Source: an archaeon GW2011_AR20 (GTDB lineage: Archaea > Nanobdellota > Nanobdellia > SCGC-AAA011-G17 > GW2011-AR20). From it: 32,336 nucleotides of DNA. Position 1 is the first letter of the stretch, and every line of letters begins with the position of its first letter. Shown one piece after another: positions 1 to 32,336 of this stretch. Position numbers and translations under genes: made by a program. The stretch spans positions 668,497-700,832 of the forward strand of contig CP010426.1 of NCBI GenBank assembly GCA_000830315.1. The letters run 5' to 3'. The notes beneath the pieces were generated by a model. That model saw nothing but the letters and a program-made list of their open reading frames with translations. It was not told the DNA's origin and searched no databases.

Positions 1-698
<698 letters not shown>

Positions 699-838
699 TT
701 GAATGTAGGTCGCAAGATAAAATTATATGAATCTTATCTTAACTTGCTATCGCTCATACATCATACTTAATGAATATTAAGTAATCATTGATTTTAAGAA
801 TTTAGAAGATAATTCATTATCTTCCACATCGATATGGT
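699..838 (-). other. 16S rRNA precursor leader with hairpins
   Basis: This AT-rich stretch between the predicted rRNA transcription start and the mature 16S 5' end holds three inverted repeats: 805-824 (GAAGATAAT/ATTATCTTC, 9 bp), 764-783 (TACTTAAT/ATTAAGTA, 8 bp) and 712-747 (GCAAG/CTTGC or AGATAA/TTATCT). No coding frame is seen. Archaeal 16S leaders normally hold one half of a long processing stem whose partner lies 3' of 16S; that partner is outside the window, so the processing role is inferred. Confidence 0.55.
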
Positions 839-859
839 AAGCATAAAGTGAAAACAACT

Positions 860-872
860 TATATTTAAAGCT
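860..872 (-). promoter_or_regulatory. rRNA promoter (BRE/TATA)
   Basis: On the minus strand a purine-rich segment is followed by CTTTAAATAT, a good archaeal TATA box. It lies just downstream of the eL41 stop codon and about 165 nt upstream of the 16S 5' end. Transcription would begin near 836-840. Position and sequence fit an rRNA promoter; no measured start is available. Confidence 0.6.
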
Positions 873-887
873 TGCTTTTTAAAATTT

Positions 888-995
888 TTAAGCGGATTTT
901 TCTCTTCTCTTTCTTTTTTCTCTTCTTATTCTCTTACGCTGCCATTTCCATCTCATCTGGCCCTTCTTTTTCCAACGTCTAGAACTTCTCTTCAT
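888..995 (-). CDS. rpl41e: Large ribosomal subunit protein eL41
   Basis: A 35-residue, extremely basic protein beginning MKRSSRRWKKKGQMRWKW and ending in an Arg/Lys-rich helix. Length, the WKKKG.MRWKW segment and composition match archaeal/eukaryotic eL41, a single helix that sits at the subunit interface. The ATG at 995 is preferred over the internal ATG at residue 14 because the WKKKG segment is then kept and because a TATA box (CTTATAAAT, about 1017-1026) lies about 25-30 nt upstream, giving a nearly leaderless message. The gene ends 16 nt before the 16S rRNA TATA box, so eL41 and the rRNA are tandem on the same strand. Its coding strand is almost pure purine, which makes the region look like a pyrimidine tract on the plus strand. 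Confidence 0.9.
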   Translation of the reverse strand: MKRSSRRWKKKGQMRWKWQRKRIRREKRKRREKSA

Positions 996-1072
996 GACTT
1001 AAATTACTTCATGACCATTTATAAGCTTTTTCTTAGCAATAAATTTAAAAGTTTCAAAATAATTGTAATTAT

Positions 1073-1369
1073 ATGAAAAATAAAAGCAAATTAAAGAAAG
1101 AAGTGCTAAGCACAGTTAATAATTTGTTTAAATTAGCAGAGGTTGTTTCAAGAGACAATCCTAAATTAGCAAATAAATATATTAACCTAGCAAGAAAAAA
1201 TGCCATGAAAGTTAATTTAAAACTGCCGAGGAATTTAAAAAGAAAATTCTGCAAGCACTGCTATTCTTATTTGGTTCCTGGAAAAAACTGCAGGGTAAGA
1301 ATGCACAAGTCAAGAATAATTTACTACTGTTTTAATTGCAAGAAATATATGAGGTTTGTTAAAAGATAG
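1073..1369 (+). CDS. rnp4: RNase P protein component 4 (Rpp21/Rpr2 family)
   Basis: A 98-residue protein with N-terminal helices (residues 1-50) and a C-terminal zinc ribbon with two Cys-x2-Cys pairs (FCKHC near 59-63 and CFNC near 86-89), separated by the family signature VPGKNCRVR. This is archaeal Rpp21, which works with Rpp29 on the specificity side of RNase P during tRNA 5' maturation. A TATA box (AAATTTAAAAG, 1041-1051) lies about 25 nt before the ATG, so the message is probably leaderless. It is divergent from eL41, sharing a 77-nt intergenic region. Length is typical of the family. Confidence 0.92.
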   Translation: MKNKSKLKKEVLSTVNNLFKLAEVVSRDNPKLANKYINLARKNAMKVNLKLPRNLKRKFCKHCYSYLVPGKNCRVRMHKSRIIYYCFNCKKYMRFVKR

Positions 1370-1394
1370 ATTTTTATATTTTTTGTTATAAGAA

Positions 1395-1667
1395 TTGCCT
1401 TTATGGATTAATGGGGGATTTGTTTGTACTGTAACCGGTAATAAACAATATGTACATATCATCCCCGAATCGCCAGGATTGGTAATAAATCAGGTTCAGT
1501 ATGATTCGTCTAAAGGTAAGGCCGAAGTGACCCTAGATTGCATAACTGAAAATTCTTATCAGTTTAGGTATGGTAAAGCTGTGATTAACATTGAAAAATT
1601 TAATAAAGAAACCGAATTACAAAGAGAGATTTTAGATTTAAAAACACAACTTAAATCCATTCATTAA
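1395..1667 (+). CDS. Unknown 90-residue protein
   Basis: Function not recognised. Residues 1-65 look beta-rich (alternating hydrophobic pattern, several Val/Ile/Tyr) and residues 66-90 form a charged amphipathic helix that could be a short coiled coil (ETELQREILDLKTQL). No in-frame ATG exists; the best start is TTG at 1395. A T-rich TATA-like stretch (TTTTTATATT, about 1370-1380) lies about 20-25 nt upstream, consistent with leaderless translation from TTG. It starts 26 nt after the Rpp21 stop and its stop overlaps by 4 nt the stop of the convergent SprT-like gene. The absence of ATG lowers certainty. Confidence 0.5.
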   Translation: MPLWINGGFVCTVTGNKQYVHIIPESPGLVINQVQYDSSKGKAEVTLDCITENSYQFRYGKAVINIEKFNKETELQREILDLKTQLKSIH

Positions 1668-2065
1668 CTCCTAATTCTCTTAAATATTTCAGGCCATTCT
1701 TTTCTGAAAATTTTTCTTTCCATCTGCATCGCATCTCTAAAGCCGCGCTTCTTTAATTCTTTTCTCACAATTCCGCCCTGATGAGGGTAATGATATCTTC
1801 TTTCTAAAGGAGACTGAAAGCCGTGGGAATAATGAATCAATTCATGTGCAATAGTTAAATCAATAATATATTGTGGAACATCTTCATGCTTGAACAAAGA
1901 ATTAACAACAATTTCTGTAATGTTATTTTTCATTCTTATATGGCCGAATTTTGTTTTCCATTTTCCCTTGAATCTTATCTTAACTTCATTCTTCATCGGG
2001 ACATCCATAAAACGGATTTGCCATATTTCAAGCATTCTGTTTCTCAGCCAAGCATCATCTCTCAT
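1664..2065 (-). CDS. SprT-like zinc metalloprotein
   Basis: A 133-residue protein with the zincin motif HELIH at residues 74-78, followed by HGFQSP and the segment YPHQGG (His95), a plausible third zinc ligand. This layout is that of SprT/Wss1-like minigluzincins: a hydrophobic helix (IIDLTIAHELIHYSHG) then a loop bearing the third His. Family members include DNA-protein crosslink proteases, but the substrate here is unknown and no zinc-ribbon C-terminal domain is present. A TATA box (AGTTTAAATAC, about 2088-2099) sits 25-30 nt before the ATG. Convergent with the 1395 gene. Confidence 0.75.
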   Translation of the reverse strand: MRDDAWLRNRMLEIWQIRFMDVPMKNEVKIRFKGKWKTKFGHIRMKNNITEIVVNSLFKHEDVPQYIIDLTIAHELIHYSHGFQSPLERRYHYPHQGGIVRKELKKRGFRDAMQMERKIFRKEWPEIFKRIRS

Positions 2066-2124
2066 AACAATAAAAGAATAAATTACTTGTATTTAAACTT
2101 AATTCTAAAAAATTCAAAGAGAAC

Positions 2125-2322
2125 TTAATCTTTCTTGAATTCCATTATATCTTTTAATAAATCTACATGCCCTAGAAATAATGCCCTGCAGCAATATCTT
2201 TCTAGACCCAATTCATCCATAACTTTTTTAGGATCTTCGCCTTTTGCAGTTCTTTCTTTATATTGCTGCCATAAATGAGCAACTGGCTTCCCGCATGAAA
2301 TACATCTGACCGGACAAATCAT
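2125..2322 (-). CDS. rpoN: DNA-directed RNA polymerase subunit N (Rpb10)
   Basis: A 65-residue protein with the canonical zinc-binding arrangement: C7-x2-C10 in PVRCISCGKP, then the paired C44-C45 in RYCCR. Rpb10 helps assemble the D-L-N-P platform of the archaeal RNA polymerase. Unlike many neighbours it has a strong ribosome binding site (AAGGAGGA, 2332-2339) 9 nt before ATG, and a TATA box about 2368-2378 (CTTTAAATAC), so its transcript has a short leader. In many archaea rpoN follows uS9; here it is separated from uS9 by a phosphatase remnant and has its own promoter. Confidence 0.96.
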   Translation of the reverse strand: MICPVRCISCGKPVAHLWQQYKERTAKGEDPKKVMDELGLERYCCRALFLGHVDLLKDIMEFKKD

Positions 2323-2331
2323 AATTATAAT

Positions 2332-2339
2332 TCCTCCTT
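2332..2339 (-). promoter_or_regulatory. Ribosome binding site of rpoN
   Basis: AAGGAGGA on the minus strand, 9 nt before the rpoN ATG. It shows that this organism uses Shine-Dalgarno initiation on leadered messages alongside leaderless ones. Confidence 0.8.
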
Positions 2340-2431
2340 AATCCAATTAATTCCTTTTTCTGAAACAAGGTATTTAAAGCTTTCGCATGTTAAAATCGAA
2401 ATTTTATAACTTAAAGAAACTATTCAGACCT

Positions 2432-2569
2432 ATGAAAGTTTTATTTATCTGCAATCAAAATAGAAGCAAAACCGCCGAGAAAATATTTAACAAAGAACTT
2501 GAGACAAAATCTGTGGGTTATATAATTTCTAAAGCATATATTTCAGCGGTAGCTTTTTTGCACTTTTGA
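2432..2569 (+). pseudogene. Truncated low-molecular-weight phosphotyrosine phosphatase-like gene
   Basis: The reading frame from ATG 2432 starts MKVLFICNQNRSKTAEKIF, which looks like the beta-strand plus phosphate-binding loop of LMW protein tyrosine phosphatases (normally C-x5-R-S). Here the loop is C-x3-R-S, two residues short. The frame stops after 45 residues, about one third of the family length, and the later part does not resemble the domain. A TATA-like box (TTTATAACT, about 2402-2410) fits a leaderless start at 2432. The 3' end overlaps the convergent uS9 gene. Most likely a decayed fragment; a very small functional protein is less likely. Confidence 0.5.
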
Positions 2570-2956
2570 TCTTGCTTTTTGGTGTGTATTTGGTTTTCTT
2601 GTTTCCCTGCGTCTTACATCAGCGACTAATAAATGCCTATCATAACTTAAAAAATCTTTCTCTAGCTGCTTGTTTCCTGTAAATTGTACCAATCCTCGGG
2701 CAATTGCCAAACGCGCAGCTTCTGCCTGTCCGTTCCATCCGCCGCCTTTGATATCAACATCAATCTTAATTTTATTCATAACATCATTTCCCGCCATTAA
2801 CAAAGGTTCCATTATCCTCATTCTTGCTAGTTTTGGGCTATAAAGCTGCAGTAATTTGCTGTTTATTCTAATCTGGCCCTTTCCCTGCATAAGAGTAGCT
2901 CGTGCTATTGCCTTTTTTCTTTTTCCTGAAACATGAACTACTTTCTTTGTTGTCAT
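2543..2956 (-). CDS. rps9: Small ribosomal subunit protein uS9
   Basis: 137 residues. The N-terminal VSGKRKKAIARAT and the C-terminal tail ending in KSYR are diagnostic; the tail reaches the P-site tRNA in the ribosome. RRRETRKPN near the C-terminus is the conserved basic stretch. The ATG overlaps the stop of the upstream unknown gene by 4 nt (ATGA type), so it is translationally coupled and lies last in the operon wHTH-eL18-uL13-X-uS9. Confidence 0.97.
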   Translation of the reverse strand: MTTKKVVHVSGKRKKAIARATLMQGKGQIRINSKLLQLYSPKLARMRIMEPLLMAGNDVMNKIKIDVDIKGGGWNGQAEAARLAIARGLVQFTGNKQLEKDFLSYDRHLLVADVRRRETRKPNTHQKARSKVQKSYR

Positions 2957-3270
2957 CTTTTTGTTAATTCCAAATATCTTACAAATGAGATTGGACCTGA
3001 TTCAGGATTTCCGTTGTAATAAGGAATTTTTAGAGCAATGCCTTTTTGGTCCAATTGATGATATATTTTTTCAAGTCTATGGTCTCTGTCTCTTGCAGAA
3101 TCTTGTGATAAATCTAAAATAACTGTTTCATTGCTGAATTGTCCGCTTATAATTCCGATACTATCATACAACGGCTGAAAATTATTTGTCCCGGTTAATT
3201 TAATAGGAATTCCGTTTCTCTCGAAACATTGCAGAATAAATTCAAGCTGGTTCTTTTGTTCATAAGTCAT
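2953..3270 (-). CDS. Unknown protein inserted between uL13 and uS9
   Basis: About 105 residues from ATG 3270; function not recognised. A TTG at 3285 would add five residues, but ATG 3270 has GGAGG 7-8 nt upstream. The sequence is mixed alpha/beta with hydrophobic strands (IPIKLTGT, YDSIGIISG, ETVILDLS) and a helix rich in Asp/Arg, ending GPISFVRYLELTKR; no Cys motif or membrane segment. It overlaps uL13 by 11 nt and uS9 by 4 nt, so it is tightly coupled to ribosomal protein synthesis. In the common archaeal order uL13 is followed directly by uS9, so this gene is an addition. Confidence 0.75.
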   Translation of the reverse strand: MTYEQKNQLEFILQCFERNGIPIKLTGTNNFQPLYDSIGIISGQFSNETVILDLSQDSARDRDHRLEKIYHQLDQKGIALKIPYYNGNPESGPISFVRYLELTKR

Positions 3271-3682
3271 TCTGCTTTCCTCCAATTATTCTTGAGATTT
3301 CCTTTAATTGCAAATATTTCAATGTTGTTAACTTATCTATATTAAACTTTAATGTAACAAATTTTTCATTTTTTAAGCTTTCTGGAGTTCCTAAGTAACA
3401 CATAACGTTCTTATAAGCTTCTCTTCCCCTTGATTTTTTCTTCGGAAGCATTCCCCTTATTGTCCTTCTAACAATCATGTCGCTTCTTCTCGGATAAAAA
3501 GGTCCTTTAAAGGGGTTTCCTCTTTTAATCTTAGAGCTGAATTCATTTAAGATATCTTCCTTGTTTCCTGAAATAATTGCTTTCTCGCAATTAATAACAA
3601 TGATTTTTTCTCCGAGCAGTGCCTGTTTGGCTGCATAGCTTGCCAATCTTCCAAGAATTATGTTCTCTGCATTAATTATCAT
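3260..3682 (-). CDS. rpl13: Large ribosomal subunit protein uL13
   Basis: 140 residues with family landmarks: ILGRLASYAAKQAL near the N-terminus, INCEKAIISGNK, GPFYPRRSDMIVRRTIRGMLPKK in the middle, and MCYLGTPE. One nucleotide separates the eL18 stop from this ATG, and the downstream unknown gene overlaps its 3' end, so it sits inside a compact operon. Confidence 0.97.
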   Translation of the reverse strand: MIINAENIILGRLASYAAKQALLGEKIIVINCEKAIISGNKEDILNEFSSKIKRGNPFKGPFYPRRSDMIVRRTIRGMLPKKKSRGREAYKNVMCYLGTPESLKNEKFVTLKFNIDKLTTLKYLQLKEISRIIGGKQNDL

Positions 3683-3683
3683 C

Positions 3684-4043
3684 TTATCCTATTATCCTTA
3701 TTTTCTTTCCTTTTGGATTTTCCTTTATTAATTCTCTTATTGTTATCGCTTTCCCAATCTTATTAATTTTTTCTTTGGCTTGATTTGAAAATCTGTAAGC
3801 GGCGACTGTTAATTTCTTGTCTAGATCTCCCAGGCTTAAAACTTTCCCGGGAATTAAAGCTGTTTCGCCCTGTTTTGTATATTTATTTATCCTATATAAA
3901 TTAGCCTCGCGTCTTTTCCTGGTTGGCTTTTCAAGGTCATCTGCTATTCTTTTCCATAGGTTAACCTTTTGCTTATTTGAAAGTTTTCTTAATTCAATTA
4001 TTAACTTCCTTAATTCCAGTGTTGTTGGTCCTGTAGGTTTCAT
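3684..4043 (-). CDS. rpl18e: Large ribosomal subunit protein eL18
   Basis: 119 residues, the normal archaeal length. Recognised by the N-terminal TGPTTLELRKLI, then WKRIADDLEKPTRKRREAN, VPGKVL-like IPGKVLSLG, and LTVAAYRFSNQAKEKI. It begins 1 nt after the stop of the winged-helix gene and ends 1 nt before uL13. In archaea eL18 usually follows rpoD or a tRNA; here it follows a small regulator-like gene. Confidence 0.96.
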   Translation of the reverse strand: MKPTGPTTLELRKLIIELRKLSNKQKVNLWKRIADDLEKPTRKRREANLYRINKYTKQGETALIPGKVLSLGDLDKKLTVAAYRFSNQAKEKINKIGKAITIRELIKENPKGKKIRIIG

Positions 4044-4044
4044 T

Positions 4045-4308
4045 TTAGTTATAGCTTAAGGTTGAATTTAAATAATTATTATTTATGCAGAATCTCTTTG
4101 AAGATTTATCTAAGACAACCAATTCGTAATCTTTAAGAGATCCCAAAACCGGAGTTACTTCATGATCAAAATAATGTTCTTTATTTGCTTCTTGCACTAT
4201 TTCGCTTAATAATTTTGGGCCTTTCATTAAAAGATTTAATATTATTTTAGACAAGTTTCTGTCTCTGCCTTCCGATTCAAGCATATCCAATGCAATTATC
4301 AATTCCAT
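4045..4308 (-). CDS. Winged-helix-like protein heading the eL18-uL13-uS9 operon
   Basis: 87 residues. Residues 18-75 look like a winged helix: helix (LSKIILNLLMKG), turn and second helix (KLLSEIVQEANK), recognition-type helix (VTPVLGSLKDYELV) and a beta wing (VVLDKSSKRFCINN). No family identified with certainty. A TATA box (CTTTTAAAGC, about 4335-4345) lies 25-30 nt before the ATG. Because it is the first gene of the ribosomal protein operon and abuts eL18, it may autoregulate the operon; that is inference from position only. Confidence 0.65.
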   Translation of the reverse strand: MELIIALDMLESEGRDRNLSKIILNLLMKGPKLLSEIVQEANKEHYFDHEVTPVLGSLKDYELVVLDKSSKRFCINNNYLNSTLSYN

Positions 4309-4347
4309 TTTAGAACTATTTAACTCGAGAAAAATGCTTTAAAAGCT

Positions 4348-4620
4348 TTATGGTTCGCGAATTTGACTTAAATAATATAATGCGTCCTTTAAATAAGATT
4401 CTTGCCCATTAGCCTTAACTTGATTTGCATGCAGGAAATTATTTCTTGCACGATCATACAGCATGGCTTCTTAGCTAAAATCATTTATATGAAATATTGA
4501 GATGTAAAGCGGGCTGAACCTCAGATTTAAAATTTTTAATTCATCAACTTTTCCCTGCTCTGCTAATTCTTTCATTTCGAATAATATCTCATACAGTTTT
4601 TTCTTTTTTTCCTGTCCCAT
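4348..4620 (-). pseudogene. Small gene with in-frame TAA stop
   Basis: From ATG 4620 a frame of 49 residues (MGQEKKKKLYEILFEMKELA at its start) ends at TAA (4471-4473). The same frame stays open for another 40 codons beyond it and ends at TAA 4348-4350. The downstream part (AMLYDRARNNFLHANQ, then YLKDALYYLSQIREP) is as helix-like as the upstream part, so the two halves probably once formed one ~90-residue protein. A TATA box (ATTTATAAAACT, about 4640-4652) sits 25-30 nt before the ATG. Alternatives: two short proteins (second start ATG 4462-4464), or a sequencing error at the stop. The family is not recognised. Confidence 0.5.
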
Positions 4621-4655
4621 GCATTGGTGCTTAAATTATAGTTTTATAAATTTTA

Positions 4656-4680
4656 TGTGGGAGACACGCTTAGAATCCTG
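4656..4680 (-). repeat. Decayed copy of the tRNA-Leu 3' end (att-like)
   Basis: On the plus strand 4655-4666 is identical over 12 nt to 5808-5819, the acceptor end of tRNA-Leu. Allowing one gap, about 21 of 25 positions through 4680 match the tRNA T-arm (GAATCCTG versus GAACCTG). No further tRNA similarity is seen beyond this. The orientation matches the tRNA, so the two are direct repeats about 1.15 kb apart, as left when an element integrates into a tRNA 3' end and displaces the original end. Confidence 0.55.
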
Positions 4681-4776
4681 ATTCAATTGCACCGCAACTA
4701 TATACCTTTTAACGATATATATTTGTATAGTAATACATAAAAATATATAAAGTTATTTATTAAAAACAAAAAGTTT

Positions 4777-4794
4777 ATATATCAATTGATATAT
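4777..4794. promoter_or_regulatory. Palindromic operator/promoter of the toxin-antitoxin pair
   Basis: A perfect 18-nt palindrome centred on CAATTG (ATATATC then AATT then GATATAT) overlaps the TATA-like TTTATATAT (4774-4782). It lies 8 nt before the antitoxin ATG at 4803, so a bound dimer would cover the TATA box and the transcription start. This fits autorepression by the antitoxin or the complex; no binding has been shown. Confidence 0.55.
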
Positions 4795-4802
4795 TAGTTA
4801 TT

Positions 4803-5078
4803 ATGCAACAAATACTGAAAAGCCCGTATGAAAGGTCTCCAACTTTAGATACTGTACTAATGGTAGAAAGAACTATAGAAGATCATAGTGGAGAATTTAA
4901 TAAGACTAAATTATGGAAAAAATTGCCTAAAAAGGTAATGTGGCAGACGTTTTTGGTTGTTTTAGATTATTTAGAAAACATAAATAAGATAGCTTTTGAT
5001 AGAGAAGGCAAAATAGCATATATTTGGAATCCGGAATTAGCAAAAAAACTTATGGCAAGAAAGGAAATTAAACTATGA
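4803..5078 (+). CDS. Winged-helix-like antitoxin partner
   Basis: 91 residues, forming an operon with the downstream RelE-like gene (ATGA overlap of 4 nt). Predicted helices cover residues 13-28 (LDTVLMVERTIEDHSG) and 34-62, followed by a beta wing (KIAFDREGKIAYIWN) and a C-terminal basic helix. This is the layout of small winged-helix proteins, consistent with an antitoxin that binds the palindrome just upstream. It is not a classical RHH, AbrB or Phd antitoxin. The order, size and overlap support an antitoxin role; the family was not named with certainty. Confidence 0.6.
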   Translation: MQQILKSPYERSPTLDTVLMVERTIEDHSGEFNKTKLWKKLPKKVMWQTFLVVLDYLENINKIAFDREGKIAYIWNPELAKKLMARKEIKL

Positions 5079-5401
5079 TAAAGCCTTCTAAAGTAAAATT
5101 TATTTCAGATGAACTTGAAAAAGATTTTAATTCATTAAAGGATGATGATTTCATTAAGAAAGCAATTATTAGAGCAATTCAAGATTTAAAAGAAAATGCC
5201 TTTTGTGGAATTCAAATCCCTAAAAAATTATTTCCAAAAGAATATGTGCAAAAGTATGGAATAAAAAACTTATGGAAGTACGATTTGCCAAAAGGATGGA
5301 GACTTCTATATACCGTAACAGCGGAAAATGAGGTTGAATTAATCTCTGCTATTCTTGAATGGTTTAACCATAAAGATTATGAAAGAAGATTTGGATACTA
5401 A
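5075..5401 (+). CDS. RelE/ParE-like toxin
   Basis: 108 residues. Helices at the N-terminus (EKDFNSLKDDDFIKKAIIRAIQDLKEN) are followed by a central LWKYDLPKGWRLLYTV, a strand ELISAILEWFNHKDYERRF and a C-terminal Tyr. The pattern Lys/Asp-Leu-Pro..WRLLYT...ILEWFxHKxY is that of archaeal RelE-superfamily proteins, which typically cleave mRNA in the ribosome A site. Candidate active residues are Arg/Lys around WRL, His and Tyr in NHKDY, and the terminal FGY, by analogy only. Its start overlaps the antitoxin stop by 4 nt. Confidence 0.72.
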   Translation: MIKPSKVKFISDELEKDFNSLKDDDFIKKAIIRAIQDLKENAFCGIQIPKKLFPKEYVQKYGIKNLWKYDLPKGWRLLYTVTAENEVELISAILEWFNHKDYERRFGY

Positions 5402-5405
5402 ATTT

Positions 5406-5717
5406 ATGATGAAGATGAAAATCACCTTTCCAAAAACTCAGTTAGGTAAATGGTCAGTAGGATTAACTATGTTTTTTTTACTGTTAATTACAGCTTTTTT
5501 TACTTTTATGTTACTTGGTTTAGTTACATTTGACGAAGGTCATTGGTGGGATTTAACTGTAGGTATTGCAGTTCCTCTAATTATAAGTGCTTTTATCACT
5601 GGAATAATAGCTGTCAGAAAAAATAAAGATCGCTCTGTTTTGGTTTATCTATCAATATTTATAGGTTCATGTGTTATTCTTTTCCTTTTATTACATAGTT
5701 TATTTATCAATGATTAA
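5406..5717 (+). CDS. Three-helix membrane protein
   Basis: About 103 residues from ATG 5406, chosen because it lies 4 nt after the toxin stop; upstream starts would overlap the toxin in another frame. Three hydrophobic segments are visible, near residues 14-38 (SVGLTMFFLLLITAFFTFMLLG), 46-66 and 76-98 (VYLSIFIGSCVILFLLL). A short acidic/aromatic loop (FDEGHWWD) separates the first two. No family recognised. It is the last gene of the putative integrated segment, in the same direction as the toxin-antitoxin pair. Confidence 0.65.
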   Translation: MMKMKITFPKTQLGKWSVGLTMFFLLLITAFFTFMLLGLVTFDEGHWWDLTVGIAVPLIISAFITGIIAVRKNKDRSVLVYLSIFIGSCVILFLLLHSLFIND

Positions 5718-5808
5718 ATTATTTTTAAAGAAACTTAACGCCTAATTGGAGTTGCTAAAGGAACTGCTATTTTAGTTGGAATTTCTTCTTTATTCTTCCT
5801 CATTAAAA

Positions 5809-5904
5809 TGTGGGAGACAGGATTCGAACCTGCGAAGGCACTAAGCCATACGGTTTCTACAAATTGCCTTAGCCGTACCCATTTGACCACTTTGGTACTC
5901 CCAC
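5809..5904 (-). tRNA. tRNA-Leu, apparent anticodon AAG, with 12-nt intron
   Basis: A class II tRNA: acceptor GTGGGAG/CTCCCAC (5898-5904, 5810-5816), D-arm with TGGTCAAA, long variable arm (5834-5848, GGC/GCC), T-arm GCAGG-TTCGAAT-CCTGT and discriminator A73 (5809), all Leu-like. CCA is not encoded. The perfect anticodon stem TACGG/CCGTA encloses 19 nt, so an intron is required. Excising 5855-5866 at the standard 37/38 site leaves loop CTAAGGA, anticodon AAG. The precursor can form CTA/TAG pairs and a 3-nt AAA bulge, a relaxed bulge-helix-bulge. A TATA box (AATTTAAAATAAG, about 5922-5935) lies upstream. An A34 tRNA-Leu is unusual for archaea, so the splice site needs checking. Confidence 0.85.
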
Positions 5905-5935
5905 ATGCTGAAACTTAAGAATTACTTATTTTAAA

Positions 5936-6712
5936 TTATTTTGCTTTTTTTAGCTTATCAGAGAACTCATCTAATTTTTCATCAAATATGTCCAAGGCTT
6001 TCTTAACAATTTCCTCCGGCTTCAACTGACCCCAAGATTCAAGGTAAAAAACAAAATCCTCTTTGCTATTAACAACCTCGACATCATTCATTTCAAGCAT
6101 TTCTTCATAGCTTTCCTTCCATGTTGAAATATCTTTAATCTGTATATTCTCTCCTTTGACAGTTACAAAATCCTTCAAAACATCTTCAACTCTTTTTAAT
6201 TTGCCTTTATCCTTTACGTTAAGTGTCGGAAATCCCCTGTAATAAACCAATCCGGGAGAAAATTTAGCATGAACTTTTCCTTTTCCTAATACGGCTGTTG
6301 CAGTTAATTCCAAACCTTGTTTTTTTGTCAATTCAACGATAGGCATTTCCTCGTATACGGGGATTGCTTTAGGATCTGAACTTTTTAGCTGGGAAGAATG
6401 AACAATGCCCGGACCTTCTGCTTTCAATGTCAATTTTAATTCACATATCGCACATCCCTTTCCCTTGCATTTGCATTCTTCTTTTAGGTTATAACTTTTT
6501 AAATCAGTCTTTAAAGGAATTAATCCGAGTCTATGGGCAATAAATTCATCATATAAAGCAGAACTATTTTTATTAAACTCAACTGTGTCAATTGCAAGAA
6601 TAGGAACTTCTCCAATCATCAATCTTCTTAAGGTATTTGCCAATGCTGGATTGATTCCGTTTATTGCAAATACTAATTTATTTTGAGATTTATTAAGAAT
6701 TTTAATTTCCAT
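5936..6712 (-). CDS. rpoD: DNA-directed RNA polymerase subunit D (Rpb3/alpha-like)
   Basis: 258 residues from ATG 6712; a TTG at 6733 is less likely because a TATA box (CTTTAAAAATCC, about 6740-6752) places transcription start near 6715. Landmarks: the alpha-type dimerisation motif NPALANTLRRLMIGEVPILAID, AHRLGLIPL, and a Cys cluster ECKCKGKGCAICEL (four Cys), like the Fe-S/zinc insertion of archaeal subunit D. The C-terminal part (SWGQLKPEEIV) completes the dimer domain. With subunit L it nucleates polymerase assembly. It follows uS11 but with its own promoter about 100 nt downstream of the uS11 stop. Confidence 0.96.
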   Translation of the reverse strand: MEIKILNKSQNKLVFAINGINPALANTLRRLMIGEVPILAIDTVEFNKNSSALYDEFIAHRLGLIPLKTDLKSYNLKEECKCKGKGCAICELKLTLKAEGPGIVHSSQLKSSDPKAIPVYEEMPIVELTKKQGLELTATAVLGKGKVHAKFSPGLVYYRGFPTLNVKDKGKLKRVEDVLKDFVTVKGENIQIKDISTWKESYEEMLEMNDVEVVNSKEDFVFYLESWGQLKPEEIVKKALDIFDEKLDEFSDKLKKAK

Positions 6713-6816
6713 TTTAAGAATGATATTAAGCAAAATTATGGATTTTTAAAGCTTTTGGATTAAGTTTTTAACGGATATCTGATGTACAAGATATAAAAAA
6801 TATACTCTTCTCGCAC

Positions 6817-7215
6817 TCAGACCCTCCTTCCTCTTCTGAAATGACTTTTTCTTGCTGAATCCGTCGGCATTGGTGTAACATCCTCAATAGTTCCAATTCT
6901 AAATCCCTCTCTTGAAAATGTTCTTATTGCAGCCTGTGCTCCAGGTCCTGTATTGTGAGGTCCTTCGTGTCCTCCAGGTGCTCTAACTTTAATATGCAAG
7001 GCATTTATTCCATACTCCCGTGCTTGCTCTCCTGCTTTTTTTGCAGCAGCCATTGCAGCTGTCGGACTTCCCTCTAACCTGTGTGTTTTGACAATCTGAC
7101 CGCCAGAAGACCTTCCTAAAGTTTCTGAGCCAGTTAAATCAGTAATATGAATTATTGTATTATTATAACTAGCATAAATATATGCAATGCCCCATTTAAA
7201 ATTATCTTGTCTCAT
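6817..7215 (-). CDS. rps11: Small ribosomal subunit protein uS11
   Basis: 132 residues: [21 protein letters not shown] at the N-terminus, the Ala/Gly-rich [16 protein letters not shown] helix, and the C-terminal [12 protein letters not shown]...[21 protein letters not shown], which is diagnostic. It lines the mRNA channel of the small subunit platform. Its start overlaps the uS4 stop by 4 nt (ATGA). Confidence 0.98.
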
Positions 7216-7829
7216 TCTTTCTTGGGCTCCTCTTTAACTTCTTCCTTTGATTCTTTTTTTGCTTTCTTTTCCCTGACTTCTTTTTCTTCCTTGCTTTCTT
7301 TATTGTATTTTTCCTTTATTAAAATTCTCTCGGCATGCTCTGGATCATTAATGCTAGAGTTTGATAAAAAGTTTATTTTGTTTTCATCATCTAAATTCAC
7401 CAAGTAACCCGGAACAGTGATTTTCTGGCCATTTACACCAACGTGCCCGTGAACTATAAACTGCCTCGCCTGTTTTGCGCTTAATGCCAAGCCTTTCTTG
7501 ACAAGCAATGTCTGCAATCTTCTGTCAAGAACATTTCTCACGTTTAATCCAAGCACATCTTCCCTGTCTTGTCCTTGCTTTAATAATCCTATTTTTAATA
7601 ATTTATTGATTAACTGCTGTCTTTCTGATTCCTGATGCTTGGTTTTGATTGTTGAAAGTATTTTTGCCTGGGCTGTAAATCTTTTTAATAAAGATTGTGC
7701 CTTCCATATTTCCTTTTTGTTTTTTAATCCATACTCGATAATTAACGGCCTTTCTGCCTGTATTCTTGAAGCTTCCCAAGGGTGTTTCGGAGGCGAATAA
7801 TTTTTACGTAATTTTCTAGGATCTCCCAT
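7212..7829 (-). CDS. rps4: Small ribosomal subunit protein uS4
   Basis: 205 residues. The N-terminus ([19 protein letters not shown]) and the S4 RNA-binding domain ([13 protein letters not shown]...[24 protein letters not shown], about residues 105-150) are clear. Residues about 172-205 form a Lys/Glu-rich tail, longer than in many archaea and probably disordered. It begins 1 nt after the stop of uS13 and overlaps uS11 by 4 nt. Confidence 0.98.
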
Positions 7830-8324
7830 TTACTTTCTCTCCTTCTTCTTATCTTTCCCAGCCTCAGATGCAGCTTGTGCAATCTTGGCCGCTTTTCTTT
7901 GAACACCAACGCTTACGCCAGTTCTAAAGTGGCTCCTGGTTCTTTGTCCTCTCACAGGCTGACCAAGAGCATGCCTGATTCCCCTGTAAGATTTAATTTT
8001 CTTTAATCTCTTGATGTCAAATTCCTTGCTTAATAATAATGCAGATGATGTTAAATGCAATTCCTTTCCTGTTTCAGGATCCTTTCTTCTGTTCAATAAC
8101 CATAACGGAAGTTCATTCGGATGCTGAAGCAATGATTCTATTTTTTTAACCTCTTCTTCTGTTAAGGTACCGATTTTTTTATTTCTGTCAAGATCGAGGT
8201 AATTGCAAATTGCGTTAGAAAACATGAAACTTACGCCTTTTATTTTTTTTAAGCCGTTGTAAACTGATTTATCTCCAAATATATCAACACTGGCGATTCT
8301 GATGATACCTTTCACATTTTCCAT
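7830..8324 (-). CDS. rps13: Small ribosomal subunit protein uS13
   Basis: 164 residues. Shows IIRIASVDIFGDKSVYNGLKKIKGVSFMFSNAIC, the helix-two-turn-helix region, and the conserved IKSYRGIRHALGQPVRGQRTRSHFRTG, ending in a basic Lys-rich tail. uS13 contacts the large subunit and P-site tRNA. First gene of the uS13-uS4-uS11 operon; TATA box CTTTATAAATC about 8350-8361 gives a nearly leaderless message. Confidence 0.98.
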   Translation of the reverse strand: MENVKGIIRIASVDIFGDKSVYNGLKKIKGVSFMFSNAICNYLDLDRNKKIGTLTEEEVKKIESLLQHPNELPLWLLNRRKDPETGKELHLTSSALLLSKEFDIKRLKKIKSYRGIRHALGQPVRGQRTRSHFRTGVSVGVQRKAAKIAQAASEAGKDKKKERK

Positions 8325-8377
8325 TTTTAAACTAAGCTTAGAAATTGATTTATAAAGCTTTTTATTGAATAAGGGGT

Positions 8378-8949
8378 TTACTTGCTGTATCTATATAGGG
8401 GCTTTCCGATTTTGATTGGTTTGTACCTATCCTTATTTAACCTAACAGGAATAGTATAGCTATTCGATGGAAATTTATTCTTGAACAATATTGTTTTTTT
8501 AAAACATTCTTTTAATTTATGAGAAAAATTTTTTGATTTATATTATAATGATTACTTAGAACATTTCCAAGGAGTGCAAAAGAGTGGCTTGCCATAAATT
8601 CATCGTATCTTAAACTATATTCTATCTCCTCCGAGAAACGATCATCACTTCCAATCGAGTATGATATTATAGGCTCTAAATTTCCAGCTTTCCTAAAATC
8701 ATTGTCAATAGTTAAGCTTCCTAGGTCTCTGTACAAAATTCTTCTCGGCTTAAATGATTCATCAATCTCCAACAGGGTATTCTGTGCATGTAATTGCAGC
8801 AAGATGCCGTTATGAATGACAAAATAATTGAAATGTTGAAGAATTGGAAGGATAATATTGTTTATAGTAAAATCTAAAGGGTCATTTTTTGAATGATCTA
8901 TAAACAATACTTCCAAAGGAGAATATTTTGGAAAATCTGTTAATTTCAT
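8378..8949 (-). pseudogene. Frameshifted fragment resembling the IucA/IucC C-terminal (FhuF-like) domain
   Basis: ATG 8949 opens 145 residues ending at 8512; the following sequence remains coding-like in a shifted frame to TAA 8378 (ECFKKTILFKNKFPS ... IGKPLYRYSK). The frame break lies in the AAAAAATTTTT run just before the first stop. The segment LQLHAQNTLLEIDE, then RRILYRDLGSL, resembles the H-x-QN...RDL pattern of the C-terminal domain of NIS siderophore synthetases and FhuF-like proteins. Intact synthetases have about 600 residues, so the N-terminal catalytic part is absent. A TATA box (AATTTATAAATT, about 8966-8977) still precedes the ATG. A homopolymer sequencing error could also cause the break. 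Confidence 0.5.
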
Positions 8950-8997
8950 AATAAAAGAAATAAGAATAAATTTATAAATTATATTGGCACATTATGA

Positions 8998-9561
8998 TTA
9001 CTGCCCGACGAATAAATTATACTTGTCTTCCTGCTTAATTTCCATAATTATTCTCTTGATTATAGTTTTTTCAGGATCCGGCATTAATTTTACCCTTGTC
9101 TTAATGTCGCTGAAGTTCTCAAATAATTTTTCTTCCCTTCTCTCAATTAATTCCCACATGTGCTTCTTTCCAATCCCGGGCAATAATTCCAGCTGATGCC
9201 TTCTTGTATTTATCGGGGCTGCCTTGTTAAAAAATTCAATAAATCTCTTTTCATGCTTCTTTACAAGTTCCTCTACAACAAAATTCAATTCTTCTTTTGC
9301 AGTCTGCGTTAATCTGTCAAAAATCACCTTGCCGTAAATATGATGTATCTTGTCGCGTTTGCCTTCCCCGATGTAAACTTCATCATGAATCTGCAAGAAA
9401 TTGTCTTTTTTTGGAACTAACTCAAGCAAAACAAAATGATCTCTTCCAAGGGCTTGCGCTATCGGGGTCTTTAAATGTCCTGGTTTTGTGTCCATTGGAT
9501 GTCCATTGGGCAGGAAATCCAAGACTACTGCATATTCTTCTTTTGCTTGTTGCTTGAACAT
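8998..9561 (-). CDS. DUF655 family protein (helix-hairpin-helix)
   Basis: 187 residues. Begins with an OB-like region (EEYAVVLDFLPNGHP, then DEVYIGEGKRDKIHHIYGKVIF) and continues with a helix-hairpin-helix (LELLPGIGKKHMWELIERRE, about residues 122-143). DUF655/COG1491 proteins are predicted nucleic-acid-binding proteins found in archaea next to eL21, RpoF and KsgA. Here eL21 and RpoF are directly upstream (27-nt gap to RpoF) but KsgA does not follow. Exact role unknown; ribosome or tRNA processing is the usual guess. Confidence 0.88.
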   Translation of the reverse strand: MFKQQAKEEYAVVLDFLPNGHPMDTKPGHLKTPIAQALGRDHFVLLELVPKKDNFLQIHDEVYIGEGKRDKIHHIYGKVIFDRLTQTAKEELNFVVEELVKKHEKRFIEFFNKAAPINTRRHQLELLPGIGKKHMWELIERREEKLFENFSDIKTRVKLMPDPEKTIIKRIIMEIKQEDKYNLFVGQ

Positions 9562-9587
9562 TTTCTTCTGAGTTTATAATTAACATT

Positions 9588-9923
9588 TTATTTTAGCACA
9601 CTAAGTATTTTCTCTAAATCATCCTGTTTTAGTGTTATATTTTCCCCGACAAAAATTAATTTTAATGTTTCCAGATCTTTGGGCATTATATCTATGAGCT
9701 TGACAATATGACGCTCCTTTAACCTGGGTATTTGCAATTTTAATATGCTTTCCTTGAGTTTTGTGGAATCCTTTACCTTTGCATTGCTGAATTTATCTAA
9801 GTACTCATGAGTTCTTAAAGCCCTTGATTTTAGCTCCTTGTCTCTTTTTTTAATTTCCTCAAGTCTTTCCTTTAATTCAGGAATTGAAATCGGTGTTTCA
9901 TTTATTATTTCTATGTTTGCCAT
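9588..9923 (-). CDS. rpoF: RNA polymerase subunit F (Rpb4)
   Basis: 111 residues, mostly helical. N-terminal ETPISIPELKERLEEI is followed by RTHEYLDKFSNAK and the C-terminal HRDC-like helices (LKERHIVKLIDIMPKDLETLKLIF), the pattern of archaeal Rpb4. With subunit E (Rpb7) it forms the polymerase stalk; subunit E is not in this window. It sits in the conserved order eL21-RpoF-DUF655, starting 1 nt after the eL21 stop. Confidence 0.92.
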   Translation of the reverse strand: MANIEIINETPISIPELKERLEEIKKRDKELKSRALRTHEYLDKFSNAKVKDSTKLKESILKLQIPRLKERHIVKLIDIMPKDLETLKLIFVGENITLKQDDLEKILSVLK

Positions 9924-9924
9924 T

Positions 9925-10215
9925 TTATGCCTTCTTTAAATGTACTCCGTGTACAATTAAGCTTTTCATTTTATTTCCGTCCATTATATTAACAACATAA
10001 CAATTTCCCTGTTTTTTAACAACTACCCCGGGTTTGCCATGGAATCTTGGATGATACATTGCCTTCTGGTACCCTGGATCTGCATGCAGTACAACCCTTT
10101 CATTATTGTTAAAATTCTGCAAATATTTGGTTAAGCTAATCTTGCCTTTGTTTCTAGGAGACTTGCTTAATTTGCTTCCAGTTTTCCTTCTAAATCCGCC
10201 AATACGTTTAGTCAT
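9925..10215 (-). CDS. rpl21e: Large ribosomal subunit protein eL21
   Basis: 96 residues: GGFRRKTGSKLSKSPRNKGKISLTKYLQ at the N-terminus and the SH3-like core (RVVLHADPGYQKAMYHPRFHGKPGVVVKKQGNCYVV) are diagnostic. A purine-rich stretch upstream (GAGGGGAAAATG) may act as ribosome binding site. First gene of the eL21-RpoF-DUF655 operon. Confidence 0.97.
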   Translation of the reverse strand: MTKRIGGFRRKTGSKLSKSPRNKGKISLTKYLQNFNNNERVVLHADPGYQKAMYHPRFHGKPGVVVKKQGNCYVVNIMDGNKMKSLIVHGVHLKKA

Positions 10216-10277
10216 TTTCCCCTCAAAGATAAGCTATAATTTTAATTTATAAAGTTAATGTTTTTTAATAAGTGCAA

Positions 10278-10577
10278 TTAATCTGTAATCTCTCCGAGAA
10301 TTTTTGCCAGGGCCTTGTCAAGCGCAAAGAATAAGTTAAAATCTATAATTTCTGCGTTAAAAGACTGCCCGTTGATGATTGCCTTTGCCTGTAATTCAAA
10401 TTTAGTCGCATGAACCTCTTTTAAATGCAAATGCAGGCTTTCAAACTTGCTTGTTTTTTCCTGCATTTTTTTGACGTAATTTCCCGTGATTTTCTTCACT
10501 ACAACTATCTTAGCAGGCTCCAAGTCCTTAAAACCAGCAAGAGAAATATTCCCCCCAAGCTGCATTATGTCGTCCAT
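10278..10577 (-). CDS. Small alpha/beta protein, possibly HPF/RaiA-like
   Basis: 99 residues. The order of strands and helices (NISLAGF, KIVVVKKITGNYVKKMQEK, LHLHLKEVH, FELQAKAIINGQSFNAEIID, NLFFALDKALAKILGEI) resembles the beta-alpha-beta-beta-beta-alpha fold of hibernation-promoting/RaiA proteins, which bind the small subunit when growth slows. The end (AEIIDFNLFFALDKALAKI) is the most similar part. Similarity is by eye and the N-terminus is short, so the assignment is tentative. Own TATA-like box (TTTTATAATC, about 10593-10603) about 20 nt before ATG. Located upstream of eL21 in the same direction. Confidence 0.5.
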   Translation of the reverse strand: MDDIMQLGGNISLAGFKDLEPAKIVVVKKITGNYVKKMQEKTSKFESLHLHLKEVHATKFELQAKAIINGQSFNAEIIDFNLFFALDKALAKILGEITD

Positions 10578-10635
10578 ATATAATCTAAGAAGGCTAAAGA
10601 TTATAAAAAGATTTCTTATTTAAACAGAGTGGTAA

Positions 10636-11199
10636 TTAATGATGATTCCTCACTAAATCTAAAAATTCCTGATGTGTTTCTACAAATAAACCTTTCCAAC
10701 GTTTACCAATCTCATTTTGATTCCAGTCCCTTTTAAAGAGTACTGGAGCAGATCTTCCGCTTTCCAAGGCACTTTCTAGGTTATGTACACCATCGTCTAA
10801 TAAGTGATTTCCAAATACTGATCCCTTGTTGTGGGTAAATTTATAATAAGAAAATGGAATTTGATTTATTATCACCCAATGTTTTGTATACTCCTCAATT
10901 TGTTCATTTGGTTGCGAACTTACTAGATAAATCAGCCTTATCTTAGCTAACTCATTGAGAAATTCTCTTGCGCCTGGAACCAAAGGGGCTTTTAAATAAA
11001 TTTCTTCCGCATGTTTCTGTTGATAAAATTCAGTTATATCTGAACCATAGTTGTTTGCCAGATCCCAACTTCCAGGCAAGTTTTTTTTTCTGCTTGGATT
11101 TTCACGATTCCAAACTTGATTTAAAAAAGGATTCCAATCACGGATAACATCATCTATATCCATTAATTCAGTTTCTTTAGGATTATAAATTAAATTCAT
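10636..11199 (-). CDS. HAD-superfamily 5'-nucleotidase-like protein
   Basis: 187 residues from ATG 11199 (a TTG one codon upstream is less likely; TATA about 11222-11232). The motif MDIDDVIRDWNP near residues 13-24 looks like HAD motif I (Asp-x-Asp with the nucleophile Asp), YLVSSQPN near 92 resembles motif II (Ser), and NHLLDDGVHNLESA near 131 resembles the acidic motif IV. This is the layout of NT5C-type deoxyribonucleotidases and related small phosphatases. Motif I does not start at the protein N-terminus as usual. Substrate unknown. It starts 24 nt after the Elp3 stop but has its own TATA box. Confidence 0.62.
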   Translation of the reverse strand: MNLIYNPKETELMDIDDVIRDWNPFLNQVWNRENPSRKKNLPGSWDLANNYGSDITEFYQQKHAEEIYLKAPLVPGAREFLNELAKIRLIYLVSSQPNEQIEEYTKHWVIINQIPFSYYKFTHNKGSVFGNHLLDDGVHNLESALESGRSAPVLFKRDWNQNEIGKRWKGLFVETHQEFLDLVRNHH

Positions 11200-11222
11200 C
11201 AAATTGATTTGATTAAAAAAAT

Positions 11223-12845
11223 TTATAAAACCTTGCTTACATAAACTGAATCTTTTTGGTATCCTAACTTATAGAAATAAACCCTTGCCCCAATCCCTGA
11301 TGTAACTAAAATTTTATTTATATCATATTCTTCTTTAGCTATTCTTTCAGCTTCTTGCATTAATTTTGTACCATAACCATGATGTTGTGCATCTTTTTCA
11401 CTTTTTTCTCCGATAGGAACTAAATTGCCATAAACATGTATTTCTCTTATTCCAGCACTCTTATTCGTTATTTCTGATCTAAATGATTTAAATGGAATTC
11501 TTAATCTTATAAATCCAAGTAAAATATCTTGTGAAATATCCTCATAAGATAAAAATATCTCTTTTCCACCACTAGAATCATAATCGTATCTTAATAATTT
11601 AACTTTATCAAAATTTATTTTTTTATTTCCTGGTTCCCTGCATCTTATACAATTACATTTTACATCATTTTTTTTCATCAACTCGTGTAAATATTGTCTA
11701 AAGTTAGTTATATTTACTCCATCAATTGTAAATTTCGTCGGAATGTCGCGTAAAATTCTCATAACCCTTGTATATCTAGGAATTAAAGGTTTTATTTTTA
11801 ATAATAAATTAGCTGCTTCTTCTGTACTTAATGGTTTAAATTGTCCTTTTTTATATTGTAGATATAACGGTGTACCAGGCATAACTAAACAAGGGTATAT
11901 TTTCAATGCGTCTGGTCTGTAATTTTCATCTTCAAATAATTGTTTAAAATTATTAATATCCATTTCTTCTGTTGTTTTTGGTAAACCCGGCATCATATGC
12001 ATACATGTTTTTAGAAAGCTATCTTTTGTAAGCTGTATGGCTTTTTTAGTATCCTCTAATGTATGACCCCGATTAGTAATTTTTAATATCTCGTCGTATA
12101 AAGTTTGTACACCTATCTCAACCCTGGTCGTTCCTAGTTTAAGCATTTGATTTAAATGAGGAATAAAACACCAATCTGGTTTTGTCTCAATATTCATTAC
12201 AGTACAACGAATTTTAGAAGTTTCATTTCTAAGTTGTTCTTTTTCCAAATTTGAATTGCTTTTTAGTTCTAATAATTTATCTTGTACATTCCTCATAATC
12301 TCCTTATTTTTAACTTCATGTGGAAGCATAAAAAATTCTTTAAATTTATTAAAATTAAACTCATTGTTTTCAAAAAACATATCCGAAAAATCATTCATAG
12401 CTTTTATTGCATACGTAATAAATTCATCTTGGTAACTAATTTCGTAAGAAGGAAATGTTCCCCCCATTATTATTAACTCAACTTTATTTGGCACATGTTT
12501 CATTAAAATATAGTGCTCTAATCTATTAAAAACCTGCAAATAAGGATCAAAATTATTTCTTATGGCCCTCATACTTGCTGGTTCATTACCAGTATAACTT
12601 TTTGGAACATCTCCAAAATAACTCATGGGTCCGCCTGGACAAAAAGTACAACTTCCATGTTTACAATTCTCCGGATAAGTCATTATTGCTATTGGTGCTA
12701 CTCCAGAAATAGTTCTAACCGGTTTGGTTTTTAAATTAATCTCAGGATTTTCTAAATTTAACTCAATATTTTTAGGAATTTTACTTAAATGTAATTTTCT
12801 AGCTAAATCTATTTTTAACAAATCTGTTCTTGTTTGCATAATCAT
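11223..12845 (-). CDS. elp3: tRNA uridine-34 modification enzyme Elp3 (radical SAM + GNAT)
   Basis: 540 residues. Radical SAM cluster motif C61-x4-C66-x2-C69 in CKHGSCTFCPGG, then GGTFPSY, TRVEIGVQTLYDEIL and MPGLPKTT typical of Elp3; the C-terminal region (about 455-540) is a GNAT acetyltransferase with HHGYGTKLMQEAERIA and GARVYFYKLGYQ. Elp3 places carboxymethyl-type groups on wobble uridine of tRNAs; in archaea it acts without other Elongator subunits. Additional Cys (CNCIRC near 393-398) are in place. TATA box about 12862-12872 (ATATTTAAAAAAG). It may act on U34 tRNAs such as the tRNA-Ser(UGA) candidate here, as inference. Confidence 0.96.
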   Translation of the reverse strand: MIMQTRTDLLKIDLARKLHLSKIPKNIELNLENPEINLKTKPVRTISGVAPIAIMTYPENCKHGSCTFCPGGPMSYFGDVPKSYTGNEPASMRAIRNNFDPYLQVFNRLEHYILMKHVPNKVELIIMGGTFPSYEISYQDEFITYAIKAMNDFSDMFFENNEFNFNKFKEFFMLPHEVKNKEIMRNVQDKLLELKSNSNLEKEQLRNETSKIRCTVMNIETKPDWCFIPHLNQMLKLGTTRVEIGVQTLYDEILKITNRGHTLEDTKKAIQLTKDSFLKTCMHMMPGLPKTTEEMDINNFKQLFEDENYRPDALKIYPCLVMPGTPLYLQYKKGQFKPLSTEEAANLLLKIKPLIPRYTRVMRILRDIPTKFTIDGVNITNFRQYLHELMKKNDVKCNCIRCREPGNKKINFDKVKLLRYDYDSSGGKEIFLSYEDISQDILLGFIRLRIPFKSFRSEITNKSAGIREIHVYGNLVPIGEKSEKDAQHHGYGTKLMQEAERIAKEEYDINKILVTSGIGARVYFYKLGYQKDSVYVSKVL

Positions 12846-12909
12846 CTTAAGAATTATACTTTTTTAAATATTTGCAAAAGTTTAAAAATCATTTAATCAA
12901 TTCAATCTT

Positions 12910-13401
12910 ATGAAAAAAGAGACCCTTAATCTGCTTTTAAGAAATCCAAATGAAGTTTCAATATGGAAAAGGGCATTTGCTTTTATAATTGACTTGATAA
13001 TAATACAGTTCATAGTTAATCTGACATTCTACAATTACATAGAAAAAAACATAGGGAATAATATGGGGATCATTGAAATGTATCAATACTTAAGCATAAA
13101 TTATGAAATGTTCTCGGGATTTTTATTGACAATAAATATTATAACAGCAGTAATCTTGTTAATATACCTGACATTACTGGAATGGAGATTAAATCAAAGT
13201 CTGGGAAAGATGATTTTGAATATTAAGGTCATACCGAAAAAAATAACATTATGGCAGGCGTTAATAAGAAATTTGCCAAAGGCTTTATTTTTGATTAATT
13301 ACGTGTCCTGGATATTCTTGATTGATCTGGTTTATCTGGCATTCACAAAGCAAAGATTTTTTGATAAGTTGGCCGGAACTAGTTTAGTTAAGGTTAAATA
13401 A
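12910..13401 (+). CDS. RDD family membrane protein
   Basis: 163 residues, starting after a TATA box (GTTTAAAAAT, about 12879-12889) and therefore leaderless. RDD-type features: an Arg-Ala-x-Ala-x-x-Ile-Asp (RAFAFIIDLIII) first helix, a second pair of hydrophobic helices (residues about 73-95), the QSLGKMILNIKVI strand after it, and a final hydrophobic region (LINYVSWIFLIDLVYLAF). RDD proteins are membrane proteins of mostly unknown role, some linked to ion exchange. Divergent from Elp3. Confidence 0.8.
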   Translation: MKKETLNLLLRNPNEVSIWKRAFAFIIDLIIIQFIVNLTFYNYIEKNIGNNMGIIEMYQYLSINYEMFSGFLLTINIITAVILLIYLTLLEWRLNQSLGKMILNIKVIPKKITLWQALIRNLPKALFLINYVSWIFLIDLVYLAFTKQRFFDKLAGTSLVKVK

Positions 13402-13422
13402 TCTTTCTTATACGATTTATAC

Positions 13423-13698
13423 ATGGAATCAAGAAGGGAATTGTTAGAAAGGTTAAAAACCAGAGAAGATGGAGGATTTCCTTTGTATAATCTGGAGGAA
13501 TTAGAAAAATTAATAGAGTTGGGAAACAATAAGGATAATTGGTATTGCCTTGGAAGAAAAACCGAGCAGGAAGGAAACACCATAGAATACTGCATATATG
13601 CTTATTCTGCTTTTAGAAACAATAATCAACCCATAGAAAATTGCACAGGGGACTGTGAATTTTATAAAAAACTGCATTCTAAACCGAAAAATTTATAA
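13423..13698 (+). CDS. Small Cys-containing unknown protein
   Basis: 91 residues. N-terminal charged helix (RRELLERLKTREDG), a leucine/glutamate helix (LYNLEELEKLIELG), and a C-terminal half with four Cys: NWYCLG, EYCIYA and ENCTGDCEF. The Cys spacing could bind a metal, but no known zinc-ribbon pattern is met. It starts 21 nt after the RDD gene; GTTAAATAATC (about 13391-13401) may be its TATA box. It ends 40 nt before the thermosome gene. Function not recognised. Confidence 0.65.
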   Translation: MESRRELLERLKTREDGGFPLYNLEELEKLIELGNNKDNWYCLGRKTEQEGNTIEYCIYAYSAFRNNNQPIENCTGDCEFYKKLHSKPKNL

Positions 13699-13727
13699 AA
13701 CAATTTCTTAACTGTATATTAAATTTT

Positions 13728-13735
13728 GGGGGTTA
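13728..13735 (+). promoter_or_regulatory. GGGGTTA-type 5' leader motif (thermosome)
   Basis: GGGGGTTA directly before AAAATG of the thermosome gene. TATA box TTTATAAAA is at 13692-13700, so the motif sits about 30 nt after it, a few bases beyond the expected start. The same motif occurs at 18473, 18792 and 31224. It could be a weak ribosome binding site here (5-nt spacing), but not at 18792. Confidence 0.5.
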
Positions 13736-13738
13736 AAA

Positions 13739-15364
13739 ATGGTACAACAGCCGGTTCAGCCGATTTTCATTTTGCAAGAGGGAACTCAGAGAAGCACAGG
13801 CAGAGATGCCCAGAGGAATAACATAATGGCAGCGAAAGCTGTTGCAGAAACAGTTAGAACTACTTTAGGACCTAAAGGAATGGACAAGATGCTTGTAAGT
13901 TCTTTGGGAGATGTTGTTATTACGAACGACGGTGTTACAATACTGGAAGAAATGCAGATTGAACATCCTGCTGCTAAGATGCTCGTTGAAGTTGCAAAAA
14001 CTCAGGAAAATGAGGTTGGAGACGGAACAACAACAGCAGTTGTTTTAGCTGGTGAATTGTTAAAAAATGCTGAAAAATTAATCGATGATAATGTGCACCC
14101 AACTGTAATTGCCCGCGGTTATAGAATTGCGGCAGAAAAGGCCCGGGATTTATTAGAGAACATGGCTGAGCAGATTACTGAGAAAGATGAGGCATTGTTA
14201 AAAAACATAGCAATAACAGCAATGACAGGAAAAGGAGCAGAAGGAAGCAAGGAATTACTGGCTGAATTATGCGTTAAATCAGTAAAACAAATCCGAGATA
14301 ATGATGGAACAATTGATTTAGAAAATATAAAAATAGAGAAAAAAATCGGTGGGGGTGCAGAGAATTCTGAATTGGTGCAGGGGATTTTAATTGACAAGGA
14401 GAAAGTTCATTCAGCAATGCCAAGAATGATTAAAAATGCAAAAATAGCTTTATTAGATGCTGCTTTGGAAATAAAAAGTCCTGAAACAGATACAAAAATA
14501 CAAATAAGCACGCCAGACCAATTGCAGGCTTTCCTCGACCAGGAAGAAAAAATATTAAGAAACATGGTTGACAAGGTTATCAAGAGCAAGGCAAATGTGA
14601 TAATATGCCAAAAGGGAATTGATGATATTGCCCAGCATTACTTGGCCAAGGCAGGTGTTTATGCTGTCAGAAGAGTAAAAAAATCTGACATGGATAAACT
14701 AGCAAGGGCAACTAATGCAAAAATTGTAAGCAATTTAAATGATTTAAATGAGCAGGATTTAGGCTATTCTGGAATAGTTGAGGAACAAAAAATCGGGGAT
14801 GAAATGATGACTTTCGTCAAAGAATGCAAAAATCCGAAAGCAGTTACCTTACTTATACGAGGGGGAACAGAGCATGTCATAGCAGAATTAGAAAGGGCTG
14901 TTAAAGATTCCTTAGGAGATATTTCAGCTTCATTAAAAAACAAGAAAGTTGTTGCTGGTGCCGGCGCAGTTGAAATGGAACTAGCAAAAGAATTAAGAAA
15001 TTACGCAAACAAATTATCTGGAAAAGAGCAATTAGCTGTATTGGCGTTTGCGAATTCCCTTGAAATAATCCCAAGAACATTGGCGGAAAATGCAGGTTTA
15101 GATCCAGTTGATATGTTAACAGATTTAAAATCAAAACACGATGCAAATGAAGGGAAATGGTTTGGAATAGATGTTATGAAAGGAAAATTGTTTGATGCGT
15201 GGAAAGCCGGGGTTATTGAACCATTGAAGATTAAAACACAGGCTATTCAATCAGCTTCAGAAGTTTCCGAGTTAATATTAAGGATAGATGATGTAATTGC
15301 TGCTAGTGGAAGCAAGGATAATGTTCCGCAAATGCCTCCTGGCGGATATGGCGGGATGGAATAA
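13739..15364 (+). CDS. thsA: Thermosome subunit (group II chaperonin)
   Basis: 541 residues, full family length. Shows [13 protein letters not shown], the ATPase motif [15 protein letters not shown] (about residues 95-109), TAMTGKGAE, the catalytic-loop aspartate region near [34 protein letters not shown], and the tail GGYGGME. The cytosolic double ring folds proteins with ATP. Only one subunit gene is seen, so the ring may be homomeric unless another gene exists elsewhere. Preceded by the GGGGGTTA leader motif; promoter TATA at 13692-13700. Confidence 0.98.
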
Positions 15365-15409
15365 GATTTTCTTATCATAAAATTATGGCTTTTAGCGTTC
15401 TTTTATTAA

Positions 15410-15844
15410 TCAGCTAATGACTATAGTAACCGCGCAAAAACAAGAATTCTACTGAAATATGCTATATCTTATGTAGATATAACCGCGCAAAAGAAAGATA
15501 AACAAGAAGAATTAAAAGTAATTAAAGTTATGGATGGTTGGGCTCATGCCGTTCAAGTTTTCGAAAAGGCAACTAAAGAAAAACCAAATTTACAGTTTTT
15601 TTTATTAGAATTAGATATTGTTAGAGAAAGGCTTAATATAACTGGTTACACAAGGGGTCAAGAGGAAAAAGCAATTTCTGATTATGCAATAGCTGAAAAG
15701 AGAAACCAAGGAAAGAAAGAATATGATGTCGTTCTCGTCGGAGTTGATGCTACAAATGATTTAAGAAAGGCGTATCCAAACTATTTTGCAGACACCAAGG
15801 AATTTTTAGATTATTTAAAGAAAATAATAAATAAGGTAGAATAA
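15410..15844 (+). pseudogene. N-terminally truncated remnant resembling the C-terminal end of RelA/SpoT-domain proteins
   Basis: A single frame is open from 15410 to the stop at 15842-15844, but the first ATG is at 15530, giving 104 residues. The segment FFLLELDIVRERLNITGYTR and then DVVLVGVDATNDLRKAYPNYFADT matches, from memory, the C-terminal part that follows the synthetase domain in long RelA/SpoT-domain proteins. The catalytic domain is missing: upstream of 15410 is a stop and then the thermosome end. There is no TATA box at the right distance from 15530. Coding-like sequence before the ATG (ILLKYAISYVDITAQKKD) supports truncation rather than a short gene. Confidence 0.45.
15427..15492. 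repeat. Pair of 13-nt direct repeats
   Basis: TAACCGCGCAAAA occurs at 15427-15439 and again at 15480-15492, spaced 53 nt. The core CCGCGC is GC-rich in an AT-rich surrounding. They lie between the thermosome stop and the truncated gene, in different reading phases of the open frame, so they are not a protein repeat. They may be recombination scars or protein-binding sites. Confidence 0.55.
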
Positions 15845-15930
15845 AAACTAAGCACTGAATGTGACAAAAATGAATAAGGCAACATTTATATATTAATTTT
15901 ATTACTTAATTTTAATAAAAAGGTGGTATG

Positions 15931-16254
15931 ATGGCTAAAGAAAAAAAAGAAAAAGCTCCTTCTGACTTATTAAGCTTGAATATTGAACTGCAAAAAAAGA
16001 ACATTGAGCTGTTGCAGGCAATGCATAATCTGACTGAGACTGTAAATAGCCTAACTCAGAGGATGGATAATTTAGTCAATGTTTTCGAGGAAGCTGCCAA
16101 AAACGTTGCGAATGTTGAAGAAAGCTCAAGGGTTGTTGAATTAGCTACAAAATTAGAAGAATTGCTTGAACAGAATAAATCACTGGCAAATGGCTTGCTC
16201 TTATTGGAAAGGTATGTAAGAAGCAAATCAATCGAGCCTGGCAGAAAATTATGA
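15931..16254 (+). CDS. Coiled-coil protein, first of a pair
   Basis: 107 residues from ATG 15931 (ATG 15928 is one codon earlier); AAGGTGG at 15921-15927 is the ribosome binding site and CATTTATATATT (about 15884-15895) the TATA box. Nearly the whole protein after the Lys-rich start is heptad-like (LNIELQKKNIELLQAMHNLTE, MDNLVNVFEEAAKNV, LEELLEQNKSLANGLLLLERY), so a coiled-coil rod is expected. The stop overlaps the next ATG (ATGA). No family recognised. Confidence 0.72.
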   Translation: MAKEKKEKAPSDLLSLNIELQKKNIELLQAMHNLTETVNSLTQRMDNLVNVFEEAAKNVANVEESSRVVELATKLEELLEQNKSLANGLLLLERYVRSKSIEPGRKL

Positions 16255-16565
16255 AAAAAATAAAGTTCATTGTTGATAAGTTCAAGGAGCGGGACAGAAA
16301 GCAACTTGATTTTATTAAGAAAATCATTAGATATAAACCAAGCAAAAAAGATGAAAATGTTTTGTTCTTGAGAAAATTTACTTTGGCAATATTACAGCAG
16401 TATAATAAGGAATTAAAATTCAGCAAAGGGAAAAATATTCAGAATTTAGAGCATGAATTGCCCCAAGTACCTAATAAATTAAGATTTGATTTAAAAGTTT
16501 CGCAAGCACCATCTCCAATAAATTTGAATGTTAATTTGGAACCATTAAAGAGATTAGAAATTTAA
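16251..16565 (+). CDS. Unknown basic protein, second of a pair
   Basis: 104 residues, coupled to the coiled-coil gene by a 4-nt overlap. N-terminal half is basic and helical (KFKERDRKQLDFIKKIIRYK, FLRKFTLAILQQYNKEL); the C-terminal half is Pro-containing and extended (LPQVPNKLRFD, SQAPSPINLNVNLEPLKRL), perhaps a flexible binding tail. No motif recognised. Its stop meets the stop of the convergent zinc-ribbon gene (4-nt overlap). The overlap suggests a complex with the coiled-coil partner. Confidence 0.68.
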   Translation: MKKIKFIVDKFKERDRKQLDFIKKIIRYKPSKKDENVLFLRKFTLAILQQYNKELKFSKGKNIQNLEHELPQVPNKLRFDLKVSQAPSPINLNVNLEPLKRLEI

Positions 16566-16879
16566 TCTGTTTCAACTTTTTCATATGAAATTGAGATTAT
16601 ATCTTTACAACTAGGACATCTTAATTCTAAATCTGTCGAAAAATAATGGACCCTTTGGTAAAATAATTTTTTCTTGTATTTATTATCACATTTGCCACAT
16701 TCAATTTCTGCTATGATAGAACTGCTAAAAGGAAAATAAGAATGCCTAATTTTAACCTTAGAATTTTTAAGATACCCTTCTCCAAAAGTTATGTCATCAA
16801 TACTATTTTCTAATGTTCCTCCAGATGAATTTTTTAAAAATTCTGGTAATTCTCTTGTTCCAATTGCATCTATTTGCAT
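16562..16879 (-). CDS. Unknown protein with C-x2-C zinc ribbon
   Basis: 105 residues from ATG 16879, chosen because the TATA box (TTTTATATATTT, about 16897-16908) places transcription start near 16877-16880; ATG 16891 would add four residues. Two Cys-x2-Cys knuckles (ECGKCDNKY near 65-72 and LRCPSCKDI near 90-96) suggest a zinc ribbon in the second half; the first half is beta-like (ITFGEGYLKNSKVKIRHSYF). Nucleic-acid or protein binding is possible. Family not recognised. Convergent with the 16251 gene. Confidence 0.65.
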   Translation of the reverse strand: MQIDAIGTRELPEFLKNSSGGTLENSIDDITFGEGYLKNSKVKIRHSYFPFSSSIIAEIECGKCDNKYKKKLFYQRVHYFSTDLELRCPSCKDIISISYEKVETD

Positions 16880-16913
16880 AATATAACTCATTAAGAAATA
16901 TATAAAAACTTAA

Positions 16914-17897
16914 CTATACCCGGGTAATATTAACTTGTTCCACCCTCCAATTGGGATTTATATCAATATCCTGTAATTTTAAATTATCATAATATTTTTT
17001 ATTTGATTTGTACTGCAAAATTCCTGCATATGCTATCATTGCAGCCTGATCTCCAGAATATTTTACAGGAACAAAATAAAGTTTAGCTTTTCTTTCCCTG
17101 CACATTATATTCAGCATCTCAATTAATCTTTTGTTTGCAGCAACCCCGCCGATAAGCAAGGCTTCTTTTTTATTCACATGTGCCATCGCCCTCTCAGTAA
17201 CTTCTGTCAGCATTGAAAAATAAGTTTCCTGCAAACTGTAGCATAAATCCTCTTTTGAGCAACCTTTTTTAGATAAGTCAATTGCTTTGGTTAATATGCC
17301 TGAAAAACTTAAATCCATTCCCTTGACAACATATCCCAAATCAATATACTTTCCTTTTTTAGCTAATTCCTCTATTTTAGAACCTGCAGGAAATCCTAAG
17401 CCAATTATTCTGCCAAATTTGTCCAATGCATTTCCTATTCCTGTATCTAATGTTTCCCCAAAAATTCTGTAATTTCCTGATTCAAATGCAATTATTTGCG
17501 TGTTTGCCCCTGTTGCCAGAATAAAAACAGGATCTTTTGCTTTTGAGAATAGTTTTCCTATCTCCAAATGCGCAACCAAATGATTTACTGGAATTAATGG
17601 CGCATTTAATTTAGAAGCAATTTCTTTAGCAAATCTCATTCCCTCCAAGAGACACGGTGCCAAACCAGGACCAGAAGATAAAGCAATTACACCAACATTT
17701 TTTAAATCAAATTCTTTATTTAATTTTTCTAATAACAACGGGAATATTTTTTTATGGTGCAGTGCCGCATCCGAAGGAATTATTCCTCCGTCTTCTCTTG
17801 TGTACATATCTCTATTTTCAAAGATTATCCTACCTTTATCATCGACGATTGACAAACTAGCTGTATGAGCGGTTGTCTCTATACCTAGGCATATCAT
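16914..17897 (-). CDS. kae1: Kae1, tRNA threonylcarbamoyladenosine transferase of KEOPS
   Basis: 327 residues from ATG 17897 (TATA ACATTTAAAAAATT, about 17909-17922). ASKHA fold signatures: LGIETTAHTASLSI, SSGPGLAPCL, the metal-binding NHLVAH (His106 and His110), DTGIGNALDKFGRIIG, GGVAANKRL and YSGDQAAMIAYAG with the third ligand Asp. Kae1 makes t6A37 in ANN-decoding tRNAs with Bud32, Cgi121 and Pcc1. Bud32 is not fused to it, unlike in some archaea, and no other KEOPS gene is nearby. Confidence 0.97.
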   Translation of the reverse strand: MICLGIETTAHTASLSIVDDKGRIIFENRDMYTREDGGIIPSDAALHHKKIFPLLLEKLNKEFDLKNVGVIALSSGPGLAPCLLEGMRFAKEIASKLNAPLIPVNHLVAHLEIGKLFSKAKDPVFILATGANTQIIAFESGNYRIFGETLDTGIGNALDKFGRIIGLGFPAGSKIEELAKKGKYIDLGYVVKGMDLSFSGILTKAIDLSKKGCSKEDLCYSLQETYFSMLTEVTERAMAHVNKKEALLIGGVAANKRLIEMLNIMCRERKAKLYFVPVKYSGDQAAMIAYAGILQYKSNKKYYDNLKLQDIDINPNWRVEQVNITRV

Positions 17898-17939
17898 ATT
17901 AAGCATAATTTTTTAAATGTTTAAAAATACTTCTAATTG

Positions 17940-18428
17940 ATGGAAAAACAATATGAGGAAAAATTACTTAATTATATTAAAGAAAATAAAATCAAAGCCG
18001 AGCAGATATTTTTTGAGGAGTTGGTTGATCACAAGGAAAATGTCCTTGAGACAATTAAAGAAAAGGATATTAATTTTAATGATATTGTTAAAACAGTCGT
18101 ATTTATAGATTTGAATAAAGAATCAGAATATGGAAATGCTGTAATCGGGATAGTTTCTGCAAATTCCCGCGTTAATAAGGATAAATTAAGAAGTGTTAGT
18201 AAGTCAAAGATTAAAATTGCTTCAGCCGAACAGGTTTTAATTTTAACAGGTTATCCTGCCGGCGGTGTTCCTCCCTTTGGGTTTAAAGCTAGATTTTACA
18301 TGGATAAAAATTTGAAAAATAAAAATGAGGTTTATGCTGGCGGCGGAAGCACTAGAACTTTAATTAAAACAACAATTAAGGAAATTCTTAAAACAAATAA
18401 AGCTGAGATTGTTAACATTTCAGAGTAG
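17940..18428 (+). CDS. YbaK/ProX-type aminoacyl-tRNA editing domain protein
   Basis: 162 residues from ATG 17940 (TTG one codon earlier). The second half holds the editing-domain core: VVFIDLNKESEYGNAVIGIV, the AEQVLILTGYPAGGVPPFG motif (about residues 95-115) and YAGGGSTRTLIKT. Such domains deacylate mischarged Cys- or Ala-tRNAPro in trans. TATA box GTTTAAAAATAC (about 17919-17930) overlaps the Kae1 divergent region. Its TAG stop (18426-18428) lies inside the upstream element of the next gene. Confidence 0.88.
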   Translation: MEKQYEEKLLNYIKENKIKAEQIFFEELVDHKENVLETIKEKDINFNDIVKTVVFIDLNKESEYGNAVIGIVSANSRVNKDKLRSVSKSKIKIASAEQVLILTGYPAGGVPPFGFKARFYMDKNLKNKNEVYAGGGSTRTLIKTTIKEILKTNKAEIVNISE

Positions 18429-18442
18429 TTACAAATAGAAAG
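18425..18442 (+). repeat. Shared promoter-upstream element, copy 1
   Basis: GTAGTTACAAATAGAAAG, followed at once by the TATA box GATTTAAAAA of the 18482 gene. A nearly identical copy (one extra A) at 20145-20163 also leads directly into a TATA box (TTTTATAAAG). The first bases include the stop codon of the YbaK-type gene. The position suggests an upstream activator site or extended BRE shared by the two genes. Confidence 0.55.
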
Positions 18443-18472
18443 ATTTAAAAACCATTATTTCTATATCGTCTT

Positions 18473-18479
18473 GGGGTTA
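18473..18479 (+). promoter_or_regulatory. GGGGTTA 5' leader motif (HExxH membrane protein)
   Basis: GGGGTTA ends 2 nt before the ATG at 18482. Its first G is about 26 nt from the TATA centre (18447), so it should be the 5' end of the transcript. Same spacing at EF-1A and the lipoprotein gene. Confidence 0.55.
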
Positions 18480-18481
18480 AA

Positions 18482-18751
18482 ATGAAGCTTCCAAAATTTA
18501 CAATATTGTTTTTAGCATTATTCGGAGCAATATTCTTAGGAACAATAATACATGAAGGTGTTCATTTAGTTCAGGCAGAAGAAGTTTATTCAATGTGTTA
18601 TGATATTGGACAGAAAAGCTTTATGCATGTTGAGGGTGACTTGGGAAACAAGCAAACAGCTGCTTTGGAGATTCCAGCTTATATTATTTCAATACTGACA
18701 GTTTTGGTGTTAATTATTTGTATTATAATAGATTTTAAATTTAAAGATTAA
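18482..18751 (+). CDS. Mini membrane protein with HExxH motif
   Basis: 89 residues with two membrane helices (about 6-23 and 65-84). The first runs directly into HEGVH (residues 24-28), a perfect HExxH zincin motif, followed by LVQAEE. The second begins after ALEIPAY with a Glu near the membrane boundary. The loop of about 35 residues contains Cys39. The topology is like a minimal membrane metalloprotease, but no third ligand is assured and the protein is far shorter than M48/M50 or abortive-infection (CPBP) proteases. Promoter element at 18425 and GGGGTTA leader precede it; aEF1A follows with its own promoter. Confidence 0.68.
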   Translation: MKLPKFTILFLALFGAIFLGTIIHEGVHLVQAEEVYSMCYDIGQKSFMHVEGDLGNKQTAALEIPAYIISILTVLVLIICIIIDFKFKD

Positions 18752-18791
18752 AAATAAAAAACTTTATAAACCATTAAAAATGCAAACAATC

Positions 18792-18798
18792 GGGGTTA
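18792..18798 (+). promoter_or_regulatory. GGGGTTA 5' leader motif (EF-1A)
   Basis: GGGGTTA begins about 26 nt after the centre of the TATA box CTTTATAAAC (18762-18771), hence at the predicted transcription start. It is about 40 nt upstream of the ATG and a separate AAGGAG site (18821-18826) serves as ribosome binding site, so here the motif cannot be a Shine-Dalgarno sequence. Confidence 0.55.
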
Positions 18799-18837
18799 TA
18801 AATTATATTCATAAATTAAAAGGAGAATAAATCAAAA

Positions 18838-20124
18838 ATGGCAAAAGCAAAACCACACTTAAATTTAATATTCGTAGGTCATGTAGACCATGGAAAGAGT
18901 ACTACAGTTGGTAGACTTTTATATGATTCTGGGGTTATAGATGAGCAAACATTGAGAAAATTGAAGGAGAAGGCCCAGGAATTAGGAAAAGCGGGTTTTG
19001 AATTTGCATTTGTTATGGATCAGTTAAAAGAAGAAAGAGAAAGAGGGGTTACAATTGATTTAGCTCATAAGAAATTCTCAACTGCAAAATATGATTTCAC
19101 AATAATAGATGCTCCTGGGCATAAAGACTTTATTAAAAATATGATTACAGGTGCTTCACAGGCAGATTGCGGCGTTTTGGTTGTTGCAGCTTCTGACGGA
19201 GTAATGGCGCAGACTAAAGAGCATATTTGGTTGTGTAAAACTTTGGGAGTGGGACAATTGGCAGTTGCAGTAAACAAGATGGATATGGTTAATTACGATG
19301 AAAAAAAGTTTAATGAAGTTAAAGAAGATGTAAACAAAGTATTAAAAATGGTCGGATATAAGCCAGACCAAACAACTTTTATCCCACTAAGTTCGTTAAA
19401 GGGAGAAAATATTACAAAGAAATCTGAGCAAATGTCATGGTATAATGGTCCGAGTTTAATTGAATTATTAGATTTATTTAAAGAACCTGAAAAGCCAACT
19501 AATTTGCCTTTAAGATTGCCGTTGCAAGATGTTTATAACATCACAGGAATAGGAACAGTTCCAGTCGGCAGGGTTGAAACAGGGATAATGAAGGTTAATG
19601 ATAAAGTAATTGTAGTGCCGGCAAGAGAAGGTAAAGGGGTTACTGGTGAAGTAAAAAGTATTGAGATGCACCATGAGCAATTGCAGCAAGCAGAGCCGGG
19701 AGATAATATAGGATTTAGCATAAGGGGGGTTCAAAAGAAAGATATTGCAAGGGGAGATGTTTTAGGGCATATTGATAGTCCTCCAACTGTTGTTACAGAA
19801 TTCACTGCACAAATAGTTGTATTAAATCATCCAACTGTTATTACTGTCGGTTATACACCAGTATTCCATATTCATACAGCGCAGGTTGCATGCCAATTTA
19901 CAGAACTAGTCAAGAAATTAGATCCTGCTACAGGGCAGACTTTGCAGGAAAAACCGGATATGCTGAAGAATGGTGATGCGGCTATTGTGAAAGTAAAACC
20001 AGCCAAGCCGTTGGTTATTGAAAAGCAATCTGATATTCCGCACATGGCAAGATTCGCAATAAGAGATGCAGGAAATACAGTGGCAGCTGGAATGTGCATT
20101 GATTACGTGAAGAAACAACTTTGA
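18838..20124 (+). CDS. tuf: Translation elongation factor aEF1A
   Basis: 428 residues. G1 GHVDHGKST (14-22), effector region with [12 protein letters not shown]3 DAPGHKDF, G4 NKMD, and EF-1A domains II/III with [13 protein letters not shown] and the C-terminus DYVKKQL. It delivers aminoacyl-tRNA to the ribosome with GTP. AAGGAG lies 12 nt before ATG. Its promoter core AAACTTTATAAACCATT is identical over 17 nt to that of uS10 (20642-20658). EF-1A followed by uS10 is the common archaeal order; here one unknown gene lies between them. Confidence 0.98.
20102..20115 (+). repeat. 14-nt repeat, EF-1A 3' end (copy 1)
   Basis: ATTACGTGAAGAAA, part of the codons for the EF-1A C-terminus (DYVKK). The identical 14 nt recur at 20596-20609, just before uS10, flanking the unknown gene at 20209. 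Confidence 0.6.
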
Positions 20125-20144
20125 TTCTTTTTATTCTTTTTATA

Positions 20145-20163
20145 GTAGTTACAAAATAGAAAG
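20145..20163 (+). repeat. Shared promoter-upstream element, copy 2
   Basis: GTAGTTACAAAATAGAAAG, differing from 18425-18442 by one inserted A; followed directly by TATA box TTTTATAAAG of the 20209 gene. Confidence 0.55.
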
Positions 20164-20208
20164 TTTTATAAAGTGCCTTTCTTAATAATCTTAAGAGTAA
20201 GTTAAAAA

Positions 20209-20565
20209 ATGAACAAGATTCAGAAAATAGAACTTGAAAATCTAATTAAAGGTTTTTTCAAGGAACATGAAGATCAAGTTTTTCAATTAGAGCGTAATGC
20301 TGATAAGCTTGGTTACAAAACATATAGTCTACCTCTAATGTCTTTAAATGAACTCGAACTTTCTGGTATGAAAATTTGTGCTATTGAAAAGGAGGTAGAA
20401 CTTCCATTAGATAGAAAATTTAATATTTTTAACAAAATAGTTTTGAGATACCACCTTTATGCTGGTGGGGGCGGACATTTTAAAAAAGCTCGTTTTCCAT
20501 TATTTATGGATTACTCCGATGTAAAAAAACAACTCCAATCTTATCTAAATTTATTTCTTAATTGA
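20209..20565 (+). CDS. Unknown 118-residue protein inserted between EF-1A and uS10
   Basis: Starts with a charged helix (KIQKIELENLIKGFFKEHEDQ), then a mixed region with GYKTYSLPLMSLNELELSGMKICAIEKEVELPL, a YHLYAGGGGHFKKARFPLF segment rich in Gly/aromatics, and a C-terminal helix. No family recognised. TATA TTTTATAAAG (20164-20173), preceded by the element shared with the 18482 gene. Flanked by a duplicated piece of the EF-1A 3' end, which suggests a later insertion. Confidence 0.7.
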   Translation: MNKIQKIELENLIKGFFKEHEDQVFQLERNADKLGYKTYSLPLMSLNELELSGMKICAIEKEVELPLDRKFNIFNKIVLRYHLYAGGGGHFKKARFPLFMDYSDVKKQLQSYLNLFLN

Positions 20566-20595
20566 ATTTTTAGGTAATCAATACATCACATTATA

Positions 20596-20609
20596 ATTAC
20601 GTGAAGAAA
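20596..20609 (+). repeat. 14-nt repeat, EF-1A 3' end (copy 2)
   Basis: ATTACGTGAAGAAA; read in the EF-1A phase with flanks it gives NYVKKSMQ then TAA, a plausible relic of the original EF-1A terminus. It lies in the 109-nt gap before uS10. Confidence 0.55.
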
Positions 20610-20674
20610 TCGATGCAGTAAATTTTTCTTTTTTATTTAACAAACTTTATAAACCATTGATTTTCTAAAAGACT

Positions 20675-20983
20675 ATGCCAAAAACAAGAATAAGTTTAGC
20701 AACAAATAATATAGATGATTTGAATGAAATAACTAAAAGTATAGTAGACATTGCTGAAAAAACCAAGACAAAATTATACGGGCCAATTCCATTACCGACG
20801 AAAAGATTAAAGATAACCACAAGGCAGAGCCCAGATGGCGAGGGAAAAGCCAGTTTTGACAGATTTGAAATGAGGATTCATAAAAGGCTTATCGATATAG
20901 ATGCTAATGAAAGGGCATTAAGATTAATAATGAGGGTTCCTATCCCGGAAAGCATACAGATTTCTATTGGCGTAATTGAATAA
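20675..20983 (+). CDS. rps10: Small ribosomal subunit protein uS10
   Basis: 102 residues: [26 protein letters not shown] at the N-terminus, [22 protein letters not shown], the conserved [31 protein letters not shown]. Leaderless or nearly so: TATA ACTTTATAAACC at 20644-20655, 20 nt before ATG. In archaea it is commonly co-located with aEF1A. Confidence 0.98.
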
Positions 20984-21018
20984 ATTTATATATTGTTAAA
21001 AAGTTTTTATTTCTTAAA

Positions 21019-21129
21019 GCCGAGGTGGCACAACCTGGTACTGCGCAAGATTTCATAATGCGAACCTGGAAACTAGGTTAGAGAGCTTGTGCCCGCAAGG
21101 GCTTGAGGGTTCAAATCCCTCCTTCGGCG
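21019..21129 (+). tRNA. Class II tRNA, probably tRNA-Ser, with ~27-nt intron; anticodon unresolved (TGA favoured)
   Basis: Acceptor GCCGAGG/CTTCGGC (21019-21025, 21122-21128), discriminator G73 (21129), D-arm with TGGTA, long variable arm GCCC-GCAA-GGGC (about 21091-21102), T-arm GAGGG-TTCAAAT-CCCTC. The GCCGAGGTGGC start, class II arm and G73 point to Ser. The anticodon region is 44 nt instead of 17. Taking stem CAAGA/GCTTG (one A-G mismatch), removal of 27 nt (21054-21080) gives loop TTTGAGA, anticodon TGA. Alternatively the canonical Ser loop CTGGAAA (anticodon GGA) is present at 21066-21072 and GCAAG/CTTGT would frame it perfectly, but that would need two introns. TATA box AATTTATATATT at 20983-20994. 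Confidence 0.8.
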
Positions 21130-21169
21130 TATCAAAATATTTATAAATAGTTAATCAAACTTTTATGCT

Positions 21170-21898
21170 ATGAAATCTAAAAATAGCAATTTAATTACAA
21201 TTTTAATTGCCGTAGTTATAATAATTGGATTAGTATTATACTTTAATTCGTCTAAAGAAAAAACAACATTGAATGTTTCTGGCTCCTCAACAATAGAAGC
21301 ACTGGCAGATGAAGCAAGTGTTTATATTGGCATTGAAACCTTAAAAAAAGCAGCAGAGGAATCAAAAAATGAAAATTCCGAGATAAGCGAGAAGGTGTTA
21401 AATGCATTGGAATATGCCGGAATAAACAAGGAAAACATTGAAACCTCTTCTTATAATATTTATCCAGAATATGACTGGAGCAATAATAATCAAGAATTAA
21501 AGGGCTACAAAACAAGCAACATACTAAAAATAACAACAAGAAACTTTGATGAAATCGGAAGAATAGTTGATGTAAGCATTGATAACGGCGCCACATCGAT
21601 ACAGAGCATTAATTTCGAGTTATCTGAAGAAAAGCAAAATGAATTTAAGCAGGAGGCCATAAGCAAAGCAAGCGAGGATGCCCGAGCCAAAGCAGAAGCA
21701 ACTGTTCAGGGATTGGACAGTGAATTAGGAAGGGTTAAGCAAGTCACGGTTTCAGACTATAATTATTATCCATATCAGTATTTCTTGGCCGAATCTGGAG
21801 GAGGGATAGAAGAAGCGAGAAAGGCGGCGGATATTGAAATAGCCCCTAGGAAATTAGAAGTGACTGCAAATATAAATGTTGTTTTTGAATTAAACTAA
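21170..21898 (+). CDS. SIMPL domain (DUF541) protein, membrane anchored
   Basis: 242 residues. Residues 9-27 form an N-terminal signal anchor (LITILIAVVIIIGLVLYF); the rest faces outside. SIMPL features: LNVSGSSTIEALADEASVYIGIET, EKVLNALEYAGINKENIETSSYNIYPEYDW, LKGYKTSNILKITTRNFDEIGRIVD, GATSIQSINFELSE, and a final ANINVVFEL strand. The domain forms oligomers in bacteria (BP26-like) but its role in archaea is unknown. Leaderless-type TATA about 21138-21146 (TATTTATAAA). Confidence 0.88.
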   Translation: MKSKNSNLITILIAVVIIIGLVLYFNSSKEKTTLNVSGSSTIEALADEASVYIGIETLKKAAEESKNENSEISEKVLNALEYAGINKENIETSSYNIYPEYDWSNNNQELKGYKTSNILKITTRNFDEIGRIVDVSIDNGATSIQSINFELSEEKQNEFKQEAISKASEDARAKAEATVQGLDSELGRVKQVTVSDYNYYPYQYFLAESGGGIEEARKAADIEIAPRKLEVTANINVVFELN

Positions 21899-22035
21899 AC
21901 GTCGCGAAATTTTGATATTTGTTTTAATATTGCCTGATTAATAAAATCCTCTTCATCGTGAAACATCCTTGTTTTTTCCACTATGCTTTTTATACTCTGC
22001 ATTAACTGCGAGTTTATTTTAATTGTATGATCCAT
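21895..22035 (-). CDS. Ribbon-helix-helix (CopG/Arc-type) regulator, 46 residues
   Basis: A short gene read MDHTIKINSQLMQSIKSIVE at the start: a beta strand (HTIKINSQ) followed by two helices (LMQSIKSIVEKTR and DEEDFINQAILKQISKF), the complete RHH fold. Ribosome binding site GAGGTG about 10 nt before ATG 22035 and TATA ACTATATAAAC (about 22068-22078). The stop overlaps that of the SIMPL gene by 2 nt (convergent). It is divergent from the five-gene operon at 22174 and is the obvious candidate to control it. RHH proteins are also common antitoxins; no toxin is adjacent on the same strand. Confidence 0.75.
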   Translation of the reverse strand: MDHTIKINSQLMQSIKSIVEKTRMFHDEEDFINQAILKQISKFRDV

Positions 22036-22173
22036 TTTATCACCTCTTCAATAAAACGTTTGCAAGAAGTTTATATAGTTTTTTCTTTCCCATTTTTCTC
22101 TACCGAAAGGTTTATATACTAGTATGACTACTGATAAGTAACAATAAATAAGGAGGTTAATAAAATAACTAAA
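22036..22173. promoter_or_regulatory. Divergent promoter region between RHH regulator and five-gene operon
   Basis: It contains a minus-strand TATA (about 22068-22078) and a plus-strand TATA (GTTTATATACT, about 22110-22120) in 138 nt. The plus TATA runs into a 10-nt palindrome ATACTAGTAT (about 22116-22125), a possible RHH operator. The operon leader ends with the strong AAGGAGG site (22151-22157). Confidence 0.5.
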
Positions 22174-22878
22174 ATGACACAAGAAAATCAAACTCAAGGT
22201 TCAAATTTAGAGGATAGACTGTTACAGATAGGTAACTTAAATCATTTAAATAGACAGATAGATAAAACAAAATCGCCATCTGATCGTTTTCAACTTTATT
22301 CTAATTTAGCTGAAATATTAAGCGGCGGAGGGAAAGAGAATCCAGAGGACTACAAAAATATTTATGGAGACATAAGAGTAAGTCCTGAAGAGGCTGTAAG
22401 ATATGCTAGTGAGGGAATGAGCTCAAGGGCACACGATGCAGAAGAATTATATAAACAAAACAAAGAGAAAATAGTTGGGGAAGTTAGTTCTTCAATGAAT
22501 GATACTTTAAAAGGTTCTAAAAACAAAGCAGAAGCTGCTCAAAGACTATCACTTTACTTCACAGATTTAATAAAAGTTCCTGAAGTAGATCAAGCAACTC
22601 TTGATGAAATGGCTCAAGACAATTTGGCTAAAAGAGTCGGTGTTAGCATGAACTTCAGTGCTCGTGGAAGCATGGATAAATATGCAGAATTGCAGCAAAG
22701 AATGTACGCTGGCGAATTCATAAAAGAAGCAAAGAATGGAAATGAAACAACTTATGTTGTTGATGAAAGTAAATTAGGAAAAAATATGGACAACATCATA
22801 TATGGATCCACGGTCTACAGTAACAGCAAAGCAATAGAACAAGCTAAACAAAAAGAAGCTCAGAAAAAAGCTTCTTAA
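22174..22878 (+). CDS. Unknown soluble helical protein, operon gene 1
   Basis: 234 residues, no membrane segment or signal peptide. Predicted largely helical, with a disordered polar start (TQENQTQGSN) and a Lys/Gln/Ala-rich tail (EQAKQKEAQKKAS). Middle region: SPEEAVRYASEGMSSRAHDAEELY, then KAEAAQRLSLYFTDLIKV. No family recognised. AAGGAGG lies 16 nt upstream of the ATG, a longer spacing than usual; an ATG in another frame is not seen nearer. First gene of a five-gene unit with gaps of 16, 1, -4 and 7 nt. Confidence 0.8.
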   Translation: MTQENQTQGSNLEDRLLQIGNLNHLNRQIDKTKSPSDRFQLYSNLAEILSGGGKENPEDYKNIYGDIRVSPEEAVRYASEGMSSRAHDAEELYKQNKEKIVGEVSSSMNDTLKGSKNKAEAAQRLSLYFTDLIKVPEVDQATLDEMAQDNLAKRVGVSMNFSARGSMDKYAELQQRMYAGEFIKEAKNGNETTYVVDESKLGKNMDNIIYGSTVYSNSKAIEQAKQKEAQKKAS

Positions 22879-22894
22879 TTTTTCTTTTTTTAAA

Positions 22895-23290
22895 ATGACA
22901 GGAACATTAGTACAAAGAATTGAAAGAGAAATAAAAAAATGTAAAAGAGAGTATCCTGAAAGCTGGGCAATGAAATATTTTGGTAATTTTATGTGCCATC
23001 TGCCAGAGGGCTTATACAGAAAAGGCAAGTTTTATGACTCTGACTTCAAACAATGGGGAGAAAAGCATAGTAAGCTCATGAAAAGTCAGACCATCGGACA
23101 AGTTCATCATGTTATAGACAACATTATATCCAAGAAAGGCATAGATTTAGAAAATATGATTAGACTGCAAATAACTTGGCGGGAAAAGAAAGATAATACA
23201 GCTCTTTCTGAATTATATGATATAGCTACCCCTATTTATATAAAATTAAGGGAGATGGGTTACAATCATTACCCTGATTTGACTGCTTAA
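22895..23290 (+). CDS. Unknown small protein, operon gene 2
   Basis: 131 residues. Basic N-terminal helix (QRIEREIKKCKREYPESWAM) followed by FGNFMCHLPEGLYRKGKFYDSD and helices in the second half (IGQVHHVIDNIISKKGIDLENMIRLQITWREKKDN). No membrane segment. The conserved-looking His/Trp/Tyr residues do not match a motif I know. A T-rich run (TTTTTCTTTTTTT) lies in the 16-nt gap just before its ATG. There is no ribosome binding site. Confidence 0.75.
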   Translation: MTGTLVQRIEREIKKCKREYPESWAMKYFGNFMCHLPEGLYRKGKFYDSDFKQWGEKHSKLMKSQTIGQVHHVIDNIISKKGIDLENMIRLQITWREKKDNTALSELYDIATPIYIKLREMGYNHYPDLTA

Positions 23291-23291
23291 A

Positions 23292-23723
23292 ATGACAAAT
23301 CTAATTTTATTTAATTCAGGTCAGGCAGCCGGATATTTTATTCTACAAAAGATTGGGCAATCTATGCAAGATGCCGCAAAAGCTAAGATAATCAATTATA
23401 GTTGGTTACAGGGACATTTAGAAGATATTGGTGTGCTTGGAACAGTCACTGCTGCAGGCTTAACAGTTGCTAAATTATTTTTTAATGATAATAAGTACGC
23501 AAGACTGGCATCGGTATTTGTTCCGCCGATATTAGCGACAATAGATGAGTTAAAAATTTTGAATCTAAATCCAAAAACAACAACATATGATCCGCAGGAC
23601 ATAGCATCTTTCTTTGCTGGAAGTTTGCTCGCTTATGGATTGTCTAAGGCAAATGATGAAGGTGTTTTCAAGAAAATGTTTAAGAAAAAATCACTTGAAG
23701 GAACGATAGAGGCGGGAAAATGA
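23292..23723 (+). CDS. Unknown protein with hydrophobic helices, operon gene 3
   Basis: 143 residues, starting 1 nt after gene 2. Three moderately hydrophobic stretches: about 42-64 (HLEDIGVLGTVTAAGLTVAKLFF), 70-87 (ARLASVFVPPILATIDEL) and 102-118 (DIASFFAGSLLAYGLSK), then a basic tail (KKMFKKKSLEG). Probably a membrane protein with the tail in the cytoplasm. No family recognised, though the size resembles VanZ-like small membrane proteins. The ATG of gene 4 overlaps its stop by 4 nt. Confidence 0.75.
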   Translation: MTNLILFNSGQAAGYFILQKIGQSMQDAAKAKIINYSWLQGHLEDIGVLGTVTAAGLTVAKLFFNDNKYARLASVFVPPILATIDELKILNLNPKTTTYDPQDIASFFAGSLLAYGLSKANDEGVFKKMFKKKSLEGTIEAGK

Positions 23724-24979
23724 CAAGAACATTATCACAAATAATAAAGCCAAAAATAAAGAAAATTGCTACGACAATAAGTACGGGCATCTTGGCCCTT
23801 CATCTATTGACTCAAACAAATCATAGCTTGAATAATCTTTATCATCATTTCCTTCCGGACAAACAACGACAAGAGTTTGTTAGAGAATTTGGATTTCCCC
23901 TCAAAGGTTTTGACAGTGATATAAGCGGATATATGGGAACTGGACTATATACTATTGGGGATGTTATATATAAAGAAATGTTGGAAAGGCCTTTTAGTCT
24001 ATCTTCTCTTTCAATAAGGTCTCCAAATTATTTTAAGGAATCAATATTTGATCAGATTGGATACATAATAACAACTGATAATGGTGGCTATTACGATCCT
24101 ATAACAGGAGCAATTGTTGTCGAGGATGGTTCTCCTAGTGCGCTTCATCATGAAATAAAACATAGGAAAACGTTTGAAATTGACAAAATTCATCCAGAAT
24201 TCTTAGAAAGATGGAAAAATCTGGCAAAAAGAAAGAACGGCGAGTCCATTTACAAACCCGGCTTGGAGCAGATATGTTTAAGATTTAGGCTGTTAAATAA
24301 GTTAGTTGATAATCCTTCAAATTATGAAGAAAATAATAGATATGGGTTCGTAAGTGATTATGCGAGAACAAATGTTTATGAAGATATTGCTGAATTGTGT
24401 GAGAAAGTTGAAAGTATATCTATACAGGGGGGGCTAAGTGAACTGTTTGATTACAGCCCAAAAACACATCAAAATCTTAGACCAAAAATACAACTTGCGC
24501 AGGAATATGGACTTATACCAAGAGAATTTGAAGATTTTATGGTCTTGACTTTAAAATATAGAAATCTTCATGGAGAGAATGGTTATTATGATAAATCTGG
24601 AGCTGAAGAATTTTTAAAGAATTTGGACGCGTTTGCTAAAAAACACCCTCGAAGTGTTTATACTGCTGATCTGAGAGAAGCAAAAGCAGGCGTGTACCAG
24701 AGTATGCTTGCGCTTAAAGATGTTAAAGATAAAGATGGGCAAAAGAAATTAATAGGATTATACAAAGATGTTCTTTTATCGCCATACAAGGACCGGGTAG
24801 CTTATGGTGTCAGTCTAACTAGATTAAAGGATTTGTATCGCAACCTTGGAGATATAAATAAATATGAGATATATGCTAAAGCAGATACTTTGCATTCCGA
24901 GAGATTCTTTGGGGGTTTTATGATGTTAAGCAAAGAGGGGGTTAATGATTTCTTAAAGGAAAAAGGAGAACTAAATTAG
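23720..24979 (+). CDS. Membrane-anchored zinc metallopeptidase, operon gene 4
   Basis: 419 residues. A basic start and a hydrophobic segment (residues about 15-31, KIATTISTGILALHLL) suggest a signal anchor. The zincin motif HEIKH is at 144-148, in the context of a metallopeptidase helix (SPSALHHEIKHRKTF). The segment YGFVSDYARTNVYEDIAEL (208-226) supplies an EDxAE-type acidic third ligand (E221 or E225), as in several extracellular zinc peptidase families. Residues about 285-400 are helical repeats (TPR-like; AEEFLKNLDAFAKKHPRSVY, LYKDVLLSPYKDRVAYGVSLTRLKDLYRNLGD). No exact family named; peptidase activity is inferred. Confidence 0.78.
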   Translation: MTRTLSQIIKPKIKKIATTISTGILALHLLTQTNHSLNNLYHHFLPDKQRQEFVREFGFPLKGFDSDISGYMGTGLYTIGDVIYKEMLERPFSLSSLSIRSPNYFKESIFDQIGYIITTDNGGYYDPITGAIVVEDGSPSALHHEIKHRKTFEIDKIHPEFLERWKNLAKRKNGESIYKPGLEQICLRFRLLNKLVDNPSNYEENNRYGFVSDYARTNVYEDIAELCEKVESISIQGGLSELFDYSPKTHQNLRPKIQLAQEYGLIPREFEDFMVLTLKYRNLHGENGYYDKSGAEEFLKNLDAFAKKHPRSVYTADLREAKAGVYQSMLALKDVKDKDGQKKLIGLYKDVLLSPYKDRVAYGVSLTRLKDLYRNLGDINKYEIYAKADTLHSERFFGGFMMLSKEGVNDFLKEKGELN

Positions 24980-24986
24980 AAATAAA

Positions 24987-25301
24987 ATGTCATATATAAA
25001 CAGAGCACCAAAACGCGAATTAGCTGATATCTTGGCAAGAAATTTAACCGAATATGAGTTTAGCAATCCGGAATATAAAAGAATGAATTTAGAAGAACTT
25101 GAGAAGGCAAAGACAAAATTTTACTGGTCAAAGTATAACAGATTTATTAGGGAGAATGAAGAAACTTTGCGTCAGAGAATAAAGGAAGAGAGATTAAAGA
25201 GATTTGATCAATCTAAACCCTCTCAAGAAGATTTAGACAAGCAAAGAATTGAAACATTAGTGCAAAGTTCTCAAGATTCTTTACAAGAAAGATTATTCTA
25301 A
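24987..25301 (+). CDS. Unknown charged protein, operon gene 5
   Basis: 104 residues, starting 7 nt after gene 4. Highly charged and helical throughout (ELADILARNLTEYEFSNPEY, LEELEKAKTKFYWSKYNRFIRENEETLRQRIKEERLKRFD). No membrane helix, no Cys. Possibly a cytoplasmic partner. Its 3' end overlaps the convergent nucleotidyltransferase-HEPN gene by 9 nt. Confidence 0.72.
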   Translation: MSYINRAPKRELADILARNLTEYEFSNPEYKRMNLEELEKAKTKFYWSKYNRFIRENEETLRQRIKEERLKRFDQSKPSQEDLDKQRIETLVQSSQDSLQERLF

Positions 25302-26075
25302 TTTCTTGACTAAATTGGCCATTTCGCCGATGAATTTATCAGCCCTTTCCTGATACATCTCAATGAACTTCCCGGTTATATTCGCTGTTTCACCATGACT
25401 TAGGTGATGCGCAACTGCATAAATTTCTTTGTACCAATCAACATACTTGCTATTTAACATTCCTTTCTTGACGAAAACATCATTCAATAATTGGGGGATG
25501 TGCTCCGGACTCGGAGGAACTTGCTTTGCCGCCATTAATGCTGCATGTGAACTGTCAACCATTGCCCAATATAATGCATCCAATGATCCAATTAAATGCA
25601 TCTTGCTTCTTGACATATGAAATGGCGCCCTTCTCAATGCATTATAAATTGCCTCCGGGCTTGGTTTTATTTTTCCCCTGGCTAATAAAACTTTTAATGG
25701 CTCAAAAAATCCTCCAAAATCAATTAACGAAACGCCGTATCTTACAACATTTATGACAACCGGCTCTCCTATTAATAACTCATTCCAGAATGTTGATAAT
25801 GTTACGGTATTGACATGCAATTTTTTAGGATATTTTAATGAGGCTGTTAATTTCCCTAATTCTTCCCTGTACCATGCAATTAATTCCTGGTCCCATTTAA
25901 TTACAACATCATCAACTATGATTATAATATCAACATCGCTTTTAGTCTGCTGTGTTTCTTTTGCAGTACTTCCGAAAAGAACTATTGACTTGACAACTTC
26001 GCGAAATTTCTGGTAAACTTTAGTTGCGTAATCATAAGCTATATCATAATCCCTAAATGCCTGCTCTTTTTTCAA
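25293..26075 (-). CDS. Nucleotidyltransferase-HEPN fusion protein
   Basis: 260 residues. N-terminal polymerase-beta-type domain with the G-S motif LFGSTAKET (34-42) and DVDIIIIVDD (48-57), carrying the two metal-binding Asp; a further acidic residue falls in the following strand. The C-terminal half (about 140-260) is helical and HEPN-like (MHLIGSLDALYWAMVDSSHAALMAAKQVPPS). The canonical HEPN RNase motif R-x4-6-H is not evident, so the nuclease site may be degenerate. Separate MNT and HEPN proteins form toxin-antitoxin pairs in which the MNT AMPylates HEPN; here both are on one chain. TTTGCAGTAC..., no clear TATA; a polyA/T region precedes ATG. Confidence 0.82.
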   Translation of the reverse strand: MKKEQAFRDYDIAYDYATKVYQKFREVVKSIVLFGSTAKETQQTKSDVDIIIIVDDVVIKWDQELIAWYREELGKLTASLKYPKKLHVNTVTLSTFWNELLIGEPVVINVVRYGVSLIDFGGFFEPLKVLLARGKIKPSPEAIYNALRRAPFHMSRSKMHLIGSLDALYWAMVDSSHAALMAAKQVPPSPEHIPQLLNDVFVKKGMLNSKYVDWYKEIYAVAHHLSHGETANITGKFIEMYQERADKFIGEMANLVKKLE

Positions 26076-26096
26076 ACTATCATCCTCTTTTTTATT

Positions 26097-26429
26097 TTAA
26101 GCTGCTAATTCCTTTTCCTTTAATGATTTATTTGTTTCTAGCTTTGTAATTAGACTATCCATCTTTATTAATTCCTTAACCCACTGGTTTTGTATGTTAA
26201 GCTTATATAATTTTGCATTACCAACTTTTCTTGTAAATAAAACTATATTTTTTTTAATTAATTGAGGCCATATTTCTGAGAAAGCTGTCCATCCGACATT
26301 AGAGTTCTTGGCTATCTCTGTCATGCTATAATCCATATCCCTTGCTATTATTAGAAAATCTAATACTCTCATCAAAGGGTAATCTCCAAAGTACTCTAAA
26401 AATACACTTTTCTCTTCATTATTTTCCAT
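26097..26429 (-). CDS. Winged-helix transcription regulator
   Basis: 110 residues from ATG 26429, chosen since the TATA box (GTTTATATATAACC, about 26449-26462) lies 25-30 nt upstream. N-terminal Glu/Phe stretch, then RVLDFLIIARDMDYSMTEIAKNSNVGWTAFSEIWPQLIKKNIVLFTRKVGNAKLYKLN: helix, helix-turn-helix and beta wing of an archaeal MarR/ArsR-like winged helix. A charged C-terminal helix could mediate dimerisation. 21 nt upstream of the NT-HEPN gene on the same strand, so the two may form one operon. Confidence 0.78.
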   Translation of the reverse strand: MENNEEKSVFLEYFGDYPLMRVLDFLIIARDMDYSMTEIAKNSNVGWTAFSEIWPQLIKKNIVLFTRKVGNAKLYKLNIQNQWVKELIKMDSLITKLETNKSLKEKELAA

Positions 26430-26528
26430 GTCATAAATTAAAATTTGGTTATATATAAACATTTCTATTTTAATAGCCTTAATTCATAAAACGAAAACTA
26501 TTTAAATAACAACTCCCTTTTAGAAGTT

Positions 26529-26783
26529 GTGGAAGAGCGTTTAATTATTAAAAAATTTATTGCTAGGAAGTTATACAGAAAGAGAATGTGGCTGCATAAA
26601 CATACAAGTATTCATAATTTACCGAAAGGGTTGTCTAATGAGTTGCGGGCATCAAAAGAAGTTAGAAAAGCAATAGATGATCTCATAAAAGAACAGATAT
26701 TATTAACCAAACCCACCCATTATGGATTAGAAGTTAGTTTAAACCCAAAAAAAATAAAAGAGATTGAGGAATTGGCATTATAA
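26529..26783 (+). CDS. Small winged-helix-like basic protein
   Basis: 84 residues, starting with GTG (TATA CTATTTAAATAAC about 26498-26508 gives a leaderless start). Basic N-terminus (ARKLYRKRMWLHKHTSIHNLPKGL), then helix KEVRKAIDDLIKEQILLTKPTHYGLEVSLNPKKIKEIEEL, which looks like the second half of a winged helix with its wing. Possibly a DNA/RNA binding protein common in DPANN; I recall similar sequences but cannot name the family. Convergent with the TIM-barrel gene (4-nt gap). Confidence 0.72.
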   Translation: MEERLIIKKFIARKLYRKRMWLHKHTSIHNLPKGLSNELRASKEVRKAIDDLIKEQILLTKPTHYGLEVSLNPKKIKEIEELAL

Positions 26784-26787
26784 AATT

Positions 26788-28698
26788 TTATTGGTTCGGT
26801 GTTCCGGCAAATCTTGACCTGTCGCCAGGAACTTGTCCTCCTAATTCCAATGGCAGATTTGAAAACCCGCCTCCGTACATTGCAAAGTGCTGTTCTGGTA
26901 GTGTAGGACCATAACCAAGTCCATACTTCCCTTCTGTTTCCCAAACATCTTTCCAGTACGGCATGGTTTTATATGTATATAAAGGTGACTCAAAGTATTC
27001 TAAAGCATACAAATGAGGATTTTCTTTGAACTGTGCGACAAATGCACCTGCCTCAACAATAACATTTCCCTTGTCAAATTTAAAGCCTGCTTTCTCCAAG
27101 ATTCTTAACTGGTCTTTTATAGGAGCATTTCCCATTCCAGGGGGAAGATGTGCATCATTAAATCCGAAATTATCTGTGATGTGAACTTGTTTTACATAAG
27201 GGGCTATTTTTTCAGTTTCTCTTTTAATATCCTCTTCTGAATACCCTTCTTTCCTCATGAAATTAATATGGCCGACATCCCATGTAACACCAATTAATTT
27301 TTCTGCTGTTTCTTTGGCTTTGTCTGCAGAAACATTTTTTTCCTTCATTAATTTTTCTGCAAATAATTTCCTGGTTTCCTCAACTGTCTTGGCCATTTCA
27401 GATGCCCTTCCCAAAGTCAATCCTGGCTGATAGTTTTCAAGGACAATTATTGGTGTATGCTCTTTATATTTTTTATAAGCATCAAGAGCCGCATTTGAAA
27501 CTGTTTCTGCTGTCTTTTCCTTGGCCAACTTATTCGAAGGTGTCCACACTTCCGGTGTTGGCGCTTCACTTAGCTTAATTTGAAGATTTCTCATGCCATC
27601 CACCAAAGCTTTCTGGTATTCATCATTGTATTTTTCAATCTGCGATGCTGTTAAATCCCTGTTTTTAAAAGTTGTATCCTGCAATCTCTTTATCTTAATC
27701 AAATTCGGGTCTTCCCTGATTTCTTTAATAAGTTTATCCGCCTCTTCTTTTTTATTATCAGGAACATATTTCAACTGATTGAAAATTTCATTTAAATTAG
27801 AATAAATATGCTGATCCAATTCAATCATATGCGCCTGCAGCCTTAATTTTTCTTTTTCCAGATTCTCTTTTAATTTTTTTTCATCTGAAGTCAAAACATT
27901 TTCCTTGTTTGCTTCTTCATATGGTGCGAGTTCCCTCATAATCCCAATAAATCTATCGCCGACTTCTGCTTTTTGCCTCTGATATTCGAAAACCCTTAAT
28001 CTTTCCTCATCCCATGTTGTCTGATTCATGCTTTTTAATCTTCTTTCAGGTGCCCATACTTCCGGGCCTGCAGGATATTCCTTGACCTCTCTTCTTATCA
28101 AATTAATCTGTCCGGTTTCCCTGTTTACAATTCCAATGTTTTCCTGAATTTCATATTGTCCTGGAAGTATTTCCTTAAAAGCATTTCTTCTTTTTAATTC
28201 ATCTATGACATTTTTATCCATTTTTTTATACTCGTCATTATCCAGTTTTCTCCACTGCTCTCCGGGCATCATTGTATTAATGTGAAAATTAATCGGCGTA
28301 TTCCCGTCTTCATCTAAATCATGCGCCCTTTCAACAAAGAACTTGACCTGGTTTTCATTTTCTTTTCTTGCTTCTTCCTGCCATCCCTGCTGCGTAAATC
28401 CTGCCAGGTCAACTATCGGGGCATGCATTGTTGCCCTTGCTCCTGTTAATTTAATTAACCTGTCAATCTCCTTGAAATGCTGCTTTGGAATCTGCTCAAG
28501 TATTTCTGGATTAACCATGGAAATATCAACGCCAAGAACGCCTGCATTTAGCCTGGATGTTGCCTCTGCAATCTGGTTTGCTGTCTGCGGGCTTGTTGGG
28601 GCTCCCAAGGCATACTGCGGAACATAAGTAGAATCCATGTTACTCAAATATTCCCTTTTAAACGGAAGTACATTTCCAAAATAGTCTTTCTCGCTCAT
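26788..28698 (-). CDS. Large TIM-barrel protein (xylose isomerase/AP endonuclease 2-like)
   Basis: 636 residues, last gene of a three-gene operon. TIM-barrel landmarks: GVLGVDISMVNPEIL and ARATMHAPIVDLAGF at the front; HTPIIVLENYQPG, GVTWDVGHINFMRKEGY, VKQVHITDNFGFNDAHLPPGMGNAPI and NVIVEAGAF at the back, with the Glu, Asp, His pattern of metal-dependent sugar isomerase/endonuclease IV folds. A ~250-residue charged helical insertion (about 170-400) interrupts the barrel. The C-terminus is Gly/Pro-rich. Overlaps the upstream gene by 4 nt. Substrate unknown. Confidence 0.82.
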   Translation of the reverse strand: MSEKDYFGNVLPFKREYLSNMDSTYVPQYALGAPTSPQTANQIAEATSRLNAGVLGVDISMVNPEILEQIPKQHFKEIDRLIKLTGARATMHAPIVDLAGFTQQGWQEEARKENENQVKFFVERAHDLDEDGNTPINFHINTMMPGEQWRKLDNDEYKKMDKNVIDELKRRNAFKEILPGQYEIQENIGIVNRETGQINLIRREVKEYPAGPEVWAPERRLKSMNQTTWDEERLRVFEYQRQKAEVGDRFIGIMRELAPYEEANKENVLTSDEKKLKENLEKEKLRLQAHMIELDQHIYSNLNEIFNQLKYVPDNKKEEADKLIKEIREDPNLIKIKRLQDTTFKNRDLTASQIEKYNDEYQKALVDGMRNLQIKLSEAPTPEVWTPSNKLAKEKTAETVSNAALDAYKKYKEHTPIIVLENYQPGLTLGRASEMAKTVEETRKLFAEKLMKEKNVSADKAKETAEKLIGVTWDVGHINFMRKEGYSEEDIKRETEKIAPYVKQVHITDNFGFNDAHLPPGMGNAPIKDQLRILEKAGFKFDKGNVIVEAGAFVAQFKENPHLYALEYFESPLYTYKTMPYWKDVWETEGKYGLGYGPTLPEQHFAMYGGGFSNLPLELGGQVPGDRSRFAGTPNQ

Positions 28699-29306
28699 TT
28701 TAGCCTTGCAATATACCTGCTTTTTTCATCTTTCTTTAACTCATCTGTTATTTTAGCCTGGTATATTAATATTTTCTCCTCTGACGCGCCAGGCATGCTC
28801 TCTCGTAATTTCTTGCCTAAATTTTCTTTTTCTATCTCTGTTAAAGATGATTCCGGATTTAAAATGCTTTCCCTTACTAAATTTTGTTTCATAATATCTG
28901 TGTTAAATGAGCCCTCCAGTGTCTGATAATCAAATGACTGCTGGGAGTACAAAGCAAGATTTGAATAATTTGAGTTGCTTGAGTATCTAAATTCGCCTAA
29001 ATCTTCCTCATTCTGTCTTATTGCCAAATCAGGCCTTGCTGCTTGTCTTTGGGGCAAATTTCTCTGTATCTGCTCAGCATCTAATTCATTATCATCAATG
29101 TCTATTTCCCTTGAAATTTTTCTTAATGAAACATCAACATTTAACTTAGATTCCAGATCTTCCTCGAATTCCTTGATTAATTCCTTGACTTCATTAATTA
29201 AATCTTCATCATCAAGCTCCTCCAATAACCCTTTAAGAAATTCAACCTTCTCCTCATTAGTTTCAAGTTCTTCTAATTTCTTTAAAATATTCTTAAAATC
29301 CATCAT
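28695..29306 (-). CDS. Unknown acidic protein, middle gene of the TIM-barrel operon
   Basis: 203 residues. Residues 1-60 are a strongly charged Leu/Glu/Lys helix (KILKKLEELETNEEKVEFLKGLLEELDD), probably coiled coil; 60-130 is polar and Asn/Ser/Gln-rich, likely disordered; the C-terminal part is helical (LTEIEKENLGKKLRESMPG). No catalytic motif. Overlap of 4 nt with the TIM-barrel gene suggests coupled translation. Confidence 0.7.
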   Translation of the reverse strand: MMDFKNILKKLEELETNEEKVEFLKGLLEELDDEDLINEVKELIKEFEEDLESKLNVDVSLRKISREIDIDDNELDAEQIQRNLPQRQAARPDLAIRQNEEDLGEFRYSSNSNYSNLALYSQQSFDYQTLEGSFNTDIMKQNLVRESILNPESSLTEIEKENLGKKLRESMPGASEEKILIYQAKITDELKKDEKSRYIARLK

Positions 29307-29337
29307 AAATCATATTAAATTCAGGGATTTATTAATC

Positions 29338-30747
29338 TTACCAAGCAAACATACCGTGGCTTTTCTTGTAAATATCATACATTTTGTAGCATTTTGCCTT
29401 GGCATCTTCCTTTGCAGCTTCCCTTAATTTTTTTTCCTGAAAACTTTTATCAAATGAAGGTGACTTGAAATTTAACGTATCATAAACATATCCAAAGGGC
29501 TTAACAGCTTCCTTAAATCCCTTGGCTAATCCTTTAAATCCCTCAAATGGATTTGGTGCTTTTGGCTCTTCTTTTTTTTCTGACTCTGGTTTTCCTAAAA
29601 AATACTCTATATCTTCCTGAATTTCTTTTAAGCTTACTTCAGTCATTCCTTCAATTAATTCCAAGTCTTCTTCGGTTTTTAGCTTGTCCATCTCCGCAAG
29701 CTCTTTATCTGTGAATGAATATGCCCTAAAATTAACCTGCGTTTTTCCAGAATGCAAATAAATCAGGCCCTGCTGCGACTGCGTGGCCTTCGGAACTGTT
29801 CTAAAAAGAATTTCGGTTTCAATACATGAATTATAATTGGTGCCAAGGTCAAGGTTAGCATAGTCTTCATTAACCTGCCTCGGATCTATCTTTTTCTTTC
29901 CCATTAAAGTTAAGTGAATTTCAACATTGTTAAACAAATTCACGATATTCGGATTATTTGGACCGAAATTATTCATGCCGAGTTTTTTGGCTGCAATCAG
30001 ATACGGCTTGACCCATGCAGTATAATACTTTAATGAATTAACCTGCGACTTAAGATATGCCCTCTCAATATTAAAACGCTTTCTTAATTCCTTTTCCGAG
30101 TAATCTTTCCATTTTAAATATTCATTCAGCCTTGACTGCAAAATTCTCTTTACCCTATCATTTAAATCCAGGTTCTTAACATCTTCTTCGCTTTTCGCAT
30201 AAATAAATGCATCCCTTAATGTGACAAACTGCAATTCCCTGGCCAGCATGTTAATGCTTCCCCTGCCTCTTTTAATATCAACCTGATCCATCCACAAAAC
30301 CCTCAATGCAATCTCGGCACTTTCTTTTTTATCTTTATTTTCTGATTTAATGTCATCGTATGTTCCCAGCCTTATTTCAAATTCCCTTAAGTCATAGATT
30401 AAGTTTATCACGCTTCTAACAACTGTATTAATTGTGCCCATCATTTTCATTGCCTGTTCCTGCATCCTTGTTGCCTTGGTTCCAAGATCAGAGAAAAATC
30501 CAGAGCCGACAGCTGCTTCATACTCATCTTTGCTTTTAATAACCTCGTCCATTCCCAATCCATTTGGCTTTTGATCCTGCATAAAATCAAGTATCCAGAA
30601 ATATATTGGCTCTAATCCTTCTGCCAATGAATCATACTGGATCACATACAAAGGATTGTTATTCTTTGTTGCGCTTGCATTTTTTTTAATCTCCTCAATT
30701 TTTTCACTGGGAGATTTTTCTTTTTCCTGAGAAGCTAGTTCTGGCAT
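29338..30747 (-). CDS. Unknown large protein, first gene of the TIM-barrel operon
   Basis: 469 residues from ATG 30747, which has GAGGTG 4-9 nt upstream; the GTG two codons earlier is part of that site. TATA ACTTTATATATC about 30768-30779. The protein is helical in its middle (MQEQAMKMMGTINTVVRSVINLIYDLREFEIRLG, LQFVTLRDAFIYAKSEEDVKNL) with a mixed region (NIVNLFNNVEIHLTLMGKKKIDPRQ ... SCIETEILFRTVPKA) and a basic C-terminal end. No membrane helix or known motif. It is divergent from LspA. Confidence 0.75.
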   Translation of the reverse strand: MPELASQEKEKSPSEKIEEIKKNASATKNNNPLYVIQYDSLAEGLEPIYFWILDFMQDQKPNGLGMDEVIKSKDEYEAAVGSGFFSDLGTKATRMQEQAMKMMGTINTVVRSVINLIYDLREFEIRLGTYDDIKSENKDKKESAEIALRVLWMDQVDIKRGRGSINMLARELQFVTLRDAFIYAKSEEDVKNLDLNDRVKRILQSRLNEYLKWKDYSEKELRKRFNIERAYLKSQVNSLKYYTAWVKPYLIAAKKLGMNNFGPNNPNIVNLFNNVEIHLTLMGKKKIDPRQVNEDYANLDLGTNYNSCIETEILFRTVPKATQSQQGLIYLHSGKTQVNFRAYSFTDKELAEMDKLKTEEDLELIEGMTEVSLKEIQEDIEYFLGKPESEKKEEPKAPNPFEGFKGLAKGFKEAVKPFGYVYDTLNFKSPSFDKSFQEKKLREAAKEDAKAKCYKMYDIYKKSHGMFAW

Positions 30748-30798
30748 TTTCACCTCTTCATAAAAAGATATATAAAGTAGCTATATAAAGTTTTTGTT

Positions 30799-31146
30799 AT
30801 GTTGCTTATAATTTTGCTTATTATTCTGGACCAATTGACCAAATATTTTCTTGGCGACGTTAAAAATTACGGGGCTGCTTTCGGAATATTGCAGGGTTAC
30901 ACTACATTATTGATAATCGTAAGTTTGGCTGTAGCTGGTGTTTGTGCTTATTACTACAAAGAAAAAAATTTAAGAGTAGGATTAAGTTTTTTATTGGCAG
31001 GAACAATCAGCAATTTAATAGACAGAATTTTTCTTGGGTATGTTAGAGATTTTATTGACTTAAAATTTTGGCCAGTATTTAACTTAGCAGATAGTTTCAA
31101 TGTCATTGGAGTAATCTTAATTATTTATTTAAGTCTGAAAAAATAA
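30799..31146 (+). CDS. lspA: Signal peptidase II (LspA) homologue
   Basis: 115 residues, shorter than bacterial LspA (about 150-170) but with all hallmark blocks: DQLTKYF (11-17), N-x-GAAFGIL (23-31), NLIDRI (72-77), GYVRDFIDL (80-88) and FNLADS (94-99). The two catalytic aspartates (VRDF and NLAD blocks) are present. Four hydrophobic helices. LspA cleaves the signal peptide of lipoproteins before the lipid-bearing Cys. TATA GCTATATAAAG (about 30779-30789) 10-20 nt before the ATG. The next gene encodes a lipobox protein. LspA is widely regarded as bacterial, so presence in an archaeon is notable. Confidence 0.9.
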   Translation: MLLIILLIILDQLTKYFLGDVKNYGAAFGILQGYTTLLIIVSLAVAGVCAYYYKEKNLRVGLSFLLAGTISNLIDRIFLGYVRDFIDLKFWPVFNLADSFNVIGVILIIYLSLKK

Positions 31147-31223
31147 TTGCTATAAATTAATCCCCTTTAATCAATTATTAAATGTTTAAAAAGATTTTTA
31201 AATAGAAAAAGTTTAGCATTTTC

Positions 31224-31230
31224 GGGGTTA
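31224..31230 (+). promoter_or_regulatory. GGGGTTA 5' leader motif (lipoprotein gene)
   Basis: GGGGTTA at about +26 from the TATA centre (TTTTTAAATAG, 31195-31205), followed by AAATAATG. Shared with thermosome, 18482 and EF-1A genes. Confidence 0.55.
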
Positions 31231-31235
31231 AAATA

Positions 31236-31790
31236 ATGAAGATATATTCTTTGTTTGGATTAATTTTAATTAGTTTAATATTTATATCTAGTTGTAACTC
31301 ACAAACTCAAGTTACCCCCGTTTGTAATAAGCCTTATCTTTTAGTTGGAGAAGGTTGTTGTTTAGACCAAAATGATAATTCAATTTGTGATAAAGATGAA
31401 TCTGATAACAATAAAAGTATTTTATTAGATAGACCAGTTCAGGCTTTAACAGTAGAAGAATGTACTTCCAATAATTATTTTGATTGCCCTTATAGTTATA
31501 TTCATAAAGATTCAATAGAATTTAACTTAAAGGTTACAAAAGCAGGAAGACTCGTTATAACCAAAATAGACCTTCCTAATGTTCCATGTCAAAAAACTTT
31601 TGAAGATAATCCTATATTTTTGGAGTATAATGATGTTACGAAATTTATTCTAAAATGCGATATAAAGAAAGATGCTGTTGGATCCGATATAATTATAGAT
31701 TTAATTTATTATGAATGGGATGCTTATGGGTATTATAAAGAGCCTCAAAGGATAACAGCGAAAAGTTGGATTAGTGGAATAGTGAGATGA
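31236..31790 (+). CDS. Putative lipoprotein with lipobox
   Basis: 184 residues. Signal peptide of about 19 residues (SLFGLILISLIFISSC) ends in a lipobox I-S-S-C, so Cys20 would be lipidated. The mature part has a Cys-rich motif VGEGCCLDQNDNSICDKDE, a pattern seen in extracytoplasmic proteins of DPANN archaea, possibly disulfide or calcium binding, and a beta-rich domain (GRLVITKIDLPNVPCQKT ... KFILKCDIKKDAVGSDIIIDLIYYEWDAYGYY). It has its own promoter and GGGGTTA leader, 89 nt after lspA. Likely a substrate of the LspA homologue. Confidence 0.8.
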   Translation: MKIYSLFGLILISLIFISSCNSQTQVTPVCNKPYLLVGEGCCLDQNDNSICDKDESDNNKSILLDRPVQALTVEECTSNNYFDCPYSYIHKDSIEFNLKVTKAGRLVITKIDLPNVPCQKTFEDNPIFLEYNDVTKFILKCDIKKDAVGSDIIIDLIYYEWDAYGYYKEPQRITAKSWISGIVR

Positions 31791-31856
31791 AAAAATATTA
31801 TTTATGTCTGGAATAGCTTTTAGGTAACTGACCTATTTTCTTCAAAACTTCTATTT

Positions 31857-32327
31857 CTAATTCCATTTATAATTCTTTAATTTTTTTGTGGCATAAAAAG
31901 TTTCATCATGCCCGTACTTCTCAACAAAACGCCATAATAAAATTTCTTTTTCAGCCCTTGTTAATGCCCTTCTTACTTTCTTATCCCTATCAATGTATTG
32001 TATTGCTGTATTCCTATTTAATTTATTGTAAAAGTCAACTGTTTTTTGGGTTGGGATTGCAAACGGACATTGTTCCAGAGGAATAATATTCTTATTCACC
32101 TTTAATTCATGATGCGCAAATTCTAAGTAAGCGGCAACTATATGAAAATCCAATAATGGCTCGCGTCCCTTGTATGCACCACTAGCCCTCGAAACCCTGA
32201 ATCTGCATACATGATCTGCATCAAAGTCAAATATAATCGCATATTTATCTTTATCATCTAAAACAGGAGCAGATCTTAATGTTATATCATAAGGGTCCTT
32301 ATTAATCTGCTCAGAAGGAATTTCCAT
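31857..32327 (-). CDS. Unknown protein, possibly partial at the window end
   Basis: 156 residues if the ATG at 32327 is the start; the frame is open to the window end (32336) without a stop, so an upstream start cannot be excluded. Contains KYAIIFDFDADHVCRFRVSR and FHIVAAYLEFAHHELKVN, then QKTVDFYNKLNRNTAIQYIDRDKKVRRALTRAEKEILLWRFVEKYG, a helical charged C-terminal half. The IIFDFDADH segment looks like a strand ending in acidic residues but no HAD arrangement follows. Function not recognised. Confidence 0.6.
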   Translation of the reverse strand: MEIPSEQINKDPYDITLRSAPVLDDKDKYAIIFDFDADHVCRFRVSRASGAYKGREPLLDFHIVAAYLEFAHHELKVNKNIIPLEQCPFAIPTQKTVDFYNKLNRNTAIQYIDRDKKVRRALTRAEKEILLWRFVEKYGHDETFYATKKLKNYKWN

Positions 32328-32336
32328 AAGAATATC

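Follow-up and report, generated by a model that had tools for sequence, protein, structure and literature searches.

A compact bacterial-type signal peptidase II and its probable lipoprotein pathway in woesearchaeal archaea

Here we analysed a stretch of 32,336 nucleotides (hereafter the window) from the genome of the archaeon GW2011_AR20. Our findings make it very probable that the window encodes the second enzyme, LspA, of a bacterial-type lipoprotein pathway which has been retained by Woesearchaeota and by much of their phylum. The presence of the genes for both LspA and Lgt, the conservation of catalytic residues, the predicted LspA fold, the co-occurrence of the two enzymes and an excess of lipobox proteins are established directly. 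Both enzymes belong to known families, and databases likely carry automatically assigned "signal peptidase II" labels for such proteins; what is new is their archaeal context, the donor lipid that they probably use and the compact form of LspA. According to a 2022 review, no archaeal signal peptidase II had so far been identified (PMC7613921); a 2025 review knows of no archaeal homologues of the bacterial lipoprotein enzymes (PMC12186497), and Lgt is absent from archaea according to a 2026 survey (PMC13251419). None of the papers surveyed links Lgt or LspA with Woesearchaeota or DPANN in a relevant way; homologues of this kind could be mentioned in a paper beyond that survey (Hong et al. 2025; Nat Commun 16:8411). 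The occurrence of Lgt and LspA in approximately 70-75% of the genomes sampled from the phylum, with matching substrates, corrects the general statement of a divide between the domains.

The LspA gene and its archaeal setting

The initial annotation read all five LspA blocks, both catalytic Asp regions included, in a 115-residue open reading frame, and each of them is indeed present (table 1). The product matches PF01252 (Peptidase_A8) of Pfam with 94.6 bits (E=8.4e-27; curated cut-off 25), a score far above chance level. On the NCBIfam equivalog TIGR00077 it obtains 62.4 bits, below a cut-off (73.95) that is a naming threshold and not a biochemical criterion; the profile aligned from position 52 only, and the shortfall fits the segment missing from LspA between DQxTK and NxG. 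By sequence, the solved LspA proteins 6ryo and 5dir are recovered at 1.4e-15 and 6.7e-07, respectively (phmmer). The AlphaFold model, built with 39 sequences, has a mean pLDDT of 93.8 and a pTM of 0.86; in Foldseek it aligns with PDB 6ryp at a TM score of 0.88 by query length (E 6.1e-08) and with 5dir at 0.76-0.80, LspA structures being its only significant PDB fold matches. The four transmembrane helices and the beta cradle of the LspA fold are thus found in the model, with the cradle segment shortened.

Sequence conservation follows the same pattern. When aligned with 30 relatives, the blocks DQxTK, NxGAAF, GxxxNLxDR, VxDF and FNxAD are invariant or nearly so, with D11, K15, N23, G25, G68, N72, R76, D84, F94, N95, A97 and D98 identical throughout. 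The conservation of the catalytic Asp residues in homologues, put forward as a test when the gene was first noticed, extends further: both motifs are retained in 88 of 88 archaeal LspA rows. Upstream of the gene, the position of a possible TATA element, about 25 nt from the ATG, would suggest a leaderless transcript; no RNA structure was detected upstream of lspA (z 0.93), and no relatives of this LspA were found in viral contigs.

Table 1.—Features of the window discussed in the text.
Feature	Position	Strand	Basis
5' half of archaeal SSU rRNA gene	1..698	-	RF01959, 629.8 bits in window
Conserved divergent neighbour, 471 aa, no known family	29338..30753	-	homologues at lspA loci
Possible archaeal TATA element ATATAAAG, about 25 nt before lspA ATG	30770..30777	+	read from sequence
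lspA, compact signal peptidase II (prolipoprotein signal peptidase), 115 aa, ATG	30799..31146	+	PF01252, AlphaFold, Foldseek
DQLTK block (D11, K15), end of first transmembrane helix	30829..30843	+	D11, K15 invariant (31-sequence alignment)
NYGAAF block (N23, G25, F28), 7 residues past K15	30865..30882	+	alignment, spacing survey
GTISNLIDR block (G68, N72, D75, R76)	31000..31026	+	G68, N72, R76 invariant; D75 nearly
Catalytic Asp D84 in VRDFI (V82-R-D84-F-I)	31048..31050	+	invariant; motif in 88/88 archaeal rows
NLAD block after F94; catalytic Asp D98 at 31090-31092	31081..31092	+	F94, N95, A97, D98 invariant
Predicted 184-aa lipoprotein; mature part rich in Cys, with module CNKPY..GCCLDQNDNSICDKDE	31236..31790	+	ORF, lipobox census
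Lipobox I-S-S-C, Cys+1 codon 31293-31295	31284..31295	+	sequence; such Cys over-represented in genome, P=6e-4

The window sits in a single contig of 829,411 bp. The SSU rRNA gene, the 5' half of which opens the window, is archaeal over its whole length (1390 bits) and adjoins an archaeal LSU rRNA, with lspA some 30 kb from the 16S rRNA gene. Other genes in the window encode the ribosomal proteins S9, L13, S11 and S13, an Rpb3/RpoA-type RNA polymerase subunit, an elongation factor with an eEF1A-type C-terminal domain, a TCP-1/Cpn60-family chaperonin, Kae1/TsaD and DUF655, and the closest named relatives of the window LspA are Candidatus Woesearchaeota archaea. Rfam recognizes two tRNA genes that ARAGORN misses in bacterial mode, one of 96 bases (5809-5904, minus strand) and one of 111 bases (21019-21129, plus strand); both probably contain introns. 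Two sizeable open reading frames on the plus strand (22174-22878 and 23720-24979), downstream of a SIMPL-domain gene, have no Pfam match.

Immediately upstream of lspA, on the opposite strand, lies a gene for a 471-residue protein, a homologue of which occupies the same place at 25 of 49 loci from the own genome, its family and its order (families f1, f2, f6, f7, f10, f13, f15, f18 and f20); it was seen at none of the bacterial lspA loci examined. With this conserved neighbour, lspA is firmly assigned to the archaeal lineage. The protein itself is probably not a lipoprotein enzyme, since a homologue occurs in a genome without Lgt and LspA (L273). Since the literature treats both LspA and Lgt as bacterial enzymes (PMC13251419), lspA might be taken for bacterial contamination or the product of a chimeric assembly, as the initial annotation had itself cautioned. 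Such an origin is extremely improbable: archaeal rRNAs, EF-1A, chaperonin and ribosomal-protein genes share the one 829-kb contig with lspA, LspA occurs in 90 of 99 relatives, including 46 of 47 good-quality genomes, the archaeal-specific divergent neighbour is conserved across families, and the archaeal Lgt rows group by lineage.

Substrates and the Lgt partner

The gene following lspA had been described as encoding a signal peptide that ends in I-S-S-C, and such a product, starting MKIYSLFGLILISLIFISS/CNSQ (here and below, the slash precedes the lipobox Cys), is found there: a Sec-type signal peptide with the lipobox. It has no match in Pfam or NCBIfam. A conserved linkage between lspA and this lipobox gene was considered and rejected, as the 184-residue protein has no full-length homologue beside lspA in relatives. 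Its Cys module, C-x(10)-CCLDQNxNxICDxDE, follows a lipobox anchor in the window; in a relative (L157:4636-5388) it is anchored by a transmembrane helix at the N-terminus instead, which suggests that lipobox and transmembrane helix are interchangeable anchors for this module.

Other lipobox proteins, whose presence in the genome had been named as a test, do occur. The census sampled 432 kb (52%) of the own genome; in this portion, Cys+1 in a strict signal-peptide and lipobox context was observed five times against 0.68 expected (P=6e-4). These are LISA/CSEV, ALSG/CKQQ, FIAG/CSSS, in a protein with a cupredoxin domain, FISG/CTPN and FISS/CNSQ, the last being the window gene. Three more genomes with both Lgt and LspA carry 3, 4 and 6 lipobox Cys (P=0.012, 0.0015 and 6e-6, respectively) in samples of 120-140 kb per genome, and none was seen in 372 kb from four genomes of the phylum that lack both enzymes. 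Altogether, lipobox Cys account for 18 of 195 contexts in the genomes with both enzymes (832 kb) versus 0 of 60 in those without (P=0.009), a control of moderate strength given that the four negative genomes represent three families only; contexts and gene calls came from a simple script, and the lipobox numbers per genome are small. One relative (G102) contains a small lipoprotein cluster, three consecutive lipobox genes with LILAG/CGQS, VILAG/CEQG and MLLAG/CGEQ (L298:4249-7091).

An archaeon processing lipoproteins by LspA was foreseen to need a diacylglyceryl-type transfer onto ether lipids. A transferase of this type, a bacterial-type Lgt, is encoded in the own genome, as well as in 92 of the 99 relatives (PF01790). 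The gene lies on the same contig, on the minus strand (C1:564158-564904; PF01790 at C1:564179-564883), approximately 135 kb from lspA. Its product matches PF01790 over the full length (226 bits; profile positions 1-237 of 240; cut-off 24.9) and E. coli Lgt, 5azb, at 5.5e-38. In E. coli Lgt, Y26, H103, R143, N146, G154 and R239 are required (PMC13251419); equivalents of H103, R143, N146, E151 and R239, which the same paper gives as conserved or required, are found in the own Lgt. It deviates in two places: E. coli E243 is replaced by Asp, and QIY is followed by Met instead of the usual Glu. R143 is retained in 57 of 57 archaeal Lgt rows and R239 in 56.

The two enzymes are distributed together. 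Among 279 genomes sampled evenly across the window's phylum, Lgt is present in 207 and LspA in 199; 189 genomes have both, 18 have Lgt only, 10 LspA only and 62 neither, an association with a Fisher P of about 1e-34 when shared ancestry is ignored. Among 14 named controls, LspA and Lgt were each found in bacteria only, the archaeal controls having neither. The initial reading of a bacterial-type LspA in an archaeon is borne out, and the enzyme is more widespread than that reading implied. It could be argued that LspA and Lgt are real enzymes with few substrates or another role (e.g. the cleavage of transmembrane stubs without lipidation), the lipobox signal being coincidental. We consider this unlikely: just five lipobox proteins in the 432 kb sampled from this organism, and a compact LspA that has lost part of its first extramembrane segment, would suit such a role, yet the excess of Cys is significant, is repeated in three positive genomes and is absent in the negatives, the catalytic residues are fully conserved, and the tight co-occurrence of Lgt and LspA fits a two-step pathway.

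Compaction of LspA and history of the two enzymes

The length of LspA is itself variable. In the window protein, seven residues separate the Lys of DQxTK from the Asn of NxGAAF, against 25-26 in most bacteria, approximately 19 being missing. The spacer measures about 21-26 residues in other families of the archaeal class and about 19-21 in several families of the window's order, with 15 or 11 in some; it is exactly 7 in all eleven LspA rows of family f1 and 7-8 in f7 and f15. Judged from these lengths, the series of about 26, 20, 15, 11 and 7 gives the appearance of a first extramembrane segment lost step by step, a natural deletion series. In bacterial LspA this segment helps to form the beta cradle (5dir and 6ryo structures). 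The overall fold is retained in the model despite the shortening; with some 19 residues gone, substrate handling by the compact LspA may differ.

Both enzymes would have been acquired from bacteria in ancient times. The LspA tree, which is too short for resolving origins, contains 12 changes of domain label, and a single origin is compatible with its starred branches. For Lgt, a maximum-likelihood analysis, which covered 57 rows from archaea and 43 from bacteria other than Patescibacteria, groups 55 of the archaeal rows with a bacterial branch of seven rows, including Pseudomonadota, Coriobacteriia and Eremiobacterota, inside an unresolved fork. The other two rows (L065 of f18 and L066 of f6), from the same order, have different bacterial neighbours in the tree from those of the main archaeal group. 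A single clade of the 55 is not rejected (AU 0.377) and one of all 57 is weakly rejected (0.036), so that these two Lgt probably represent a separate acquisition. The simplest reading is one old acquisition of Lgt, subsequently inherited, plus at least one later one.

The proposed pathway, its lipid donor and known systems

In the pathway that we propose, proteins carrying a lipobox together with a Sec signal peptide would be exported, and Lgt would move a glycerol-linked lipid from a phosphatidylglycerol-like phospholipid onto the Cys thiol of the lipobox. The compact LspA would then cut the signal peptide directly before the lipidated Cys, by means of its Asp84/Asp98 pair, and the mature protein would stay anchored via its lipidated N-terminal Cys. 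The activity of the enzymes, the order of the steps and the donor lipid are what we infer from the genomes.

As to the donor, the own genome shows no match to CarS (PF01864), GGGPS (PF01884) or PlsC (PF01553); its lipids are therefore probably scavenged, or the enzymes are too divergent for the models. A match to PF01884 is likewise lacking in all 41 genomes of the order that were searched (the own genome and 40 relatives). CarS is encoded in 112 of the 279 phylum genomes and in 91 of the 189 with both Lgt and LspA, which indicates that the two enzymes coexist with ether-lipid synthesis in many relatives. We had considered the absence of PF01884 as strong evidence against ether lipids and dropped it, since genomes with CarS are themselves largely missed by this model, with marginal scores or none.

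We tentatively suggest, as a reading that comes close to an even chance, that a large share of this archaeal phylum makes lipoproteins by a bacterial-type Lgt and LspA adapted to archaeal ether phospholipids, with an archaetidylglycerol-type donor and archaeol on the Cys. This would constitute a third archaeal route beside AliA/AliB and archaeosortase, with an LspA that in one family has shed about 19 residues of the first extramembrane segment. It is also possible, with a probability that stays clearly short of even, that the same pathway operates with ester phospholipids taken by Lgt from a bacterial host, the anchor being an ordinary diacylglyceryl. Some Woesearchaeota have bacterial isoprenoid and fatty-acid genes and were proposed to be episymbionts of bacteria (PMC8204110), which, together with the probable scavenging of lipids in the own genome and the bacterial type of its Lgt, with the bacterial headgroup-binding Arg residues, speaks for an ester donor. 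Conversely, nearly half of the genomes with Lgt and LspA encode the CDP-archaeol synthase CarS, PF01884 is a weak test in the phylum, and in Haloferax, an ether-lipid host, diphytanylglyceryl is put on Cys, there by other enzymes (cited in PMC13251419).

Whichever the donor, a complete enzyme pair is now open to assay, and the use of ester or ether lipids by Lgt becomes directly testable. The pair also provides a handle on the surface proteins and the lipid source of little-known, probably host-dependent archaea.

The window LspA shares with bacterial LspA (PF01252; PDB 6ryo/6ryp and 5dir) the conserved blocks, the Asp dyad, the four-helix fold and a small beta cradle, and differs from it in its length of 115 residues, the 7-residue spacer between DQxTK and NxGAAF, the archaeal host and a gene that does not adjoin lgt. 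The own Lgt resembles bacterial Lgt (PF01790; PDB 5azb/5azc) in being full length and in the equivalents of the five residues listed above; most archaeal Lgt rows, on the other hand, form one large group, into which the branch with Pseudomonadota and Coriobacteriia falls, and the membrane of the host may be made of ether lipid. In haloarchaea, AliA and AliB likewise serve the lipidation of a lipobox Cys in an archaeon; however, they are not homologous to the bacterial enzymes (PMC12186497, PMC13251419), whereas those of the window organism are of the bacterial kind. With the bacterial two-step pathway, Lgt followed by LspA without Lnt, the woesearchaeal system shares both enzymes and lipobox substrates; it differs in being found in archaea, across a sample of their phylum.
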